From NCBI RefSeq assembly GCF_900093605.1, contig NZ_FLYE01000048.1:62001-126000 (forward strand): a stretch of 64,000 nucleotides of DNA, read 5' to 3'. The notes under the pieces were generated by a model. The model had not been told where the DNA came from. It saw only the letters and a program-made list of their open reading frames with translations, and ran no database searches. The translations under genes were made by a program, and so were the position numbers. Positions 1 through 64,000 of this stretch are shown piece after piece (position 1 is the stretch's first letter; every line of letters starts with the position of its first letter). The DNA comes from Candidatus Terasakiella magnetica (GTDB lineage Bacteria > Pseudomonadota > Alphaproteobacteria > Rhodospirillales > Terasakiellaceae).

Positions 1-507
1 GCCCTGCTTGGCTATGATGCGCCACCGGGCAGAGGGCGCGCAGCCCTTCATCGTCTTGCCAATGTGATGGAAAAAAAGAAAACCCATCAAAGCGAAAGCG
101 TTGAAAAACTGCAAAGCCTGCCCTCTCATGCCCATCTGCCGCGCCATGCAGAACTCGTGCTGATCGGTGATTTTCTCTCCCCCATGGATGAGATTGAAGA
201 AGCTCTTAAACTGTATAGCCGCCGCCATGTGCGCGGGCATCTTTTACAAGTGCTGGACCCTGCTGAAGAAAGCCTGCCCTTTGAAGGACGGGTGAATTTT
301 AAAGGCTTGGAAGAAGAAGGCAGCATCTATTTTGGCAATGTGGCCGCCGTGCGTGAAGAATACCGCGAACGCTTATCTGCGCGCCGTGCAGCTTTAAGCG
401 AGCTGACCCATTCCCTTGGCTGGGGCTTTCATCGCCATACAACAAACCAGCCTGCTGAGACAGCTTTACTTGCCCTGTTTCTCTCCATTACCCAAGGGGT
501 GAAATAG
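1..507 (+). CDS. DUF58 domain protein, C-terminal part (5' end outside window)
   Basis: The reading frame is open from base 1 and runs without a break into the stop at 505-507, so this is the 3' part of a gene that starts upstream. The visible part begins ALLGYDAPPGRGRAALHRL and holds the typical end of DUF58 (VWA-like) proteins: a strand around LVLIGDFLSP, then a helix, then a stretch about recasting properties of a bound partner. DUF58 proteins normally sit between a MoxR ATPase and BatA-like membrane proteins, and the two genes that follow here fit that order. The stop overlaps the GTG of the next gene by one base (TAGTG), so translation is coupled. An internal ATG at 64 is not needed as a start. 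The molecular role of DUF58 proteins is not established. Confidence 0.8.
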   Translation, partial: ALLGYDAPPGRGRAALHRLANVMEKKKTHQSESVEKLQSLPSHAHLPRHAELVLIGDFLSPMDEIEEALKLYSRRHVRGHLLQVLDPAEESLPFEGRVNFKGLEEEGSIYFGNVAAVREEYRERLSARRAALSELTHSLGWGFHRHTTNQPAETALLALFLSITQGVK

Positions 508-3176
508 TGTTAAGTCTGGGCAGTCTTTCTTTTGCAACACCTTGGGCCTTAACGGCACTTTTGCTGCTGCCCCTTTTATGGCAATTGCTTAAGGTCACCC
601 CGCCCAAACCAACGGTGATTAAATTCCCCGCTGTTCGCATTTTACAGGAACTTTCCACCAAACAGACATTAGCCACCCAAACACCATGGTGGATTTTCCT
701 GTTGCGTGGTCTGATTGCCCTGTGCTTGATCCTTGCCATGTCCGGGCCAAGCCTGAACCGTGTGGAACAAATCAATAACCTCAATCGTCCCCATATCATC
801 ATTGTTGATAATGACTGGTCAGTGATGGACCGTTGGGCTGTGCGCAAATCCGAATTGATCAAACATATACGACAGTCTCAAGAAAACCAGCATGGGCTTG
901 CGCTTATAACCAACACCCAAACAAAGCCCTCTTCCCTGCTTTTAGTTGAAAAAGCACTTGAGCAGGTAGAAACCTTGCGCGCACGTCCTTGGGCTGGAAA
1001 CCGTAAACGCACCCTTGAGCATATAGAAAAAATCATTGCAGGGCTTGACCAAACACCCAAAATAAGCTGGATTTCAAACGGGCTTAAAGAAGGTGAAGAT
1101 GACGATTTTCTAAGCTCGCTTCATGGCTTGGGTGATGTGGATTATATCCATGAAGGCGTGCAGGCCACACCGATCATCATTCAAGATGTTAAACGCAATG
1201 AACAAGGTTTTGACCTCACCTTATTAAGCGCCCCTCTTACTACTGCTCAAAAGGCCAACATCAATATCGTTGATGAAACGGGCAGTATTTTATTTCAGCA
1301 AAACATCAACATTCCTAAAGATCAGGAAAGCACAACAGCCCAGATCAACATACCCAGTGAGCTTAAAAGCCGTGCCTTCCTTATTCGTCTCAGTGGTTAT
1401 ATCAATCCCGCCAGCCAATTTTTAGTGGATGAAAAATGGCGCGATCGCCCCGTTGGTATTTTAAGCAGCCATGAAAAAGACAAGGCCCTGCTGGAACCTG
1501 CCTATTACGTGCGAAAAAGCCTCAAGCCCCATACTTCTATTCGCGAAAGCGGCCTTGAAGACCTGATTAAAAGAAAAACCGCTGTGATTTTTGATGTGGT
1601 CTATACAGCCTTTAGCGCGCGCCAGCAAAAGGCCCTGCAAAGCTGGATGGCACAAGGCGGCATTCTTGTCCGATTTGCCACCAAACGCATGACCTCACAA
1701 GACATGGCTACATATGACCCGCTTTTGCCGGTCCAACTCATGCCCGCCCAGCGCACTTTTGGCGGTGCACTTAGTTGGGGGGAGAAATCAAATCTGGCTG
1801 AATTTCCTGAACACAGCCCCTTTGCCCATATCAAGACCCCTGATGATGTGGCGATTAAAAAGCAGGTTCTTGCAAGGCCCGAAAGCAACCTTGCCCAAAA
1901 AACATGGGCCCATTTAAAAGACGGCACACCGCTTATTACTGCCCAGCAAATTGATAAAGGCTGGAGTGTACTGTTTCATATTAACGCCATTCCAAGCTGG
2001 TCAAACCTGCCGCTCTCTGGTGTATTTGAACTGATGATGAAACGCATCATTACACTATCATCTGGATATGGAGCAAATGGCACAGCCCAAGAGCTCGTGC
2101 CTTATCGCCTGTTTAATCACCTTGGTAATCTGGTTGCCCCTGAGCGCCAAAGCGCGACCCTCAGCCTTAATAAAGCTAAAACGATCAGCGCTGATGAAAG
2201 CCATCCCCCCGGTCTTTATGGCTCAGTTTCTTCCCTTCATGCCTTTAACCTTGGCCCGCTAATCAGGCAACTTTCTCCTTTAAAAGAACTGCCGTTGGGT
2301 GTCAGTGAAAAAGGCTTTCGTGAGGCTGAACAGCAAGACCTTGCACTATGGTTTTTGTTATGTGCATTAGTCCTTGTCTTAATTGACTGGCTGTTGGCAA
2401 ACACATGGTTACAAGCCGCCCAACGCGCAAGCCTCGCCGTTATTTGCTTCCTTGTGAGCTTACCTGTTCATAGTGCAGAGCCTAACTGGGAAAAGGCCCT
2501 TGCCAGTGCCAATCAGATGCGGCTTGCCTATATGGTGAGCCCTAAAGCTGGCTCAAATAAAACACTTCAGCAAGGCTTGGATGGTCTGGCGGCGGTTTTG
2601 CGACGGCGAACAGCGGTTGAGCTTGCCCCCAGTGTCGCCTTTGATCCTGAAAAAGATGACCCATCGCTTTTTCCCATGATCTATTGGGCCATTGAAGAAA
2701 ACCAGACGAGCTTAAGTGATCACGCCGCACAAAAGCTCAATCAGTTTTTAAAAACAGGTGGGTTCATTCTGTTTGACACCATGGGCCAAGCCCGCCCCCA
2801 AATATTGAAACAGCTTACTGAAAAACTTGAGATCGCCCCCTTGGAATTGGTGAAGGACACCCATGTTCTCACCCGGTCTTTTTATCTTATGCGGCGTTTT
2901 CCCGGTCGCTTTGACCATCAAGACATATGGGTTGAAAGCGATGAAGATACCAAAAATGATCGGGTCTCCTCTGTCTTGATCGGCAGTAATTCATGGGCGC
3001 AAGCCTGGGCACGCGATGAGAACCTGCGCCCCGTCTTTGCCGTTGTGCCCGCGGGGGAAATTCAGCGCGAACAAGCCTTTCGTTTTGGCGTTAATCTGGT
3101 GATGTATATCCTAAGCGGCAATTATAAAGGGGATCAGGTCCATATGCCGGCGATTTTGCAAAGGTTGGGCCTATGA
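507..3176 (+). CDS. BatA-like membrane protein with C-terminal DUF4159 domain
   Basis: This is an 889-residue inner-membrane protein. Residues about 5-80 match the aerotolerance-regulator (BatA) N-terminal pattern: two membrane helices (about 10-27 and 65-82) separated by a short basic segment. A long extracytoplasmic region follows. A third membrane pair lies near 610-655, ahead of a DUF4159 domain (about 665-889) that contains a glutamine-amidotransferase-like strand/turn, GGFILFDTMG. The start is GTG at 507, overlapping the previous stop. The stop overlaps the next ATG (ATGA at 3173). The MoxR/DUF58/BatA/DUF4159 arrangement is widespread in alphaproteobacteria and is linked to envelope stress or metal-dependent folding, but no precise activity is proven. 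Confidence 0.82.
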   Translation: MLSLGSLSFATPWALTALLLLPLLWQLLKVTPPKPTVIKFPAVRILQELSTKQTLATQTPWWIFLLRGLIALCLILAMSGPSLNRVEQINNLNRPHIIIVDNDWSVMDRWAVRKSELIKHIRQSQENQHGLALITNTQTKPSSLLLVEKALEQVETLRARPWAGNRKRTLEHIEKIIAGLDQTPKISWISNGLKEGEDDDFLSSLHGLGDVDYIHEGVQATPIIIQDVKRNEQGFDLTLLSAPLTTAQKANINIVDETGSILFQQNINIPKDQESTTAQINIPSELKSRAFLIRLSGYINPASQFLVDEKWRDRPVGILSSHEKDKALLEPAYYVRKSLKPHTSIRESGLEDLIKRKTAVIFDVVYTAFSARQQKALQSWMAQGGILVRFATKRMTSQDMATYDPLLPVQLMPAQRTFGGALSWGEKSNLAEFPEHSPFAHIKTPDDVAIKKQVLARPESNLAQKTWAHLKDGTPLITAQQIDKGWSVLFHINAIPSWSNLPLSGVFELMMKRIITLSSGYGANGTAQELVPYRLFNHLGNLVAPERQSATLSLNKAKTISADESHPPGLYGSVSSLHAFNLGPLIRQLSPLKELPLGVSEKGFREAEQQDLALWFLLCALVLVLIDWLLANTWLQAAQRASLAVICFLVSLPVHSAEPNWEKALASANQMRLAYMVSPKAGSNKTLQQGLDGLAAVLRRRTAVELAPSVAFDPEKDDPSLFPMIYWAIEENQTSLSDHAAQKLNQFLKTGGFILFDTMGQARPQILKQLTEKLEIAPLELVKDTHVLTRSFYLMRRFPGRFDHQDIWVESDEDTKNDRVSSVLIGSNSWAQAWARDENLRPVFAVVPAGEIQREQAFRFGVNLVMYILSGNYKGDQVHMPAILQRLGL

Positions 3177-5218
3177 GCAATATCGCCCTTGATCCCCTCC
3201 TGCCACTGCCCCTTCTGCTCGCCCTTGGTCTTATGATTTTAGGCTTTGGCCTATGGTCCATCATGCAATCTTCGCGCGCGGTTTGGTTTCGCTTGATCGC
3301 TGCATTTTTAGTGCTTGCCAGCCTGTTTAATCCGCAAATCATGCAAAATGATACCCGCGCCTTAAAAGATATTGCCCTTGTGCTGGTGGACCAATCACCC
3401 AGCCAACAGCTTGAAAAACGCCAACAACAAAGTGACATGGCACGCGCTTACCTTGAAAAAGAAGGCACGCTCTATCAAGACCTTGAATTGCGTTTCATCA
3501 CCATCACGACAGATGGGAAAGAAGATAAGCTTGGCACCCGCGCCCTTTCCCTTTTGCGCCAGACCATCTCGGGCATTGATCCCCAACGTTATGCCGGAAC
3601 GGTTTTGATAAGTGATGGGCAAATCCATGATGTGAAAGACTATGAAAATATCCCCGGTCCTTTTCATCTGTTAATCACCGGGCAAAAACAGGATCAAGAC
3701 CGCCGTATTGAAGTGATTAATGCCCCGCGCTATGGGCTGGTGGGTAAGCCCCTTAACTTACAAGTCCGCGTGCTGGATAATGCCAAACCCAATGATAAAG
3801 CCCCTCTCTTTCTCATTAAACCCGATGGTAGCAAACAGACCTTTACCCCAAGCGGGAAAGACGGCATTCAAGAAGCCACCTTTATCATGGATCATGCGGG
3901 GCAATCTGTGCTCATCCTTGAAACTGAACCGCTTAAAGGTGAAATCAGCCTATCCAACAATCGCGCGGCCCTTTCCATCAATGGGGTGCGCGATCGCTTA
4001 AGGGTGTTGCTGGTGTCAGGCCTGCCCCATCAGGGCCAACGCACATGGCGCAATATCCTGCGCTCAGACCCCGCAGTTGATCTAGTCCATTTCACTATTT
4101 TGCGCCCCTCAGATAAAGAGGATTTCACACCGCTTAATGAGCTGTCGCTCATTGCCTTTCCCGTGCGTGAACTGTTTGAAGAAAAACTCGATGATTTTGA
4201 TCTGATTATATTTGATCGTTATTACAAACATAATGTTCTAAGCGAAGGCTATTTTGACAATATCACCGATTATGTACGCGATGGCGGCGCTTTATTAGTC
4301 TCTGCCGGACCGGATTTTTCCGGCCCGCGCAGCCTGTCTAAAACACGCCTGAAAGAACTATTGCCCCTCAAACCAAGCGGTTCCATTCAAGATGACCGTC
4401 CCTTTCGCCTAAAAAAATCACAAACCGGAAAACGCCACCCCATCACCACCAGATTAAACACATCTGAAAAAGACTGGGGGAGATGGATGCGCTTAATCCA
4501 GACCCATGAGTTTCAAGGCCAGACCATCCTTGAAAGTGAAGATAAACAACCAGTCTTGATTGTGGAACGGGTTGAAAAAGGCCGTCTTGCCATGTTGCTC
4601 AGTGATCATATCTGGCTTTGGGCGCGCGGCTTTGATGGCGGGGGGCCCCATAGTGAGCTGGTGCGCAACCTTGTGCATTGGTTGATGAAAGAACCTGACC
4701 TTGAAGAAGAACGTTTAAGCCTCACCCAAGTCAGTGAAACAGAGCTTGAAATTACCCGCCAATCCCTCACCCCCATCAAAGGCCCCATCACCCTCACCCG
4801 CCCGGATGAAAGCCGCGAAGAAATAACCTTAAAGGCCAAAGGCAAAGGGCTATCTTCAAGCCGTATTCAAGCCAAAGCCACGGGTATCTACCGCGTAAAT
4901 GATGATCACTATAGCGCTGTCCTGACCAAAGGCAGCATCAACCCAAAAGAGTTCCTCGACCCACGTGCCAGTGATCAACCTTTAAAAGAATTCATCACCC
5001 ATGTGGGTGGCACCAGCCATTGGTTAGCTGATGGGCTGCCTTTACTAAAACGTGTTGCAGGAAAAAGCAATGTGGGCGGGCGTGGCTGGTTTGGCCTGCC
5101 ACGCAATAAGGCTGAGGCCATCATCGGGGTGAAGAAATCATCCCTTTTGCCACCTTGGGCCATTTTCTTGCTGGTCTGTGGCCTATTATGTTTGGGCTGG
5201 TGGCGCGAGAGCCGTTAG
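3173..5218 (+). CDS. Membrane protein with glutamine-amidotransferase-like domain
   Basis: This is a 681-residue protein, last visible gene of the DUF58 operon. Two N-terminal membrane helices (about 12-30 and 38-58) are followed by a large extracytoplasmic part and one C-terminal helix (about 655-674). Within it, LIIFDRY and the run around DYVRDGGALLVSAGPDFSG resemble the class I glutamine-amidotransferase fold found in the last protein of such operons. I see no clear Cys-His-Glu catalytic set, so it may be a non-catalytic version. The gene starts inside the stop of the previous gene (ATGA). Its end overlaps the end of the convergent LysR gene by four bases. Confidence 0.72.
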   Translation: MSNIALDPLLPLPLLLALGLMILGFGLWSIMQSSRAVWFRLIAAFLVLASLFNPQIMQNDTRALKDIALVLVDQSPSQQLEKRQQQSDMARAYLEKEGTLYQDLELRFITITTDGKEDKLGTRALSLLRQTISGIDPQRYAGTVLISDGQIHDVKDYENIPGPFHLLITGQKQDQDRRIEVINAPRYGLVGKPLNLQVRVLDNAKPNDKAPLFLIKPDGSKQTFTPSGKDGIQEATFIMDHAGQSVLILETEPLKGEISLSNNRAALSINGVRDRLRVLLVSGLPHQGQRTWRNILRSDPAVDLVHFTILRPSDKEDFTPLNELSLIAFPVRELFEEKLDDFDLIIFDRYYKHNVLSEGYFDNITDYVRDGGALLVSAGPDFSGPRSLSKTRLKELLPLKPSGSIQDDRPFRLKKSQTGKRHPITTRLNTSEKDWGRWMRLIQTHEFQGQTILESEDKQPVLIVERVEKGRLAMLLSDHIWLWARGFDGGGPHSELVRNLVHWLMKEPDLEEERLSLTQVSETELEITRQSLTPIKGPITLTRPDESREEITLKAKGKGLSSSRIQAKATGIYRVNDDHYSAVLTKGSINPKEFLDPRASDQPLKEFITHVGGTSHWLADGLPLLKRVAGKSNVGGRGWFGLPRNKAEAIIGVKKSSLLPPWAIFLLVCGLLCLGWWRESR

Positions 5219-6123
5219 TCAATATGTTCCCAAGAAGGGCATTTTGAAAACCAGTTCTTGAGAAAATCAACAAACAATCTCACCTTGGCAGAAAGGTGAC
5301 GGTTATGGGGATAGACCGCATAGATATTAACCGGTTCTTTTTCATATTCTTCGAGCGCACAAATCAGCCGACCATCGGTTATGGCACTACCCACGATAAA
5401 GGCAGGCGAAACGCAAACACCCGCACCTGCAATTGCCATATCGCTAATGACATTGCCGTTATTGGCCTTAAAGGTGCCATCAAGTTTAACGCTATAATCC
5501 TTGCCATTTTCCTTATAGGGCCAACTTATGGCAGAACGCGCAAGCGTATAGAGCAGGCAATTATGATCAAGCAGGTCTTTGGGATGCGTTGGCTTGCCGT
5601 TTTCTTCCCAATATTCAGGTGAGGCACAGGCCACAAGGCGACTTGAACCGATCTTTTTCGCAATGAGAGAGGAATCGGATAAATGCCCAATGCGAATAGC
5701 CAGATCAAAGCCTTCATCCACAATATCAACAAAACGGTCATTGAGCTGAATATCAATGGAAAGATCACTATATTGGGTGGCAAAGGCGGTGAGAGGCTTG
5801 CCTAAATGCTTCACGCCAAAACTCACAGGGGCGCTGATTTTAAGCTGGCCTCTTGGTTCATCTTGCAGGCGGGTGATGGCAAGCTCGGCCTCTTGAGCCT
5901 CACTCATGATCCGCTCACAACGCTCATAAAAAACCTGACCGACTTCAGTCAGGCTCAGTTTACGTGTGGTGCGGTTTAACAGGCGTACACCAAGGCGGTC
6001 TTCAAGATATGAGACTTTCTTGCTCACCGATGATTTAGACATGCCAAGGTCATCTGCTGCCTTTGAAAAGCTGCCTGATTGGATGACTTGGGCAAAAACC
6101 ATCATCCCTGTAAGATTATTCAT
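5215..6123 (-). CDS. LysR-family transcriptional regulator
   Basis: This 302-residue protein has the LysR layout. A winged helix-turn-helix occupies residues 1-60 (SFSKAADDLGMSKSSVSKK, then LGVRLLNRTTRKLSLTE), and a two-lobed effector domain runs from about 90 to 295. The sequence places it in the AaeR/CrgA-like branch. It is divergent from the glutathionyl-hydroquinone reductase gene with 110 bases between the starts, the usual arrangement in which a LysR protein controls its neighbour. The likely target is therefore gene 6234-7145, with a quinone or aromatic compound as possible effector; this is inference from position only. Confidence 0.88.
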   Translation of the reverse strand: MNNLTGMMVFAQVIQSGSFSKAADDLGMSKSSVSKKVSYLEDRLGVRLLNRTTRKLSLTEVGQVFYERCERIMSEAQEAELAITRLQDEPRGQLKISAPVSFGVKHLGKPLTAFATQYSDLSIDIQLNDRFVDIVDEGFDLAIRIGHLSDSSLIAKKIGSSRLVACASPEYWEENGKPTHPKDLLDHNCLLYTLARSAISWPYKENGKDYSVKLDGTFKANNGNVISDMAIAGAGVCVSPAFIVGSAITDGRLICALEEYEKEPVNIYAVYPHNRHLSAKVRLFVDFLKNWFSKCPSWEHID

Positions 6124-6233
6124 CGTTCACCTGAAGAAACAATTAAATTCCAAATAAGCGCATTATCACTATATGAAAAACAGTCCATCATACAACATCA
6201 AAAGTTTCAACCTATAAAACACAGAAGGCAACC

Positions 6234-7145
6234 ATGGGATTACTTATTGACGGGGTCTGGCATGATCAATGGTATGATACCAAAAGCACGGATGGGAAAT
6301 TCAAACGCCAAGAAAGTGCCTTTCGCCATTACTTAAGTGCGGATGGTTCAAGCGGTTTTAAGGCAGAGGCTGGACGATACCGCCTCTATGTCTCCCTTGC
6401 CTGTCCTTGGGCTCATCGCACCTTGATCTTTCGCACCCTAAAAGGCCTTGAAGACGCCATTGATGTGGTGGTGGTTGATCCCTTAATGGGGGAAGAAGGC
6501 TGGATACTTCCTGATGGAGCGCCTTTACATACTATCTATACCAAGGCACAAAAAGACTATACTGGCCGGGTCACTGTGCCCATTTTATGGGATAAGCAGC
6601 AAGACACCATTGTGAGCAACGAGTCTGCTGACATCATCCGTATGCTTAATCGTGAATTTGGCCTTGGCGCGGTGGATTATTATCCCGAAGACTTGCGCCA
6701 AAAAATCGATGAGATAAACGAGTTCATTTATCCCACCATTAATAACGGGGTGTATAAATGCGGTTTTGCCACAACGCAAAACGCTTATGAAGAAGCCTTT
6801 ACTGAACTTTTCAACGCCCTTGATCAACTTGAAGAACGCCTTGGTCAAAACCGTTACCTGATTGGTGAGCAAATCACCGAGGCCGATTGGCGCTTATTCA
6901 CCACCTTGGTGCGTTTTGATGCGGTTTATGTCGGCCATTTTAAATGTAACCTGAAACGCATTGTCGATTACCCAAACCTATGGGGATATTTGCGTGAGCT
7001 TTATCAAATGGATGGCATTGCCCAAACGGTTGATATGGTGCATATCAAAACCCATTATTATGCCAGCCATACCACCATCAACCCGACAGGCGTGGTCCCC
7101 CTTGGCCCTGAACTTGATTTTTTAAGCCCGCATAACAGGGGATAG
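6234..7145 (+). CDS. yqjG: Glutathionyl-hydroquinone reductase (YqjG/PcpF/ECM4 type)
   Basis: This 303-residue protein belongs to the Xi-class glutathione transferases, which use glutathione to reduce glutathionyl-hydroquinones to hydroquinones in the cytoplasm. The diagnostic SLACPWAHR motif is present with the nucleophilic Cys57. Conserved family segments follow, including WDKQQDTIVSNESADI, YPTINNGVYKCGFA and the C-terminal helical domain (ITEADWRLFTTLVRFD). Length is slightly below the common 310-330. It is divergent from the LysR regulator and ends one base before the convergent yaaA. The symbol is given by family resemblance. Confidence 0.9.
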   Translation: MGLLIDGVWHDQWYDTKSTDGKFKRQESAFRHYLSADGSSGFKAEAGRYRLYVSLACPWAHRTLIFRTLKGLEDAIDVVVVDPLMGEEGWILPDGAPLHTIYTKAQKDYTGRVTVPILWDKQQDTIVSNESADIIRMLNREFGLGAVDYYPEDLRQKIDEINEFIYPTINNGVYKCGFATTQNAYEEAFTELFNALDQLEERLGQNRYLIGEQITEADWRLFTTLVRFDAVYVGHFKCNLKRIVDYPNLWGYLRELYQMDGIAQTVDMVHIKTHYYASHTTINPTGVVPLGPELDFLSPHNRG

Positions 7146-7146
7146 A

Positions 7147-7923
7147 TCACTCACGCTCAGCGGTGAAGACCCAGTCATTACCTTTTGAAAGGTCTTCACG
7201 ATAGCTATAGCCACCTTCACTAAACTCTTTAATGGCTTCAGGTGTATCAAGGCGGTTTTGAATGATATAACGCGCCATTGACCCACGTGCGCGCTTAGCC
7301 ATCAGCCCAATGGTTTTAGCAACACCGGATTTAATTTCTTTAAAGACAGGGGTGATCACCGTGCCTTCAAATGATTTTTTCTGAACGGCTTTGAAATATT
7401 CATTTGAAGCACAATTGATCAAGACCTTATCCTCATGATCTTTCATCAGCTCATTTAAACGCTTGGCAATCAAGCTTCCCCAGAAATCATATAAAGAGCC
7501 CCCGCGCGGGTTTTGCAGGCGCGTGCCCATTTCAAGGCGGTAAGGTTGCATCAGATCAAGTGGGCGTAACAAACCATACAGGCCGGAAAGAATACCGAAA
7601 TGTTCTTGTGCGAAGTCAAAATCGTCTTTTGACAAGCTCTTGGCATCAAGCCCCACATAAGTATCCCCACTAAAAGCAAGGGCGGCCTGTTTGGCATTTT
7701 CTTCAGTAAAAGGCGTTGAGAAGCCTTGAAAACGGGCATAATTCAAATCAGACAAAGCGTCACTGATTTTCATCAGCTGTGAGAGGTCTGAGCGTGTAAG
7801 CGTCTTGCAGGTCCCTGCCAACTCCTCAATATCTTCAGCAAAAAAGGGCTGTGTATGGTCCAGTTCCCCAACAGGTGTATCAAAATCGAGCTTTTTTGCA
7901 GGAGAAACCACGCAGAACATCAC
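7147..7923 (-). CDS. yaaA: Peroxide stress protein YaaA (DUF328/UPF0246)
   Basis: At 258 residues this matches the usual length of YaaA, a DNA-binding protein that limits free iron and oxidative DNA damage during hydrogen peroxide stress. Family hallmarks are the N-terminal SPAKKLDFDTP and central FGILSGLYGLLRPLDLMQPYRLEMGT, followed by NCASNEYFKAV and the basic stretch MAKRARGSMARYII. The gene is convergent with the reductase gene and followed upstream by a separate minus-strand gene 79 bases away. Its own promoter is probably in 7924-8001; no OxyR site was recognised. Confidence 0.93.
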   Translation of the reverse strand: MMFCVVSPAKKLDFDTPVGELDHTQPFFAEDIEELAGTCKTLTRSDLSQLMKISDALSDLNYARFQGFSTPFTEENAKQAALAFSGDTYVGLDAKSLSKDDFDFAQEHFGILSGLYGLLRPLDLMQPYRLEMGTRLQNPRGGSLYDFWGSLIAKRLNELMKDHEDKVLINCASNEYFKAVQKKSFEGTVITPVFKEIKSGVAKTIGLMAKRARGSMARYIIQNRLDTPEAIKEFSEGGYSYREDLSKGNDWVFTAERE

Positions 7924-8001
7924 AAATACCTATCTTCATTAATTCAGAATAGCTCTAAAGTTAGTCGAAGATAGAGATTAATCAAGATGATTTATCTGTG
8001 C

Positions 8002-9003
8002 TTAACCCAATTTTTTCTTGAGATATTCAACTTTTTGAAGCTGCTGTTCAACACGCATTTTCTTGGTCATCAAATGGGGCAGGTTCCCCTGCTTTTTCAT
8101 GGCCTTTTTGATCTTTTTCATCCGGTTATGCAGCCATTCTTCACGCTCAAGCACTTGCTCAAGTGTAATTGGCTTCGGCTTAGGTTCTGGGATCGGCTCA
8201 GTTGGGCGCGCTTTTGCGACCATATCGCTATCCAGACTGATATCAATCTTGCGAATGATCCCGTCTAAGCGCAATTTCAACAGGCCAACAGAAACAGGCG
8301 TGCCATCTAAAACCCCTAATGTACAGGGCCAAGCTGATTTACCATCCACATCAATAATGGCATTGACCACATGGAGGCTTTGGGCGTGCTTATCAACACG
8401 GCGATATAAATCTTTAATTCGGGTGATTATGTTATTTCGCCCGACAATTGCTTGTTGGTCAGAACGGTGAAAGACCGTTTCATATTCATCAAAGAGAAAA
8501 CCAAGGCTCACCAGATCACGACGGTTAAATTTCTCAATATAAACCTTTGTGATATCAAGCAGCTGCTTTCTGTTTTCAGAATTATCTTCGTCTTTTTCAT
8601 TTTCTAAGGAGGCAATGGGTTCTGTTGCGCGCGCACTGGCAACCACGCCACCTGCGAGCAAAATGGCAATGGCATTGATTTTACCATTTACCTTGCAGGA
8701 TAAAACACAAAGTGCAACGGGTACCCCATTTCTGAGACAAATCAGACAGGGACGCGCTTTGGTTTTACCAAGGTCCGCAATGGCGTTCACCACCGTCATG
8801 GAAACATTTTGTTCATTGGCGCGCCAAAACAGGTTACGAATACGGCGCAGGACATTTTCCTTACCCACAATCGAGCTCTGTTCCTGACGGCTGAAAATCA
8901 CATTCTCATCATCCAGCATTTCGCCAATGGCAGCAACATCACCATCATTGAACGCATCAGCATAAGCCTTTGTGACTTCAACAGTTTTTACACGATTTAA
9001 CAT
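8002..9003 (-). CDS. Protein with two tandem NTF2/SnoaL-like repeats and a basic C-terminal coiled coil
   Basis: I do not recognise a named family for this 333-residue protein. It clearly contains an internal duplication. Residues about 8-125 and 145-265 share the order VTKAYADAFNDGD / ITKVYIEKFNRRD, then IVGKENVLRRIRNLFWR / IVGRNNIITRIKDLYRR, VVNAIADL / VVNAIIDV, and RATEPI / RPTEPI. Each repeat looks like an NTF2-like cone fold. The C-terminus (about 280-333) is a charged helix rich in lysine and glutamate, likely a coiled coil. No signal peptide or membrane helix is visible, so it is cytoplasmic. A single gene with its own promoter region (9004-9090). Confidence 0.75.
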   Translation of the reverse strand: MLNRVKTVEVTKAYADAFNDGDVAAIGEMLDDENVIFSRQEQSSIVGKENVLRRIRNLFWRANEQNVSMTVVNAIADLGKTKARPCLICLRNGVPVALCVLSCKVNGKINAIAILLAGGVVASARATEPIASLENEKDEDNSENRKQLLDITKVYIEKFNRRDLVSLGFLFDEYETVFHRSDQQAIVGRNNIITRIKDLYRRVDKHAQSLHVVNAIIDVDGKSAWPCTLGVLDGTPVSVGLLKLRLDGIIRKIDISLDSDMVAKARPTEPIPEPKPKPITLEQVLEREEWLHNRMKKIKKAMKKQGNLPHLMTKKMRVEQQLQKVEYLKKKLG

Positions 9004-9150
9004 ACCGCCCTCACGGACAAAGTTCCCCTACATAAATATGAGCAATGACTCACAAAGTTTCAATCGGGCGTTCGTATATATCCATGTAGACTAAGGCACA
9101 CCCCGTACCCTAAAAGATAACCTGCGCGCCTTAAAGAAGCGTAAACAAAA

Positions 9151-9179
9151 AAAAGGCCCTGCCAAATGCAGAGCCTTTT
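9151..9179 (-). terminator. Rho-independent terminator of pckA
   Basis: The arms AAAAGGCCCTGC and GCAGAGCCTTTT (one G-U pair) surround a five-base loop. Read on the minus strand the stem is followed by a run of eight T (plus-strand A-run 9147-9154). It lies 21 bases after the pckA stop. Confidence 0.9.
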
Positions 9180-9199
9180 CTTGAAAAATTTTGGTTGGC

Positions 9200-10807
9200 T
9201 TAAAGTGCAGGACCTGCAGCAACCAGATTTTTACCTTCTTCATTATCCGTGAAACGACCGAAGTTATCCACGAACATAGAAGCAAGTTTCTTAGCTTTAC
9301 CTTCCCACTCAGCCACATCTGCATATGTGTCTTGTGGGTTAAGGATACCTGTATCACAACCCGGCAGAGATTGTGGAACCGCCAAGTTAAAGAATGGCAG
9401 AGCTTTAAATTCTGCATCTTCAATAGAGCCGTCCAAAATGCCGTCGATGATCGCGCGTGTATCTTTAATAGAGATACGTTTGCCTGTGCCGTTCCACCCT
9501 GTGTTCACAAGGTAAGCTTCAGCACCAGAAGCGTTCATACGCTCAACAAGAACTTTAGAGTAAGTTGTTGGGTGAAGCGACAAGAAGGCCGCACCAAAAC
9601 AAGAAGAGAATGTTGGTGTTGGCTCTGTAATACCGCGCTCAGTACCTGCCAATTTCGCTGTGAAACCAGACAGGAAATAATATTGAGTTTGCTCAGGTGT
9701 TAGTTTAGAAACCGGAGGCAACACACCAAACGCATCAGCCGTTAAGAAGATAACCTTTTTAGCGTGGCCTGCTTTTGAAACGGGCTTAACGATATTATCG
9801 ATGTGATAGATCGGGTAAGAAACACGTGTGTTTTCTGTTTTAGAACCATCATCAAAATCGATTTTACCATCGTCAGTCACAGAAACGTTTTCTAACAAAG
9901 CATCACGACGAATAGCATTGTAGATGTCTGGCTCAGCTTCTTTAGACAAATTGATTGTTTTAGCATAACAACCGCCTTCAAAGTTAAAGACGCCGTTGTC
10001 ATCCCAACCATGCTCGTCATCACCGATTAGCTCACGCTTAGGATCAGCTGACAATGTTGTTTTACCTGTGCCAGAAAGACCGAAGAAAACAGCAACGTCA
10101 CCTTCTTTACCCACGTTGGCAGAACAGTGCATAGATGCGATACCTTGCAGCGGCAACAGGTAGTTCATCATAGAGAACATACCTTTTTTCATTTCGCCGC
10201 CGTACCATGTACCGCCGATCAATTGCATTTTTTCAGTAAGGTTAAAGGCCACAAAGTTTTCAGAGTTCAGACCCTGTTTTTCCCAGTTCGGGTTGGTTGT
10301 CTTTGCACCGTTCATAACCACGAAGTCAGGCTCGTAAGTTTCAAGTTCTTCAGCGCTTGGGCGAATGAACATGTTTGTTACGAAGTGAGCTTGCCATGCA
10401 ACCTCTGTGATGAAACGGACTTTCAGGCGGGTGTCTTCATTGGCACCGCAGTATGTATCAACAACAAACAGGCGCTTTGCAGAAAGCTGGCTTGTCACCA
10501 ACTCCTTAAGCTCACCCCAAACTTCGCCTGAGATTGCCTTGTTGTCGTTTTTGCCCTGATCAGACCACCAGATCGTATCTTTAGTGGTGTCGTCTTTAAC
10601 GATATATTTGTCTTTAGGTGAACGACCGGTAAAAATACCCGTGTCTACGGAAACCGCACCAAGCTCGGTGACGATGCCTTTTTCATAGCCCTCTAGGCTA
10701 TCTTTAGTTTCTTCTTCGAACAGCAAATCGTAAGAAGGGTTGTAGACAATCTCTTGAACATTATCGATACCATATTTCGAAAGGTCGATGTTTTGAGTCG
10801 GGCTCAT
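9200..10807 (-). CDS. pckA: Phosphoenolpyruvate carboxykinase (ATP)
   Basis: This 535-residue cytoplasmic enzyme converts oxaloacetate and ATP to phosphoenolpyruvate, the first step of gluconeogenesis. The PEPCK-specific kinase-1a loop [14 protein letters not shown] is present, with the adjacent kinase-2/metal site [11 protein letters not shown], the RSPKDKY substrate segment near the N-terminus and [10 protein letters not shown] toward the C-terminus. Length is typical. Start ATG at 10807 follows a GGAG ribosome-binding site. The leader contains a GC-rich hairpin (arms GGGCGG 10873-10878 and CCGCCC 10894-10899). The location next to chvI-chvG is conserved in alphaproteobacteria; in rhizobia ChvI is known to influence pckA. 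Confidence 0.97.
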
Positions 10808-10951
10808 TTATAACTCCGGTGTCATTGTTAGAGTGCGTCAGAGAGAAAGGTAAGCACTCCTGCCTAAAAGTGGGGCGGAAAATAACAGTTTGACCGCCCA
10901 GAGACAACAGGCTCATTGCATTTTTATTTCGTTTTTTTTGCAACAATAAGT

Positions 10952-11644
10952 TCAACTGCAGATATTATGCAGTAAATCCATCGCCTCATTCATATTTTTT
11001 ACATTATTTTCAAAGGGGTAACGTATAACTCGCGAGGCCAGCTTCAAGTCTATCCCATCCCCATCAAGGCGCAGCACTTGCCAGTTCTTCCCCCGTTGCT
11101 TGAGTAATTTTGTTGCGCAAGTTCGTGCAAACTCCGGTAATTCAGTATTCAGCTGCTTAATTAGCTCTAACTGATTTTTTGAAAAGAACAAGGAAGCCGC
11201 CGAGTCGCCCAGATATTGCCCATCATCAAGCCAAACAGCCTTGCCAAAACCGCCGACATAATGGGCTTTTTCAACCTTTAGCCGATAGAAATTAAAGTCG
11301 CCAAAATTTGCATACATTTTAGCCGAAGGGTGAAGTTGCATAAAAATTGAGCACACCTCTTCCTCCTCAATTTTTCCCATTTCCCCCACCAGCGAGACGC
11401 GCGGGCCTGCTTGTGGATTTGAAAGCTGGGATGCTTGCTCACATAAAAATGAAACAGAAGGCTTTTTTAAAATATTTTGTGTGTGATCTGCCAAATCTGA
11501 AAAGAGAAAAATCGGCTGACCTTGATAGTCAAATGCACAAGCGCAAAACGACACATAAGGCAGGCCTGTTTCACGATCCAATGTCGCCATACTGCCACTG
11601 CGACATGCCCGTGCAATTTTGCGTGCTTCAAATCCTATATCCAT
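10952..11644 (-). CDS. HugZ-like pyridoxamine-phosphate-oxidase-fold protein
   Basis: This 230-residue protein has the split-barrel FMN-binding fold of the PNPOx superfamily at residues 8-150 (SMATLDRETGLPYVSFCACAFD, IFLFSDLADHTQNI, RVSLVGEMGKI, YVGGFGKAVWL) and an additional C-terminal helical domain (about 160-230) like that of HugZ/DUF2470 proteins used in haem utilisation. The YVGGFG(KA)xW segment is typical of that group. No haem transport genes are nearby, so a role in haem degradation is only a family-based guess. It is divergent from chvI with 98 bases between starts. Confidence 0.8.
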   Translation of the reverse strand: MDIGFEARKIARACRSGSMATLDRETGLPYVSFCACAFDYQGQPIFLFSDLADHTQNILKKPSVSFLCEQASQLSNPQAGPRVSLVGEMGKIEEEEVCSIFMQLHPSAKMYANFGDFNFYRLKVEKAHYVGGFGKAVWLDDGQYLGDSAASLFFSKNQLELIKQLNTELPEFARTCATKLLKQRGKNWQVLRLDGDGIDLKLASRVIRYPFENNVKNMNEAMDLLHNICS

Positions 11645-11742
11645 CGAGGGCGTCCCTTTATTTTAGTTTTGATTGACCCTATATCCTTTCGGACCATATA
11701 GTCATGCAAATTGTTGATTTTATAACATAGAGAATTCAAACC

Positions 11743-12456
11743 GTGGCCCATACCATTGCCCTTGTCGATGATGACCGCAATATCATCACCTCCGTTTCCA
11801 TCCTTTTAGAAGCCGAAGGGTATAGCGTGCGCACCTATCGCGATGGTGAAGAAGGGTTAAATGGCATTATGAATAATCCGCCTGACCTTGTTGTGCTGGA
11901 TATCAAAATGCCGCGCATGGACGGGATGGAAATGCTCGGTCAATTGCGCAAGGATAGCCAAGTTCCGGTCATTTTCCTCACCTCAAAAGATGATGAGATT
12001 GACGAATTGCTCGGCCTGCGCATGGGGGCTGATGATTTTATTCGCAAACCCTTTTCACAACGCTTGCTGTTAGAACGCATCCGCGTGCTCATTCGCCGCC
12101 AAGATGCCATTCGCCAACAATCAGAAGGCAGTCGCAATAGTGATGATGTTATGCAACGAGGCCCCCTTTTGCTGGATGCGGGACGTCATTTATGTGCCTG
12201 GAAAAAAGAACATGTGAATTTGACCGTGACGGAATTTCTCATTGTTGAATCCCTTGCGCGCCACCCCGGTCATGTCAAAAGCCGCGATCAATTAATTGAT
12301 GCGGCCTATGGTGAGCATATTTATGTGGATGATCGCACCATTGATAGCCACATCAAACGGGTGCGCAAAAAGTTCAAACTGGTGGATAAGGAGTTCAACC
12401 AGATCGAGACCCTTTATGGTGTGGGTTATCGTTATCGTGAAACTGTGGAATCCTAA
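11743..12456 (+). CDS. chvI: ChvI-type response regulator
   Basis: This 237-residue OmpR-family regulator has a receiver domain (residues 1-120; acidic pocket D10/D11, phospho-acceptor D53, switch T82 and K region) and a C-terminal winged helix (about 140-235). [20 protein letters not shown] is a strong signature of the ChvI/ExoR-system regulators of alphaproteobacteria. These respond to acid and envelope stress through the partner kinase ChvG. The start is GTG at 11743. The kinase gene follows after 25 bases. Promoter region 11645-11742 is shared with the divergent HugZ-like gene. Confidence 0.93.
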
Positions 12457-12481
12457 CTCCCCCAGAATGACGAGACAATAA

Positions 12482-14104
12482 ATGCAGCCTTCATTTTCCC
12501 CACAGCCCCCGCGCTTTAGCCGCTCCACCAGAATGTTCTCGCCCATTACCTTGCGTATTTTGGCTGTCAACATGCTGGCCTTGGGGATTTTGGTCATCGG
12601 TATCCTTTATCTTGGGGAATATCGCCGCGGTCTCATCCTGTCTGAAGTTTCCGGTCTTGAAATTCAAGGCGAAATGTTTGCTGCTGCCCTTGGTGAAGGT
12701 GCCTCAATCAAACAGGTGGATAAAAATAAAACACTGGTCTTTAGTGTCGCACGACAAATGGTGGGGCGCTTGGTGCAAAAAGGCACACGTGCACGCCTGT
12801 TTGCCCTTGATAGTTCCTTAATGGCCGATAGTGGCGAGCTTATCCGGCGCTCGGCTGAAAACCCCATCCATCAAAATGAAAGCACCATTGAAAAAGGTCT
12901 GCGCCTTGCTCAAGAGTTCAGCTCCAAAGTGCTTTTTGGCGAACAAGACCTACCGCTTTATATTGAGCCTCCCATCCAGACCGCCAGCCATTTCCCCGAA
13001 GCCGCTATGGCGCTTAATGGCGAATATGGCGGCATGATCCGCGAAACCGTTGATGGCGGTATTATGATCTCGGTCGCCGTACCGGTTACGCGTGATAACC
13101 ATATCCTTGGGGCCTTGCTCTTATCAAAAGGATCAGAAGATATCGAAGGCGCGCTTTTTGATGTGCGCCTGCATATTTTTAAGGTCTTTCTGATTTCCTT
13201 TGGGGTGACGATCTTCTTATCGCTGTATTTTGCCGGCACCATCGCGCGGCCTTTGCGCAAGCTTTCAAAAGCGGCCCATACCTTGCGCACAGGCATGAAC
13301 CAACGCGATGAAATCCCTGATCTGACCAAGCGCAATGATGAAATTGGCGATCTTTCACAAGCCTTGCGCGAAATGACCCAAGCTCTATGGCACCGAATGG
13401 ACGCCATTGAAAGTTTTGCCGCTGATGTGTCGCACGAGCTAAAAAACCCACTGACGTCTTTGCGCAGTGCTGTGGAAACGGCTGCCCGCGTGGATAATCC
13501 AAAAGCACAAAAACGCCTGATGGATATTATCCAACATGATGTTTCACGCCTTGATCGTCTCATCACCGATATTTCTGAGGCTTCGCGCGTAGATGCGGAA
13601 ATGTCGCGGGCAAAAACTGAAGATATTGATCTTTGCGCCATGCTCAATACTTTGGTTGATATTCACCAAGCTCCCAAAGAAGCCGATCAAGCCAACACCA
13701 CGCCCAAGCTTGTGCTGAATGCACAAGGCCAAGGGAATTATCATATTTTAGGGATGGAAGGACGTCTCGTTCAGGTCTTTCGCAATCTTATTGGCAATGC
13801 ACTGACCTTTTCACCAAAAGATGGCACCATTACCCTCACGTTAGCCTCCCATAAAAACAGCCTCAATATCCTGATTGAAGATGAAGGCCCGGGCATTCCA
13901 CCGGGGAATGAAGAAAAAATCTTCAAACGTTTTTATACGGAACGTCCAGAAACAGATGAATTTGGCAATCATTCCGGCCTAGGTCTTGCCATTTCCAAGC
14001 AGATTGTCGAAGCCCATGGCGGCACCATCACGGCAGAAAATAAAACCGATAACCAAGGCAAAATTACAGGGGCACGATTTATCGTGAATTTAGCAAAATC
14101 ATGA
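12482..14104 (+). CDS. chvG: ChvG-type sensor histidine kinase
   Basis: This 540-residue inner-membrane kinase has a first membrane helix at about 24-45, a periplasmic sensing domain to about 235, a second helix about 238-258, then HAMP (about 260-312), a dimerisation/phospho-acceptor segment with His318 in DVSHELKNPLTSL, and an ATPase domain with N, G1 and G2 boxes (NLIGNA, DEGPGIP, GLGLAIS). It is the cognate kinase of the preceding ChvI. The last four bases overlap the hprK start (ATGA at 14101), which ties envelope sensing to the PTS genes that follow. Confidence 0.93.
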   Translation: MQPSFSPQPPRFSRSTRMFSPITLRILAVNMLALGILVIGILYLGEYRRGLILSEVSGLEIQGEMFAAALGEGASIKQVDKNKTLVFSVARQMVGRLVQKGTRARLFALDSSLMADSGELIRRSAENPIHQNESTIEKGLRLAQEFSSKVLFGEQDLPLYIEPPIQTASHFPEAAMALNGEYGGMIRETVDGGIMISVAVPVTRDNHILGALLLSKGSEDIEGALFDVRLHIFKVFLISFGVTIFLSLYFAGTIARPLRKLSKAAHTLRTGMNQRDEIPDLTKRNDEIGDLSQALREMTQALWHRMDAIESFAADVSHELKNPLTSLRSAVETAARVDNPKAQKRLMDIIQHDVSRLDRLITDISEASRVDAEMSRAKTEDIDLCAMLNTLVDIHQAPKEADQANTTPKLVLNAQGQGNYHILGMEGRLVQVFRNLIGNALTFSPKDGTITLTLASHKNSLNILIEDEGPGIPPGNEEKIFKRFYTERPETDEFGNHSGLGLAISKQIVEAHGGTITAENKTDNQGKITGARFIVNLAKS

Positions 14105-14535
14105 GCCAGATCCATGCAACAGCCATCGCCGTTGATGAGCAAGGTATTTTACTTCGCGGTCCAAGCGGTGCGGGAAAATCCGACCTTGCCCTTCGCCTGA
14201 TTGAACAAGGTGCCCAATTAATCAGTGATGACCGTGTCGAGCTGATGAAAAAAGGCACAGAGCTGATTGCCTATGCCCCAGCTAATATTGAAGGGCTGTT
14301 TGAAGTGCGCCATCTTGGCATTATCAAACTGCAAAATTTAGGCGCCACCCCCATCAAAATGGTGCTTGATCTGGTTTCAGCAGAAGAGCTTGAACGTTTT
14401 CCCAAAGATCAAACCATTGAGTTGGAAGGCATCACCCTGCCCTTAATGCGCCTAAACCCTTTTGAAACCAGTGCAGCCCCCAAAGTCTCCCTAGCCCTAG
14501 CCATCGCCCTTGGACATATTGAACGGATTAAATAA
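14101..14535 (+). CDS. hprK: Short HPr kinase/phosphorylase (C-terminal domain only)
   Basis: At 144 residues this is the alphaproteobacterial short form of HprK, lacking the N-terminal domain found in Firmicutes. The P-loop GPSGAGKS is at residues 20-27 and is followed by ISDDRVEL, which holds the metal/catalytic aspartates (D43, D44). The second family signature around GLFEVRHLGIIKL is also present. It phosphorylates HPr on serine using ATP. The HPr encoded at 15854 keeps the target serine. The gene overlaps chvG by four bases and ends one base into the rapZ start. Confidence 0.93.
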   Translation: MSQIHATAIAVDEQGILLRGPSGAGKSDLALRLIEQGAQLISDDRVELMKKGTELIAYAPANIEGLFEVRHLGIIKLQNLGATPIKMVLDLVSAEELERFPKDQTIELEGITLPLMRLNPFETSAAPKVSLALAIALGHIERIK

Positions 14536-15389
14536 TGTCTTCACAGAAAATTCTCATTGTAACGGGCCTGTCTGGTGCAGGCATCACCACCAGTTTGAAA
14601 ATTCTGGAAGATATGGGCTATGAGACCATTGATGGCGTGCCGCTTTCACTTATCACCCAACTGGTGGGCAAGCCTGCCCCGCTCGCCATTGGGGTAGATA
14701 TCCGCACCCGCGGCTTTGGTGTTGAGCCCTTGTTAGAAGAACTCGACCAGCTTAAAGAAACAAATAATCTCGATCTCTCGCTTGTCTTTATGGATTGTGA
14801 TGATGAGATTATTGAACGGCGCTATGTGGAAACCCGCCATCGCCATCCCCTTGCTGATGAGCGCCCGGTATCAGATGGCATTCGCCATGAGCGTCAAATT
14901 CTAAGCCCGCTTTTAGAACGCTCTAATCTTGTTATTGATACAACAAATATGGCGATTAAGGACTGCAAGCGCATTTTGCAGGGCAATTTCGCCCTAAATG
15001 ATCAAAAAAGCCTGAGCATTTTCGTCACGTCCTTTTCCTTTAAGAAAGGTATCCCGCGCGAGGCTGATCTGGTTTTTGATGTGCGTTTTTTGCGCAACCC
15101 TTATTATGACACAAACCTTCGCCCCCTAAACGGGCAAGATGATGCCGTCGGGGACTATATTGAAAAAGATGAAGGTTTTAAAGGCTTTATGGAAAATCTT
15201 GAAAATCTGATCGCCCCGCTATTGCCGCGCTATAGTGCAGAAGGCAAAAGCTACCTTACCATTGCCATTGGCTGCACAGGTGGGCAGCATCGTTCAGTTT
15301 ATATTGCGCGAAAACTCTGTAACTGGTTAAATGAAACTGGTGAAAATGCGCAATTGCAACATCGTGAGTTGACGAAAAGCTCTCACTAA
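14535..15389 (+). CDS. rapZ: RapZ-type RNase adapter / P-loop nucleotide-binding protein with altered Walker A
   Basis: This 284-residue protein matches RapZ (YvcJ) in length and throughout: N-terminal kinase-like domain, FMDCDDEIIERRYVETRHRHPL, and the C-terminal domain with VRFLRNPYYDTNLRPLNGQD and IAIGCTGGQHRSV. RapZ regulates amino-sugar synthesis through small RNAs in enterobacteria; the role in alphaproteobacteria is less clear. Oddly, the Walker A motif reads GLSGAGIT: the usual lysine is isoleucine at residue 17, while the C-terminal domain is fully conserved. ATP/GTP binding may be lost or changed. It sits between hprK and the EIIA gene. Confidence 0.9.
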   Translation: MSSQKILIVTGLSGAGITTSLKILEDMGYETIDGVPLSLITQLVGKPAPLAIGVDIRTRGFGVEPLLEELDQLKETNNLDLSLVFMDCDDEIIERRYVETRHRHPLADERPVSDGIRHERQILSPLLERSNLVIDTTNMAIKDCKRILQGNFALNDQKSLSIFVTSFSFKKGIPREADLVFDVRFLRNPYYDTNLRPLNGQDDAVGDYIEKDEGFKGFMENLENLIAPLLPRYSAEGKSYLTIAIGCTGGQHRSVYIARKLCNWLNETGENAQLQHRELTKSSH

Positions 15390-15442
15390 ATCAAGATAGC
15401 CAGCTTGAAATAACGTAAGCCGTTAAAAAGGGAAGTGATCGA

Positions 15443-15844
15443 ATGATCGGAATGGTGTTGGTAACACATGGTCGTCTCGCCGACGAATTGATTGCCGCTT
15501 TAGAACATGTGGTCGGTCCACAGGAAAATGTATCCTCCGTCTGTATTGGTCCTGATGACGATATGGAACAACGCCGCGCTGATATTTTAGAGCAGGTGTC
15601 AAACTGTGATACGGGGCAAGGGGTGATCCTTTTGACCGATATGTTTGGCGGCACACCTTCAAACCTTGCCATTTCCACCATGGATAAAGCCAATGTTGAA
15701 GTCATTGCAGGTGTAAACCTTCCCATGTTGGTGAAACTTGCCAGTGTGCGCAAAAACGAAGATTTGGCAGAGACCGCAGGCCAAGGCCAAGATGCCGGAC
15801 GTAAATATATTAACATCGCCTCCAGCCTGCTGGGCCAAGACTAA
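15443..15844 (+). CDS. PTS EIIA component, mannose (Man) family
   Basis: This 133-residue protein has the fold and signature of mannose-class EIIA domains: MIGMVLVTHGRLADELI with the phospho-acceptor His9, and LLTDMFGGTPSNLAIS. It accepts phosphate from HPr. No EIIB or EIIC transporter gene is in the window, so it probably signals carbon or energy state instead of transporting sugar, as proposed for this conserved alphaproteobacterial operon. Start at 15443 follows AAGGGAAG. The ptsH gene follows after nine bases. Sometimes named ptsM or manX-like. Confidence 0.92.
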   Translation: MIGMVLVTHGRLADELIAALEHVVGPQENVSSVCIGPDDDMEQRRADILEQVSNCDTGQGVILLTDMFGGTPSNLAISTMDKANVEVIAGVNLPMLVKLASVRKNEDLAETAGQGQDAGRKYINIASSLLGQD

Positions 15845-15853
15845 GATAGACCA

Positions 15854-16126
15854 ATGAGCCTTTCCCAAACATTAGAAATTAAAAACCAACGCGGCCTCCA
15901 TGCCCGCGCAGCCGCTAAATTTGTTAAAACAGCAGCTGAATATGACTGCACCAATATTAAAGTGACAAAAGGCGGCCAGGAAGTGTGTGGCAATTCAATC
16001 ATGGGCTTGCTCATGTTGGCGGCCAGTATCGGCACATCCATTGAAGTCACCACACAAGGCCCTAAAGAAGAACAAGCCTTAAGCGCGATTGCCCAATTGG
16101 TGAACGATAAATTCGGCGAAGACTAG
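15854..16126 (+). CDS. ptsH: Phosphocarrier protein HPr
   Basis: This 90-residue protein carries phosphate from enzyme I to EIIA proteins. GLHARAA with His16 is the enzyme I phosphorylation site. Ser48, in the segment VCGNSIMGLLML, corresponds to the HprK target serine, consistent with the hprK gene upstream. It is followed after nine bases by ptsI. Length and both sites are standard. Confidence 0.96.
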   Translation: MSLSQTLEIKNQRGLHARAAAKFVKTAAEYDCTNIKVTKGGQEVCGNSIMGLLMLAASIGTSIEVTTQGPKEEQALSAIAQLVNDKFGED

Positions 16127-16135
16127 GGTCTTCTC

Positions 16136-17887
16136 ATGGAACAAATCTTTGAAGGTCTTGGTGTTTCAAGCGGCATCGGATTTGGCATTGCCCATATCCG
16201 CGAAAGTGGCTTGTGCGAAATCACTGAATATTGCATTCCCCCACAACATATTGAAGGTGAGCTCGCCCGCCTTGAAAAGGCGTTGGAGAAATCCAGAGAC
16301 CAGCTTGTAAAGCTGCGCCAAAAAGCCAAGACACTGCCCGATGCGGCTTCAGAAGAGCTTGGCTTTTTGCTAGACGCCCATCTTCATATGTTAAAAGGCT
16401 CACGCCTTGTGCGCGGCATTGAAATTCATATCAAAGATCACAGCATCAATGCCGAAGCTGCTGTGCAACATGTGCTTGATGAAATCAGCGAAGGGTTTAA
16501 GGCCCTTGATGATGCCTATATTGCATCGCGCGAAAGCGATGTCCACCAAGTCGCTGCGCGCGTTATTCGCAACCTGTGTGAAGAACCGCAAAAGCCCTTT
16601 CATGATATTGATGAAAACTCCATCATCATTGCAGAAGAGCTAACCCCTGCTGACACCGCCTTGATGGACCCCAAAAGAGTCTCGGGCTTTGCCACTGTTT
16701 TAGGGGGACCAGAAAGCCACACCGCCATTATGGGGCGTGCTTTAAACCTGCCGGCTGTTTTGGGCGCAACGGGGATTATTGGCGCAATCAATACCGGTGA
16801 TCATGTCATTATTGATGGGGATGCCGGGCGCGTTGTTGTTAACCCGACAGAAAAAACCAAACATTTTTACCTCAAACGTGCACAAGAAAACCTTGATCGT
16901 GCCACCCGTCTAAGCGTTTTAAAAGAACGCCCTGCCATCACAAGTGACGGGGTCAGCATCACCTTAAAAGCCAATATCGAATTGCCTGTTGAGATTGATA
17001 ACGTTCTTGAAAACGGGGCGGAAGGGGTTGGCCTTTTGCGCAGTGAGTTTATGTATATGAACCGCGAGACCTTGCCGAGCGAAGATGATCAATATGACGT
17101 CTTTAAGACTTTGCTTGAAAAGCTTGATGGCAAGCCGCTAACCGTGCGCACCCTGGATATTGGCGGGGATAAAACAGCCAAATCCCTCATTGATGATTTT
17201 GGTAATTCCATCTGCAATCCTTTGGGCATGCGCGGGGTACGTCTCTCGCTTAACCGACCCGATATTTTAGAAACCCAATATCGCGCCATGTTGCGCGCAA
17301 GCCTGCACGGGCCTATCCAAATTCTCTTACCTATGGTGACGTCGGTTAATGATGTGCGCCAAGCACGACGCATTTTACATAAAGTCGCTGCTGAGCTGCG
17401 CACAGAAGGCCATGAGATTGCCCAATATCTCCCGCCCCTTGGCGCCATGATTGAGATCCCCGGTGCAGCCCTTGCAGCAGATGCCCTAGCTCAGGTCTGT
17501 GAGTTTTTTGCCATTGGGTCAAACGATCTCACCATGTATACACTGGCAACCGATCGCGCCGATGAGCAGGTCGCCCATCTTTATGACCCGCTTCACCCCG
17601 CTGTCTTGCGCCTCATCCAATTTACGACCCAAGCTGCTTTGCGCAATAATATCCCCATCAGCCTATGTGGGGAAATTGCAGCTAATCCACGCTATAGCCC
17701 CTTATTATTGGGATTAGGCATTCGTGATCTTTCCATGAGTGCATCCAACATTCCAAAAGTCAAAGAACGCTTGTTGGAAATGGAATGTGGCGCAGCAACC
17801 CAACGCGCAAATATCATCATGGAGCAAACCGACAGCGGGCGCATTGCCATGTTGCTGGATGATTTTAGTGATCGGGGTCGCGCTTAA
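16136..17887 (+). CDS. ptsI: PTS enzyme I (phosphoenolpyruvate-protein phosphotransferase)
   Basis: This 583-residue enzyme uses phosphoenolpyruvate to phosphorylate HPr. The N-terminal HPr-binding domain contains the phospho-histidine swivel motif GGPESHTAIMGRAL (His195). The C-terminal PEP-binding barrel has EGVGLLRSEFMYM, GGDKTAKSL, GAMIEIPGA, FAIGSNDLTMY and the catalytic cysteine loop SLCGEIAANP. It lacks an N-terminal GAF domain, so it is classic EI and not the nitrogen-PTS form PtsP. Its end overlaps the end of the convergent glycosyltransferase gene by four bases. Confidence 0.95.
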   Translation: MEQIFEGLGVSSGIGFGIAHIRESGLCEITEYCIPPQHIEGELARLEKALEKSRDQLVKLRQKAKTLPDAASEELGFLLDAHLHMLKGSRLVRGIEIHIKDHSINAEAAVQHVLDEISEGFKALDDAYIASRESDVHQVAARVIRNLCEEPQKPFHDIDENSIIIAEELTPADTALMDPKRVSGFATVLGGPESHTAIMGRALNLPAVLGATGIIGAINTGDHVIIDGDAGRVVVNPTEKTKHFYLKRAQENLDRATRLSVLKERPAITSDGVSITLKANIELPVEIDNVLENGAEGVGLLRSEFMYMNRETLPSEDDQYDVFKTLLEKLDGKPLTVRTLDIGGDKTAKSLIDDFGNSICNPLGMRGVRLSLNRPDILETQYRAMLRASLHGPIQILLPMVTSVNDVRQARRILHKVAAELRTEGHEIAQYLPPLGAMIEIPGAALAADALAQVCEFFAIGSNDLTMYTLATDRADEQVAHLYDPLHPAVLRLIQFTTQAALRNNIPISLCGEIAANPRYSPLLLGLGIRDLSMSASNIPKVKERLLEMECGAATQRANIIMEQTDSGRIAMLLDDFSDRGRA

Positions 17888-18816
17888 GCCTCAACCGCTT
17901 CAATGACACTTTGCACAGTGACATCATTCAGGCAGTCTTCACGCAAGATACTCACGTTAGGTCCGCGTTGACCACAAAGTTTCGGGTCTGAGGCTTTGGA
18001 ATAAAGCACGATGGATTTACAGCCTGCCAGCGAGATAAGATGCATTGGCCCTGTATCATTGCCAATCGCCACATAGGCATAGCGCGCCAGTGCGGCCAAT
18101 TCCAAGAAATCTGTCTGACTGGAGAGATCAATTACATCAGGGCAAAGATCAAGGATTTCATCCAAGACGTCGCCTTCTTTGGCAGTCCCTAACATGACAG
18201 GCTGGATGTTGCGTTCCAGCAATGCATGGGCAAGCTCTGCATATTTTTTTGCAGGCCAACGTTTATCAGGGCGATGCGGTGCCCCACCGGGAACGAGCAA
18301 GGCAATATGGGTATCTAGATCAAAGCGCGAAAGATCGCCCTTAGCCCATGATAGGTCTGGCATGGGCGTTTCATAGATGCCCGCCATTTCAAGCTGTTCG
18401 GCTTGGCGATCAATGGTATGCATGAAATCACGCTGGATATTGGCATGGGGATGCGAACACCCCCGCGCAATGCCCGACCATTTTACCTTGGCCCCCATGA
18501 GCTTGAAATAACTGGAAGAGCGATCAGAGGTTTGCAAATCATAAACCCGATCAAAATTCCCGCTTTTAAGCTGTTGGCGCAGTTTAAGGGTGCGACGTAC
18601 TTGCCATGCCTTGGGCCGCGTGTCCGACCAAACCGCATCGAAATAGCCGCATTCTTTACCCAAGGCCATATAGGGCTTGGTGGTTAATAAGGTGATATGG
18701 GCTTCTGGATGGTGATCGCGAATAGCTTTCATCGGGCCTAAAGCCTGAATAAAATCCCCCAGCGCACTCAATTTAATGACCAGAATGCGTTCTTTCGCCT
18801 CATTAGACTGCGACAT
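17884..18816 (-). CDS. Glycosyltransferase family 9 (heptosyltransferase-like)
   Basis: This 310-residue protein resembles ADP-heptose:LPS heptosyltransferases (GT9): the N-terminal nucleotide-fold start VIKLSALGDFIQALGPMKAI, the central LLVPGGAPHRPDKRWPAKKYAELAH, and the C-terminal donor-site motif AIGNDTGPMHLISLAGC. It probably adds a sugar to the lipopolysaccharide core at the cytoplasmic face of the inner membrane. The exact sugar cannot be told from sequence. Its ATG overlaps the stop of the GT4 gene (TAATG), so the two are translated together. Confidence 0.88.
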   Translation of the reverse strand: MSQSNEAKERILVIKLSALGDFIQALGPMKAIRDHHPEAHITLLTTKPYMALGKECGYFDAVWSDTRPKAWQVRRTLKLRQQLKSGNFDRVYDLQTSDRSSSYFKLMGAKVKWSGIARGCSHPHANIQRDFMHTIDRQAEQLEMAGIYETPMPDLSWAKGDLSRFDLDTHIALLVPGGAPHRPDKRWPAKKYAELAHALLERNIQPVMLGTAKEGDVLDEILDLCPDVIDLSSQTDFLELAALARYAYVAIGNDTGPMHLISLAGCKSIVLYSKASDPKLCGQRGPNVSILREDCLNDVTVQSVIEAVEA

Positions 18817-20003
18817 TAGTTCTCTAGGCTCAGCACTTCGTTATAAACTTCAAGGGTTTTAGAACACATGGCATCCTTAGAAAAGCCCTCGCGAATATGT
18901 TTCATGGCTTGGCCCGCCATTTTTTCGCGTTTTTCTTCAGACAGGTTCAGGCCTTTTGCAATGGCCTGTGACATGGTTTCTGAATCACCGGGCTTACAAA
19001 GCCAGCCGGTATGATCCTCAATTACAGTTTCGCGCGCACCGCCATGATCGGTCGCCACAACGGGGCGCCCCATGGCTTGGGCTTCACAGACCACACGGCC
19101 AAAGGCTTCAGGATCGGTTGAGGCAGAAACAACAATATCAGACAACATATAAGCTGTGGGCATATCTGTGCATTCATCAACGATGGTGATGACGCCTTCC
19201 AGATTATGGTGCTTAATGCGTTTAACCAATTCTTTGCGATATTCACTGCGCCCCTGATCGGACCCGATCAACAAACAGCAGATATCTTTGCGTTCCAGTT
19301 TGGCAATGGCATCAATAAAGACCAATTGGCCTTTCCAACGGGTCAATCTGCCGGGCAAGGCCACAACAGGTACCCCATCAGGGATATTCCATTGGGTGGA
19401 AAGTTTCACCAAACGCTCCGCTGTGACTTTTTCAGGGTCAAAACGAAACAGGTCAACACCACGGTGAATAACGCGGATAATCTCGCGGCGTACCCCGTAA
19501 ATCTTGCGCATATGGCCTGCAATAAAGCTGGAAATCGCAATAACGCGCTCACCCTTGGTCATCACCGAATTATACCAACGCTTCATTGGGTTTTGATGGC
19601 TATAGGTGCCATGGAAGGTGGTGATGAAAGGTGTATGTGTTCTTTTAGATGCCCAATAAGCACTCCATGCTGGTGCGCGAGAGCGCGCATGAACCAGATC
19701 AACACTTTCCTGCTTGATCATTTTTTCAAGACGCGTGGCGTTTTTGCGAATGATAAAGAAGTTTTTTGATTCAACGTTCATTTCAACATGTTCAGCGCCC
19801 ACACGGGTCAGCTCATGCACCATGGGCCCACCAGCAGAGACCACAATGGCACGTCCCCCTGCTTTAACGATGGCTTCAGCCATTTCCACTGTGCCACGTT
19901 CCACCCCGCCCGTTACCATGGCAGGTAAAACCTGCATGACTGTTGCAAGGCGGCTAGAATTTTGTGGGGTTTGCCCCGTATCTGAATTGGTGTTATCTAT
20001 CAT
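18816..20003 (-). CDS. Glycosyltransferase family 4
   Basis: This 395-residue protein has the two-Rossmann-domain layout of retaining GT4 enzymes: the acceptor side begins MQVLPAMVTGGVERGTVEMA and contains VHARSRAPAWSAYWA and TTFHGTYS, and the donor side contains VVALPGRLTRWKGQ and the EX7E motif in EAFGRVVCEAQAMG, followed by GGARETV. The pair with the GT9 gene points to lipopolysaccharide core or surface polysaccharide synthesis. The start lies 44 bases from the divergent hydrolase start, so the two share a very short promoter region. Confidence 0.88.
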   Translation of the reverse strand: MIDNTNSDTGQTPQNSSRLATVMQVLPAMVTGGVERGTVEMAEAIVKAGGRAIVVSAGGPMVHELTRVGAEHVEMNVESKNFFIIRKNATRLEKMIKQESVDLVHARSRAPAWSAYWASKRTHTPFITTFHGTYSHQNPMKRWYNSVMTKGERVIAISSFIAGHMRKIYGVRREIIRVIHRGVDLFRFDPEKVTAERLVKLSTQWNIPDGVPVVALPGRLTRWKGQLVFIDAIAKLERKDICCLLIGSDQGRSEYRKELVKRIKHHNLEGVITIVDECTDMPTAYMLSDIVVSASTDPEAFGRVVCEAQAMGRPVVATDHGGARETVIEDHTGWLCKPGDSETMSQAIAKGLNLSEEKREKMAGQAMKHIREGFSKDAMCSKTLEVYNEVLSLEN

Positions 20004-20047
20004 GCTTATTGTTCTTAAATTATGTTTCTTATTGAGTGTTATAAGTT

Positions 20048-20827
20048 ATGACGACCGAACTTCCTACAGGAAATAGCGCACCCTCCTTCTTAACACAAGA
20101 AAATGGTGAACGAATTGCGTATCACTATACCCCCGGAAAAGGCCCCGGTGTAATTTTTCTTCATGGACTTATGTCGGATATGGACGGTGGCAAGGCCTTG
20201 CATGTTGAAGACTATTGCAAGAAACGCGGCAATGCTTTTTTGCGCTTTGACTGCCAAGGTCATGGAAAATCAGACGGTTTATTTAAAGATGGTCATTTAA
20301 CACGTTGGTCTGATGACACGGTTGATGTGCTGGACCAGCTCACTCAAGGCCCGCAAATCCTTATTGGCTCCAGCATGGGCGGGTGGAACATGCTTTTATC
20401 AGCACTAAAACGCCCAGATCGCATTGCTGGCCTTTTAGGCATCGCCGCAGCACCAGATTTCACCGAAGACCTGATGATGAATGACCTCAGCCCTGAGCAG
20501 CATGCCATTATCAATGAACAAGGTTATGTGGAAATCCCCAGTGATTATGGTGATGAGCCCTATGTCATTTCCAAAGCCATGCTGGATGATGGGCGTGAGA
20601 ACCTTTTGCTCCGCCGCACTATTGAGCTGGATATGCCCGTGCGCTTGATCCACGGGATGGAAGACCCCGATGTACCTTGGAAAACAGCCTTGCGCATTCA
20701 AGAGATGATCACATCTAATGACGTTGAAATCCAGTTTGTCAAAAAAGGCGACCACCGTTTAAGTGAAGATCACGACCTAGATCGCCTCACCCGCACCTTG
20801 GAAGCCCTGCTTCAACAGGTTGAATAA
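20048..20827 (+). CDS. Alpha/beta hydrolase
   Basis: This 259-residue cytoplasmic protein has the alpha/beta-hydrolase order: oxyanion segment VIFLHGLMSDMDGG, nucleophile elbow IGSSMGGWN, an acidic residue in HGMEDPDVPW and a catalytic histidine in KKGDHRLSEDHD. It resembles the palmitoyl-thioesterase ABHD10/BioH-like group, but the substrate cannot be assigned. Start ATG at 20048; the next gene on this strand is ahcY, 460 bases away. Confidence 0.88.
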   Translation: MTTELPTGNSAPSFLTQENGERIAYHYTPGKGPGVIFLHGLMSDMDGGKALHVEDYCKKRGNAFLRFDCQGHGKSDGLFKDGHLTRWSDDTVDVLDQLTQGPQILIGSSMGGWNMLLSALKRPDRIAGLLGIAAAPDFTEDLMMNDLSPEQHAIINEQGYVEIPSDYGDEPYVISKAMLDDGRENLLLRRTIELDMPVRLIHGMEDPDVPWKTALRIQEMITSNDVEIQFVKKGDHRLSEDHDLDRLTRTLEALLQQVE

Positions 20828-20854
20828 ATATCTTTTTAAGCACTGATCCTGCCA

Positions 20855-20898
20855 CTAGGCAAAATTTGCCCACCTCATACTCGGCAATTTTTGCCTAG
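20855..20898. repeat. Twin 13-bp palindromes forming a larger inverted repeat
   Basis: GGCAAAATTTGCC (20858-20870) and GGCAATTTTTGCC (20883-20895) are each palindromic, with centres 25 bases apart. Together with flanking CTA/TAG they form 16-base arms (20855-20870, 20883-20898; one mismatch) with a 12-base loop. They lie between the convergent hydrolase gene and the 57-residue gene, whose TAG stop is inside the right arm. No T-run follows on either strand, so this is not a canonical terminator, though it could act as a bidirectional one. Confidence 0.7.
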
Positions 20899-21068
20899 CT
20901 GGTGTAATAGGCACGTTGCAAGTGCTGGATATGGATTAATGTACCAAGCCATTGGTTCTCGTAACATTCACGAATGGCATCATCAAAACCGACTGCTTTT
21001 ACAAGACGTTGGGCAAAATCAGCTTGATAGTCTCTATTTCTATAGGTCCGTTGCATGTAATGTGTCAT
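20895..21068 (-). CDS. Small unknown protein (57 residues)
   Basis: This gene is shorter than usual annotation cut-offs. Read on the minus strand, ATG at 21068 opens a frame of 57 codons that begins MTHYMQRTYRNRDYQADFAQ and ends with TAG at 20897-20895. A strong ribosome-binding site (AGAAGGAGAGG) sits seven bases upstream of the ATG, which is the main reason to believe it. The product is soluble, rich in Tyr, Arg and Gln, and predicted mostly helical, with no signal or membrane segment. No family was recognised. It otherwise fills a 460-base gap. Confidence 0.65.
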   Translation of the reverse strand: MTHYMQRTYRNRDYQADFAQRLVKAVGFDDAIRECYENQWLGTLIHIQHLQRAYYTS

Positions 21069-21210
21069 AGCGGCCTCTCCTTCTGTGAGTATTTTATGAC
21101 ATTGGTATTACCAATTTATTAAGCAGACTCCATGCCAGAAAAATAAAGAAAATACTTCTTGATAAACATATAAAGATTTCTTTATATTACCACAAAACCG
21201 TTTCTTGCTA

Positions 21211-21266
21211 ACTTACCCCTGCTGGGTAGGTCGCATTTTTATGACCAACCGTCCTGTTGTGGCGGT
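21211..21266 (+). promoter_or_regulatory. Hairpin-rich 5' leader of ahcY (possible regulatory RNA)
   Basis: Three consecutive stem-loops precede the ahcY ribosome-binding site. Stem 1: ACTTACCC (21211-21218) with GGGTAGGT (21224-21231). Stem 2: GGTC (21229-21232) with GACC (21243-21246), sharing bases with stem 1 and so mutually exclusive with it. Stem 3: ACCGTC (21248-21253) with GGCGGT (21261-21266). Mutually exclusive stems before a SAH-metabolism gene suggest a leader switch. The known SAH riboswitch core was not found. Confidence 0.4.
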
Positions 21267-21287
21267 CTATATGTGGAGATACTCACC

Positions 21288-22694
21288 ATGGGTGAATTTA
21301 CAGATTATCAGGTTGCCGATATCAGCCTTGCCGATTGGGGCCGCAAAGAATTGACACTTGCAGAGGCTGAAATGCCGGGCCTTATGTCCCTTCGTGAAGA
21401 ATTTGGCGCATCACAGCCCCTTAAAGGCGCAAAGATTGCAGGTTCTCTTCACATGACAATCCAAACAGCTTGTTTGATTGAAACATTGGTTGAGCTGGGC
21501 GCAGAAGTTCGTTGGGTTTCTTGTAACATCTTCTCGACACAAGACCACGCGGCAGCCGCTATTGCAGCAGCTAACATTCCTGTATTTGCCCATAAAGGCG
21601 AAACTCTGGAAGAATATTGGGACTTCACACACCGCCTGTTTGCTTGGCATGACGGTACAACACCAAACATGATCTTGGATGATGGTGGCGATGCCACTGT
21701 ACTGATCCACCTTGGTCAAGATGCTGAAAAAGACATCTCTGTTTTGGATAACCCGGGTTCTGAAGAAGAAACAATCTTGTTCGCAGCCATCAAAAAACAC
21801 ATCGCCATCGACCCACAATGGTACACAAAAGCGGGCGCGGCACTGATGGGTGTGACAGAAGAAACAACAACAGGTGTTCACCGCCTCATCGAAATGGCAC
21901 GCAAAGAAACTTTGCTCTTCCCAGCCATTAACGTAAACGATTCTGTTACAAAATCTAAGTTTGACAACAAATACGGTTGTCGTGAGTCTCTTGTTGATGG
22001 CATCCGCCGTGCAACTGACATCATGATGGCGGGTAAAGTAGCTGTTGTTTGTGGTTACGGCGATGTGGGTAAAGGTTCTGCTGAATCTCTTCGCGCTTCT
22101 GGCTGTCGTGTTCTTGTCACCGAAATTGATCCAATCTGTGCGCTGCAAGCCGCCATGGAAGGTTTTGAGGTTGTCACAGTTGAAGATGCCCTTCCTGAAG
22201 GTGACATCTACGTTACAACAACAGGTAACTTCGACATCATCCGCAAAGAACATATGGTTGCCATGAAAGACGGTGCCATCGTTTGTAACATCGGTCACTT
22301 CGATAACGAAATCCAGATCGCTGCGACAAAAGAATTCACATGGACAAACATCAAGCCACAAGTTGATCAAATCGAAATGCCAAACGGCAACAAGATCATC
22401 ATGCTGGCTGAAGGTCGCCTTGTTAACCTCGGTTGTGCAACAGGTCACCCCTCATTCGTGATGTCTGCCTCTTTCACCAACCAAGTTCTGGCCCAAATCG
22501 AACTTTACCAAAACAATGCGGATGGCAAATACAAAAACGAAGTTTACGTATTGCCTAAGCACTTGGACGAAAAAGTTGCAGCTCTACACCTTGAAAAGCT
22601 CGGCGTGAAACTGACTAAATTGTCACAAGCACAAGCTGATTACATCGGCGTTCCTGTGAACGGTCCGTTCAAGCCAGATGCATACCGCTACTAA
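21288..22694 (+). CDS. ahcY: S-adenosylhomocysteine hydrolase
   Basis: This NAD-dependent cytoplasmic enzyme splits S-adenosylhomocysteine into homocysteine and adenosine in the activated-methyl cycle. The ATG at 21288 is preferred over an upstream in-frame GTG (21273) because GGAG lies about ten bases before it; this gives 468 residues. Visible motifs: [47 protein letters not shown] with the Lys/Asp substrate site, the NAD fold [15 protein letters not shown], and the C-terminal KPDAYRY. Codon use shows the ACA/GGT/GTT-rich pattern also seen in pckA, which suggests high expression. A strong terminator follows. Confidence 0.97.
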
Positions 22695-22713
22695 GCGATC
22701 TTGCTCACGCACT

Positions 22714-22755
22714 AAAAAGCCCCGCCTTGAGTTTTTCTTGAGACGGGGCTTTTTT
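22714..22755. terminator. Bidirectional Rho-independent terminator
   Basis: The arms AAAAAGCCCCG (22714-22724) and CGGGGCTTTTTT (22744-22755) give a GC-rich stem flanked by A and T runs, usable on both strands. It ends ahcY and overlaps the stop codon of the convergent diguanylate cyclase gene. Confidence 0.92.
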
Positions 22756-23890
22756 ATTTTTTGCTCTTGGGTTTTAAATAATGGCGCATCTGATGTGACC
22801 CATCAATACGCGAAGCCGCTTTTGCCCGATACATGGCTTCATCGCCTTGTGTCACCAACTCATCCATGGATGAAAATTTATCCGGCCCGGTTTCAGAAAC
22901 CCCCATGCTGAACGTCACCCCGTGGGTCTCGCCCTTATCAAAACAGGCCTGTAACCTGTCACAGAATTTTTCAGAAGCCGTCCAATCTGTCCCCGGCATA
23001 ATCACCGCAAACTCATCCCCGCCATAGCGACAACAGATATCAGAAGTACGTGCAGTTTCCAACATGGCGTGGCCCACACGGGCCAATAAGGCATCACCTT
23101 CGCGGTGGCCTTTTTTATCATTTAAATCTTTAAATTTATTCAAATCAAAATACACAAGACTTAAGCTTGTTTCATTACGCTCTGCAACCGCAATTTCATG
23201 GCGCAAACGTTCATAAAAAGACCGTTGATTTTGTAGTTTGGTCAAACCATCTGAGCGCGACATCTCTTCAAGTTGGCGGGTACGTTCAGCCACAGTTTGC
23301 TCCAACGTCCCGGCATAATTTTCAAGCTCATCTTTAGCCACCAGCACTTCAGACATCATGGAATTGATATAGGTATCAAACACAAGCTGAATATCCAGCA
23401 TCAATAATTTTCGCATGGCAGCTGAACGGCGAAAGGCCTTGGTAAGATCCCCCTCACAAGCATCTGTGACATAGCGATAAAGGATTGCTTCAAGACGAGA
23501 GAGTGACGAAATATAAAGTTTTGGCGACACACCAATGCTGTTATGGACCTTACCGATGCGCAAACGCCGATTGACATAAGTACTGTCGTAATAACCTTCA
23601 AACAACTCTGAAACATAGCGTTTCATTGAGCCATGAAGCCGTCGAAAAGTCTCCGCATCGCCAATCAAGACCTGAATTTCACGCACGCTACGTTGATAGT
23701 TATAAAACTCATCAACAATCTGTTCTAAATTCTCTTGAATATGGCTTTTACATTCCACAAGTGCCTTCTCATCATCTTTATAAAAACCGATGAGTTCCTT
23801 GCGCTGTTCAATGTCACGCTCTGTGATTTTCAACTGTTCAGCAAGGGTCATGCCCGTTAATTGACCAGAATGACTTGAAAAATCTTCCAT
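22754..23890 (-). CDS. Globin-coupled diguanylate cyclase
   Basis: This 378-residue cytoplasmic protein joins a sensor globin to a GGDEF domain. Residues about 20-190 are globin-like, and RIGKVHNSIGVSPKLYISSL carries the expected proximal haem-ligand histidine (His116). A short helical linker (ENYAGTLEQTVAERTRQLEE) leads to the catalytic domain with intact GGDEF at 290-294 and an RxxD product-inhibition site (RTSD, 281-284) at the correct five-residue distance. It should make cyclic di-GMP in response to oxygen or another haem ligand. It has no EAL domain. Divergent from the DivL-like kinase. A small palindrome (ACCTAT/ATAGGT, 23941-23957) lies between them. Confidence 0.93.
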   Translation of the reverse strand: MEDFSSHSGQLTGMTLAEQLKITERDIEQRKELIGFYKDDEKALVECKSHIQENLEQIVDEFYNYQRSVREIQVLIGDAETFRRLHGSMKRYVSELFEGYYDSTYVNRRLRIGKVHNSIGVSPKLYISSLSRLEAILYRYVTDACEGDLTKAFRRSAAMRKLLMLDIQLVFDTYINSMMSEVLVAKDELENYAGTLEQTVAERTRQLEEMSRSDGLTKLQNQRSFYERLRHEIAVAERNETSLSLVYFDLNKFKDLNDKKGHREGDALLARVGHAMLETARTSDICCRYGGDEFAVIMPGTDWTASEKFCDRLQACFDKGETHGVTFSMGVSETGPDKFSSMDELVTQGDEAMYRAKAASRIDGSHQMRHYLKPKSKK

Positions 23891-24046
23891 ATGGATTATC
23901 TCCTTTGCGCAAAGACAGACTCTAAGTTGATATGTTTTTCACCTATTTTCAATAGGTTATTTTATCATTACACTGACGCAATGGTTGTTTCTTTCCCTTA
24001 AACTGCGTAGAATCAGACCAGTTTTTCAAACAAGGCTTTTTTATTT

Positions 24047-26332
24047 ATGGATTCACTGGGCGCGCTCATATTAGGCATGGTTGCACTTGCCGCCCTTGGT
24101 GTGCCTGCTCTCTTCTTGTTATGGCGCAAAAATAAATCCCTGTTAGAAGAACGTGAAACACTTGGCCAACAGACCCTTCAGCTCCAAGAAGTGCTCGTGG
24201 GTATCCCTGATGGGCTTTATCGCTGGAATGTGGTCAATGGCATTGAAAACTGTTCTGCGCGCATGGCGGTTTTATTAGATTTGCCCAAAGGCACCCAATC
24301 GCGCTATGGCGATATTTTAGAATGTTTTGATGATGAGGCCGCGCGCACCCTTGATGCCGCTGTTTCCTCCCTTCACAATGAAGGTATGAGCTTTGACATC
24401 ATCCTGCCCCTTCAAGGCGGGGATGACCGTGTGGTCCAGGCTGTGGGTCAACGGGTATTAAGCGAAGAGGGCGAGCCGCTTGTGGACCTTCTTTTCATGC
24501 GCCTTGCCAATGGGGCTATCGTTGCAAATGGCCCTATGGCGCGCTCCCTTCAGGCCATGACGAGTGAGCGCGACAAGCTTGTCTCTGTGCTGGAAAGCCT
24601 GCCACTGCCCATCTGGATGCGCGATGCCAGTGGTCATATTATCTATCATAACCCCGCTGCCCCCGATAGTGACCATACCCAACATATCGCCCAACGCGCC
24701 ATGGAAGCAGGCCGTGAAGTGCGCGAACGTTTAAGCCTGCCCGTTGGTCAAAATGCCCGCCTGTTTGAAATTGCTGAAATCCCCTTACCCGGTGGTGAAG
24801 GCTTCATCGGCATTGCTGAGGATATGACTTCGGCTGAAAATATGGTGGAAAATGCCCAGCGCGGTGAAAGCCTGTTGCGCGCAGCCCTTGAAAATCTTGT
24901 CACCGCCATTGCCATTTTTAACGGTGATACCCGCCTTGGCTTTTACAATACAGCATACGCCCAACTCTGGGACCTTGATAAAGACTGGCTTGATGGGCGC
25001 CCCTCCTATGGGGAAATCCTTGATCGCCTGCGCGAAACACGAAAACTACCGGAATACGCCAATTTCAAAGCTTTCCGCCAAGAACAGGTCGCCAAGTTTG
25101 TCGAGCTGCAACACCCGGAAGAAGACAGCCTGCATTTACCGGATAATTCCACCATTCGCACCATCACCAGCCCCCATCCGGTCAGTGGTCTGGTGATGAC
25201 CTTTGAAGATGTCACCGACACCATTGCCCTTGAAAGTTCAAACAAGGCGCTATCTGCTGTGCAACGCGAAACACTGGATAACTTGTTTGAAGGGGTCGTC
25301 GTGTTTGGCCCCAATGGCAAGGTCCGTCTCTCCAACCCTGCCTTTGCCCAAATCTGGCACCTGCCTGAGGAATTCCTCGCCACCAAGCCCCATATCACCG
25401 ATGTGCTGGAACGCTGTCGTGATTTTTACGAAGGGGTGGAAAACTGGACGAGCTTTCGTGAACAACTGGTTGCCCGCATCATGATGCGCGAGCCCAACAA
25501 CCAGCGCCTTGTGCGCAGTGATGGCTCCATCCTTGAATATGCCTCTGTCCCCTTGCCCGATGGCGGATCGCTCCTGTCTTATCTGGATGTGACTGACAGT
25601 GCTGTTGTCGAACAGGCATTGCGCGAAAGATCAGATGCCCAACATGAAGCGGACCGCCTTAAATCTGAATTCATCGCCAATGTATCTTATGAAATTCGCA
25701 CCCCCCTGACCACACTTGTGGGTTTTGCCGACCTGCTCTGTGAAGAATATTTCGGCCCGCTGAACAAGCGCCAGATGGAATATGCCAAGGGCATCCACAC
25801 CAGTGCAGAACAACTTAGCTCGCTTGTGGCAGATATCCTTGATCTTGCCAATATTGAGGCCGGACAAATCTCGCTTGAGCTTGATACACTTGATATCCAG
25901 ACCATGCTTGTATCTGTTCTTGGCCTTGTTAAAGAAAGTGCCAAGCGCCGCCGCCTCAGCCTTGAATATGATTGCCCCCAAGATATCGGCTGGATGACGG
26001 CAGATGAAAAACGCTTAAAACAGGTGATGTTCAATCTGCTCACCAATGCCATTCGTTATACCCCTCATGGCGGAACGGTTACCCTAAGCGCCAAGCGCGA
26101 CCCTTACCAAATCATCTTTAGTGTTTCTGATACGGGCAAGGGCATTCCACAGGCAGATCAAGATCGAATTTTTGGCAATTTTGAACGCGGTGAGACCCAT
26201 GGTACGGGCAAAGGCGGGGCAGGATTGGGCTTAACTTTGGTGAAACGATTTATCGAATTACACGATGGTAGCGTGACACTGGACTCCGTTCCTGATAAAG
26301 GAACGGTTATTACCTGTCGCCTTCCCATATAG
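24047..26332 (+). CDS. divL: DivL-like PAS-containing kinase with tyrosine in the phospho-acceptor position
   Basis: This 761-residue protein has one N-terminal membrane helix (about 5-26), several PAS-like segments (about 45-130, 175-265, 280-395, 410-520), a dimerisation helix pair and an ATPase domain with NLLTNAIRY, SDTGKGIP and GGAGLGLTLVKRF. The H-box reads NVSYEIRTPLTTL: tyrosine (Tyr548) replaces histidine, the defining feature of Caulobacter DivL (Tyr550 there), which controls the CckA kinase and thereby CtrA in the cell cycle. Overall length and architecture also fit. It is followed by two unknown genes and an HPt gene. Confidence 0.9.
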   Translation: MDSLGALILGMVALAALGVPALFLLWRKNKSLLEERETLGQQTLQLQEVLVGIPDGLYRWNVVNGIENCSARMAVLLDLPKGTQSRYGDILECFDDEAARTLDAAVSSLHNEGMSFDIILPLQGGDDRVVQAVGQRVLSEEGEPLVDLLFMRLANGAIVANGPMARSLQAMTSERDKLVSVLESLPLPIWMRDASGHIIYHNPAAPDSDHTQHIAQRAMEAGREVRERLSLPVGQNARLFEIAEIPLPGGEGFIGIAEDMTSAENMVENAQRGESLLRAALENLVTAIAIFNGDTRLGFYNTAYAQLWDLDKDWLDGRPSYGEILDRLRETRKLPEYANFKAFRQEQVAKFVELQHPEEDSLHLPDNSTIRTITSPHPVSGLVMTFEDVTDTIALESSNKALSAVQRETLDNLFEGVVVFGPNGKVRLSNPAFAQIWHLPEEFLATKPHITDVLERCRDFYEGVENWTSFREQLVARIMMREPNNQRLVRSDGSILEYASVPLPDGGSLLSYLDVTDSAVVEQALRERSDAQHEADRLKSEFIANVSYEIRTPLTTLVGFADLLCEEYFGPLNKRQMEYAKGIHTSAEQLSSLVADILDLANIEAGQISLELDTLDIQTMLVSVLGLVKESAKRRRLSLEYDCPQDIGWMTADEKRLKQVMFNLLTNAIRYTPHGGTVTLSAKRDPYQIIFSVSDTGKGIPQADQDRIFGNFERGETHGTGKGGAGLGLTLVKRFIELHDGSVTLDSVPDKGTVITCRLPI

Positions 26333-26344
26333 GAATTAAGAATT

Positions 26345-26746
26345 ATGGAAAACGATAAAATGCAGGCCATTGCTGCACGACTTGCCGCCATGCGCGATAT
26401 TATTATTGAGCGCGAAGGCGAGGATGTTCAAGACCAGTTTGAGGTCGGGCCTTATATCATCATCGTCAATATCGAAGGCAGCGGTTATAGCGAAGATGAA
26501 GAAGTTTTCACCTTAATCCAGCTTGAAAAAGGTCCCATGGGCATGGAAAGCCTAATGGCCTGTGCGGTGGAAAACCAAGATGGTGACAGCTATATCATCG
26601 CCAATGAAGATGAAAACATACTGGACCAACTCGATGAAGCCTGCGATAAAGTGTACCGCCATTGGCACTGGCTGGACCTGCCCAATGTGCTGCCCGGTTC
26701 TGAACTAGAAGACGAAGACGATTTCGATGACGACGAAGATTTCTAA
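26345..26746 (+). CDS. Small acidic protein of unknown function
   Basis: I do not recognise this 133-residue protein. It begins with an amphipathic helix (MQAIAARLAAMRDIIIERE), has an alternating strand region and ends in a very acidic tail (about 120-133, almost all Asp/Glu with Phe). It is soluble and has no signal peptide. It starts 12 bases after the divL stop, following AGGAATT, and overlaps the next gene by 20 bases, so it is probably co-expressed with divL. Acidic tails often serve as protein-protein contacts or as nucleic-acid mimics; no function can be claimed. Confidence 0.7.
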   Translation: MENDKMQAIAARLAAMRDIIIEREGEDVQDQFEVGPYIIIVNIEGSGYSEDEEVFTLIQLEKGPMGMESLMACAVENQDGDSYIIANEDENILDQLDEACDKVYRHWHWLDLPNVLPGSELEDEDDFDDDEDF

Positions 26747-27164
26747 CGATTATAAATTTTATGCTGGTTTCTTGCGCTTTGTTGCGGCTAAAACCGATAA
26801 AAGCGATGTGAATGTCAATGCCATGATGGCAGAGCTTAACCAAGCCGCAGACCAGCTTGATAATGGGTCACGTTTTACCCTGCTGGCTAGTCGAGCCCAA
26901 GCCACATCGCGTGCTTTTGCCGGGGTGGCACAATTTCTTCAACACCGCATTTTGCCTGAGGCTCAGGCCCATGGTGATGAAAAAGCCATTAAGCAATTAG
27001 AATGGGCGGTTGCAGCTTCTTTGCAGGTTGGGCGTGCAATTATCCTGCATCTGGATGATATTGAACCAGATAAAATCAGCACGGATTTCATTGAAATTAA
27101 AATGCCTGTGCTTGATCGTATTCCCGGTGTGCAAAACGAAGAAGACAAACCAACATTGCATTAA
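26727..27164 (+). CDS. Unknown helical protein in the divL operon
   Basis: This 145-residue protein is not recognised. It is predicted all-helical in its first 110 residues (MMAELNQAADQLDNGSRFTL, then AQATSRAFAGVAQFLQHRI and KQLEWAVAASLQVGRAI), with a short extended C-terminus. No membrane segment. The start overlaps the acidic tail of the previous gene by 20 bases in another frame, indicating translational coupling. The HPt gene follows after 52 bases containing a hairpin. Confidence 0.7.
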   Translation: MTTKISNDYKFYAGFLRFVAAKTDKSDVNVNAMMAELNQAADQLDNGSRFTLLASRAQATSRAFAGVAQFLQHRILPEAQAHGDEKAIKQLEWAVAASLQVGRAIILHLDDIEPDKISTDFIEIKMPVLDRIPGVQNEEDKPTLH

Positions 27165-27170
27165 GAAACT

Positions 27171-27193
27171 ATTTGGTTCATTATGAGCCAAAT
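27171..27193 (+). other. RNA hairpin between the unknown gene and the HPt gene
   Basis: ATTTGGTTCA and TGAGCCAAAT pair over ten bases (one G-U) around a TTA loop, starting six bases after the preceding stop. No T-run follows, so it is more likely an mRNA stability or processing element than a terminator. Confidence 0.5.
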
Positions 27194-27216
27194 ATAAGAA
27201 ACTAGGCAGGGATATA

Positions 27217-27567
27217 ATGAGCGATATGCTTTGTGAAGAGACTTTAAACGAGCTTGTAGAACAGGTCGGTGCAGAATTAGTTGCAACCCTGCTTGTTGAT
27301 TTGGCTGATGATGCAGGTGGACGTGTTGCCAACATGCAGAACCTTCTTGCAGCCAATGATATGGATGAGCTGCGCAAAGAAGCTCATACGCTGAAATCAT
27401 CTACAGGTACCCTTGGCTTAACTCTGCTTTCTGAACAAGCTGCCATTATTGAGCGCAAGCTTGTAACAGGCGAAGGCCCTGAAGTTGCCCCTATCGTTCC
27501 TGAACTGACAAAGCTTTTGGAAGATGGCCTTGCTGCAGCAAACATCTGGATTGCTGATAAAGTTTAA
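27217..27567 (+). CDS. Histidine phosphotransfer (HPt) domain protein
   Basis: This 116-residue protein is a stand-alone HPt domain: a four-helix arrangement with the phospho-histidine in KEAHTLKSSTGTLGL (His57). Such proteins relay phosphate between receiver domains of hybrid kinases and response regulators. This one may serve one of the two hybrid kinases in the window (39795-42743, 57853-59730) or a partner elsewhere; both lack their own HPt domain. Its position behind divL may reflect a cell-cycle role but that is inference. The last four bases overlap the end of the convergent racemase gene. Confidence 0.9.
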   Translation: MSDMLCEETLNELVEQVGAELVATLLVDLADDAGGRVANMQNLLAANDMDELRKEAHTLKSSTGTLGLTLLSEQAAIIERKLVTGEGPEVAPIVPELTKLLEDGLAAANIWIADKV

Positions 27568-28265
27568 GAGCCGGCCCCTAAAGCCAACTTCACTGCCATA
27601 TCACAATGGATTTGCGCCGTATCAAAAAGCGCAACTTCTGTGTCTTCTTGTGACACCAACAGAGCTATTTCTGTACAGCCCAAGATCACGGCCTCACAGC
27701 CTTCTTCATGAAGGTCATCAATGATGGCAAGGAAAAGGTCGCGCGAATCTTCCTTGATGATACCTTGGCAGAGCTCATTATAGATAATCTCATGCACCCA
27801 TTCCTGCTGGGCCTCAACGGGGACAACTACATCAATCCCATGATTTTTTGAAATCCGCCCTTTATAGAACGCCTGCTCCATCGTGAATTTGGTGCCAAGC
27901 AGCCCCACACGCTTGATCTCTTTTTCCTTTAAGGCCTCAGCCGTTGCATCCGCAATATGAAGAATGGGAATATCAATGGCTTCTTCAATCTGATCTGCCA
28001 CCTTATGCATGGTGTTGGTGCAAATCAGTAAAAAATCAGCACCAGCCGCCTCAACAGATTTTGCCGCCTCACTTAGGATCACAGCCGTTTCATCCCAGTT
28101 ATCCTCATGTTGAAGCTTCTCAATCTCAGCAAAATCCACACTGACCATGGCGATTTTAGCACAATGGAGCCCGCCAAGGGCTGACTTCACCCCCCGATTG
28201 AGCGCCTGATAATAACTTGTTGTTGATTCCCAGCTCATCCCGCCGAGCATACCGATGGTTTTCAT
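27564..28265 (-). CDS. Aspartate/glutamate racemase family protein
   Basis: This 233-residue enzyme has the two catalytic cysteines of the cofactor-independent Asp/Glu racemase family: Cys82 in ICTNTMHK and Cys197 in LGCTEI, plus the N-terminal GMLGGMSWESTTSYY typical of the YgeA-like amino acid racemase branch. It probably interconverts L- and D-forms of an acidic or broad-range amino acid. The aminotransferase gene lies directly upstream on the same strand (three bases apart), pointing to one amino acid pathway. Confidence 0.88.
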   Translation of the reverse strand: MKTIGMLGGMSWESTTSYYQALNRGVKSALGGLHCAKIAMVSVDFAEIEKLQHEDNWDETAVILSEAAKSVEAAGADFLLICTNTMHKVADQIEEAIDIPILHIADATAEALKEKEIKRVGLLGTKFTMEQAFYKGRISKNHGIDVVVPVEAQQEWVHEIIYNELCQGIIKEDSRDLFLAIIDDLHEEGCEAVILGCTEIALLVSQEDTEVALFDTAQIHCDMAVKLALGAGS

Positions 28266-28268
28266 AAT

Positions 28269-29627
28269 CTACATCTCCGCTAAGGCTGCATCAAATCGGC
28301 TAAATAAGGCGTCCAGATCAGTCTGCTCGCTAATCAAAGGTGGGCAAAAGGCCACGCAATCACCGGGCATGGCGCGCAAAATCAAGCCATGGTTTTCACA
28401 TTTTTTCACCAAACCTGCCCCCATGCCAAGGCTTGGGTCAAACGGAGTTTTGCTCGCTTTATCCGCACTTAACTCAATCGCGCCAATTAAGCCTGTGCCA
28501 CGAACTTCGCCCACAAGCGGATGGTCCGCATATGTCGCTAAACGATCTTGAAAATAAGGGCTTATGGCATTGACCTGCGCAACAATATCGCGCTCCTCAT
28601 AAATCTTCAGCACCTCAAGCGCCACTGCACAAGGCACCGGATGACCGCCATAGGTCAGCCCATGACCAAATACTCCAAGCTCATTGCTACGTTCTTTCAC
28701 CACTTGATACAGCCCATCCGACACCATCAAGGCTGAGATTGGCAAATAACCAGAAGACATTTGCTTAGCAAGCGTCATCATGTCGGGCTTGATGTTATAA
28801 GTTTGTGAGCCAAACATCTTGCCCGTGCGGCCAAAACCACAAATCACTTCATCGGCAATAAGCAACACATCATATTTTTTCAAAACCGCCTGAATTTTCT
28901 CAAAATAACCCATGGGCGGTAAAATCACCCCGCCTGCCCCTTGGATCGGTTCTGCAAACATGGCCCCAACGGTCTCAGGGCCTTCTGCCAAGATGAGTTC
29001 TTCCAGCTCGCTTGCCATGCGCGTGGCAAAAGCCTCTTCACTTTCACCATCAAGGCCATAGCGATAATAATGCGGGCAACTGGTCTGTAAAATACGCTCA
29101 CTGGCGGGCAGATCAAAACCATTTTGTGCATAGGCCAATCCGGTCATGGAACCTGCAGCAATGGTCACCCCATGATAGGCTTTTTCTCGCGAAATGATTT
29201 TCTTTTTCTCAGGTTTGCCGCGCGCATTATTATAATACCACACCAGCTTGATCGCCGTATCATTAGCCTCTGATCCTGAATTACAAAATAATGCCCGATC
29301 AAGGCCATCTGGTGTTACGTCAACCAGTTTTTCCGCCAGCTCTGCCGTTACATCGGGCACCTTGCCCGTAAAGCTATGATAAAATGGCAAGGTTTCCATT
29401 TGCTTTTGCGCAGCCTTTACAAGGCGGGGCTCATTAAACCCCAGTGAGGCACACCATAAGCCGGATAAACCTTCAATATATTCTTTGCCATCTTCGCCAA
29501 AGACCCGCACGCCCTCACCACGCGTAATCACCAATGGCCCTTGCTCTTCATGAGCTTTCAGGTTGGTATAAGGATGCAAGTGATAAGTCGTATCTTTTGC
29601 AGAAATGGAATTTGGTTTATCTGTCAT
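28269..29627 (-). CDS. Class III PLP-dependent aminotransferase (omega-transaminase type)
   Basis: The chosen ATG at 29627 gives 452 residues and follows GGTGAG; an in-frame ATG ten codons further upstream would run into the preceding gene. The fold-type I class III motifs are clear: GLWCASLGFNEPRLV, FCNSGSEANDTAIKLVWYY, AYHGVTIAAGSMTG, the cofactor aspartate in LLIADEVICGFGRTG and the PLP-binding lysine in LAKQMSSGYLP. Substrate is probably an omega-amino acid or amine with pyruvate as acceptor (beta-alanine, putrescine or taurine type), not resolvable by eye. It lies between DUF2125 and racemase genes in one operon. Confidence 0.9.
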   Translation of the reverse strand: MTDKPNSISAKDTTYHLHPYTNLKAHEEQGPLVITRGEGVRVFGEDGKEYIEGLSGLWCASLGFNEPRLVKAAQKQMETLPFYHSFTGKVPDVTAELAEKLVDVTPDGLDRALFCNSGSEANDTAIKLVWYYNNARGKPEKKKIISREKAYHGVTIAAGSMTGLAYAQNGFDLPASERILQTSCPHYYRYGLDGESEEAFATRMASELEELILAEGPETVGAMFAEPIQGAGGVILPPMGYFEKIQAVLKKYDVLLIADEVICGFGRTGKMFGSQTYNIKPDMMTLAKQMSSGYLPISALMVSDGLYQVVKERSNELGVFGHGLTYGGHPVPCAVALEVLKIYEERDIVAQVNAISPYFQDRLATYADHPLVGEVRGTGLIGAIELSADKASKTPFDPSLGMGAGLVKKCENHGLILRAMPGDCVAFCPPLISEQTDLDALFSRFDAALAEM

Positions 29628-29631
29628 CTTC

Positions 29632-30717
29632 TCACCACTCAATTCTCGGCATCTCAATTAAACGCACAGGCCCTGCAAATAAGGCACGTTCTTGTAAGGT
29701 CAAGGGCAGGCTGATACTGGCTGGACCGCCATTTTTAGGCTGTTTTGACAACATGCCCAACACCACCTTTGCCATACTGGCATCTGGCCCGCGAATAATT
29801 CCACCACGGCGCAAGCGACTGACCGTTTCAAAAAAGCCCTGAATACGTGCAGTAAAGGCCCCGACTGGCTGCAAATCCGCATCCAAGGCAACCGTCCCAT
29901 TGCCCTGTAAAATCAACGGCAGGTAATTGACCTGTATGCGTTCAAGTTCCAGCGTCCCGCCTGCATCGCGCCACAAGATCAGATCTTCTTTACCCATCCC
30001 CGTTGCGCCAAAGTTTTCGGTTAATTTGGCATGAAGGGTCACTTCAGAAACCCGTCGACCCATTCCCGTAATTCCAAGCGGCAAGTCCATTCTCTCAGCC
30101 TGAAGGTCAAGCCCATAGGCACCATCTTCTTTGCGCGCCCCCTCCATTTCAAGGCTCGCAACATTTAACAAGGCCCCACTTGATTGCAGCTGCCAGTTTT
30201 TAATGGATAGCCCCAAGCTTTCAGGAATACCATCAGACAACCAGTCCTGGGAAAGTTTAAGGCTTTCAGCGCGGCCTTCTAGGACTTGACGTCCTAAGCG
30301 TAAAGTCTGTTCAGCGCCTAAATCCACATGGACCGTGCCCAACGTCCAAGGCAAGGGGATGATTTCAAAATCTACTGTCTTGGCAGACCAAAACCAATCG
30401 CGTTTTTTTTGCGCATTTTTAGGTGGGGCGAATTTCACAACGTTTAAGGTTGCTCTCACACTAAAGGGAAAGCCGCCCATCTCGACTTTCTTATCTTCAT
30501 AGCTCGCGATATAGCCTTGTGCTTTTCGCGCTTTCATCCAGTCTTTCACACCGGATTTCAACGCCATGGAAGTCATCAACCACGCCACCGTATAAAGCAG
30601 ACCCAGCACCAATATAATGCTGCCCAAAAGCATAAATAAACGCCCCATGCGAACCGAGAGCGGTTCTTTATAAGTTAATGCAGCGTGGGACTTAATTGGG
30701 TGGGGGACACGGGCCAT
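29632..30717 (-). CDS. DUF2125 domain protein
   Basis: This 361-residue protein has one membrane helix near the N-terminus (about 27-48, rich in Leu/Ile/Val) followed by a periplasmic beta-rich domain, the standard layout of DUF2125 proteins of alphaproteobacteria. Supporting segments are VKDWMKARKAQGYIASYEDKK and VEMGGFPFSVRATL. Function unknown; the repeated beta strands resemble AsmA-like envelope proteins. Its stop is four bases before the aminotransferase ATG. The upstream region 30718-30832 is shared with the divergent uvrC. Confidence 0.82.
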   Translation of the reverse strand: MARVPHPIKSHAALTYKEPLSVRMGRLFMLLGSIILVLGLLYTVAWLMTSMALKSGVKDWMKARKAQGYIASYEDKKVEMGGFPFSVRATLNVVKFAPPKNAQKKRDWFWSAKTVDFEIIPLPWTLGTVHVDLGAEQTLRLGRQVLEGRAESLKLSQDWLSDGIPESLGLSIKNWQLQSSGALLNVASLEMEGARKEDGAYGLDLQAERMDLPLGITGMGRRVSEVTLHAKLTENFGATGMGKEDLILWRDAGGTLELERIQVNYLPLILQGNGTVALDADLQPVGAFTARIQGFFETVSRLRRGGIIRGPDASMAKVVLGMLSKQPKNGGPASISLPLTLQERALFAGPVRLIEMPRIEW

Positions 30718-30832
30718 AAACAGGGGATTTCATGAAATTTGAGCAATGGTTGTAAAAGTTATAACCGACAAAATACATTAAGGACAATCACATTGGTTGA
30801 CGAATTGCCCACAATGTTCCATCTGTTGAGTT

Positions 30833-32731
30833 ATGAATGAGCGCAGACATGAAGAAAAAAGCGGACTAGAAGTCCCAAGCACGCCCGTTAAAGGCTCTTT
30901 AAGCCGGGGTATGGAAGTGATTAAGGGCTACCTTAAAACACTGGCTTCAGGCCCTGGTGTCTATCGCATGTTTAATGAAAAAGGCGATGTGCTTTATGTG
31001 GGTAAAGCCAAATCCCTTAAAAAACGCGTGGCAAATTATACCACACCACAACGCCTGACCATTCGTATCCAGCGCATGGTTTCAGAAACCCACGCCATGG
31101 AATTCATCACCACCCACACAGAAGCCGAAGCGCTGTTACTTGAATCCAACCTGATCAAAAAGTTAAAGCCACGCTATAATATTTTACTGCGCGATGATAA
31201 ATCTTTTCCCATGATCTTGGTAACAGGGGATCATGATTTCCCCCAAGTGCTGAAACATCGCGGGGCGAAAAACCGCAAAGGCACCTATTTTGGCCCCTTT
31301 GCTTCAGCTTGGGCGGTAAATGAAACGCTCAATACCCTTCAGCGTGCTTTTTTGCTGCGCCCTTGTTCAGATAGTGTCTTTGGTGCACGCACACGGCCCT
31401 GCCTGCAATATCAGATCAAACGCTGCTCAGCGCCTTGTGTGGATCGCATCTCTCAAAAAGCGTATGGCAAGCTGGTTGGGGAGGCTGAGCGTTTCTTGCG
31501 CGGCGACAGCAAAGCCTTACAAGAAGAACTGGCTGAGCACATGGCCCGTGCCAGTGAGAATTTGGAATTTGAAGAAGCCGCTATTTATCGCGATCGCATC
31601 TCAGCCATGTCGCGCATTCAACAGCGCCAAGACATCAACATCCCCGGCCTTGAAGAAGCCGATGTGGTGGCCGGCTATCAAGATGGTGGACAAACCTGCA
31701 TTCAGGTTTTCTTTTTTCGCGCAGGGGCTAATTTTGGTAATCGGGCTTATTATCCAAGCCATGGTTCTAAAGACGAACTGCCTGAAATTATCGAAGCTTT
31801 CATGGGACAGTTTTATGCCGATAAGCACCCGCCCAAACAAATATTGGTCAGCCATGACCTGCCGGGCCAAACGATTTTAGAAGAAGCCCTCTGCGTGCGT
31901 GCTGAGCGTAAAGTCACCATCCAATCGCCAAAACGCGGGGATAAAACCAAGCTCATTTCACATGCCATGAATAATGCGCGCGAGGCCTTGGGCAGACGCA
32001 TGGCGCAAAGTGCATCCCAGAGAAAGCTCCTGCTTGAGGTCCAACGCGTTATGCAGATGGACGCCATGCCTGAGCGCATTGAAGTTTATGATAACTCCCA
32101 TACCCAAGGGACAAATTCAGTTGGCGCTATGATTGCGGCAGGCCCAGATGGGTTTATTAAAAATGCCTATCGTAAATTCAACATCAAAGAAGCCCAAGGT
32201 GATGATGATTACGCTATGATGCGTGAAGTCCTCACCCGACGGTTTTCGCGCGCCATCAAGGAAGACCCGGATAAAGAAAAAGGCCAATGGCCTGACCTTG
32301 TGATTATTGATGGCGGTAAAGGCCAGCTTAATATTGCGGTGTCTGTTTTTGAAGAACTTGGTATTGATGATGTAACACTGGCAGGTATTTCAAAAGGGCC
32401 AGATCGCAACGCGGGCTATGATAAAATCATCATCCCCGGGCTTGAACCTTTCCAGCTTGGTCATACAGAACCCGTCAATCATTTCATCCAACGCCTGCGC
32501 GATGAAGCCCACCGCTTTGCCATTGGCACCCATCGCGCCAAACGCGGCAAGTCAGTTAAACAATCGATTTTAGATGATATCGATGGTATTGGGGCAAAGC
32601 GTAAAAAAGCGCTTTTGCATCATTTTGGGTCTGCCAAGGCTGTGGCACAAGCGGGCTTAAGCGATCTTGAACAAGTCGATGGCATCAGCAAATCCATTGC
32701 CAAGACCCTCTATGACCATTTTCACGAATAA
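30833..32731 (+). CDS. uvrC: Excinuclease ABC subunit C
   Basis: This 632-residue subunit makes both incisions in nucleotide excision repair with UvrA and UvrB. Domains in order: GIY-YIG nuclease (about 37-115; GPGVYRMFNEKGDVLYVGKA), cysteine-containing segment RPCLQYQIKRCSAPC, UvrB-binding UVR helices (about 215-250), the RNase H-like nuclease (about 390-540; IEVYDNSHTQGTN and VIIDGGKGQL with catalytic aspartates) and two C-terminal helix-hairpin-helix motifs (DIDGIGAKRKKALL, QVDGISKSIAKTL). Complete. In many alphaproteobacteria uvrC and pgsA are adjacent, as here apart from one inserted gene. Confidence 0.97.
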   Translation: MNERRHEEKSGLEVPSTPVKGSLSRGMEVIKGYLKTLASGPGVYRMFNEKGDVLYVGKAKSLKKRVANYTTPQRLTIRIQRMVSETHAMEFITTHTEAEALLLESNLIKKLKPRYNILLRDDKSFPMILVTGDHDFPQVLKHRGAKNRKGTYFGPFASAWAVNETLNTLQRAFLLRPCSDSVFGARTRPCLQYQIKRCSAPCVDRISQKAYGKLVGEAERFLRGDSKALQEELAEHMARASENLEFEEAAIYRDRISAMSRIQQRQDINIPGLEEADVVAGYQDGGQTCIQVFFFRAGANFGNRAYYPSHGSKDELPEIIEAFMGQFYADKHPPKQILVSHDLPGQTILEEALCVRAERKVTIQSPKRGDKTKLISHAMNNAREALGRRMAQSASQRKLLLEVQRVMQMDAMPERIEVYDNSHTQGTNSVGAMIAAGPDGFIKNAYRKFNIKEAQGDDDYAMMREVLTRRFSRAIKEDPDKEKGQWPDLVIIDGGKGQLNIAVSVFEELGIDDVTLAGISKGPDRNAGYDKIIIPGLEPFQLGHTEPVNHFIQRLRDEAHRFAIGTHRAKRGKSVKQSILDDIDGIGAKRKKALLHHFGSAKAVAQAGLSDLEQVDGISKSIAKTLYDHFHE

Positions 32732-32737
32732 GATATT

Positions 32738-33505
32738 TTATGGTTGTTTATAGCTGTCATATAAGGTGCCCGTATCCATCCCACGAAAGGTTAGAGCGGG
32801 CAAGTTTTTGATATTGCGCACAAGCTCGAAGGGTTGTTTGGACTCCCACGACCAATAAAGCCATAATTCACGTGGTTCCACAGACAGGGGCCGTGCAATC
32901 TCTTTAAAGGACAGACCAAAATTTTCAATGGCATCCAAAACCCTGAAATCAGCTGTTAACAACGCATCAATGCGCCCAGCCTTTAACAATCGCACGCCAT
33001 CTTCGTGATTGTTAAAAAAATGGTATTTCATATTGGAAAGCGCCTTAAGGCTTTTAACGTCTGTTCCCCCACGGATGCGTCCAACGACTTTATGTTCGAG
33101 CTGGTTTAAATCCGTAATGGCGCTGTCTTTCAAGCTCACAATTACAAAAAGAGCCTCACCCAGTTTCATAATCGGCATGGCCATTTTGTTGCGTTTCGGG
33201 CTTTCCATAAAAACGCCAAAATCAGCCTCGCCTTCTTTGGTCATGGCAATCGCACGTTTAAAAGGCACAAGGCGCAAGTTAAGATCAGTCCCGGCTTTTT
33301 TTTCAACTTCACCAAGGAGATCAATTAACGGACCTGTCCATTTATTCTGCGCTTCATCCTTTTTCACCAATTGGGTGATAATGGGAACCGCAACCACAGG
33401 CGATTGCGTTTCTGTGCTGGCCTGTGCATTTGCATTACTTAGAATAAATCCTAAAAATAAAACAGTTAAGACACTCAAACGGTTCATCATTTTCCCTGAA
33501 GACAA
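32738..33505 (-). CDS. Periplasmic substrate-binding protein (SBP family 3 type)
   Basis: This 255-residue exported protein has a signal peptide (basic start, hydrophobic core LSVLTVLFLGFILSNANA, cleavage after AxA) and the two-lobed layout of family 3 solute-binding proteins: VPFKRAIAMTKEGEADFGVF, GRIRGGTDVKSLKAL and LLKAGRIDALLTADF. No permease or ATPase genes are next to it, so it could be an orphan binding protein or part of a signalling pathway. It lies between uvrC and pgsA, interrupting a common gene pair. Confidence 0.82.
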   Translation of the reverse strand: MSSGKMMNRLSVLTVLFLGFILSNANAQASTETQSPVVAVPIITQLVKKDEAQNKWTGPLIDLLGEVEKKAGTDLNLRLVPFKRAIAMTKEGEADFGVFMESPKRNKMAMPIMKLGEALFVIVSLKDSAITDLNQLEHKVVGRIRGGTDVKSLKALSNMKYHFFNNHEDGVRLLKAGRIDALLTADFRVLDAIENFGLSFKEIARPLSVEPRELWLYWSWESKQPFELVRNIKNLPALTFRGMDTGTLYDSYKQP

Positions 33506-33689
33506 AGCACAACATACATGCGTATTTACAAAACACAGACGTGATATAACATAAATACTGTCTAAACAGTTAAAAATTGATGATCAAAATGAACATTTTT
33601 GTGCCTTAAAGAGAACAAGCCTATAGCCTAATTTTATTTTCCGACCTAATATGCCCTCCACAATTCATTAAAGAGAAGATGTAGAGACC

Positions 33690-34250
33690 ATGCTCTGGAA
33701 CCTGCCCAACATATTAACTGCCTCACGTATCATGATCATCCCGATCCTGATCGGCCTTTATATGGTGGGTGAACCTGCGGGCAACTGGATGGCCTTTTCT
33801 TTATATGTCTACGCTTGTATCACCGATTTCTTTGACGGTTGGCTGGCGCGCAAGATGGATTTGCAATCTGCCCTTGGTCAATTTATGGACCCAATTGCTG
33901 ATAAACTGCTCATTGCAACGCTTATTATCATGCTCATCGGCTTTGGCCCGATTGAAGGCATTCATGTCGTGGCAGCAGGTGTTATTTTGGTGCGCGAACT
34001 GCTGGTCTCTGGCTTGCGTGAATTTCTTGCCCAAACAAAAGTCAGCGTGCCTGTGACATTATTGGCGAAATGGAAAACAACCATTCAGATGTTGGCCCTT
34101 GGTTTCTTAATTGTGGGCAATGCCGGGCCTTATCTTTGGGTTGCTGAGACCGTCACGGTTGGCTATGTCGGTTTGTGGCTGGCCGCCCTTTTGACCCTCG
34201 TCACCGGATATGATTATCTGCGCACCGGCCTTAAGCATATGGTCGAATAA
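33690..34250 (+). CDS. pgsA: CDP-diacylglycerol-glycerol-3-phosphate 3-phosphatidyltransferase
   Basis: This 186-residue inner-membrane enzyme makes phosphatidylglycerol-phosphate. The CDP-alcohol phosphotransferase motif DGWLARKMDLQSALGQFMDP (D-G-x2-A-R-x8-G-x3-D with the final D shortly after) is intact, and there are about four to five membrane helices. The N-terminal MLWNLPNILTASRIMIIPIL is characteristic of PgsA. The stop is directly followed by mobB (zero-base gap), beginning a run of molybdopterin genes. Confidence 0.95.
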   Translation: MLWNLPNILTASRIMIIPILIGLYMVGEPAGNWMAFSLYVYACITDFFDGWLARKMDLQSALGQFMDPIADKLLIATLIIMLIGFGPIEGIHVVAAGVILVRELLVSGLREFLAQTKVSVPVTLLAKWKTTIQMLALGFLIVGNAGPYLWVAETVTVGYVGLWLAALLTLVTGYDYLRTGLKHMVE

Positions 34251-34751
34251 ATGAAAGTTTTTGGTATTGTCGGTAAAAGTGGCAGTGGCAAAACCACCTT
34301 GTTGGAAGACCTGATCCCCGCCATTGCCAAACATGGTATTTCGGTTTCCACCATCAAACATACCCATCATCAATTTGATATGGATAAACCGGGAAAAGAC
34401 TCCTATCGCCAACGCGAAGCAGGGGCGCAAGAGGTCTTGCTTGCCTCCAGTAAACGCTGGGCTTTACTGCATGAATTGCGCGATGAAAAAGAGCCCGAGA
34501 TTGAAGAGTTTTTGCCCCATATGACTAAAGTCGATCTGCTCTTGGTGGAAGGGTTTAAATATCATGACCATCCCAAGATCGAGGTTCACCGCCCGTCCTA
34601 TGGTCGTCCGGCTTTATGGCCTGAGGATCAAACCATTCTCGCCATTGCCAGTGATGAGAAATTTGAAACGGATGGTCGAGGCTTGATCGACCTCAATGAC
34701 GCAGAGGCAATTGCGGCTTTTATTATCGATCATTTGCAACTTCGGAAATAA
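34251..34751 (+). CDS. mobB: Molybdopterin-guanine dinucleotide biosynthesis adapter MobB
   Basis: This 166-residue GTP-binding protein has Walker A GIVGKSGSGKTTLLEDLI near the N-terminus, the switch region STIKHTHHQFDMDKPGKDSYR and LLVEGFKYHDHPKIEVHR, all typical of MobB, which assists delivery of guanylated molybdenum cofactor. It begins one base after pgsA and ends two bases before moeA. Together with moeA, moaD and moaE it forms a cofactor operon; other cofactor genes (moaA, moaC, mobA) are not in the window. Confidence 0.93.
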   Translation: MKVFGIVGKSGSGKTTLLEDLIPAIAKHGISVSTIKHTHHQFDMDKPGKDSYRQREAGAQEVLLASSKRWALLHELRDEKEPEIEEFLPHMTKVDLLLVEGFKYHDHPKIEVHRPSYGRPALWPEDQTILAIASDEKFETDGRGLIDLNDAEAIAAFIIDHLQLRK

Positions 34752-34753
34752 AC

Positions 34754-36013
34754 ATGAATACCGTTTTTGAAAGCTGTTTTGCCACCCCCGGTGCGATGAT
34801 GCCCTTAGATGAGGCACGCCAATGTCTGGCAGAAAAAATCAAACCGATGGCTAAAACCACCACTCTGCCCTTGCGCCAATGTGTGGGTAAAATTCTAGCC
34901 TCTGACATCACCGCCCAGCAAAATGTCCCCCCGCATAACAACTCTGCCATGGATGGCTATGCGGTTAAGTTTCAGGATTTAAAAACCGATGGTGAAACCA
35001 TTCTGCCTGTTAGCGCCCGTATTGCCGCAGGTCACCCTTTAGGGCGCAGAGCCCAATCCGGTGAGGCTTTGCGCATTTTTACAGGTGCTCCTATTCCTGA
35101 AGGCAGTGATACGGTCATCATGCAGGAAAATGCCACTGAGGCTGAGGGCCATGTCACGTTTGCCCCAGGTGCGGCACCCAAAAAAGGTGCTAATTTTCGC
35201 AAACTGGGGGAAGACATTAAAATCGGTGATGTGATCCTTAAAAAAGGGCGCAAACTACGCGCGGCTGACATTGGTGTTTGTGCCTCCGTTGGTAAAACTG
35301 AGATTGAAGTCTATGCGCCTTTAAAAATTGCTGTCTTTTCAACAGGCGATGAAATCACCGATGCGGGTGAGCCCTTAGGGGAAGGCTGCGTTTATGACAT
35401 CAACCGTTATAGCGTTATGTCCCTGTTGGAATCTGTGGGCTGTGAAGTCACAGACCTTGGCATTTTGCCCGATGATCTGGGCGTCATCACCAATGGTTTA
35501 AAAGAGGCCGCTGACACCCATGATGTTCTATTTACCTCTGGTGGGGTTTCCCTTGGTGAAGAAGACCATGTCAAATCAGCTGTTGCCCAGTTAGGCCAAA
35601 TCAATTTCTGGCGCATTGCCATTAAGCCGGGTCGCCCCATTGCCCTTGGCGAAGTGGGCGAGACCCCGTTTATCGGCCTGCCCGGCAATCCGGTAGCAAC
35701 TTTGGTGACCTTCATGATGATTGCCCGGCCCATGATTTCTGGTTTTTCTGGTCGCAGTGATATTTCCACGCGCAGCTATAAAATCCCGGCTAATTTTGAG
35801 ATGAACCATAAAGGCGGGCGCTATGAATGGCAGCGTGCTTTTTTAAAAGACACCCCAAACGGGCCCGTGGTTGAGCTGTTTCACACAACCGGATCAGGCG
35901 TTCTCACTTCCATGGTTCAAACAGACGGTCTGGTAGAAATACCTGATCACGCCCATCAGATTAAAGTCGGTGATTTGGTCGATTTCATCCCTTATAGCGA
36001 GGTAAGCCAGTAA
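34754..36013 (+). CDS. moeA: Molybdopterin molybdenumtransferase
   Basis: This 419-residue enzyme inserts molybdenum into adenylated molybdopterin. Family motifs in order: NNSAMDGYAVKF, RIFTGAPIPEGSDTVIMQE, FSTGDEITDAGEPLGEGCVYDINRYS, FTSGGVSLGEEDHVKSA and FIGLPGNPVATLVTF. Length is typical. Its stop overlaps the ATG of moaD by one base. Users of the cofactor (oxidoreductases) are not in this window. Confidence 0.96.
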   Translation: MNTVFESCFATPGAMMPLDEARQCLAEKIKPMAKTTTLPLRQCVGKILASDITAQQNVPPHNNSAMDGYAVKFQDLKTDGETILPVSARIAAGHPLGRRAQSGEALRIFTGAPIPEGSDTVIMQENATEAEGHVTFAPGAAPKKGANFRKLGEDIKIGDVILKKGRKLRAADIGVCASVGKTEIEVYAPLKIAVFSTGDEITDAGEPLGEGCVYDINRYSVMSLLESVGCEVTDLGILPDDLGVITNGLKEAADTHDVLFTSGGVSLGEEDHVKSAVAQLGQINFWRIAIKPGRPIALGEVGETPFIGLPGNPVATLVTFMMIARPMISGFSGRSDISTRSYKIPANFEMNHKGGRYEWQRAFLKDTPNGPVVELFHTTGSGVLTSMVQTDGLVEIPDHAHQIKVGDLVDFIPYSEVSQ

Positions 36014-36264
36014 TGAAAGTTCTCTATTTTGCATGGTTGCGCACCAAAATCGGTTGCGCTGAAGAAGAAATTGAACTGCCAAAAGGCGCCCATACTGTTG
36101 CTGAGGTCCTCGATCTTTTGCGTGCACGCGGGGAAAATTATGCTGAAGCCTTAAGTGCGGAAAAAGTCATTCGTGTGGCGGTTAATCAGGATTATGCCCA
36201 AGAAGTCGATATGGTGAAAAATGAAGATGAATTCGCCATCTTCCCCCCTGTGACCGGAGGCTGA
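36013..36264 (+). CDS. moaD: Molybdopterin synthase small subunit
   Basis: This 83-residue ubiquitin-fold protein ends in PPVTGG; the terminal double glycine is the site that is adenylated and thiocarboxylated for sulphur transfer to precursor Z. The interior matches MoaD (LRTKIGCAEEEIELP, NEDEFAIFPPVTGG). It overlaps the moeA stop by one base and is followed four bases later by moaE, its partner subunit. Confidence 0.95.
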   Translation: MKVLYFAWLRTKIGCAEEEIELPKGAHTVAEVLDLLRARGENYAEALSAEKVIRVAVNQDYAQEVDMVKNEDEFAIFPPVTGG

Positions 36265-36268
36265 ACCC

Positions 36269-36733
36269 ATGATCCGTGTACAGGCTGAAAACTTTGATGT
36301 GGGCGCAGAGATTAATGCCCTTTCCAAAGGCAATCCGTCTATTGGCGGCATTTGTTCTTTCGTTGGTTTGGTGCGTGATTTTCAACATACCAAAGAAGAC
36401 GAAACCCGCGTATCAGCCATGACACTGGAACATTATCCGGGCATGACGCAAAAGAAGCTGGAAGAAATTGAAGCCATTGCACGCGATCGCTGGCCCCTTG
36501 AAGAGGTGCTGATTATTCACCGTTATGGCCGCATGGAGCCCGGTGAAAATATCGTATTGGTCGTGACCGCCTCTGCCCATCGAAAAGCAGCCTTTGAATC
36601 AGCTGAATTCCTCATGGATTTTCTAAAAACCAAAGCTCCTTTTTGGAAGTTGGAAGAAGATGAACAAGGCGATGGCAGTTGGGTTGATGCCCGCGAAGCC
36701 GATGATGAAGCCGCTTCCAAGTGGGAAAAATAG
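36269..36733 (+). CDS. moaE: Molybdopterin synthase catalytic subunit
   Basis: This 154-residue subunit forms a heterotetramer with MoaD and makes molybdopterin. Recognisable segments: GGICSFVGLVRDF, MTLEHYPGMTQKKLEEI, VLIIHRYGRMEPGENIVLV and the catalytic lysine region FLKTKAPFWKLEE. It is the last gene in the molybdopterin run; 80 bases separate it from the LOG gene. Confidence 0.95.
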   Translation: MIRVQAENFDVGAEINALSKGNPSIGGICSFVGLVRDFQHTKEDETRVSAMTLEHYPGMTQKKLEEIEAIARDRWPLEEVLIIHRYGRMEPGENIVLVVTASAHRKAAFESAEFLMDFLKTKAPFWKLEEDEQGDGSWVDAREADDEAASKWEK

Positions 36734-36813
36734 GCTGGCATATTTAAATTCTTGCCAATTCCTCCAACAATTCCAATATATTATAATAATGATAACAAGA
36801 ATTGAGGTTTCCC

Positions 36814-37641
36814 ATGGTCGACTCCCCCTACCCTCCTGTTCAAGCCTATCTCAACACTCACTTCATTGAAGGCCGTGAAGGCCGTGCCTTGCGCATCCTG
36901 TCAGAATATATCGAACCGGATGCCCGTTTTGAGGCGCAAAACGTTGAAGATACCATTATCTTTTTTGGTTCTGCCCGCACATTGCCACGCGATGTTGCTG
37001 AAGAACAATTGGCTGAAGCACGCAAAAATAACGGTGATGTTAAACGCGCGGAAATGGACCTTCATATGTCGCGCTATTATGAAGATTCGCGCGAGTTGGG
37101 ACGCCGCTTAACAGAATGGTCCAAGGGGTTAGAAGGGGTTAAAAAACGCTTTGTGCTTTGTACAGGGGGCGGCCCGGGCATTATGGAAGCGGGAAATCGC
37201 GGGGCTTCTGAAGCCAAGGGGCTCAACATGGGGTTTAATATCACCCTGCCGTTTGAACAACATCAAAACCCTTATATTACACGTCAGCTTTCTTTTGAAT
37301 TTCGCTATTTCTTCATGCGTAAATTCTGGTTCATGTATCTAGCCAAAGCCATGGTCGCCTTCCCCGGTGGGTTTGGCACAATGGATGAACTGTTTGAAGC
37401 TCTCACGCTAATCCAGACAGATAAAGTCAGCAAGCGCCTGCCTATCGTCCTTTATGGTAAAGAATTCTGGGATGATGTGGTTAATCTGGATGCTTTGGTG
37501 AAATATGGCACCATCAGCCCAGAAGATATGGAGCTTTTCACCTATTGCGACACGGTGGATGAGGCCTATGATTATCTCACCAGTTTCCTTGAAGAACATG
37601 CCCTTGAGGAAATGGCGAGAAGTGATTCAAAGGCACCTTAA
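36814..37641 (+). CDS. LOG family protein (nucleotide 5'-monophosphate phosphoribohydrolase type)
   Basis: The start ATG at 36814 follows GAGG with a six-base spacer and gives 275 residues; an in-frame TTG at 36802 is less likely. The protein has the lysine decarboxylase-like Rossmann fold of LOG enzymes: TGGGPGIMEAGNRGA and the PGGFGTMDE catalytic motif (residue 184 on). LOG proteins hydrolyse cytokinin-riboside or other nucleoside monophosphates; the longer TIGR00730-type branch seen here is often of unknown substrate. It lies convergent to the CRP-family gene, nine bases apart. Confidence 0.9.
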   Translation: MVDSPYPPVQAYLNTHFIEGREGRALRILSEYIEPDARFEAQNVEDTIIFFGSARTLPRDVAEEQLAEARKNNGDVKRAEMDLHMSRYYEDSRELGRRLTEWSKGLEGVKKRFVLCTGGGPGIMEAGNRGASEAKGLNMGFNITLPFEQHQNPYITRQLSFEFRYFFMRKFWFMYLAKAMVAFPGGFGTMDELFEALTLIQTDKVSKRLPIVLYGKEFWDDVVNLDALVKYGTISPEDMELFTYCDTVDEAYDYLTSFLEEHALEEMARSDSKAP

Positions 37642-37650
37642 AAACAGCCT

Positions 37651-38358
37651 CTAATCAAACTCTGCGGCTTCCAAAACATCACGCAATGCATCTTCATCCA
37701 TAAGGGTGACTTTGCCGCGTGCAAGCTCTATCCAACCTGCACCACGCCAGATTTGCAACTGCTTATTCACGCTTTCACGGCTCGTCCCCATCATGCGGGC
37801 GAGCTCTTGTTGGGGCAGGTTCAGTCCGATCAGAACCCCGCCATTCTCACCCTCTTCCCCATAAAGTTCTGCCAGATTAAGCAAGCGTTTTGCCAAGCGT
37901 CCATCAAGGGGTAAGAAGGCGGCATCTTCCACCATTTCAGAAGTGATGCGCACACGGTGACACAGAAGCTGCATGACCTGAATACAAAGCTTGGGATGTT
38001 TTTCCAAAAACGGGATAAAATCACGCCGTTGAATAACCAATAGCTCACTTTTTTCCATGGCAACCGCATCGGCTGTGCGGTCCATACCATCCAGCAGGGC
38101 AATCTCACCAAAAAACTGGCCTTCCTCAATGATATTGAGCGTGACCTCTTTGCCGTTTGGCGAGGTGGTGACAATTTTAATCTTGCCTTCCTGCACCCCA
38201 AAAAGACTATCCCCGGGATCACCTTTTACAAATAACGTCTCGTTTTTTGCCAGCTTGCGCGTCACGGTCATGGACAACAAACGATCCAGCATATCGCCAT
38301 CAAGCCCGCTGAGGAGCTCACTATTTGCCAGTAGTTCTTTCTTGTCGCGAATAACCAT
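37651..38358 (-). CDS. CRP-family transcriptional regulator
   Basis: With ATG at 38358 (after AAGGTG; a GTG three codons upstream is less likely) the product has 235 residues. An N-terminal cyclic-nucleotide-binding barrel (about 15-130) includes GQFFGEIALLDGMDRTADAVA, in which the E and RT positions match the cAMP-contacting residues of CRP. No N-terminal cysteine cluster of FNR type is present. The C-terminal helix-turn-helix has LARMMGTSRESVNKQL: the SRE residues equal the Arg-Glu pair with which CRP reads TGTGA. A perfect TGTGA-N6-TCACA box is centred 50 bases upstream of the ATG, suggesting self-regulation. Confidence 0.88.
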   Translation of the reverse strand: MVIRDKKELLANSELLSGLDGDMLDRLLSMTVTRKLAKNETLFVKGDPGDSLFGVQEGKIKIVTTSPNGKEVTLNIIEEGQFFGEIALLDGMDRTADAVAMEKSELLVIQRRDFIPFLEKHPKLCIQVMQLLCHRVRITSEMVEDAAFLPLDGRLAKRLLNLAELYGEEGENGGVLIGLNLPQQELARMMGTSRESVNKQLQIWRGAGWIELARGKVTLMDEDALRDVLEAAEFD

Positions 38359-38400
38359 TCCAAGCACCTTTATTGAATATTAAAAACAAAATAGCAGGTT

Positions 38401-38416
38401 TGTGAAGCAGCTCACA
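38401..38416. promoter_or_regulatory. CRP-type operator between divergent promoters
   Basis: TGTGA (38401-38405), six bases, TCACA (38412-38416): an exact match to the CRP consensus half-sites. On the plus strand TATAAT (38441-38446) is a good -10 box that places the centre of the site near -44. On the minus strand TAATAT (38382-38377) places it near -38. Both lie close to the class II activator position, and neither promoter has a recognisable -35 box. The regulator gene at 37651-38358 is the obvious binder. Confidence 0.75.
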
Positions 38417-38449
38417 GATAAACTATCAATCCTATGGTTATATAATAAG

Positions 38450-38570
38450 TAACTTCTCTAGTGCCCTCTATGAGAAGCCTCCCTTTCAAACGGTCTTCCC
38501 CTAGACATCGTTTGAATAAGACCCTATAGAGAGGATGGTCCACCCCGAGCCATCCTCTCTTTCGTTTTTT
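38450..38570 (+). ncRNA. Candidate small RNA (about 120 nt) with C-rich loops
   Basis: The region runs from just downstream of the TATAAT box to a strong terminator and has no open frame of note. Three stem-loops can be drawn. Stem 1: CTTCTC (38453-38458) with GAGAAG (38472-38477), loop containing GCCCTC. Stem 2: CAAACGGTCT (38487-38496) with AGAC (38503-38506) and CGTTTG (38509-38514), loop TCCCCT. Stem 3: the terminator, loop with CACCCC. A single-stranded CCTCCC (38479-38484) lies between stems 1 and 2. Repeated C-rich, anti-Shine-Dalgarno-like loops resemble small RNAs that block ribosome-binding sites. It could instead be an attenuated leader of the flavoprotein gene. Confidence 0.55.
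38528..38570 (+). terminator. Strong Rho-independent terminator
   Basis: AGAGAGGATGG (38528-38538) and CCATCCTCTCT (38550-38560) form a perfect 11-bp stem with an 11-base loop, followed by TTCGTTTTTT. It points in the plus direction although the gene upstream on that strand (LOG) ended almost 900 bases earlier, so it must serve a transcript starting in 38417-38527. Confidence 0.92.
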
Positions 38571-38583
38571 AGGGCTGTTTAAA

Positions 38584-39798
38584 ATGAGCATGAAAAAAAT
38601 TGCACTTATTGGCGGCGGCCCTGCCGGATTGATGGCAGCTGAGCAACTTGTCGGCAAAGGCCATGAGGTTCATCTTTTTGATGCGATGCCCTCATTGGGG
38701 CGCAAGTTTCTCATGGCCGGTAAAAGCGGGATGAACCTGACCCATAGTGAAGAGTTAGAAGAGTTTTTAAAACGCTATAGCGATGGGGCGCCCGTTCTGG
38801 AACAAGCCATTCGTGAATTTAGCCCTGAAGATATTCGCAATTGGGCGAAAGATTTGGGCATTGAAACTTTTATCGGCAGTTCAGGGCGTATATTCCCAAC
38901 CGATTTCAAGGCCGCCCCGCTGCTGCGCAGCTGGATTAAATCCCTTAAAATTAAGGGCCTTCAAACCCATATGCGCCATCGCTGGATGGGATGGGACAAG
39001 GGCGAGCTGATCTTTGAAACACCCAATGGGCAAACCAGCTTTAGCGCCGATGCAACCCTCCTTGGGCTTGGCGGGGTCAGTTGGCCCAAGCTTGGTTCAG
39101 ATGGAAACTGGCAAACTGCCCTTAGAGAGCGCGAAATATCACTAAATGAGTTTAAGCCAAGTAACTGCGGTTTTCTTGTGGAGTGGAGTACGTTCTTTAT
39201 TGAGAAATTTGCAGGCCACCCTGTTAAATCCATCGCCCTTAAAACGGAGCTTGGCTATAAAAAAGGCGATTTTGTTATTTCCAAAACAGGTGTTGAAGGC
39301 AGTGCTATTTACACCCATAGCCGTGCCTTAAGATTAGAAATTGAACAACAGGTTAAGGCCGCCCTTCATATTGACCTCACACCGGATCGTTCCCTTGAAC
39401 AATTGCGCACCGCCTTGCAAAAACCACGCGGGTCAAAATCCATTTCCACCCATATTAAACGGGCAACGGGGCTAAGCGGTGTTAAAGCGGCCTTGCTGCG
39501 TGAATGTCTGGATAAAGACCGTTTTTCTGACATGGAAAAACTCGCCATTGGCATTAAAAACCTGCCACTTGATTTAACCGCCCCGCGCCCCATTGAAGAA
39601 GCGATTAGTTGCGCAGGCGGTGTCGCCTTTGATCAGCTTGATGAAAACCTGATGGTAAAAAATCACCCCGGCCTATTTATCTGTGGTGAAATGCTGGATT
39701 GGGATGCGCCAACGGGGGGCTATCTGCTCACGGCCTGTTTTGCCTCGGGTAAACGCGCAGGCAATGGTGCTGCCAAGTGGCTAGGCTCAAGGCCCTAA
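38584..39798 (+). CDS. FAD/NAD(P)-binding flavoprotein (HI0933/BaiN-like, TIGR03862 type)
   Basis: This 404-residue protein starts with a dinucleotide-binding motif (IALIGGGPAGLMAAEQLVGKG) and the family signature LGRKFLMAGKSGMNLTHSE, and ends with GGVAFDQLDENLMVK, LFICGEMLDWDAPTGGYLLTACFASG. These are typical of the HI0933-like flavoprotein group, whose substrate is mostly unknown. An in-frame ATG two codons later is an alternative start. The gene begins 13 bases after the terminator 38528-38570, with only a weak AGGG site, so it may depend on read-through. Its end overlaps the end of the convergent hybrid kinase by four bases. Confidence 0.87.
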   Translation: MSMKKIALIGGGPAGLMAAEQLVGKGHEVHLFDAMPSLGRKFLMAGKSGMNLTHSEELEEFLKRYSDGAPVLEQAIREFSPEDIRNWAKDLGIETFIGSSGRIFPTDFKAAPLLRSWIKSLKIKGLQTHMRHRWMGWDKGELIFETPNGQTSFSADATLLGLGGVSWPKLGSDGNWQTALREREISLNEFKPSNCGFLVEWSTFFIEKFAGHPVKSIALKTELGYKKGDFVISKTGVEGSAIYTHSRALRLEIEQQVKAALHIDLTPDRSLEQLRTALQKPRGSKSISTHIKRATGLSGVKAALLRECLDKDRFSDMEKLAIGIKNLPLDLTAPRPIEEAISCAGGVAFDQLDENLMVKNHPGLFICGEMLDWDAPTGGYLLTACFASGKRAGNGAAKWLGSRP

Positions 39799-42743
39799 AT
39801 AATTTTCTTTTCAAAGGTCCGGTTAATGGTGCCCAACAGATCAGGAATATTAACCGGCTTGGTCACATAGGCACGAAAACCTGATTTCAGACCATGTTCA
39901 ATATCTTCCGGTAGAGCTTTTGCACTTAGGGCAATCACCGGGATCGCTTGGGTTTTTACATCATTTCGCAAGATATTCATGGCCTCAAACCCGTTCATAC
40001 CGGGCAGGTTGATATCCATTAAAATAAGATCGGGCGTGTGACGCTTGGCATAAGTAACAGCAGATTTCGCATCATTCACCATGACAAGTTCAACACCCGC
40101 CAAATTTGATATTGCCCGTTCAATCAAGAACTGGTTTGACGGGTTGTCTTCTGCATAAAGGATCGTCTTGCCACTTGTATGACTTGGTCCCGCACCATCT
40201 TCCTCTTCAATGATCTCGTTATTAAACCCAACGATAAAGTCGCTTTGTAGCTGACTATCCTCATTTTCAATAAAATCTGGTTTGGTTGTGGGCAAATACA
40301 GGCTGAAAGTTGAGCCTTTCCCTTCTTCACTTTCAACCTGAATGTCCCCACCCATCATTGTGACCAATTTGCGCGTGATGGTCAGGCCAATACCACTGCC
40401 TTCAATATTTTGGCCCTCCACACCCAAACGGTTAAAGGGTGTGAATAAATCTTTCATCTTGTCTTTTGCAATACCATAGCCACTATCGGAAATTGAAAGG
40501 ACAAGGGCATCTTCTTCCTGCTCAACACATAAGAAAACGTCACCTTCATCACGGTTATATTTAATAGCGTTGGAGAGAATATTAACCACAACCTGTTTTA
40601 AGCGAACCGGATCGCCATATACGCTAATCACATCCTCATCAATCTGGTTATGCAAAGTAACAGAGCGGTCATCCGCCATATTTTGCACCAAATCAATGGA
40701 ATCACTCACGGCTGCAACAAGATCAACTTCCATGATATTAAGCTGCATTTTGCCAGCTTCAATTTTTGCCAAATCAAGGATTTCGTTGATCAGCCCTAAA
40801 AGATGCTGACCTGCTTTAAAAATATGCTGGGTATATTCACGTTGGGTTTCGCTAAGCTTGTCTTTGCGGCTCATTTCCATCAATTGAGCAAAACCAAGAA
40901 TCCCATTTAGCGGTGTGCGCAGCTCATGGCTCATGGACGACAGAAATTCCGATTTCGCCCTGTTGGCCTGTTCGGCCTCATCGCGCGCTTTAATCAATTC
41001 GCGTGATCGTTCATCCACCAGTTCCTGTAAATGATCACGATGGCGAGAGAGTTCTTCTTCTGCCTTTTTGCGCTCATCAATATTTTCTTTAATGGCAAGA
41101 TAACGCTGCACACTGCCATCGGGCTCATACATAGGGGCGATGGAAAGAAGCTGCCAAAAGAGGCTGCCGTCTTTTCGTTTATTTAAAACCTCACCTGACC
41201 AATCCTTGCCTTGCTTTAAGGTCTCCCACAGGTTTTCATAATATTGGTGTGGCATATGGCCTGAGCGCACCATGCTGGTTTTATGACCAATGGCTTGTTC
41301 GCGACTAAAGCCAGTATTCTCTGTAAATTTCGCATTTACATATTCAATCACCCCGTCCGTATTGGTGATGATCACCTCAGCGGGAGATTGCTCAAGCGCA
41401 TAAGATAGGCGGCGCATGGTTTCGGCATCTTCACGCAGGCTGGTAACATCTTGAGACACCCAGACAAAACCACCGTCTTCCATCAGGTTCGTATCATTAT
41501 CCACCACACGTCCATCGTGGTAATAACTTTCCCATGAGCATGCTTTTTGCCGTAAACTATTTAAATCGCGCTGATCAGGGCTTAATGTACATAGGCTGAG
41601 GCTTTCCATTTCCAATTGATGGAATTTTTCATAGGACGTGCCCGGTGCAGCCCAATGTTGATCACAGCCTGTAATCATAACAAAGGCCTGATTGGAAACT
41701 AATAACTCACCCGTCTCATCAAACACGGCAATCCCGTGGTTAATCTGGTTTAACGTGGCTTCTAAAAGATGAAGTGATTTTTCATTTTCTTTTTGACGCA
41801 GGCGATATTCCCGTTCTTTAATTTTAGAAATATCACTACAAACAAAGATCGCCCCTTCTTCTTTACCCTGACTGTCATAAAGCCGCGTGGCGCGGAGCAA
41901 ATAAGGATGCGCAATCGCCGCATTACCATTTGATGTAATCTCAAAACGCAAAGAGACCTCGGCCTCAAAAGAACTCACAGCAAAACAAAGTTGATAGAGA
42001 AGCGGCTTGTTTAGATTAAGCTGTCCCTTATAATCTTCTGCAAATCTTTCAAGGTCTTTATTGGCTAATAAATCATCAACGCTGCGACCTAAAAACTCAT
42101 CTTCTTCACAGCCATATACAGACAGGGCCGTCTTGTTCACCCGTTGGATATGACCATCAGGCCCTGCAATGATGATCACTTCACTAATGGTATTGGTGAC
42201 CCGGTTTACAAGTTCGTTCAACTTAGTCAGGCGTTGTGATTTTTCTTTCCATTCCGTCTTTCGCGACATCATTTCAGAAAACATGCGATCCATGTCTTCC
42301 ATACCTGAAACCACTTGTTCTTCCAACGCTGTGTTCGCTGCGCTCTTGGCTTCAAGCTCCATCTCAAGGATATGGATACGATCTTTTAGGGCCTGTACAT
42401 CTGGGGAAACGGCCTGCGCAGATGTGATAAGAAAGAAATTCTCATTATCACTGAGCACATCATAGGCAATGGAATTCTGCCCCACCAGCTCATAGGCATG
42501 ACCATGGCGCGGGCACACCAATGTATTGCCCTCAACTGGGGCATATATCAGGGAGGCTCCAGCATGTTTGCACGCAAGAGGAACCGCAATATAGCGCCCG
42601 CTAAAGGTTAAGATCATAACCTCACTTAACTGATCTGCCCCCACAAGGCGGACCTGACCGATCCAGCGTTTCTCCCCTTGAAAATCCACCTCATCATGAA
42701 TGGTGATTTTAATTGGCATATTTTCACGTGTTGAAGGGATCAT
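39795..42743 (-). CDS. Hybrid histidine kinase with N-terminal Rieske [2Fe-2S] domain
   Basis: This 982-residue protein has no membrane helix. Residues about 10-105 are a Rieske ferredoxin-type domain with both ligand pairs: C58-x-H60 (ACKHAG) and C77-x2-H80 (CPRHGHAYEL). A coiled linker (about 110-175) follows, then three or four PAS segments (about 175-295, 325-420, 445-560), one with a PAC motif KRKDGSLFWQLLSIAPMYEPDG. The kinase core has His606 in [16 protein letters not shown] and an ATPase domain with SDSGYGIA and GSGIGLTITRKL. A C-terminal receiver carries Asp910 (LILMDINLPGMNG). It is the last gene of the hydrogenase operon; its ATG overlaps the protease stop (ATGA) after a GGAGGGAG site. 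Likely redox or H2 signal output; the response partner is not in the window. Confidence 0.92.
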   Translation of the reverse strand: MIPSTRENMPIKITIHDEVDFQGEKRWIGQVRLVGADQLSEVMILTFSGRYIAVPLACKHAGASLIYAPVEGNTLVCPRHGHAYELVGQNSIAYDVLSDNENFFLITSAQAVSPDVQALKDRIHILEMELEAKSAANTALEEQVVSGMEDMDRMFSEMMSRKTEWKEKSQRLTKLNELVNRVTNTISEVIIIAGPDGHIQRVNKTALSVYGCEEDEFLGRSVDDLLANKDLERFAEDYKGQLNLNKPLLYQLCFAVSSFEAEVSLRFEITSNGNAAIAHPYLLRATRLYDSQGKEEGAIFVCSDISKIKEREYRLRQKENEKSLHLLEATLNQINHGIAVFDETGELLVSNQAFVMITGCDQHWAAPGTSYEKFHQLEMESLSLCTLSPDQRDLNSLRQKACSWESYYHDGRVVDNDTNLMEDGGFVWVSQDVTSLREDAETMRRLSYALEQSPAEVIITNTDGVIEYVNAKFTENTGFSREQAIGHKTSMVRSGHMPHQYYENLWETLKQGKDWSGEVLNKRKDGSLFWQLLSIAPMYEPDGSVQRYLAIKENIDERKKAEEELSRHRDHLQELVDERSRELIKARDEAEQANRAKSEFLSSMSHELRTPLNGILGFAQLMEMSRKDKLSETQREYTQHIFKAGQHLLGLINEILDLAKIEAGKMQLNIMEVDLVAAVSDSIDLVQNMADDRSVTLHNQIDEDVISVYGDPVRLKQVVVNILSNAIKYNRDEGDVFLCVEQEEDALVLSISDSGYGIAKDKMKDLFTPFNRLGVEGQNIEGSGIGLTITRKLVTMMGGDIQVESEEGKGSTFSLYLPTTKPDFIENEDSQLQSDFIVGFNNEIIEEEDGAGPSHTSGKTILYAEDNPSNQFLIERAISNLAGVELVMVNDAKSAVTYAKRHTPDLILMDINLPGMNGFEAMNILRNDVKTQAIPVIALSAKALPEDIEHGLKSGFRAYVTKPVNIPDLLGTINRTFEKKII

Positions 42744-43228
42744 AAGCTCCCTCCTTGGCTGACGTGATCTAAAATAAGGCCAACGGCTTCATCCACCTTG
42801 GCGCCAACTTCTGCGCTCAGTTCCATCTTAAATGTTTTTGGGGATGCAACCGTGCAGGTCAGCACCTTAATATCTTCAACAACTTTTTGGTCTTCTGCCA
42901 GAATATCAAGGCCTTGTAAAATGGCCCCCACCCCAAGCCCGTGTGATGAAATCTCGCCCGCATGTGTTTGTGCCTTAAAATGCTCAGCACTGTGCCAAGA
43001 TAGCCCCACAGTGCCCGTATCATCCTTTAGCGCATCAACCACAATGGCCTGCTCACAACCTTCAAACAGATTAAGGGCTGATAAGCTGGAGGTTCCCCCA
43101 TCCATGAGCTTTACATCAGTCCCTAAATCCTGTTGGGATAACGCCTTAAAAACAGCCGTACCAAACCCGTCATCCCCATGAAGGGGATTACCAAAACAAA
43201 TGATATGAGTGTGCGCGTTTTTATGCAT
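42740..43228 (-). CDS. [NiFe] hydrogenase maturation protease
   Basis: With ATG at 43228, sharing its A with the large-subunit stop (TGATG), the protein has 162 residues. FGNPLHGDDGFG and the region VVDALKDDTGTVG hold the acidic residues that bind nickel in HupD/HybD-type endopeptidases, and SSHGLGVGAIL matches the HGxG segment. It should cut the C-terminal tail of the large subunit once nickel is inserted. Its presence within the operon agrees with the short tail seen on that subunit. Confidence 0.9.
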   Translation of the reverse strand: MHKNAHTHIICFGNPLHGDDGFGTAVFKALSQQDLGTDVKLMDGGTSSLSALNLFEGCEQAIVVDALKDDTGTVGLSWHSAEHFKAQTHAGEISSHGLGVGAILQGLDILAEDQKVVEDIKVLTCTVASPKTFKMELSAEVGAKVDEAVGLILDHVSQGGSL

Positions 43229-44733
43229 CACTTACCAAACCACAACCTTTTATCATTGCCCATCACATGGACGGTACAGACCAAACAGGGATCATGTGAG
43301 CGAATAACATGACCAATTTCCAACGGGTCATTTTCATCGGCAATGGGCACACCGATCAGGCTTTCTTCCCAATGCCCACGTCTTTCCTGTGCATCACGGG
43401 GTGAGGCATTCCACGCCGTTGGGGTCACCACCTGATAATGAGCGATTTTGCCATCACGTATTTTCACCCAATGTCCAAGGCAACCCCGCGCAGCCTCAAT
43501 GGTACCAAAACCCTCACCATCCTGCCCAAGGGGCTGATTTTCAATAAAGGGTTGATGCTCATGTGCAAGAAGGTCATTTAACAGCTTGCGCACCATCAAC
43601 AGGCTTCCCGCTTGACGACGAATGCGCGCAAATTGACGCAGCCATGCATTGCTGCCCTCAGCCTTGGCAAAATCGCGCATCAAGCCATCACCGCTATTTA
43701 ACAAAGAAGATAGTGCCCCTGTCTGCACGACCTGATCATCATAGCGTGGAGCCTTGGCCCAACTATAGGCCTTACCGCCTTCTGAATAATTCGGCTGGGT
43801 CACCCCGTCATAGGGATGAAGCGGTTTCGCCAGCTCATCATTAAACCAGGCATGGGATAGGTCTTCAGTGATTTTTAGATGATCAAAGCTTTGCTGATTA
43901 TCCACATCACCTTGGCGAATATAACCACCTGTGCGCAACAAGCTGTTGTTTTCTCCATCAGGAAGGTAGCCATAACTTAAATGATTTTGCGAACCTTGGG
44001 CATAATCCTGTAAGCCAAGCAAGCGTCCAAAGCGGGTAAAGAGGCTGGCGATATTATCGGGATTTTCCTCACACCATTGCAGGTAATCCGCAGCTTTATC
44101 CATCGCCATCCAGTTTTCCAGATCATCACCAATGACGCGTTTTTCAAACCAGTTTGTATAGCCATCAAGCACATTTAACGCATCATGAAGATTGCGCGTA
44201 TTAACTGGCGTGGTCACCCCACCGGGCACCATATAGGACGAATGCGGCCATTGCCCGCCAAAGATGGCAACGATCTCGACAATCTTTTTGCTTTGTTTCA
44301 CCGCATCGCGATAAGCTTGACCTGATATTTCCTTAAACTCAGAAACCACCTGATCAAAACCTTCAACCCCTGCATATTTTTCATGACATAGGTCTGGGGT
44401 GAACATCAAAAAGGTCTGGCGACAATCAGATAAAATTTCTTCTGCCAGCAAACAGACATTGCGAATACGTTTACCATTATCAGGTACGGAAATATTAAAA
44501 GCATTTTCCAAGGCCAACACGGCCGTGTAAAGATGGGCTGTCCCGCAAATGCCGCAAATGCGCGGTGTGATCGCCAATGGGTCTAAGGCATCACGCCCAA
44601 TGAGGATTTGTTCAAACCCGCGATAAAGAACCCCTTTACACCAAGCATCCACCACGCGACCGTCCTGAATTTCCACATCCAGTTCCAGATCACCTTCTAC
44701 ACGGTTTAAATCTATGGCAATGCGTCTCGACAT
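43228..44733 (-). CDS. [NiFe] hydrogenase large subunit
   Basis: This 501-residue catalytic subunit binds the Ni-Fe centre through the L1 motif RICGICGTAH (Cys60, Cys63) and the L2 motif DPCLVCTVH (Cys483, Cys486). Beyond His489 a 12-residue tail (VMGNDKRLWFGK) remains to be removed by the protease. The usual RxEGH motif near the N-terminus reads RVEGD. By eye it is closest to the cytoplasmic group 2 hydrogenases. No membrane anchor, cytochrome b or hyp genes are in the window. The gap to the small subunit gene is 14 bases. Confidence 0.92.
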   Translation of the reverse strand: MSRRIAIDLNRVEGDLELDVEIQDGRVVDAWCKGVLYRGFEQILIGRDALDPLAITPRICGICGTAHLYTAVLALENAFNISVPDNGKRIRNVCLLAEEILSDCRQTFLMFTPDLCHEKYAGVEGFDQVVSEFKEISGQAYRDAVKQSKKIVEIVAIFGGQWPHSSYMVPGGVTTPVNTRNLHDALNVLDGYTNWFEKRVIGDDLENWMAMDKAADYLQWCEENPDNIASLFTRFGRLLGLQDYAQGSQNHLSYGYLPDGENNSLLRTGGYIRQGDVDNQQSFDHLKITEDLSHAWFNDELAKPLHPYDGVTQPNYSEGGKAYSWAKAPRYDDQVVQTGALSSLLNSGDGLMRDFAKAEGSNAWLRQFARIRRQAGSLLMVRKLLNDLLAHEHQPFIENQPLGQDGEGFGTIEAARGCLGHWVKIRDGKIAHYQVVTPTAWNASPRDAQERRGHWEESLIGVPIADENDPLEIGHVIRSHDPCLVCTVHVMGNDKRLWFGK

Positions 44734-44747
44734 ATAGGGCTTCCTGC

Positions 44748-45704
44748 TTATGGTTTCATTTTACGGCTTGCGACCCTGTCAGGTGCAGCGGCCTTGGCAA
44801 GGCCCTTATAGGCCATATAGCGCGGACGTTTGACCCCAAGGGGAAGTTCCACCGGAATGTCCCCGATTTTTTCCGTTTTAAAGAGGGCTTTATCGCGCGG
44901 GAATGTGGGTTCTACACAGCCAATGCAGGGCACACCAGCGCGGGTTTTACTGCTGGTTTTATTCCACAATTCCGTATTACAGGTGGCGTGCGTGACCGGA
45001 CCTTGACAGCCCATATTGAAAAACAGGCAGCCTTCTTGGCCAAACTCGGTCTCTTCAATGTCATATTCATGATATTCATTGCGTGTACAGCCCTGATGGA
45101 CCATGGCATTAAAATAAAGCTCTGGCTGGTTTACATCATTAAGCGCAAGTTCATTTCCACGCAACAAAGCCTGAATGACCTGCACCATGGTATGGGGGTG
45201 GGCCGGACAGCCTGAAACATTAATCACCGGATAGCCGCCACGCGCTTGCCAATCCATAGGCAACAAACCGCCCATCGCACCTTTATGATATTGCAGGCCT
45301 GTACAATCTGTCGGGTTGGGGTTTGAGGCATGCACCCCGCCATATGAAGCACACGTCCCAATGGCGATCACATGGGTGGCTTTTTGCGCCAAAGCATGGA
45401 TGATGTCTTTTTTAGGTTTGCCCCGCCACGCATCAAACATGCCGGTCCCGTTTGGCCCCATCATGATGCTGCCTTCCACACAAAGGATGGAAAGTTCTTT
45501 TTCATCATTACAGATATCGTCAATCTGTTGGGCCAGATGAGAGGTGGGTTCAACCGACAAGGAAGGATGCCACAACAAATCAACTTTGTTGCGCTCAATA
45601 AATTCGACAAAATCAGGGTCCTCAGCACAAAGCAGAGACATAGAATCCCCACTACATGACCCTGCTTGTAACCACATCAAAGATGGGTTTTCTTGTGCAC
45701 CCAT
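44748..45704 (-). CDS. [NiFe] hydrogenase small subunit, no export signal
   Basis: This 318-residue subunit starts directly with the flavodoxin-like fold (PSLMWLQAGSCSGDSMSLLC) and has no twin-arginine signal or C-terminal helix, so the enzyme stays in the cytoplasm. Ligands visible: proximal cluster Cys17, Cys118, Cys166; distal His203, Cys206, Cys226, Cys233; medial Cys242, Cys260, Cys263. The usual second Cys of the first CxxC is Asp20. LLWHPSLS, TGLQYHKG and SSKTRAGVPCIGC resemble group 2 (HupS/Huc/HupU-like) enzymes. Start ATG at 45704 follows GGGAGG. First gene of the operon. Confidence 0.92.
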   Translation of the reverse strand: MGAQENPSLMWLQAGSCSGDSMSLLCAEDPDFVEFIERNKVDLLWHPSLSVEPTSHLAQQIDDICNDEKELSILCVEGSIMMGPNGTGMFDAWRGKPKKDIIHALAQKATHVIAIGTCASYGGVHASNPNPTDCTGLQYHKGAMGGLLPMDWQARGGYPVINVSGCPAHPHTMVQVIQALLRGNELALNDVNQPELYFNAMVHQGCTRNEYHEYDIEETEFGQEGCLFFNMGCQGPVTHATCNTELWNKTSSKTRAGVPCIGCVEPTFPRDKALFKTEKIGDIPVELPLGVKRPRYMAYKGLAKAAAPDRVASRKMKP

Positions 45705-45719
45705 GTCACGCCTCCCGTT

Positions 45720-45747
45720 GACAGTCTCTTTTTTTTGCGGACAGTCT
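45720..45747 (-). repeat. Direct repeat in the hydrogenase promoter region
   Basis: GACAGTCT occurs at 45720-45727 and again at 45740-45747, 20 bases apart (about two helical turns), just upstream of the small-subunit ribosome-binding site. Such spacing is typical of tandem response-regulator sites; the sequence is also inside the likely leader. A clear sigma-54 promoter was not found. Confidence 0.35.
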
Positions 45748-45837
45748 TTACTTCTTACCCCTCATGATGCACTGGGAAACAAGGCATGGTCAAGCTTTGA
45801 GCAAGGTATCAGGCCGGATTAGAGCAAATAAATAACC

Positions 45838-46482
45838 CTACAGGGAATAAGGCAATGTTTTAACCATTCTGCGCATGGCATCATCAACCAGAGACGGGAG
45901 AATTTCACGATCATTTTTAAAGAGAGTCGCACTGGTCATCCCCCCAATGACACTAAAGGGGCTGAGCGGCATGGCCCCATCAGCGCGCCAAACCGTATGA
46001 GCGGCCTGCCAGAGGGGTTCATCATCTTCAAAGCGACGAATATCAAGGCGCACGCCCACATGTTTTTTCGCAGCAAACCCCACATAGTCATCACCTAAAT
46101 CATAAAGTTCCGCGACCCCGTAAAAACGGCATTTGCTATAAAGAGAATAGCGGCGGCGATCCCCTTTATGGGTGAGGTCATAGCCCTGTTTTTTCACCAT
46201 CCGCTCTCTTTTGCGCGGAAAAATTACTCGATCGACTTTTTCCCCAAGATGGCGCGCAAAGGCAATGGAGATCATTTGACCAAGCTTAGGGTCCCCCACT
46301 GACTTACTTTTCATCACACTCACACAATCCACAGGATCGCGGTGAAACAGGCCGGAAACTTTATAATTAATATCCAGTGCCTTAACCTCCCCTTTATGTG
46401 TTGAAGCATCGCGATATTGCGGGGTGACACAGGAACAAAGCAGACAGCTATATATCATTAAGGAAAAGATTGAGCGTTTCAT
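45838..46482 (-). CDS. Predicted lipoprotein of the envelope cluster
   Basis: The start at 46482 is favoured: ATG shares one base with the preceding TGA and follows GGAGGG; an earlier ATG at 46500 lacks this. The 214-residue product begins MKRSIFSLMIYSCLLCSC, a lipoprotein signal with a lipobox ending in LCSC. The mature part holds a cysteine-bearing strand (DPVDCVSVM, YSKCRFYGV) and ends DDAMRRMVKTLP, reminiscent of GNA1162/LPP-type lipoproteins, but no family can be claimed. Last gene of the thirteen-gene minus-strand cluster. Confidence 0.75.
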   Translation of the reverse strand: MKRSIFSLMIYSCLLCSCVTPQYRDASTHKGEVKALDINYKVSGLFHRDPVDCVSVMKSKSVGDPKLGQMISIAFARHLGEKVDRVIFPRKRERMVKKQGYDLTHKGDRRRYSLYSKCRFYGVAELYDLGDDYVGFAAKKHVGVRLDIRRFEDDEPLWQAAHTVWRADGAMPLSPFSVIGGMTSATLFKNDREILPSLVDDAMRRMVKTLPYSL

Positions 46483-47372
46483 CATACCCTCCATGAACAC
46501 CGTTTATAGGGCGAAAGTGCGATTATCCCAGCGTGCTTTTGACCATCAAGGTAAATATCGCGCACGACAATCTGCTGGTCTGTCATTTCATAACGTGCCT
46601 GAATGGATTTTGCCTGCATATAACGCTCGCCAATCACCGCCTTGAGCCCACCAAGAAGTGAGGCATCTACACGACGGGGAAAGATACGCACGATAATGGG
46701 GCGCTCAAGGCTTTTATGATGGCGCGATACATTGCGATAAATCCGCTCTTCACTCACAGGCAAGCGGCCTGAGGCTTGGCGCAGAAAACCGCTATAGCGA
46801 TCCATATTAATTTCCCAGCGCACACCGCGGGGCTCATCCATTCTAAAGAGGTTTCCGGCGCGATCCATCAGGGCGTTTTCCATGCCAAAACAAGCCTGAA
46901 ACTGTTTATAAAGCCCATCGCGTTTACGGGCATTTTGCGGCCATGCGATTTCAATCAACGGGCCTTTGCCATGTTCCAACACACGCAATAAAGCCCGCCC
47001 ACCCACAGCTTGTGTTTTGCTCACCACCTGAACGGTTTCTTTGGGTGCGGGTGCAGGTTGAGGTTTGGGTTGTTTTTTCACCACTGGCTTGGGTTTGGCT
47101 TGCGGTTTTTTAGCTGCCTTTTCCACGGGTTTAGGTTTTGGCGCTGCTTTATTAACCTCTTGCACTTTGGACTTTGGCGGGGCGGGAAGGATGAAAACTT
47201 GGGGGGCTGCTGCTTGGGCTTGTTCTTGCACCACCTGTTTTATTTCGCTAAGGGTTGGTTTCTTGATCTGCTTTTGCACCTGCGCTTCAGGGCTTAGCCA
47301 TAGCCAGATGATCCAGCTTGCAAAAGCAAGGGCTGCAACAATGGAAAGCTTATGGGCAAAAGGGGAAGGCAT
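46482..47372 (-). CDS. TonB/TolA-like anchored protein with Pro/Lys-rich spacer
   Basis: This 296-residue protein has one N-terminal membrane helix (about 9-27), then a long extended region rich in Pro, Lys and Ala (about 45-115, with repeats like PKPKPVEKAAKKPQAKPKP), then a folded C-terminal domain (about 120-296; GPLIEIAWPQNARKRDGLY). This is the layout of TonB and TolA, which span the periplasm and pass energy from an ExbB/ExbD-type motor. The C-terminal domain does not match TonB or TolA by eye and may be new. Located four genes from an ExbB-like gene in the same operon. Confidence 0.75.
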   Translation of the reverse strand: MPSPFAHKLSIVAALAFASWIIWLWLSPEAQVQKQIKKPTLSEIKQVVQEQAQAAAPQVFILPAPPKSKVQEVNKAAPKPKPVEKAAKKPQAKPKPVVKKQPKPQPAPAPKETVQVVSKTQAVGGRALLRVLEHGKGPLIEIAWPQNARKRDGLYKQFQACFGMENALMDRAGNLFRMDEPRGVRWEINMDRYSGFLRQASGRLPVSEERIYRNVSRHHKSLERPIIVRIFPRRVDASLLGGLKAVIGERYMQAKSIQARYEMTDQQIVVRDIYLDGQKHAGIIALSPYKRCSWRV

Positions 47373-47385
47373 TTTTCAAGTTTCC

Positions 47386-47820
47386 TTAACGGGTCATTTT
47401 TTCAGCAAACATACGTTCCATATCGGCCACCATCTGGCGCAAGGCTTTGCTGCGCTCTTTAGCCGTGCTGAGTTTTGTTTCAGCTTTTACCTCTTGTTGA
47501 ACTTCAATCGGCTTAACAACTGGCTGTGTTTCAGTTTTTCTTGAGGGTACTTTCTTGGCCTCGACCTTGGCGACTTCTACGGCTTTGGGGATCGGTGGTG
47601 GGGCTGTTGGTTTTTCGACTTTCTTCTGCTTAATCACCTTTTTTGGTTTTTCAGCGATTTGTTTTTTAGGCTCGACTTTTGGCTCAACAATTCGCTGTGC
47701 CTTAGCTTTGACTTTCTCAACGGAATGCTCCACATGCTTAGTGATATCTTTGGGCGCACCGCCTGCGATTAAATAGCCAAGGGCGAGAAAAACCGCCGCG
47801 TTAAAAATGAGATATTTCAT
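47386..47820 (-). CDS. Second TonB/TolA-like anchored protein, short
   Basis: This 144-residue protein has one N-terminal membrane helix (about 3-20) and a highly charged extended region (KPKKVIKQKKVEKPTAPPPI, then repeated VEAKK/KPIEVQQEVKAET) ending in a short helix (SKALRQMVADMERMFAEKM). It lacks a folded C-terminal domain. Its ATG overlaps the stop of the ExbB-like gene by four bases and 13 bases separate it from the longer TonB-like gene, so the three are probably made together. It may be a partial functional equivalent of ExbD/TolR or an extra energy-coupling arm. Confidence 0.7.
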   Translation of the reverse strand: MKYLIFNAAVFLALGYLIAGGAPKDITKHVEHSVEKVKAKAQRIVEPKVEPKKQIAEKPKKVIKQKKVEKPTAPPPIPKAVEVAKVEAKKVPSRKTETQPVVKPIEVQQEVKAETKLSTAKERSKALRQMVADMERMFAEKMTR

Positions 47821-48314
47821 GATCTTTCCTCCTCAGCCAGACGTTGGTGAGAGATTGATAAAAGCGCGCGCAAAATCGCTGCACTGGGCAACCCCACAAC
47901 TGTGGTTAAAAAAGCCAGTGAGAAATGTTTGGTCAGATCACCAATGATGGGCTGCACCGTTTCAGGGGTAAGTTCCTGTTCAGCCAAAGTGCCAATACCC
48001 AAACTGATGCCCAGCAAGGTAAAGGTCAAAGCCAGTGTGGACACGCCGTTTGCACCATGCAAACCCACCTCTAACCAGAAGTCCTTGCGCGCAACAAACT
48101 GTCCCATACGCACCCATGCAAAAAGAGAGATAAAAACAAGCACTGAAAAAAGCGCGACAAAAGAAACACCAAAAACTTCCAGCGTCCATTGCGCAATGGC
48201 TGTTGGTGCCATGGAGGTGGCAAAAACAGCACCAGCCAAACCAATGGAGAGCGCACCCAGCAAATAACTTAACGCGCGCGATCCACTGTCAGCCATATGA
48301 AGCAGGGAAGACAT
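47817..48314 (-). CDS. MotA/TolQ/ExbB-family proton channel protein
   Basis: ATG at 48314 follows GGAGACG and the preceding stop by one base; it gives 165 residues, starting MSSLLHMADSG. Three membrane helices are visible (about 10-33, 45-68, and the region from 95 to 155). The conserved ExbB/TolQ segment is LTFTLLGISLGIGTL and ITGD-like LTPETVQPIIGDLTKHFSLAFLTTVVGLPSAAI, with the threonine of the proton path and the small-residue helix. It is shorter than ExbB (about 240) and lacks the large cytoplasmic loop. It should form a pentameric motor core with an ExbD-like partner, here perhaps gene 54105. Confidence 0.82.
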   Translation of the reverse strand: MSSLLHMADSGSRALSYLLGALSIGLAGAVFATSMAPTAIAQWTLEVFGVSFVALFSVLVFISLFAWVRMGQFVARKDFWLEVGLHGANGVSTLALTFTLLGISLGIGTLAEQELTPETVQPIIGDLTKHFSLAFLTTVVGLPSAAILRALLSISHQRLAEEERS

Positions 48315-48315
48315 G

Positions 48316-48702
48316 TTAACGTCTCCCCACACGGGTGGACATAAGGTCATCTGTTGAAACACCAAACTGCATCAACCAATGATCCACCATTGAATGTCCT
48401 TTTTCAGCCGAGGCATGACCAAGGAAAGTGACATCATAATTTTTAAAGGCAATGCGCACGGTCTTGGTGTTTTTACCGCGCAAGGATTTATCGCGCATGA
48501 CGATGCGTTCCAGATCCACAAGGCGGCGGCGTTGGCTATCCAGTTTGGCTTGGCGCTCATCCACGCTCATATTTGCATCTAAAAACGTTTTCACGGTCAT
48601 GGAACGCTCACGCTCAAGATTTTCTAATGTGCCAGCATGGGCTTGTGTGGTTGCCATTGCCATAAGAGCAACGCCTGCAAGGATTAAAAACTTGGGTTTC
48701 AT
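48316..48702 (-). CDS. Small exported protein of unknown function
   Basis: This 128-residue protein has a clear signal peptide (MKPKFLILAGVALMAMATTQAHA, cleavage after AHA). The mature part is charged and helical (NLERERSMTVKTFLDANMSV, ERQAKLDSQRRRLVDLER) followed by a short beta section (TVRIAFKNYDVTFLG). Not recognised. The stop is one base before the ExbB-like ATG; it is probably periplasmic and part of the same apparatus. Confidence 0.7.
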   Translation of the reverse strand: MKPKFLILAGVALMAMATTQAHAGTLENLERERSMTVKTFLDANMSVDERQAKLDSQRRRLVDLERIVMRDKSLRGKNTKTVRIAFKNYDVTFLGHASAEKGHSMVDHWLMQFGVSTDDLMSTRVGRR

Positions 48703-48719
48703 GGGATTACTCCTAAAAA

Positions 48720-49628
48720 TCAGTTATTTAAGAAAAAGGACACATTCTTGGCTGGTGCCAAGGTATTTCCAACCACATCGCTATCAAGCAGTTCCTCATC
48801 CAGGCCTTCTTCAGCCAAGCTCATGGCATCAAGAGCGACAAGTTTTGCCATATAGCCAAGAATGGTTTCTTCTTGATCTAGAACTGCCAGATCGGTCTGC
48901 ACATCGGCGACCATGCGGCGCACATGTTCTTCACGGCTCAGCACAACGCCATTATCAGACATGGGTCTCTGGGTCATTTGGTGGTTATCAATGCGTGCAA
49001 CCAACTGTTCAATGGCAGTTTTATTTTGCTGATAGGCTTTTGAATATTTGCTTTCTTCCAGCTCTGGGGCTTCAAACAAACGCTGATCAACCTTTACCAG
49101 TGAAGAGTCAAAACGCTCAGCAGCCGCATTTTGCAGTTCAAGCAATTCTTCTTTTTCAGGGCTCATCGCGCCTTCTTCTTGGGACAGGCGCTGCAACATA
49201 TCGTCAAACAAACGGCGCTTGGTCAGCAGGTGCTTGCGACGCAGGTCATTGCGCTCACTCATCATGGAAAGATAGTTGCGTTTTTCGGCTAAAAACTGAT
49301 GGCGCAATTCCCCACGCACATCACCATCGGCAGTTTCAATAGCTTTTTGCAAATCCCCCAGCGTGCTGCCTTTAAGGGAGATATTTTCTTCTTTTTCAGA
49401 AATGGCACTGCCTAATTCTGAATTGGCAAAATCATGATCGATGGATTTCTTCAAATAACTTGGCGGCAATTTGACCAGACGTTCTGAGCTTTGCGGCGTC
49501 CAGTTTGGCGCACTTAAAGCCATTGTGGTTGAGCCGATCAACACAGCCCCGCCGATGAAGACCGCACCTAAAGTTAAAGCCAGACGCTTTGGTGAGGGGC
49601 GATGAATGAGTAAAGGGAGTTCAGACAT
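48720..49628 (-). CDS. Inner-membrane-anchored coiled-coil protein
   Basis: ATG at 49628 is preferred over an in-frame ATG three codons earlier because it has better spacing to AAGG; the product has 302 residues. One membrane helix at about 18-40 (LALTLGAVFIGGAVLIGSTT) is followed by a long periplasmic region of heptad-rich helices (about 75-285; EISEKEEN, LRRKHLLTKRRLFDDMLQRL, QQNKTAIEQLVARI). No family recognised. It could act as a spacer between the inner-membrane motor and outer-membrane lipoproteins. Confidence 0.72.
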   Translation of the reverse strand: MSELPLLIHRPSPKRLALTLGAVFIGGAVLIGSTTMALSAPNWTPQSSERLVKLPPSYLKKSIDHDFANSELGSAISEKEENISLKGSTLGDLQKAIETADGDVRGELRHQFLAEKRNYLSMMSERNDLRRKHLLTKRRLFDDMLQRLSQEEGAMSPEKEELLELQNAAAERFDSSLVKVDQRLFEAPELEESKYSKAYQQNKTAIEQLVARIDNHQMTQRPMSDNGVVLSREEHVRRMVADVQTDLAVLDQEETILGYMAKLVALDAMSLAEEGLDEELLDSDVVGNTLAPAKNVSFFLNN

Positions 49629-49643
49629 AACGGGCATCCTTTC

Positions 49644-50213
49644 CTAATTGCGTTCCCAATAACGAACACGGCGCAATTCTGCCTTGAGCTCATTATTCAC
49701 ATTGGCATCTGAATAGCGCCCGATGGCACCTGCGCCACGTTTGCCCAACAGCACTTCCATGGTTTGCACAAAGGAAGACCCATCGGCAAAATAGAGGTCT
49801 CGGCCTTGGAAGTTCGCACTAAATTTATCAAGGTTTTCACGCGCACTTTCCAAGTCTCCGCCTTTTAGGTGGTTTTGCACCGTGAGTGCATAGGCGCGCA
49901 TACGTTCATCAAGTGCAATATCAGCCACATCAGGGCCAAGCTTGGCTTCGCATTTTTCAATCATGCGCGCACTGGCGAGATATTTTGCCGGGTCATGCTT
50001 GGCTTGGGCTTCACCGTCCAGCTCTAGGGCATGGTCGCGGCACTCACGATATTCACGCATGGCGGAAATTTCGTTATAGCGCGCCTCGCGAAAATCAATC
50101 CCGCCGCCAAAGGAGGGCGGCTGGGTGACACAGGCATTGAGCGCCACAGTGGCACATAATAAGGAAAGGCCACTTAATGCCCGTTTCTTGTTTAATTTGG
50201 ATAAAGCAGACAT
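49644..50213 (-). CDS. Predicted lipoprotein with helical repeats
   Basis: ATG at 50213 follows GGAG by nine bases and gives 189 residues; an upstream ATG at 50228 has no ribosome-binding site. The signal LSGLSLLCATVALNAC is a good lipobox (LNAC). The mature protein is helical (YNEISAMREYRECRDHALEL, ASARMIEKCEAKLGPDVADI, GDLESARENLDKF) and resembles TPR/Sel1-like or DUF4398 proteins that bind other envelope proteins. First gene after the intergenic region that carries the 17-base shared element. Confidence 0.75.
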   Translation of the reverse strand: MSALSKLNKKRALSGLSLLCATVALNACVTQPPSFGGGIDFREARYNEISAMREYRECRDHALELDGEAQAKHDPAKYLASARMIEKCEAKLGPDVADIALDERMRAYALTVQNHLKGGDLESARENLDKFSANFQGRDLYFADGSSFVQTMEVLLGKRGAGAIGRYSDANVNNELKAELRRVRYWERN

Positions 50214-50250
50214 CCTCTTTTTCTCCATTTGTTAAGGTGCTTTACAAACC

Positions 50251-50267
50251 TTATGGAGAGGCCAGAG
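50251..50267 (-). repeat. Shared upstream element, copy 1
   Basis: TTATGGAGAGGCCAGAG (plus strand) lies 38 bases upstream of the lipoprotein start at 50213. An identical 17-base copy occurs at 55450-55466, in front of the first gene of the cluster. Only these two copies were noticed. They probably mark the same promoter or operator. Confidence 0.6.
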
Positions 50268-50295
50268 GTGTTTTTTCTAAAGAGGGGAAAAGTTT

Positions 50296-51354
50296 TTAAG
50301 GTTTTAATGTGATGAAAAGAGTGTCATGGGGCATGTCATCTGAAATATCTTCAAGCCCCATATCAGCCTTATCCAAGCTTGCAAAACAGCTGACTTCTTC
50401 CTCACCCGCAGGGGGGCCGAGCCTAATTACAAACTCGCTATCCTCAGCCCCGCTTAGCACATGGATGCGATCTGCACTTAACGGCTCAATTTTATCCATC
50501 TGATCATTAGGATAAATTTTCAGGATATCGCCATTTACCTGCTCATAAAAACAATGCACCCACGCTTGCTGGTTCACTGAGACAATCAGATTAAGCTCAT
50601 CGCCATAATAATAAATCGGCTCTTTGCCTAAATCCGAAGTCAGGGTGATCTCAAGGTCGTTTTCAACGGGCGTGAGAAGTTCAGGTGCGTCATTCTGGCT
50701 TTGTGAGAAGATAAACAGCCCCACCACACAAGCCAGTGCCACCCCGGCCATCAGCCAAAAACTCGTACTGTTTTTATCTTGTGGTCTCTGCCCAAGCCCC
50801 ATGGCTTGAAGCAGGTCATGGGTTGTTTTTAAGCTAAAGACCTCAATGCCTTTGGGTGGTTTATGTTCGGCGAGAAATTTTGCATTTTCAAGCCCTGCCC
50901 CAAAAATGATCGGTGTCCCCTTGGCGATAAACTCAGCCAGCAAAAGGGCTGAAGATTCAACCTTTTCTGCCATATGATCCACATCACCCACATTCAGGTC
51001 ATAATCCACCGTGCCGGATAACCAGACAATCAAATCGGCATTTTCAAGGTTTGAAAGCTCACATGTTTCAGACTTAAACACCGCATGGGCACCAAATACC
51101 CCAAGCTGCCAGCTTAATCCCGTGCCAATGGCTGCGCTCACATCCATGCGAAAAGCGCCTTCTTCATAAGGGCCAAATTCGCGCATGATCACCCCACTGC
51201 CCGGGCGCACAAAATCATCATAATCTGCACTGATTGGCAACACATCAGATTGACGCTGCAAACAGATCATGGATTGTGGGGCGGGCTCTGGGGTGATGCG
51301 ATCCACTAAAACAGGGCCACCCGTTGTCGCAATTAAAATGGCGATGCGTTTCAA
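50296..51354 (-). CDS. DUF4384-containing protein with a single membrane helix
   Basis: This 352-residue protein has a cytoplasmic N-terminal domain (about 1-195) that starts with a P-loop-free Rossmann-like strand (MKRIAILIATTGGPVLVDRI) and contains DADLIVWLSG-like segments, one membrane helix (about 203-222), and a C-terminal periplasmic domain (about 230-352) with YYGDELNLIVSVNQQAWVHCF and YPNDQMDKIEPLSADRIHVL, the DUF4384 pattern. DUF4384 often occurs with caspase-fold peptidases and bacterial kinases. Its ATG overlaps the stop of the next gene upstream in the operon. Confidence 0.75.
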   Translation of the reverse strand: MKRIAILIATTGGPVLVDRITPEPAPQSMICLQRQSDVLPISADYDDFVRPGSGVIMREFGPYEEGAFRMDVSAAIGTGLSWQLGVFGAHAVFKSETCELSNLENADLIVWLSGTVDYDLNVGDVDHMAEKVESSALLLAEFIAKGTPIIFGAGLENAKFLAEHKPPKGIEVFSLKTTHDLLQAMGLGQRPQDKNSTSFWLMAGVALACVVGLFIFSQSQNDAPELLTPVENDLEITLTSDLGKEPIYYYGDELNLIVSVNQQAWVHCFYEQVNGDILKIYPNDQMDKIEPLSADRIHVLSGAEDSEFVIRLGPPAGEEEVSCFASLDKADMGLEDISDDMPHDTLFITLKP

Positions 51355-51872
51355 CGCAGGAATATCTCCGTTTTAGGATCACCCAACAAGCGGGCAAGCG
51401 GTGAGTTTTTATCAATGATTGTCTGGATAACACCATTTCTGGCTGGCGGCAAATCCAGTGTCTCGCAAGCTTCATCACTGCCAAAAACTGAAAGGCTTTG
51501 CGGCATATTGCCACGTTGATCACTGAGCTCAATAATCAAATAAAGCTGATCACTTTGCGCGCGCGAGGCCTGCAAGCGAATGACGCAGCCCTCACAATGG
51601 CGCGTTGGGTAATCATCCGTGCTCGCAGCCAAGGCTTGGGGCATATGAAAATACGACATTCGCTTGAGTAAATCACGATAGGCCCGGCGCAAACCCAGTT
51701 GGGTTTTTAAGGCTTGGGCGAGCTCGTCATCTTTGCGACCTGCCACATAGGCATAAAGGCGCGAAGGGGCAATAGCCGCAGTCGTCCTATCGTTCATAAG
51801 TTCGCGAAACTGCTGTAGCTCAGCAAATTTTTCTTTTGCGGTTTCTAAATTTTCCGCTTTGATAATCGTCAT
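51351..51872 (-). CDS. Unknown cytoplasmic protein
   Basis: This 173-residue protein is not recognised. The first half is helical and basic/acidic (LETAKEKFAELQQFRELMND, then GRKDDELAQALKTQLGLRRA), weakly reminiscent of anti-sigma factor N-terminal segments. The second half is beta-rich with a CEGCVIRLQAS turn (two cysteines). No membrane helix or signal. It overlaps its neighbours by four bases on both sides (51351-51354, 51869-51872), indicating strict translational coupling in the cluster. Confidence 0.68.
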   Translation of the reverse strand: MTIIKAENLETAKEKFAELQQFRELMNDRTTAAIAPSRLYAYVAGRKDDELAQALKTQLGLRRAYRDLLKRMSYFHMPQALAASTDDYPTRHCEGCVIRLQASRAQSDQLYLIIELSDQRGNMPQSLSVFGSDEACETLDLPPARNGVIQTIIDKNSPLARLLGDPKTEIFLR

Positions 51873-53335
51873 GTTAAGACCTCCTGATAGAGGTGTTCAA
51901 ACTGTGTTGAAAAAGATTTCTTATCATCTTCAAAATGCTTGGGCGCGTCTTTTGCTTTCAGGCGATCCATATAGGCAATGAGCTGGCGTTCCATCACGAT
52001 CAAGGCTTGGGCGGCTTGTTCAAACACATCCATATTCTCAAGTGCCTCTTCATCAAAACCTTTGCGGTTCATCTTGCTAAAGGCGGCCTTGGCCTCATCT
52101 TTGGCATTTTGTGGAAAAGCAATAACGTTATCGTCTTTTTGTGACAGCACATGCAGGCTGGAAGCTTGTAGTTTTTTCACATGCTCCAAAATGCTTTCAC
52201 ATTGCAAAAGACGTTCCTCATAACTCAAAAGCCCCTCACATGAAATACGCTGCTCAACAGATGCTTTGGGGCGACCGACCTGAAGGTCATTGGTGATGCC
52301 CGATTGAACCTGCCCAAAAATTTCATAGCGCAAAAACGCTAAGGGCAGGCGCAAGGCATCTGGCCCATAGGCCATGAGTTTTTCCACCGGATTGCGCTCA
52401 CTTGATTTTTTAAAGAAACGCACATCTGAAAAGCTCTCCTGATCAAACGTATTAAACGGCATGACCCAATCAGCCAGTGCGTCGCATTCCACATCTTCAT
52501 TGGCAATATCAATCTCGCCTTCTTCCATATTTACCCCCAAACGGGTGGCGTTATGGGATGCTTCAAGACGTTGGGTTTCCTCAAAAGATTTGGCGAAATC
52601 ACTAAAGAGATCAAACACAGTTCTATATCCTCTGTAATCTTTCCCCTTGTTATGGAGGCACCAGAAGTCCAAAACCGCATCATCTTCTAAAATAATCTGA
52701 TGATCCCCACTTTGTTCGCTTAAAAACTTATAGACCTGCACAAATTTACCATCGGCCTGCGCGGTTGAAAGATTAGCAATGCGATATTTGCGCAAATCAG
52801 CAGCAAGCGCGTTTGTGCAGTCCCGAATAAGTTTTTCACTTAAGGGGCTTTCAACCAAATTGTCAAAAAGTGTGTTGAAACGGGCAAAATAGGAAAAGTC
52901 ATCCATGGAGGTGAGAAATTCAAACACACTCACCAAAAACGGCATACGCCCAAAGCGGATATCAAAATGTTTATCCCCATAATTTAAGCGAATATGCTCT
53001 TCGCAATACTCAACTGAGGCATGAGTGCCGCCTTTAAGGAACATCTTATATTGCGACGGGGTTGCTTTTTGTGGGCTAAGAAAGAAATCCACCAACGCAT
53101 CAGCCCCTTTCAGCGCGCCCACGCCATATACCAGATGGCATAGCTCAAATAAGGCCATATCCTTATTGGGACCACCGGATTGGGAGGTAATGAATTTTGC
53201 CAGATTTTCCAAGGTTGGGCGGGTGTTATATTTGGGCAGACCTTCCATGGTCGTTGCCTCACATAAAGCCCCAAAATCAGCCAAGACCTGATCTTTACCG
53301 CCTGCCTTAAGCAGAATATTTCCAGTCGTATCCAC
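51869..53335 (-). CDS. Large unknown cytoplasmic protein
   Basis: This 488-residue soluble protein was not recognised. It is mainly helical, with LFELCHLVYGVGALKGADAL and KMFLKGGTHASVEYCEEHIR in the first third, and an acidic C-terminal half. No signal peptide, membrane helix or catalytic motif was seen. Start is GTG at 53335, with GAGGA as ribosome-binding site. That site is buried in a 12-bp hairpin (53341-53368). It is probably a scaffold or regulator of the envelope cluster. Confidence 0.68.
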   Translation of the reverse strand: MDTTGNILLKAGGKDQVLADFGALCEATTMEGLPKYNTRPTLENLAKFITSQSGGPNKDMALFELCHLVYGVGALKGADALVDFFLSPQKATPSQYKMFLKGGTHASVEYCEEHIRLNYGDKHFDIRFGRMPFLVSVFEFLTSMDDFSYFARFNTLFDNLVESPLSEKLIRDCTNALAADLRKYRIANLSTAQADGKFVQVYKFLSEQSGDHQIILEDDAVLDFWCLHNKGKDYRGYRTVFDLFSDFAKSFEETQRLEASHNATRLGVNMEEGEIDIANEDVECDALADWVMPFNTFDQESFSDVRFFKKSSERNPVEKLMAYGPDALRLPLAFLRYEIFGQVQSGITNDLQVGRPKASVEQRISCEGLLSYEERLLQCESILEHVKKLQASSLHVLSQKDDNVIAFPQNAKDEAKAAFSKMNRKGFDEEALENMDVFEQAAQALIVMERQLIAYMDRLKAKDAPKHFEDDKKSFSTQFEHLYQEVLT

Positions 53336-53340
53336 GCAAT

Positions 53341-53368
53341 ATCCTCTTTCTCATTTGAAAAAGAGAAT
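53341..53368 (-). promoter_or_regulatory. Hairpin hiding the ribosome-binding site of gene 51869-53335
   Basis: On the minus strand ATTCTCTTTTTC, loop AAAT, and GAGAAAGAGGAT pair over 12 bases with two G-U pairs. The 3' arm contains the AGAGGA ribosome-binding site; the GTG start lies five bases beyond. The upstream stop is 21 bases before the hairpin. This arrangement suggests control of translation start by temperature or a bound factor. Confidence 0.55.
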
Positions 53369-53388
53369 ATCGTCATGGTCTCATCTAA

Positions 53389-54108
53389 TCAATGGAAATG
53401 GCGCACTGGGCGGCGGCGATCATGCGTGCGGCCATAAAACGGGCGAGGCGGCGGGCGCTCCCACCTGCTTGAGGGTCTGCGCTCTACAATGATAATGCGG
53501 GTATCATTCCAGTCTTCTTCATAAGATACCTCTTCAAAATCATCTAAAGGTTCACGGTTGTAACGCCCCCCTCTTGGGCGCCATTCACGCAGCTCTGCCA
53601 CATCAAAGCGATCATCATCCTCAAGGCGACCTTCCCACAGGCTGGCCTGTTCTTGATAGACGCGCTGCCATTTTTGTACTTTATGGATATATTTGCGGGT
53701 ATATTTATGCGGCTTATTCCCCTTCACTGTCCCGCCATTATAGTGTGAAAGAGCCAGCTCCCAGCGCCCGTCATATTGTTCATGAAGCTGTTCTAAAAAC
53801 TCCACACCCAAGCGGATGTTGATTTCAGGATTCCATAAACGTTGCGCCTTCACGCCAAATTCTTCATGTGCGGTTTTGGGCATAATCTGCATCACCCCGC
53901 GCGCACCTGCTGAGCTCAACGCCTTTGCGTTAAAGTCTGATTCAACCTTGGCAACAGCTAAGGCCAAGGCGATGGGTACCTCACTTTGGGCGGCCTCTTC
54001 AATCACCATTTGTTTAATTTCAAAGCGTGTTGCGGCCTCAACATTTGCCACAAAGGCTGCTGCCATAAACAGGCCAATCAGCCAAAATAATGTCAATAAA
54101 CGTCTCAT
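53389..54108 (-). CDS. Lytic transglycosylase (SLT domain)
   Basis: This 239-residue exported protein starts with a signal peptide (hydrophobic core LLTLFWLIGLFMAAAFVANVEA). The SLT domain (about 30-150) has the catalytic Glu56 in LAVAKVESDFNAKALS, then GARGVMQIMPKTA and LSHYNGG, and cuts peptidoglycan. The C-terminal tail (about 175-239) is rich in Arg, Pro and Asp and not part of the enzyme. A cell-wall enzyme within this cluster is expected for an apparatus that must pass through peptidoglycan. Overlaps the next gene upstream by four bases. Confidence 0.9.
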   Translation of the reverse strand: MRRLLTLFWLIGLFMAAAFVANVEAATRFEIKQMVIEEAAQSEVPIALALAVAKVESDFNAKALSSAGARGVMQIMPKTAHEEFGVKAQRLWNPEINIRLGVEFLEQLHEQYDGRWELALSHYNGGTVKGNKPHKYTRKYIHKVQKWQRVYQEQASLWEGRLEDDDRFDVAELREWRPRGGRYNREPLDDFEEVSYEEDWNDTRIIIVERRPSSRWERPPPRPFYGRTHDRRRPVRHFH

Positions 54109-54551
54109 AACTCAGCCTCCTTTAAGGCGTGCAACCATGTTTCATTGAGCACAACAACCGTAATATCGGGTGAGGAAAGTTTCTGTCGCACCGTCATGGT
54201 TTGCGACATGGCAAGATCAGGAGAGACAGCCAACACAATTTTGTCGCGCCCTTTTATTTGGGCAGGATTAAGCGGGGAGAGCAGATGGTCTAAAAACTGA
54301 CCTTTATAAAAGATCACCAAATCTTCTTGCTGAACTGCAGCACTTTGGCCTTTTTGCGCTGTCTCATCTGTTTTCTCAGCGGCCTTGGCGATTGCAATTG
54401 GTTCTTCCTTAATCGCAGTTGCCACACTTTCTTGGCTAACCAGACCTGAACCCATGGAAACCATGGTCAGCACCATGATGGAAAAGAACCCCATGGCTAG
54501 TGCCAAGGCAATTTCCGCCATGGCATTTGTTTGTGTCGTATCACTCATCAC
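54105..54551 (-). CDS. ExbD/TolR-like membrane protein
   Basis: This 148-residue protein has one N-terminal membrane helix (about 10-32). The beginning TNAMAEIALALAMGFFSIMV lines up with the ExbD/TolR helix start, with Glu13 in the place of the proton-carrying Asp. A linker and a small C-terminal alpha/beta domain (about 75-148; DKIVLAVSPDLAMSQTMTVR) follow, as in ExbD. I call it ExbD-like on layout; direct similarity is weak. It is eight genes upstream of the ExbB-like gene in the same direction, and overlaps the transglycosylase gene by four bases. Confidence 0.6.
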   Translation of the reverse strand: MMSDTTQTNAMAEIALALAMGFFSIMVLTMVSMGSGLVSQESVATAIKEEPIAIAKAAEKTDETAQKGQSAAVQQEDLVIFYKGQFLDHLLSPLNPAQIKGRDKIVLAVSPDLAMSQTMTVRQKLSSPDITVVVLNETWLHALKEAEL

Positions 54552-54563
54552 CCTATCCTTTCT

Positions 54564-55409
54564 TTAATCCAGATATGCAAGGTCTTGGTGGATTTTTACC
54601 AAGGTGACCTGAGATCGGGTTTGAATGATGCGCGCTTGTAAATCCAGATCAGCCAGAACCTTGTTTAAATCCTTGCGCACATCGCCTGCGCCTTTGCGAC
54701 GCTCCAGCCAAAAGGCGGGCTTGGCGGGTTTGGAGGTTAAGGAGCTGAGATCACGCGTGCTTGAAAGGCGCACGATACGGTCTTCAATATGGCGGATTTC
54801 GCGTGGCTTAAACCCTTTTAAGGTCAGGGTCAGTTGTTTCAGGCTTTTGCCTTTCACATGTCGTTTTGCCGGGCGGTAATCTTGTAGGCGCTCTGCCAAT
54901 TTCTGCTTAAAGCTCGGCAAAACCTCGCGCACATGACGGCGCATGACCAATTGGCGACATTCTTTATGACATCCGCGTGTTCTTAGGGAGGCCGTCGGGC
55001 TTTTTACGCGCACGCTATCCACAATATCTAAAGTGCGTGCATCAAATATTTTCGCAATGGCAACCATGCGGTCTTTGGCTTTGGGGCCGTCTTTTTTCTG
55101 AATATGTTTTAGGGAGACCAAAACAACCGCATCCAGCCTTTTGCCTTTTGCCCCTTGCGCAATATCAAGGGCTTCATCAATTGAGCGACGCCCGGCTTCA
55201 TGGCGTTGATCTTCTTCAAACAGGCGGATTTTTTCGTGATGCAGGTAATTGCCCGTATGATCAAACAGGCGGGTAAATGCCGGGTGGTCTCGCTCCATCA
55301 ATTGGGGGCCTTGATCGACTTCCATATAAAGGATACGCGGGGCATCAGCGGCAATCGCCGCGCTTGATAAGCTGAGTGTTGCCAGTGCAATCATCATTTT
55401 TTTAAACAT
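54564..55409 (-). CDS. Exported protein of unknown function, first gene of the cluster
   Basis: This 281-residue protein has a signal peptide (KKMMIALATLSLSSAAIAAD). The mature part includes RILYMEVDQGP, a domain with VVLVSLKHIQKKDGP and RMVAIAKIFDARTLDIVDSV (a beta-strand pattern seen in curli-assembly/CsgG-like or TolB N-terminal folds, not certain), two cysteines in RGCHKECRQLV, and a basic helical C-terminus. The promoter region 55410-55546 has the second copy of the 17-base element. Confidence 0.68.
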   Translation of the reverse strand: MFKKMMIALATLSLSSAAIAADAPRILYMEVDQGPQLMERDHPAFTRLFDHTGNYLHHEKIRLFEEDQRHEAGRRSIDEALDIAQGAKGKRLDAVVLVSLKHIQKKDGPKAKDRMVAIAKIFDARTLDIVDSVRVKSPTASLRTRGCHKECRQLVMRRHVREVLPSFKQKLAERLQDYRPAKRHVKGKSLKQLTLTLKGFKPREIRHIEDRIVRLSSTRDLSSLTSKPAKPAFWLERRKGAGDVRKDLNKVLADLDLQARIIQTRSQVTLVKIHQDLAYLD

Positions 55410-55449
55410 TGTTCTTCACCTTTTCGGCCATGTTTTTCATCTGCCACAG

Positions 55450-55466
55450 TTATGGAGAGGCCAGAG
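55450..55466 (-). repeat. Shared upstream element, copy 2
   Basis: TTATGGAGAGGCCAGAG, identical to 50251-50267, 41 bases upstream of the start at 55409. On the far side of the element, upstream for minus-strand transcription, both copies have an A/T-rich tract. Confidence 0.6.
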
Positions 55467-55555
55467 ATGATTTTTATTTTTTTATCTTTCAAAAATAAAA
55501 ACGCCCTCTAGCGCCTTCATAACCAAACCAACATTGTTAAAAAAGGATGAGACCC

Positions 55556-55942
55556 ATGAAACGCTTAATAATGACTGCGCTACTTGCTGGAAGTTTAATC
55601 ATTGCCGGATCAAGCACGCAAAAAGCCCAAGCTGATGACGCAACAATCGGTACCATTATCGGGGCTGTTGGGGGCGGGCTGCTTGGGTCCACCTTGGGAA
55701 AAGGCAAAGGCCGCATTGTTGCCACAGCCGCTGGCACTGTCATCGGGGCCGTGTTTGGTCGTGAAGTTGCTGCTAGTGAGCCCCAATATGAACGTCCCCG
55801 CCACCGCGTGGAACAACGCAAAGACACACCAAGATATAACAAGCGTAAATATAAAAAGAAAAACTGGAAACGCGTCGCCTCGTACGACGGTGATGTTTTA
55901 ATCTGCAATAAGAATGGTAAACGTTGCCATTGGTATGACTAA
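55556..55942 (+). CDS. Glycine-zipper envelope protein
   Basis: ATG at 55556 has AAGGA nine bases upstream and gives 128 residues. The signal peptide MKRLIMTALLAGSLIIAGSS is followed by a double glycine-zipper (IIGAVGGGLLGSTLGKGKGR, then ATAAGTVIGAVFGREVAA), as in outer-membrane lipoprotein SlyB/YmgG-type proteins, and a basic C-terminus rich in Arg, Lys and Tyr. No lipobox cysteine is evident. Co-directional with the caspase gene 40 bases downstream and divergent from the ExbB-like cluster. Confidence 0.8.
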   Translation: MKRLIMTALLAGSLIIAGSSTQKAQADDATIGTIIGAVGGGLLGSTLGKGKGRIVATAAGTVIGAVFGREVAASEPQYERPRHRVEQRKDTPRYNKRKYKKKNWKRVASYDGDVLICNKNGKRCHWYD

Positions 55943-55982
55943 AACTATATTATATGAGAAGTCTTAAACTGGCAGGAATATT

Positions 55983-57842
55983 ATGAAAACGCTGCATCTT
56001 CTCCTTACGGGTTCACTTCTTTGGGCAGGCATTACAGGTCCCGCCCAAAGTATGGAGCCTAAAAACGACGACGTTGCGATTATCATCGGCAATAAAACTT
56101 ATGCCGATCAAGATATCCCCGAGGTCGCCTTTGCCCATAATGATGCAAAGGCGATGGAGCGTTTTGTGCGTGATGTCCTTAAGGTTCGAGATGAAAACAT
56201 CATCTTTATAAAAGATGCGACCCAAGCTAAAATGCAGTCTGCCTTTGGGCGGCGTGGCAATCATCGCGGCAAAGCCTTTCAATATGTAAAACCCGGTGTT
56301 TCAAACCTTTATGTGTTTTATTCCGGTCACGGCCTACCCGGTCAACATGATAACCAAAGCTATCTTTTGCCAGTTGATGCAGAGATTGAGACCGCCGATA
56401 TCAATGGTTATCCGGTTGATACGCTTTATGACAATCTCTCCAAGGTCGATGCCAAATCCGTCACGGTTTTTCTAGATGCCTGTTTTAGCGGTAACAGCCA
56501 TGCAGGTGCTTTAATTACACGTGCCTCAGGGGCGACGGTTTTACCAAAAAAACAAAAGAATGAGCGCCCAAAAAGCGAGAACCTCACCGTTATTACCGCG
56601 GCTTCAAAAGATCAGCTTGCTAGTTGGGATGAAGAAAGCAAACACGGGCTTTTTACCGAATATCTCCTGCGTGCCCTTTATGGAGAAGCCGATAAAGACA
56701 AGGATGGAAAAGTCCGCCTTAATGAGATTTCCACCTTCTTAAAAGAAGACATGCGCTATAAGGCGCGACGTACCTATAACCGTGATCAAATCCCAACCGT
56801 TTCTGGCAAACAGGATCACGTCCTTGTTGCCGCTGTAAACGGTATTTTCCCAAAAAGGCCCATGCGCGATGATAACGAGGCTGAGTTTATAGACCCGCCT
56901 GTTATTGAGACAAGCGCGTTTAAACTCTATCCGGTTGAACAAAATATGTTCGCCCTTAAAAATGCCAATGTGCGCCGCCTGCCAACGGTACGCTCGCCAA
57001 AAGTCATGACTTTACCCAAGGGCGAACCCATCCATGTGGCAGCCAAAATCATTGATCAGCCTTGGTATGCGGTTGAGCGCGGCGAGGGCATTATCGGTTA
57101 TGTGTTTGCAGACCTGTTAGGCGAAGAAAAAGAAATTGCAACCGAAGATGAAAACCGCAGCATTCGCGAATTAAAGGCCCGTTTGGAAAAGCTTGAACAA
57201 CAAACCCGCCTGTCCACAAAAGACATTTTGCCCGCCCCCCCTAAAAAAGAAGCCGATATTCTTGAGCGCCCGCTTGTTAAAGAAAAAGAAGATAAGGTTT
57301 CAGATTGGAGTGATCCCGATGGTTCAAGCCAACAGATCAAAACAACGTTGAAATCCATGGGGGCGTTGCTTGCGCGCCAAAGCTTTATTGAAAAGCACCC
57401 TGAAGGGGATGAAAAAACCAGTTTTAACTATAACTGGATTAGAATTGATGTGGACAGATGCCAGATTAAAGCGTCAATTTCTCTTCAACACCAAGCCCAT
57501 TTTGCCAAATCAGTCAATGTTCACGACCATCATATTCAGTCTGTTTTCTGGCATGATCTTGATCGAAGAAAACGGGTTTTACGCCGCAAAGATATTTCAG
57601 GGCAAGTCATCCATAAGACAACGCTTTATCAATACGGTCCTTTTGCTTTTAAAAACAAGAATGACCGGCGCCGTTTCATTGCAAAAGCCAAACGCATACA
57701 GTCTCTGTGCAACATCCCGCCACAAGCTGTCATGGATGACACGGTGCGAAATAGGGATTATCAGCTACCACGCAACGACAAGCCTAATTTCAGGCGTCCA
57801 CCACCGCCGCCTTTTAAAAGACTGCCACCACCGCGCAGATAG
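55983..57842 (+). CDS. Exported caspase-fold peptidase (C14) with SH3-like domain
   Basis: This 619-residue protein has a signal peptide (LHLLLTGSLLWAGITGPAQS). The caspase/metacaspase domain (about 28-280) starts VAIIIGNKTYADQ and has the His116-Cys167 dyad in YVFYSGHG and FLDACFSG. An EF-hand-like loop lies near 239 (DKDKDGKVRLNE). A bacterial SH3-like segment follows (about 325-380; ANVRRLPTVRSPKV, YAVERGEGIIGYVFADLL), then a coiled coil and a long tail of unknown type ending in a Pro-rich stretch. Such periplasmic caspases are rare; its position beside the ExbB-like operon suggests a proteolytic or signalling role there. Confidence 0.85.
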   Translation: MKTLHLLLTGSLLWAGITGPAQSMEPKNDDVAIIIGNKTYADQDIPEVAFAHNDAKAMERFVRDVLKVRDENIIFIKDATQAKMQSAFGRRGNHRGKAFQYVKPGVSNLYVFYSGHGLPGQHDNQSYLLPVDAEIETADINGYPVDTLYDNLSKVDAKSVTVFLDACFSGNSHAGALITRASGATVLPKKQKNERPKSENLTVITAASKDQLASWDEESKHGLFTEYLLRALYGEADKDKDGKVRLNEISTFLKEDMRYKARRTYNRDQIPTVSGKQDHVLVAAVNGIFPKRPMRDDNEAEFIDPPVIETSAFKLYPVEQNMFALKNANVRRLPTVRSPKVMTLPKGEPIHVAAKIIDQPWYAVERGEGIIGYVFADLLGEEKEIATEDENRSIRELKARLEKLEQQTRLSTKDILPAPPKKEADILERPLVKEKEDKVSDWSDPDGSSQQIKTTLKSMGALLARQSFIEKHPEGDEKTSFNYNWIRIDVDRCQIKASISLQHQAHFAKSVNVHDHHIQSVFWHDLDRRKRVLRRKDISGQVIHKTTLYQYGPFAFKNKNDRRRFIAKAKRIQSLCNIPPQAVMDDTVRNRDYQLPRNDKPNFRRPPPPPFKRLPPPRR

Positions 57843-57852
57843 GTCCTTAAGA

Positions 57853-59730
57853 CTAAATATATTCGCCAGATGTTGTGCTCATCGTATAAGGCGCGAGTGC
57901 ATCCATCAAGGCTTCGCGGCGCACGGGTTTTGCCACATAACCCTGCATACCGTGGCTTGAATATTCCTCAATACTATCTTGCATCACATCCGCTGTCAGC
58001 GCGAGAATTGGAATATTGGCTTTCTCTTTATCATCCATGCTGCGGATCTGTTTTGTCGCTTCAAGTCCATTGAGGCGTGGCATATGGATATCCATCAAGA
58101 TCATATCGAATTCATTTTCAACCACCGCATCCACACCTTCTTGACCATCATTTGCCATAGAGACATGGTGGCCCATTTTCTCAAGTAAACCCTTGGCAAC
58201 AGTGCGGTTGATCTTGTTATCTTCCACAATCAAAATGTGAAGATCACGCGTTACTTCATTTTGTGGCACGGCTTGGCACACATGTTTTGGCGCTTCTGAT
58301 TTTGGCAATCTCAGCTCAAAATAAAAGACTGTTCCAACGCCCACCGTACTTTCCACAAAAATACGATCCCCCCCCATGGTTTCAACCAACCCTGATGAAA
58401 TGGCAAGCCCAAGGCCTGTGCCGCCAAAACGACGGGAAATAGAGGTGTCTACTTGCGTAAAGGCATTAAACAAATTTGTAATCTGTTCTTCAGGAATGCC
58501 AATTCCAGTATCTTTCACTTCAAAGCGAATGAGCGCATCATCCAGACTCTTTTCAAGAACCTGAACAGATATGACAACTTCACCCTCATCGGTAAATTTC
58601 ACCGCATTCCCGGCGAGGTTGGTCAGCACTTGTGAAATTTTCGCACCATCCCCCCAGAAAAATTCGTCCTTATCCACATCAATATTCGTCTTAATGGTGA
58701 TCCCTTTGCCTTTGGCTTGGGGAATGATCAATTGCTCCACCATTTTAGCGCTACGATGGAGCGAAAAGGCGTGATGATCAATTTCTAAAGCGCCAGCTTC
58801 GATCTTGGAAAAATCGAGAATATCATTCACCAGAGCGAGCAAAAGCTCACCGGAGCTGCGCAGACTGTGAAGGTAATTGCGTTGGCGATCATCAAGCCCT
58901 GTATCTTCCATCAATTGTGCCATACCTGTAATCCCGTTTAAGGGGGTGCGCAATTCATGGGACATGGTGGCAAGGAAAGAGGATTTCGCCTTGTTGGCTT
59001 TTTCCGCTGTGTTCTTTGCAAAAATAAGCGCTTGTTCTTCTTCGCTCAATCTTTCGATCATGCGGTTATAGGCATCAATCACAATGCCGAATTCATCGTC
59101 CGTTTTCCATTTGATCGGGTCGCGACTGTGTTTACCTTCTGTGCGTTGGATACCACGCAACAGCGTTTCAAGCGGATCAGAGACAAAACGACGGATTGCG
59201 CCAGTTACACTGACACTCAACACCAACATTAACAATAAAAGCAGGCCGGAAATCTGAATAACAGAGTCTTGCAGGAGAACTTCAAGACGTTCTTTGTGGA
59301 AAAGGATAACCACTTCACCAATATTCTCACCGCCCACATCCGCATCAGAGCGAATAGAGCGCCTTACAAGAAGTGCGCTTTCCATATCACTAGGTAGGGC
59401 ACTGCCCACAGTTGCTAAAACACCGGAGAATTGTTCTTTTACTTCTGCGCCTGCAACATCAGGATCAAGGCTGAGGGCTGCCAAAATGGCCTCTGCACCG
59501 GATTGATCAAGGTTCCACACCGCATCAGACAGGGCTGTGGCATAAATATCAGCCAAGGTCTTTTGCTTGGTTTCAAGCTCGGCTTCAAGGTCTGTATAGG
59601 TCAAAAAAGCAAACAGGCCAGCCATAAATAAAGCCGCCAAGACAAACGGAGGCATCAGCGCCAAGCGCAGCTTCCCCCCAATAGACTTACCTCTTCCAGA
59701 AAATGCAGACAAAAAAGAAGACCTTATCAT
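57853..59730 (-). CDS. Membrane-bound hybrid histidine kinase
   Basis: This 625-residue sensor has an N-terminal helix (about 27-48), an extracytoplasmic domain (about 50-155), a second helix (about 160-182), HAMP (about 182-235), His258 in [16 protein letters not shown], an ATPase domain with [16 protein letters not shown] and [10 protein letters not shown], and a receiver domain (about 490-610) with Asp547 in [15 protein letters not shown]. It lacks an HPt domain, so a separate HPt (such as 27217-27567) would be needed to pass phosphate on. Convergent with the caspase gene ten bases away; it may or may not control that cluster. Confidence 0.93.
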
Positions 59731-59824
59731 CGTTTTATAATTCCAAATAAGCTACGCGTTTTCGATTAACTGCGCAACGGTTCTATGAGGAATTTTATGA
59801 GAATAAAGCCTTCTTGTAATTGAT

Positions 59825-61411
59825 TTATGTCGCCTGCTCTTTTGTCTTATGGAATTCCAGCTCTGGATAGTCTTCCTGTGCCTTGTCCAAATGCCATGCA
59901 TTTCGGGCCAGAAAAACAGGTTCCTGATCATGATCATCCCCTGTTGCCCCGCGATTTTCATCCAGAAACTTTTTCAGTTTCAGATGATCATCGCACGTCA
60001 CCCAGCGCGCAGTGTAAAGCGAAGTCGCTTCGAATATGACCGGAATATTATATTCCGTGCGAATCCGGTCTGCCAGAACTTCAAACTGCAAGGCCCCAAC
60101 AACACCAACAATCCAGTCAGACCCTATCAATGGCTTAAAGACGCGTGCAGCGCCCTCTTCAGCAATCTGTTGCAGGGCTTTACCCAAATGTTTGGCTTTC
60201 ATCGGGTCTTCTGGGCGGGCTTTTTGCAAAATTTCAGGGGCAAAACTTGGAATACCCGTGAAATGAAGGGCTTCACCTTCAGTCAAGGCATCACCAATGC
60301 GCAAATTCCCATGGTTTGGCAAACCGATGATATCACCAGCGACTGCTTCTTCAGCAAGCTCACGGTCTTGGGCCAAAAACAGAGTTGGGTTATGAACATT
60401 GATCATTTTATTAGTGCGCACATGCTTCATTTTCATGCCGCGTTTAAAATGACCGGAACACAGGCGGATAAAGGCAATACGGTCGCGGTGTTTCGGGTCC
60501 ATATTGGCCTGAATTTTAAAGACAAAACCGGTGACTTTTTTCTCCGTTGGCTCAATCTCGCGATCTTTGGTCGGTTGTGCACGTGGACTTGGTGCAACTG
60601 TGGCCAAACCTTCCAACAATTCACGCACGCCAAATGTGTTAATGGCAGAGCCAAAATAAACCGGCGTCAAGTGACCCGCAAGATAACTCTCCAGATCAAA
60701 CTCTGGGCAAAGCCCGCGCACCATTTCAACATCTTCGCGCAGTTTTTCCAGCGCGTCTTCAGGTAAAAGCTCATCAAGCTTAGGGTCATCAAGGCCCTGA
60801 CATTCAATGCCTTCTGTCAAAGTATCATTCTTGCCTTTATCAACAAGGATGAGCTTGTCGTTAAAGAGGTCATAACAACCAAGGAAGTTACGCCCCATGC
60901 CGATAGGCCAACTGGCAGGCACCACGTCAAGTGCCAGTTCCTGCTCCACCTCATCCAAAATTTCAAAGGCATCGCGACCTTCCCGGTCAAGCTTGTTCAC
61001 AAAGGTCGTAATCGGCACATCACGCAGGCGACATACCTCAAACAATTTACGGGTCTGGTTCTCAATACCTTTTGCCGCATCCAGCACCATGACGGCAGAA
61101 TCCACCGCTGTAAGCGTGCGATAGGTATCTTCAGAAAAATCTTCGTGACCCGGCGTATCAAGCAGGTTGAAGGTTTTATCAAGATAATCAAACGTCATAA
61201 CTGATGAGGCAACAGAAATCCCGCGTTCCTGTTCCACCTTCATCCAGTCAGAACGCGCACGACGACGATCACCTTTTGCCTTTACAGCCCCTGCCAACTG
61301 AATAGCACCCCCAAAGAGGAGCAACTTCTCAGTCAGTGTTGTTTTACCTGCATCAGGGTGAGAAATAATCGCAAAAGTTCTGCGCTTATAGATTTCTGTT
61401 TCAAGTGTCAT
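59825..61411 (-). CDS. prfC: Peptide chain release factor 3
   Basis: This 528-residue GTPase removes RF1/RF2 from the ribosome after termination. The G1 loop AIISHPDAGKTTLTEKLL, DTPGHEDFSEDTYR (G3) and FVNKLDREGRD (G4) are intact, and the C-terminal half (FKIQANMDPKHRDRIAF, GDIIGLPNHGNLRIGD) matches RF3 and not EF-G. Length is normal. Upstream region 61412-61536 is shared with a divergent small gene. Confidence 0.95.
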   Translation of the reverse strand: MTLETEIYKRRTFAIISHPDAGKTTLTEKLLLFGGAIQLAGAVKAKGDRRRARSDWMKVEQERGISVASSVMTFDYLDKTFNLLDTPGHEDFSEDTYRTLTAVDSAVMVLDAAKGIENQTRKLFEVCRLRDVPITTFVNKLDREGRDAFEILDEVEQELALDVVPASWPIGMGRNFLGCYDLFNDKLILVDKGKNDTLTEGIECQGLDDPKLDELLPEDALEKLREDVEMVRGLCPEFDLESYLAGHLTPVYFGSAINTFGVRELLEGLATVAPSPRAQPTKDREIEPTEKKVTGFVFKIQANMDPKHRDRIAFIRLCSGHFKRGMKMKHVRTNKMINVHNPTLFLAQDRELAEEAVAGDIIGLPNHGNLRIGDALTEGEALHFTGIPSFAPEILQKARPEDPMKAKHLGKALQQIAEEGAARVFKPLIGSDWIVGVVGALQFEVLADRIRTEYNIPVIFEATSLYTARWVTCDDHLKLKKFLDENRGATGDDHDQEPVFLARNAWHLDKAQEDYPELEFHKTKEQAT

Positions 61412-61536
61412 GACGTGCTTAAATCCAATAAAATTTTTCAGACAATAGGCATATTGAGAAAAATGGCGAGTCCTTTTTTTGACCTTAATCCTGTAACTTG
61501 TTACTCTATTTAAAAATAGTGGGAGGAAAGAGCATC

Positions 61537-61920
61537 ATGACTGATACAAATAACGCACCTAAAGCAACACCAAAATTAAAACGAGCCCGTCATGCCAGCG
61601 CCCAAGCCACCTATATGGAACGAAAGCGCGCTGAAGGTAAGGAATGGTTAGCCACATGGGTGCCCGGTGAGGCCAAAGAAAGCTTTAAAGCCCTTGCCAA
61701 AAGTGCCAATACTGATGAAAATGCGCCTTCAAAATCTTATATTCAAGCCGTTGAAAAAGCCGTTGGGGAAAGCGCGCCAGATTGGGCGAAAGCCAACCAA
61801 ACCCTGTTAAATCTCTGGCTCATTGCTGAGCATAATGTGCAAATTGATTTCACCGCCCCAACAGAGAAGAAACCGAAGAAGGACAAAAAGCACAAAGAGA
61901 AGAAGAAAAAGAAAAAGTAA
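61537..61920 (+). CDS. Small basic protein with lysine-rich tail
   Basis: ATG at 61537 has GGAGG nine to ten bases upstream and gives 127 residues; an upstream in-frame start (61498) would precede the ribosome-binding site. The N-terminus resembles small DNA-binding proteins of the ribbon-helix-helix or plasmid-type kind (RARHASAQATYMERKRAEGK, then EWLATWVPGEAKESFKALA). The C-terminal 20 residues are almost all lysine with a few Glu, Pro and His. Not recognised. Probably binds nucleic acid; inference from charge. Confidence 0.7.
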   Translation: MTDTNNAPKATPKLKRARHASAQATYMERKRAEGKEWLATWVPGEAKESFKALAKSANTDENAPSKSYIQAVEKAVGESAPDWAKANQTLLNLWLIAEHNVQIDFTAPTEKKPKKDKKHKEKKKKKK

Positions 61921-61930
61921 GCCTTTGTTC

Positions 61931-62755
61931 TTATTTCGTCGCAGCCAAGTGGTTTAACAGCCCGTAGGTCGCCTGAATACTTGATGCATCGATCTCGGCT
62001 TCAAACTCTGCCCTTTTCGCCTCGTCATGCACCCGAATGCTGATGGGAGAATAAAGCGTGCGCAACAGCTTTAAAGTTTCCTTCTCACTTAAGGTCCAAG
62101 CCCACACGCCTTCGCCTTCAAAGGCATATTTTTCTGATTGACCCAAGCCGTTATTGATCGAGCGCATCAACCACCCAACACGATCATTAAAATCAGCAAA
62201 TGATTTCGCCATATGGGCAAAATAGCGATCAATGGCTTTATTGGCTTCAATATGACGATAAAGGTCGCCCCACTGGGCCTCATTTTCCTTTATTTCTAAA
62301 ATAGCATCCCAGTAGCCCTGAACGTCTTTTTCCACCTTTTGCTGACATTCATTGCCTGCCAACATCTCCAAAGACTTAAACAGACCCGGCAACATGCGTC
62401 GTGAAAACACCTCCATATCACCTGAGACAAGCTCCCCCGTATCAGGAAACCATTTAGAGAATCGTTTGACCAACAATCGATCAAAGGGACGTTGGCGCAC
62501 CTTTGAACAGAGGTTTTTCTCTTTCCATTTTAAGTGAGCATTAATGCTTTGTGAAAAATGCTGCACCAAAAGGGCGGACTTTTCCTCAGCAAAATTGCGT
62601 GTCAGCGTTTCAATAACCTTTGGCGAAATACCGGGCAAATACCCCTCTTTCTGATTTTCCAGAAGGTATTGAGTAAAATGATCAATCAAGCCCTGAACCG
62701 TTGAGCCATAGACTTCTTTATCCGGACGAATAAAATGTTGTTCTTTATTATTCAT
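61931..62755 (-). CDS. Unknown helical protein
   Basis: ATG at 62755 follows AAGGAG and gives 274 residues (MNNKEQHFIRPDKEVYGST); an earlier in-frame ATG at 62851 has no ribosome-binding site. The protein is soluble and helical, with aromatic-rich segments (KRFSKWFPDTG, YWDAILEIKENEAQWGDLYR). No family recognised. It is convergent with the basic-tail gene, ten bases apart, and divergent from the queC operon. Confidence 0.7.
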   Translation of the reverse strand: MNNKEQHFIRPDKEVYGSTVQGLIDHFTQYLLENQKEGYLPGISPKVIETLTRNFAEEKSALLVQHFSQSINAHLKWKEKNLCSKVRQRPFDRLLVKRFSKWFPDTGELVSGDMEVFSRRMLPGLFKSLEMLAGNECQQKVEKDVQGYWDAILEIKENEAQWGDLYRHIEANKAIDRYFAHMAKSFADFNDRVGWLMRSINNGLGQSEKYAFEGEGVWAWTLSEKETLKLLRTLYSPISIRVHDEAKRAEFEAEIDASSIQATYGLLNHLAATK

Positions 62756-62879
62756 TATGCGCAGTCTCCTTACTACGTAATTATACATAGAGATGTGCCG
62801 TCTGGCAAAAAAACTTGTGGCTCTCTTTAATATATGAAATAAGGTGCCCAACTAGATTTTGAAGGTTGAATATCAATCT

Positions 62880-62910
62880 CCCGGTCGCAGCCTACCCGGA
62901 TAAAACAAGG
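62880..62910 (+). promoter_or_regulatory. preQ1-I riboswitch (RF00522 type)
   Basis: The sequence CCCGGTCGCAG then CCTACCCGG then ATAAAACAAGG has the order of preQ1-I aptamers: a short GC stem (CCGG 62881-62884 with CCGG 62896-62899), a C-containing loop GTCGCAGCC, and the A-rich tail AAAACAAGG that closes the H-type pseudoknot. The Shine-Dalgarno AAGG is the tail end, 10 bases before the queC ATG, so preQ1 binding would block translation. It closely resembles the Thermoanaerobacter aptamer. Confidence 0.87.
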
Positions 62911-62920
62911 ATAACGCAAA

Positions 62921-63628
62921 ATGAAATCCATTGTGATTTGCTCAGGCGGGCTCGATTCCGTCACACTGGCCTATAAAATGGCCCATGAGCACGACTTAAA
63001 ACGCCTTATTTCTTTTGATTATGGTCAGCGCCATAAAAAAGAAACCGCCTATGCTGCGCGTTGTGCAGAACGTTTAGGCGTACCTCTTGATATTGTGGAC
63101 ATCACCGCCATTGGAGCTTTACTCACAGGTTCAGCCCTCACTGATGACGTGGATGTGCCCGATGGTCATTACGCTGAAGAGAGTATGAAAAGCACGGTCG
63201 TTCCCAATCGCAACGCCATTATGCTCACCATCGCCTTTGGTGCGGCAGCCGCGCAAAATTGTGATTGCGTGGCAACAGCCGTTCATGGCGGGGATCATTT
63301 TATCTATCCTGATTGTCGCCCCGATTTCATCGACAGTTTCAATAAAATGCAGGCCCATGCACTTGATGGCTATGCTGATGTAGAGCTTTATGCCCCGTTT
63401 GTTCATATCCCTAAAGATGCGATTGTCACACAAGGCATGAAACTAAACGTGCCTTATGAAGACACATGGTCTTGTTATAAAGGCGGTGAAATTCATTGCG
63501 GGCGATGTGGCACCTGCGTTGAGCGCCGTGAAGCCTTCCATCTGGCAGGTGAAACAGACCCGACCAAATATGCCGATCCTGACTTCTGGATTAAAGCGCG
63601 TGAAAACCATCAGGCTGAAAAGGTGTAA
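62921..63628 (+). CDS. queC: 7-cyano-7-deazaguanine synthase
   Basis: This 235-residue enzyme makes preQ0 from 7-carboxy-7-deazaguanine, ammonia and ATP in queuosine synthesis. The N-terminal PP-loop is SGGLDSVTLAY, the second conserved site is VPNRNAIMLTIAFGAAAA, and the zinc site is Cys185, Cys193, Cys196, Cys199 (WSCYKGGEIHCGRCGTC). First gene behind the preQ1-I riboswitch; queD starts six bases after its stop. Confidence 0.96.
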   Translation: MKSIVICSGGLDSVTLAYKMAHEHDLKRLISFDYGQRHKKETAYAARCAERLGVPLDIVDITAIGALLTGSALTDDVDVPDGHYAEESMKSTVVPNRNAIMLTIAFGAAAAQNCDCVATAVHGGDHFIYPDCRPDFIDSFNKMQAHALDGYADVELYAPFVHIPKDAIVTQGMKLNVPYEDTWSCYKGGEIHCGRCGTCVERREAFHLAGETDPTKYADPDFWIKARENHQAEKV

Positions 63629-63634
63629 TGAGCC

Positions 63635-63991
63635 ATGTTTACCATTTCCAAACAGTTCCACTTTTCCGCCTCTCACCAGCTTCATGGGCTGGCAGATGAT
63701 CACCCTTGTTCGCGTCTTCATGGTCACAACTATATTTGCGAAGTGGTCTTGCAGTCTGACACGCTAAATTCTGTTGGATTTGTGCGTGATTATCGCGAAC
63801 TCTCAGACCTTAAAAACTATATTGATGATGAGCTTGATCACCGTCACCTCAATGACGTTTTAGGTGAAAATAACACCACAGCAGAACTCATGGCCCAGCA
63901 TTTATATAACTGGGCTCATGCGCGTTGGTCTGAAGTGGTCGCTGTGCGCATCAGTGAAACACCAAAAACATGGGCGGAGTATCGACCATGA
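63635..63991 (+). CDS. queD: 6-carboxy-tetrahydropterin synthase QueD
   Basis: This 118-residue enzyme makes 6-carboxy-tetrahydropterin from dihydroneopterin triphosphate in the queuosine pathway. FHFSASHQL with zinc ligand His14, catalytic Cys25 in HPCSRLHGHNY (His29, His31 zinc ligands), and the C-terminal ISETPKTWAEY are typical. The stop overlaps the next ATG (ATGA). Confidence 0.95.
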   Translation: MFTISKQFHFSASHQLHGLADDHPCSRLHGHNYICEVVLQSDTLNSVGFVRDYRELSDLKNYIDDELDHRHLNDVLGENNTTAELMAQHLYNWAHARWSEVVAVRISETPKTWAEYRP

Positions 63992-64000
63992 GCAAACCCA
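63988..64000 (+). CDS. Start of next gene in the que operon (only four codons visible; perhaps queE)
   Basis: ATG at 63988 overlaps the queD stop by four bases and opens MSKP before the window ends. The order queC-queD-queE is frequent, so 7-carboxy-7-deazaguanine synthase is a reasonable guess, but four codons do not show it. Confidence 0.5.

Follow-up and report, generated by a model that had tools for sequence, protein, structure and literature searches.

An operon of Candidatus Terasakiella magnetica joins the genes of a [NiFe]-hydrogenase to the gene of a hybrid kinase that begins with a Rieske [2Fe-2S] domain, which raises the question of where the electrons taken from H2 would go. The H2-sensing model in the cited portion of PMC10073562 calls for H2 to be oxidized and electrons to be transferred continuously, and a passage of a 2015 paper (PMC5665086) has the electrons of the H2 sensor pass to a 'yet unknown cytoplasmic electron acceptor'. 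The sequence analysed here (the window) is a stretch of 64,000 nt from contig NZ_FLYE01000048.1. The reading favoured below, with a probability of about 0.6, is that the operon forms a self-contained, cytoplasmic, H2-driven signalling unit in which cofactors of the transducer take up electrons from the hydrogenase.

Operon structure and genomic setting

Four minus-strand ORFs (44748-45704, 43228-44733, 42740-43231 and 39795-42743) are separated by a 14-base gap and then by two 4-base overlaps, and both the ORF coordinates and Pfam agree with the single tight operon described in an earlier note on this DNA. The gene order is hydrogenase small subunit, large subunit, maturation protease and a Rieske-PAS-HisKA-HATPase-REC protein. 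Pfam matched the first three to NiFe_hyd_SSU_C/Oxidored_q6, NiFeSe_Hases and the HycI protease, and the last to Rieske, PAS, HisKA, HATPase_c and Response_reg. The features are as follows.

44748..45704, minus strand: [NiFe]-hydrogenase small subunit, 318 aa (Pfam); no signal peptide seen
45645-45647, minus strand: small-subunit Asp20, in place of the fourth Cys of the proximal cluster
43228..44733, minus strand: [NiFe]-hydrogenase large subunit, 501 aa (Pfam), with motifs RICGICGTAH (His67) and DPCLVCTVH
43231..43266, minus strand: C-terminal tail of the large subunit, 12 residues after DPCLVCTVH; protease cleavage expected
42740..43231, minus strand: hydrogenase maturation protease, HycI/HupD family, 163 aa (Pfam)
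39795..42743, minus strand: Rieske-coiled coil-PAS-PAS-PAS-HisKA-HATPase-REC hybrid kinase, 982 aa (Pfam)
42414..42719, minus strand: Rieske [2Fe-2S] domain, about aa 9-110 (Pfam 27.2 bits, cut-off 20.3, E 3.7e-6)
42570-42572, 42564-42566, 42513-42515 and 42504-42506, minus strand: Rieske ligands C58, H60, C77 and H80 (C-x-H ... C-x2-H)
42219..42401, minus strand: predicted coiled coil, about aa 115-175, read from the sequence by eye
41799..42218, minus strand: PAS1, aa 176-315, a weak PAS match with weak likeness to the N-terminal PAS of HoxJ
41427..41753, minus strand: PAS2 (PAS_7), aa 331-439 (Pfam)
41067..41402, minus strand: PAS3, aa 448-559; among solved structures nearest to MmoS, NifL and Aer
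40752..40958, minus strand: HisKA with His606 at 40926-40928 (Pfam)
40284..40616, minus strand: HATPase_c (Pfam)
39825..40163, minus strand: receiver domain with Asp910 at 40014-40016 (Pfam Response_reg)

The six residues that the earlier note had singled out (C58, H60, C77, H80, H606 and D910) all lie where it placed them. Its description of the kinase as soluble and free of a membrane anchor also holds: the most hydrophobic 19-residue stretch averages at most 1.25 in the kinase, the small subunit and the large subunit, so a membrane segment is not expected in any of the three. In alignment, the distal-cluster His203 of the small subunit is retained.

The four-gene unit encodes no electron-transfer partner, quinone- and membrane-linked ones included, which argues for H2-driven signalling. 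The site of the operon is bare in three congeners (G001, G002 and G004), so the flanking genes were rejected as parts of the system. The absence of hyp genes, reported previously, is true of the unit but not of the genome: the sole HypD match of the host is on a different contig, within a cluster whose hypA, B, F, C, D and E genes all score above NCBIfam cut-offs. Next to this cluster lies a fusion of formyltransferase and enoyl-CoA hydratase that resembles HypX, with matches only below cut-offs. No other [NiFe]-hydrogenase was found in the host genome, yet hypA-F are kept, which again favours the signalling reading.

Recurrence of the operon and exchange of its output

The same operon was found in three further genomes (G005, G1407 and G450), which come from the same genus, the same order and another class, and an accident confined to one genome was therefore rejected. 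In G450 the transducer carries a GGDEF-EAL output in place of the histidine kinase, while the Rieske domain, PAS1 and PAS3 are kept. Both the recurrence, with its invariant Rieske ligands, and the exchange of output support H2-driven signalling. Whether the Rieske-PAS architecture follows hydrogenase genes had been posed as a check in the earlier note; in a limited genome sample, all four fusions found adjoin them. None of the 22 other Rieske loci returned had a match to PAS, kinase, receiver, GGDEF or EAL in the reading frame of its Rieske domain.

The surveys for the fusion covered 385, 48 and 5 genomes; the known carriers G005 and G1407 lay outside the sample of 385, and the search could have overlooked Rieske domains that diverge as far as that of G450. 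Hydrogenases were sought with the window large subunit in 60, 398, 48, 317 and 321 genomes (overlapping sets, different E cut-offs). A plasmid search with the small subunit matched 124 records, the best being Ideonella, which was followed as a clade member, and four other matches served as 2a/2b references. The whole kinase, searched against genome contigs, returned three loci matched in the kinase part only, and its residues 1-174 gave no match among 72,556 plasmid records. The Ideonella large subunit found no counterpart in 390 genomes around G487, in a search run without a positive control.

A wider clade of signalling-linked hydrogenases

All four large subunits with a Rieske-linked partner group together as a single clade (support 99/97 in a 33-row tree and 100/97 in a 38-row tree), a further point in favour of H2-driven signalling and one that suggests co-evolution of the fusion with the enzyme. 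This clade sits inside a wider one, of which 22 members were examined and which is set apart from groups 2a and 2b with high support in both trees; Fe-S ligands, an active-site His and the C-terminal end of the large subunit also distinguish it. The smaller tree was built without G1254 and G1263. The larger one added them, along with G1467 and two partial sequences, G040 and G028; G1467 and G040 grouped with 2b, and G028 lay inside the wider clade. The large-subunit frame of G028 ends early and the C-terminal motif is missing; the small-subunit alignment omits G028 and G1263. NCBIfam offers no model that sets the clade apart: of six large subunits examined, none scored above a cut-off.

A signalling gene, for a kinase or a GGDEF protein, adjoins every one of the 22 hydrogenases, downstream in 21 cases and upstream in G028, and this too speaks for a signalling role. 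The partner carries GGDEF-EAL in G450, Ideonella, G1644 and G1471, all within the seven-gene clade of the window. The Rieske domain is absent from 18 of the 22 partners (17 by Pfam, that of G028 read by eye) and would thus be dispensable for the general mechanism of the clade. These Rieske-free neighbours were missed by the earlier note. The coiled-coil region finds matches in two Rieske-free partners, those of Ideonella and G1644, and in G1407b no PAS domain was seen in the partner frame as called.

These partners bear directly on an alternative in which conformational docking to PAS1 would by itself carry the signal from the hydrogenase, the Rieske domain being an independent second input (O2 or the redox state of the cell) that tunes or vetoes the output. 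Besides the 18 Rieske-free partners, it draws on PAS1 itself, which is common to the Rieske-free partners of sister hydrogenase genes and weakly shared with HoxJ, and on stand-alone Rieske proteins: G003 and G026 hold lone genes of the same subfamily, above the Pfam cut-off, with no such hydrogenase adjoining. In the genomes searched for the fusion, however, a Rieske domain is joined to PAS only beside a hydrogenase of the window type, and the single clade of Rieske-linked hydrogenases likewise tells against two unconnected inputs. This alternative is the strongest of those considered, though unlikely, at roughly one chance in four.

Comparison with known systems

The nearest published label for the window hydrogenase is HydDB group 2c, which Table 1 of PMC5037454 lists as 'diguanylate cyclase-linked (putative)'; the trees hold no authenticated 2c row. 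Methylobacter genomes are reported to contain 2c hydrogenases (PMC12810054). As in that group, a group 2-type dimer adjoins a PAS-bearing signalling protein, and the sister genes of Ideonella, G1644 and G1471, as well as the Rieske-linked G450, adjoin GGDEF-EAL proteins. The window partner differs in being a hybrid histidine kinase rather than a diguanylate cyclase and in its N-terminal Rieske domain, neither kinase nor Rieske being mentioned in the label as given in that table. The earlier proposal of H2 or redox signalling by a Rieske-fused kinase gains support from the recurrence in four genomes, whereas its comparison, confined to HupUV/HoxBC, passed over this nearer relative.

With the group 2b sensors HupUV/HoxBC and their kinases HupT/HoxJ, the window system shares the link between a hydrogenase and a soluble PAS histidine kinase and the weak similarity of PAS1 to that of HoxJ. 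The window large subunit nevertheless lies outside the HoxC/HupV clade, and it has a C-terminal tail and a protease; the tail is 12 residues long in the window but of zero length in all seven 2b rows. His67 corresponds to Gln in seven of seven 2b rows, and Asp20 to a proximal-cluster Cys in both 2b small subunits aligned. A Gln replacing the conserved active-site His is described as a feature of the RH in a passage of PMC5665086, and our own sequence comparison would place that Gln at the His67 column. The transducer adds Rieske, extra PAS and receiver domains to the plan of HupT/HoxJ. An ordinary HupUV/HoxBC sensor was rejected on the tail, the His/Gln difference, the proximal Cys and the tree.

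Among solved structures the closest relative of the window hydrogenase is Huc, of group 2a, whose genetic partner HucE carries a Rieske-type Fe-S motif that the cited part of PMC6883350 proposes as the electron acceptor for Huc. HucE, as presented there, is an iron-sulfur protein with a NifU domain and a proposed electron carrier; it is not described as a signalling protein. The window large subunit falls outside the 2a clade (100/100), and its small subunit has Asp/His where 2a enzymes have Asn/Gln cluster ligands; an ordinary Huc-type 2a enzyme was rejected on these two grounds. A looser Huc-like role would be H2 scavenging, the Rieske domain carrying electrons to a respiratory acceptor and the kinase merely reporting or regulating the flux. 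The closeness to Huc among solved structures and the HucE motif fit such a role, as do the active-site His and cleavable tail kept in the large subunit and a host genome that offers no other [NiFe]-hydrogenase to regulate. It is improbable, given a clade that lies outside 2a and lacks the 2a ligand pattern, signalling genes beside all 22 members examined, and a unit with no quinone- or membrane-linked partner.

Conservation of the Rieske domain

The Rieske domains of the other fusion proteins are 26-49% identical to that of the window. In a tree of the domain, six hydrogenase-linked-type sequences, including two that stand alone, split from six other Rieske proteins with 95/94 support; the tree was built on a short domain and its inner branches are mostly weak. 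An AlphaFold model of the isolated domain had a pLDDT of 40.8 and was not used. That the domain is clusterless and serves as a fold or docking surface only is very improbable: Pfam scores of the fusion proteins are modest (27-33 bits), but the four ligands are invariant across these four divergent proteins, among only 13 invariant columns of their alignment, and are kept in both stand-alone relatives.

Proposed mechanism

PAS3 resembles the FAD domains of NifL, MmoS and Aer, which supports H2-driven signalling. To our knowledge, these three proteins are not hydrogenase-linked. In our own alignment to flavin-pocket residues, the window PAS3 has the FAD-type Trp506 and Asn521; G005 and G450 have both residues also, and the motif was not found in G1407a. 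At sequence level, this agrees with the FAD-PAS description in the cited part of PMC10468136, a conserved Trp in F-alpha together with a flavin-pocket residue that is Asn or His. The FAD-type PAS3 had escaped the earlier note.

The operon, its domains and ligands, its recurrence, the clade and the exchange of output are established at the level of sequence; H2 as the signal, docking, cluster assembly, the electron path, the direction of control and the target belong to the following proposal. The protease would mature a catalytically competent [NiFe] dimer, served by the hyp genes elsewhere in the genome. The dimer would dock on the transducer in the manner of HoxBC on HoxJ, probably through the coiled coil and PAS1, the latter being the proposed docking domain; against solved structures PAS1 gave only four weak matches. 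Electrons from H2 would exit by way of the small subunit's three Fe-S clusters and pass, presumably directly, to the Rieske cluster of the transducer, and perhaps also to an FAD in PAS3. Transfer from Rieske to FAD would be uphill, since Rieske clusters lie above -150 mV and the Aer and MmoS flavins at -290 mV. The cofactors' redox state would then set the activity of the attached output domain, driving a phosphorelay in the window protein and cyclic-di-GMP turnover in its G450 relative.

A more specific claim is advanced tentatively, at slightly under even odds: that the physiological acceptor of electrons from this sensory [NiFe]-hydrogenase is the Rieske cluster, alone or together with an FAD in PAS3, and that the operon is a modular H2-to-signal converter with one electron-wired input module (hydrogenase, Rieske, PAS) and interchangeable outputs (a phosphorelay or turnover of cyclic di-GMP). 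Counted against the favoured reading of H2-driven signalling as a whole were the 18 Rieske-free partners, the lone Rieske genes, the PAS3 of G1407a, the uphill step from Rieske to FAD and the low pLDDT.

Biological significance

The Rieske-linked operon extends the putative group 2c idea, and in a host with a single [NiFe]-hydrogenase it suggests that the signal controls something besides the expression of an uptake [NiFe]-hydrogenase. A candidate acceptor for H2-sensor electrons is here built into the transducer itself, in kinases and in one cyclic-di-GMP enzyme; it is defined and spectroscopically visible, making the acceptor question directly testable on purified complexes. If the proposal is true, this would be, in our judgement and within the literature searched, the first gas sensor to receive electrons from a metabolic enzyme on a cofactor of the signalling protein itself.

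The Operon and Its Genomic Setting

Four closely spaced ORFs (intergenic distances of +14, −4 and −4 bases) make up the operon:

44748–45704, minus strand: [NiFe]-hydrogenase small subunit (ORF)
43228–44733, minus strand: [NiFe]-hydrogenase large subunit (ORF)
42740–43231, minus strand: maturation protease (ORF)
39795–42743, minus strand: Rieske-PAS hybrid kinase of 982 residues (ORF and Pfam)

The kinase has an N-terminal Rieske domain (Pfam 27.2 bits, cut-off 20.3, E 3.7e-6) and two PAS regions at 331–439 and 448–559. A weaker PAS region near 179–235, the first in order, is also backed by comparison with relatives, and HisKA, HATPase_c and Response_reg are further Pfam matches. The residues named in the earlier note (C58, H60, C77, H80, H606 and D910) are at those positions, and its view of the proteins as soluble and cytoplasmic agrees with the sequences, from which a membrane segment is not expected.

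The window's genome (3.68 Mb, 47 contigs, estimated 100% complete) has a single [NiFe]-hydrogenase large subunit, the one in the operon (two matches were pieces of one gene), and therefore no second [NiFe]-hydrogenase is available for regulation. Maturation is possible, as hypA, B, F, C, D and E are kept on another contig, all above the NCBIfam cut-offs. Adjoining them is a HypX-like formyltransferase/enoyl-CoA hydratase fusion, with matches only below cut-offs. Also beside the hyp cluster (locus L004:1549–5829) are genes for a periplasmic-binding-protein-like product and for a hybrid kinase of 1037 aa, the kinase part of which reads as similar to that of the Rieske kinase.

The congener G005, whose genome includes a HupV-type gene and other hydrogenase matches as well, carries the operon at the identical site and in identical gene order. 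In three other congeners (G001, G002 and G004) the site is bare, with the flanking flavoprotein gene adjoining a gene that reads from its sequence as lipoprotein-like; the operon is thus a self-contained unit.

Recurrence of Hydrogenase–Signalling Pairs

Genome surveys with the window's large subunit, together with a search of plasmid records using its small subunit, found 21 further genes of a wide clade, one on an Ideonella dechloratans plasmid and 20 in genomes (G005, G028, G450, G465 (two), G486, G513, G524, G556, G1233, G1254, G1255, G1259, G1262, G1263, G1405, G1407 (two, a and b), G1471 and G1644). All 22 members, including the window's, have a HisKA/HATPase or GGDEF gene beside the hydrogenase. 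This partner is downstream in 21, all of which were run against Pfam, and 20 of these contain a PAS domain, the exception being G1407b in the frame as predicted here. In G028 the partner, read by eye, is directly upstream of the small subunit; at this locus (L134:1638–5618) the large-subunit frame stops before the C-terminal motif, representing either an interrupted gene or an assembly error.

Four of the 22 partners carry a Rieske domain (window, G005, G1407a and G450). The first three have a kinase output, although that of G1407a is without a receiver domain and its HisKA match (20.5 bits) is below the 26.9 cut-off, yet an H-box-like motif is present. The G450 partner has a GGDEF-EAL output with both motifs intact. 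Rieske-free GGDEF-EAL partners occur in Ideonella, G1644 and G1471, and the remaining 15 comprise 13 kinases and two PAS-GGDEF proteins. The Rieske-free sister clade includes five loci (L084, L088, L089, L105 and L106) in which genes for a 125–127-aa receiver protein, a 594–687-aa protein and a second kinase of 681–765 aa recur next to the hydrogenase, making up a larger signalling cassette.

Phylogeny and Subunit Features

A 33-row large-subunit tree (19 wide-clade, seven type 2a and seven type 2b rows), rooted on 2b by choice, placed the four Rieske-linked rows in one clade (99/97), with three GGDEF-EAL rows as their sister (joint node 100/99). Together with twelve others, these seven made up a larger clade (99/98) that adjoins 2a and is separate from 2b; the 2a and 2b labels were assigned here using Cupriavidus HoxC and kinship to Huc structures as anchors. 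The same three nodes were recovered at 100/97, 100/100 and 99/97 in a 38-row tree with all 22 members, where the added G1467 and partial G040 rows grouped with 2b. On the 33-row tree, a single gain of the Rieske domain suffices.

The small-subunit ligand patterns agree with the large-subunit tree. All 20 aligned wide-clade sequences (G1263 and G028 left out) have Asp at the fourth proximal position and a distal His, a third pattern beside those of type 2a (Asn with Gln, 4/4 aligned) and type 2b (Cys with His, 2/2 aligned). Regulatory hydrogenases are described as having no C-terminal extension (PMC10073562) and a Gln replacing a conserved His (PMC5665086), and all seven type 2b large subunits have a tail of 0 residues and Gln after CGIC. 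In contrast, the window's clade retains a tail of 10–16 residues and His after CGIC (19/19 members checked for each; the shifted G524 motif was read by eye), as well as Asp rather than Cys at the proximal cluster.

Occurrence of the Rieske Domain

The Rieske ligands are invariant in all four partners, at 26–49% domain identity to the window's. A profile of the four sequences gave 25 matches at E ≤ 0.01 among solved structures, including Rieske ferredoxins and oxygenases. Surveys of 385, 48 and 5 genomes took the Rieske end of the transducers as query and, apart from the three known carriers that supplied the queries, returned 22 Rieske loci. None of the 22 had PAS, kinase, receiver, GGDEF or EAL in the Rieske-motif frame, although very distant cases could escape. 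The earlier note had asked whether the Rieske–PAS fusion occurs without hydrogenase genes, and this limited genome sample contained no such case. One locus (L042, in G241) encodes a large fusion with a Rieske motif, apparently of a TPP-dependent enzyme family (CDGSH-Rieske-TPP by sequence reading) and not involved in signalling.

The Rieske subfamily itself is not bound to hydrogenase, with stand-alone members in G003 and G026. The former (L126:1200–1496) is a lone ORF of 98 residues (Pfam 38.0 bits, CKH and CPLH motifs intact) at the exact place where congeners have the whole operon or nothing; it could be the remnant of a lost operon or a separate gene. The latter (L034:386–718) is close to a contig edge; the best match to the window's large subunit in that genome is a HupV-type gene.

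Candidate Electron Acceptor and PAS Domains

H2 sensing of the regulatory type is reported to depend on continuous H2 oxidation and electron transfer (PMC10073562), to a 'yet unknown cytoplasmic electron acceptor' (PMC5665086). The transducer-fused Rieske domain is an obvious candidate for this role, by analogy with Huc, where the Rieske-type motif of the partner HucE has been put forward as electron acceptor (PMC6883350).

Among solved structures, PAS3 of the window is closest to MmoS (3EWK), NifL (2GJ3) and Aer (8DIK), all three of which are also within the best five for G450, and which are described as FAD redox sensors (PMC9668731, PMC10468136). The Trp and Asn that serve as FAD criteria are present (W506 and N521) and kept in G005 and G450; among the four Rieske-bearing partners, the motif was not found in G1407a. 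The flavins of Aer and MmoS are given as −290 mV (PMC9668731) and Rieske clusters as above −150 mV (PMC6883350), which counts against a simple Rieske-to-FAD relay. With this mismatch, the two may instead be alternative acceptors, or provide two thresholds.

PAS1 is also present in the Rieske-free partners of the sister genes and has weak similarity to HoxJ (21% identity; E 3.8e-7 within a set of 14 sequences), making it plausible that the hydrogenase would dock on the transducer via PAS1. Since 18 of the 22 partners are without a Rieske domain, this domain is an addition to a pre-existing hydrogenase–signalling partnership and not its foundation. Its add-on nature is also the strongest support for a purely conformational explanation, which we consider rather unlikely, where docking to PAS1 alone carries the signal and the Rieske cluster is a separate input.

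Relation to Known Systems

HydDB describes group 2b as 'histidine kinase-linked' and group 2c as 'diguanylate cyclase-linked (putative)', which 'may sense H2 and regulate processes through cyclic di-GMP production' (PMC5037454). A 2025 survey of [NiFe]-hydrogenase neighbourhoods reports kinases, EAL/GGDEF proteins and NifU-Rieske proteins; the domain lists consulted here, from which rare domains are apparently left out, show no Rieske for the kinases or EAL/GGDEF proteins (PMC12727194). In the open-licence literature, no Rieske-fused signalling protein was described in the titles or abstract openings among the matches listed. We therefore rate the window's system as a variation on the sensory [NiFe]-hydrogenase systems, and not a separate kind.
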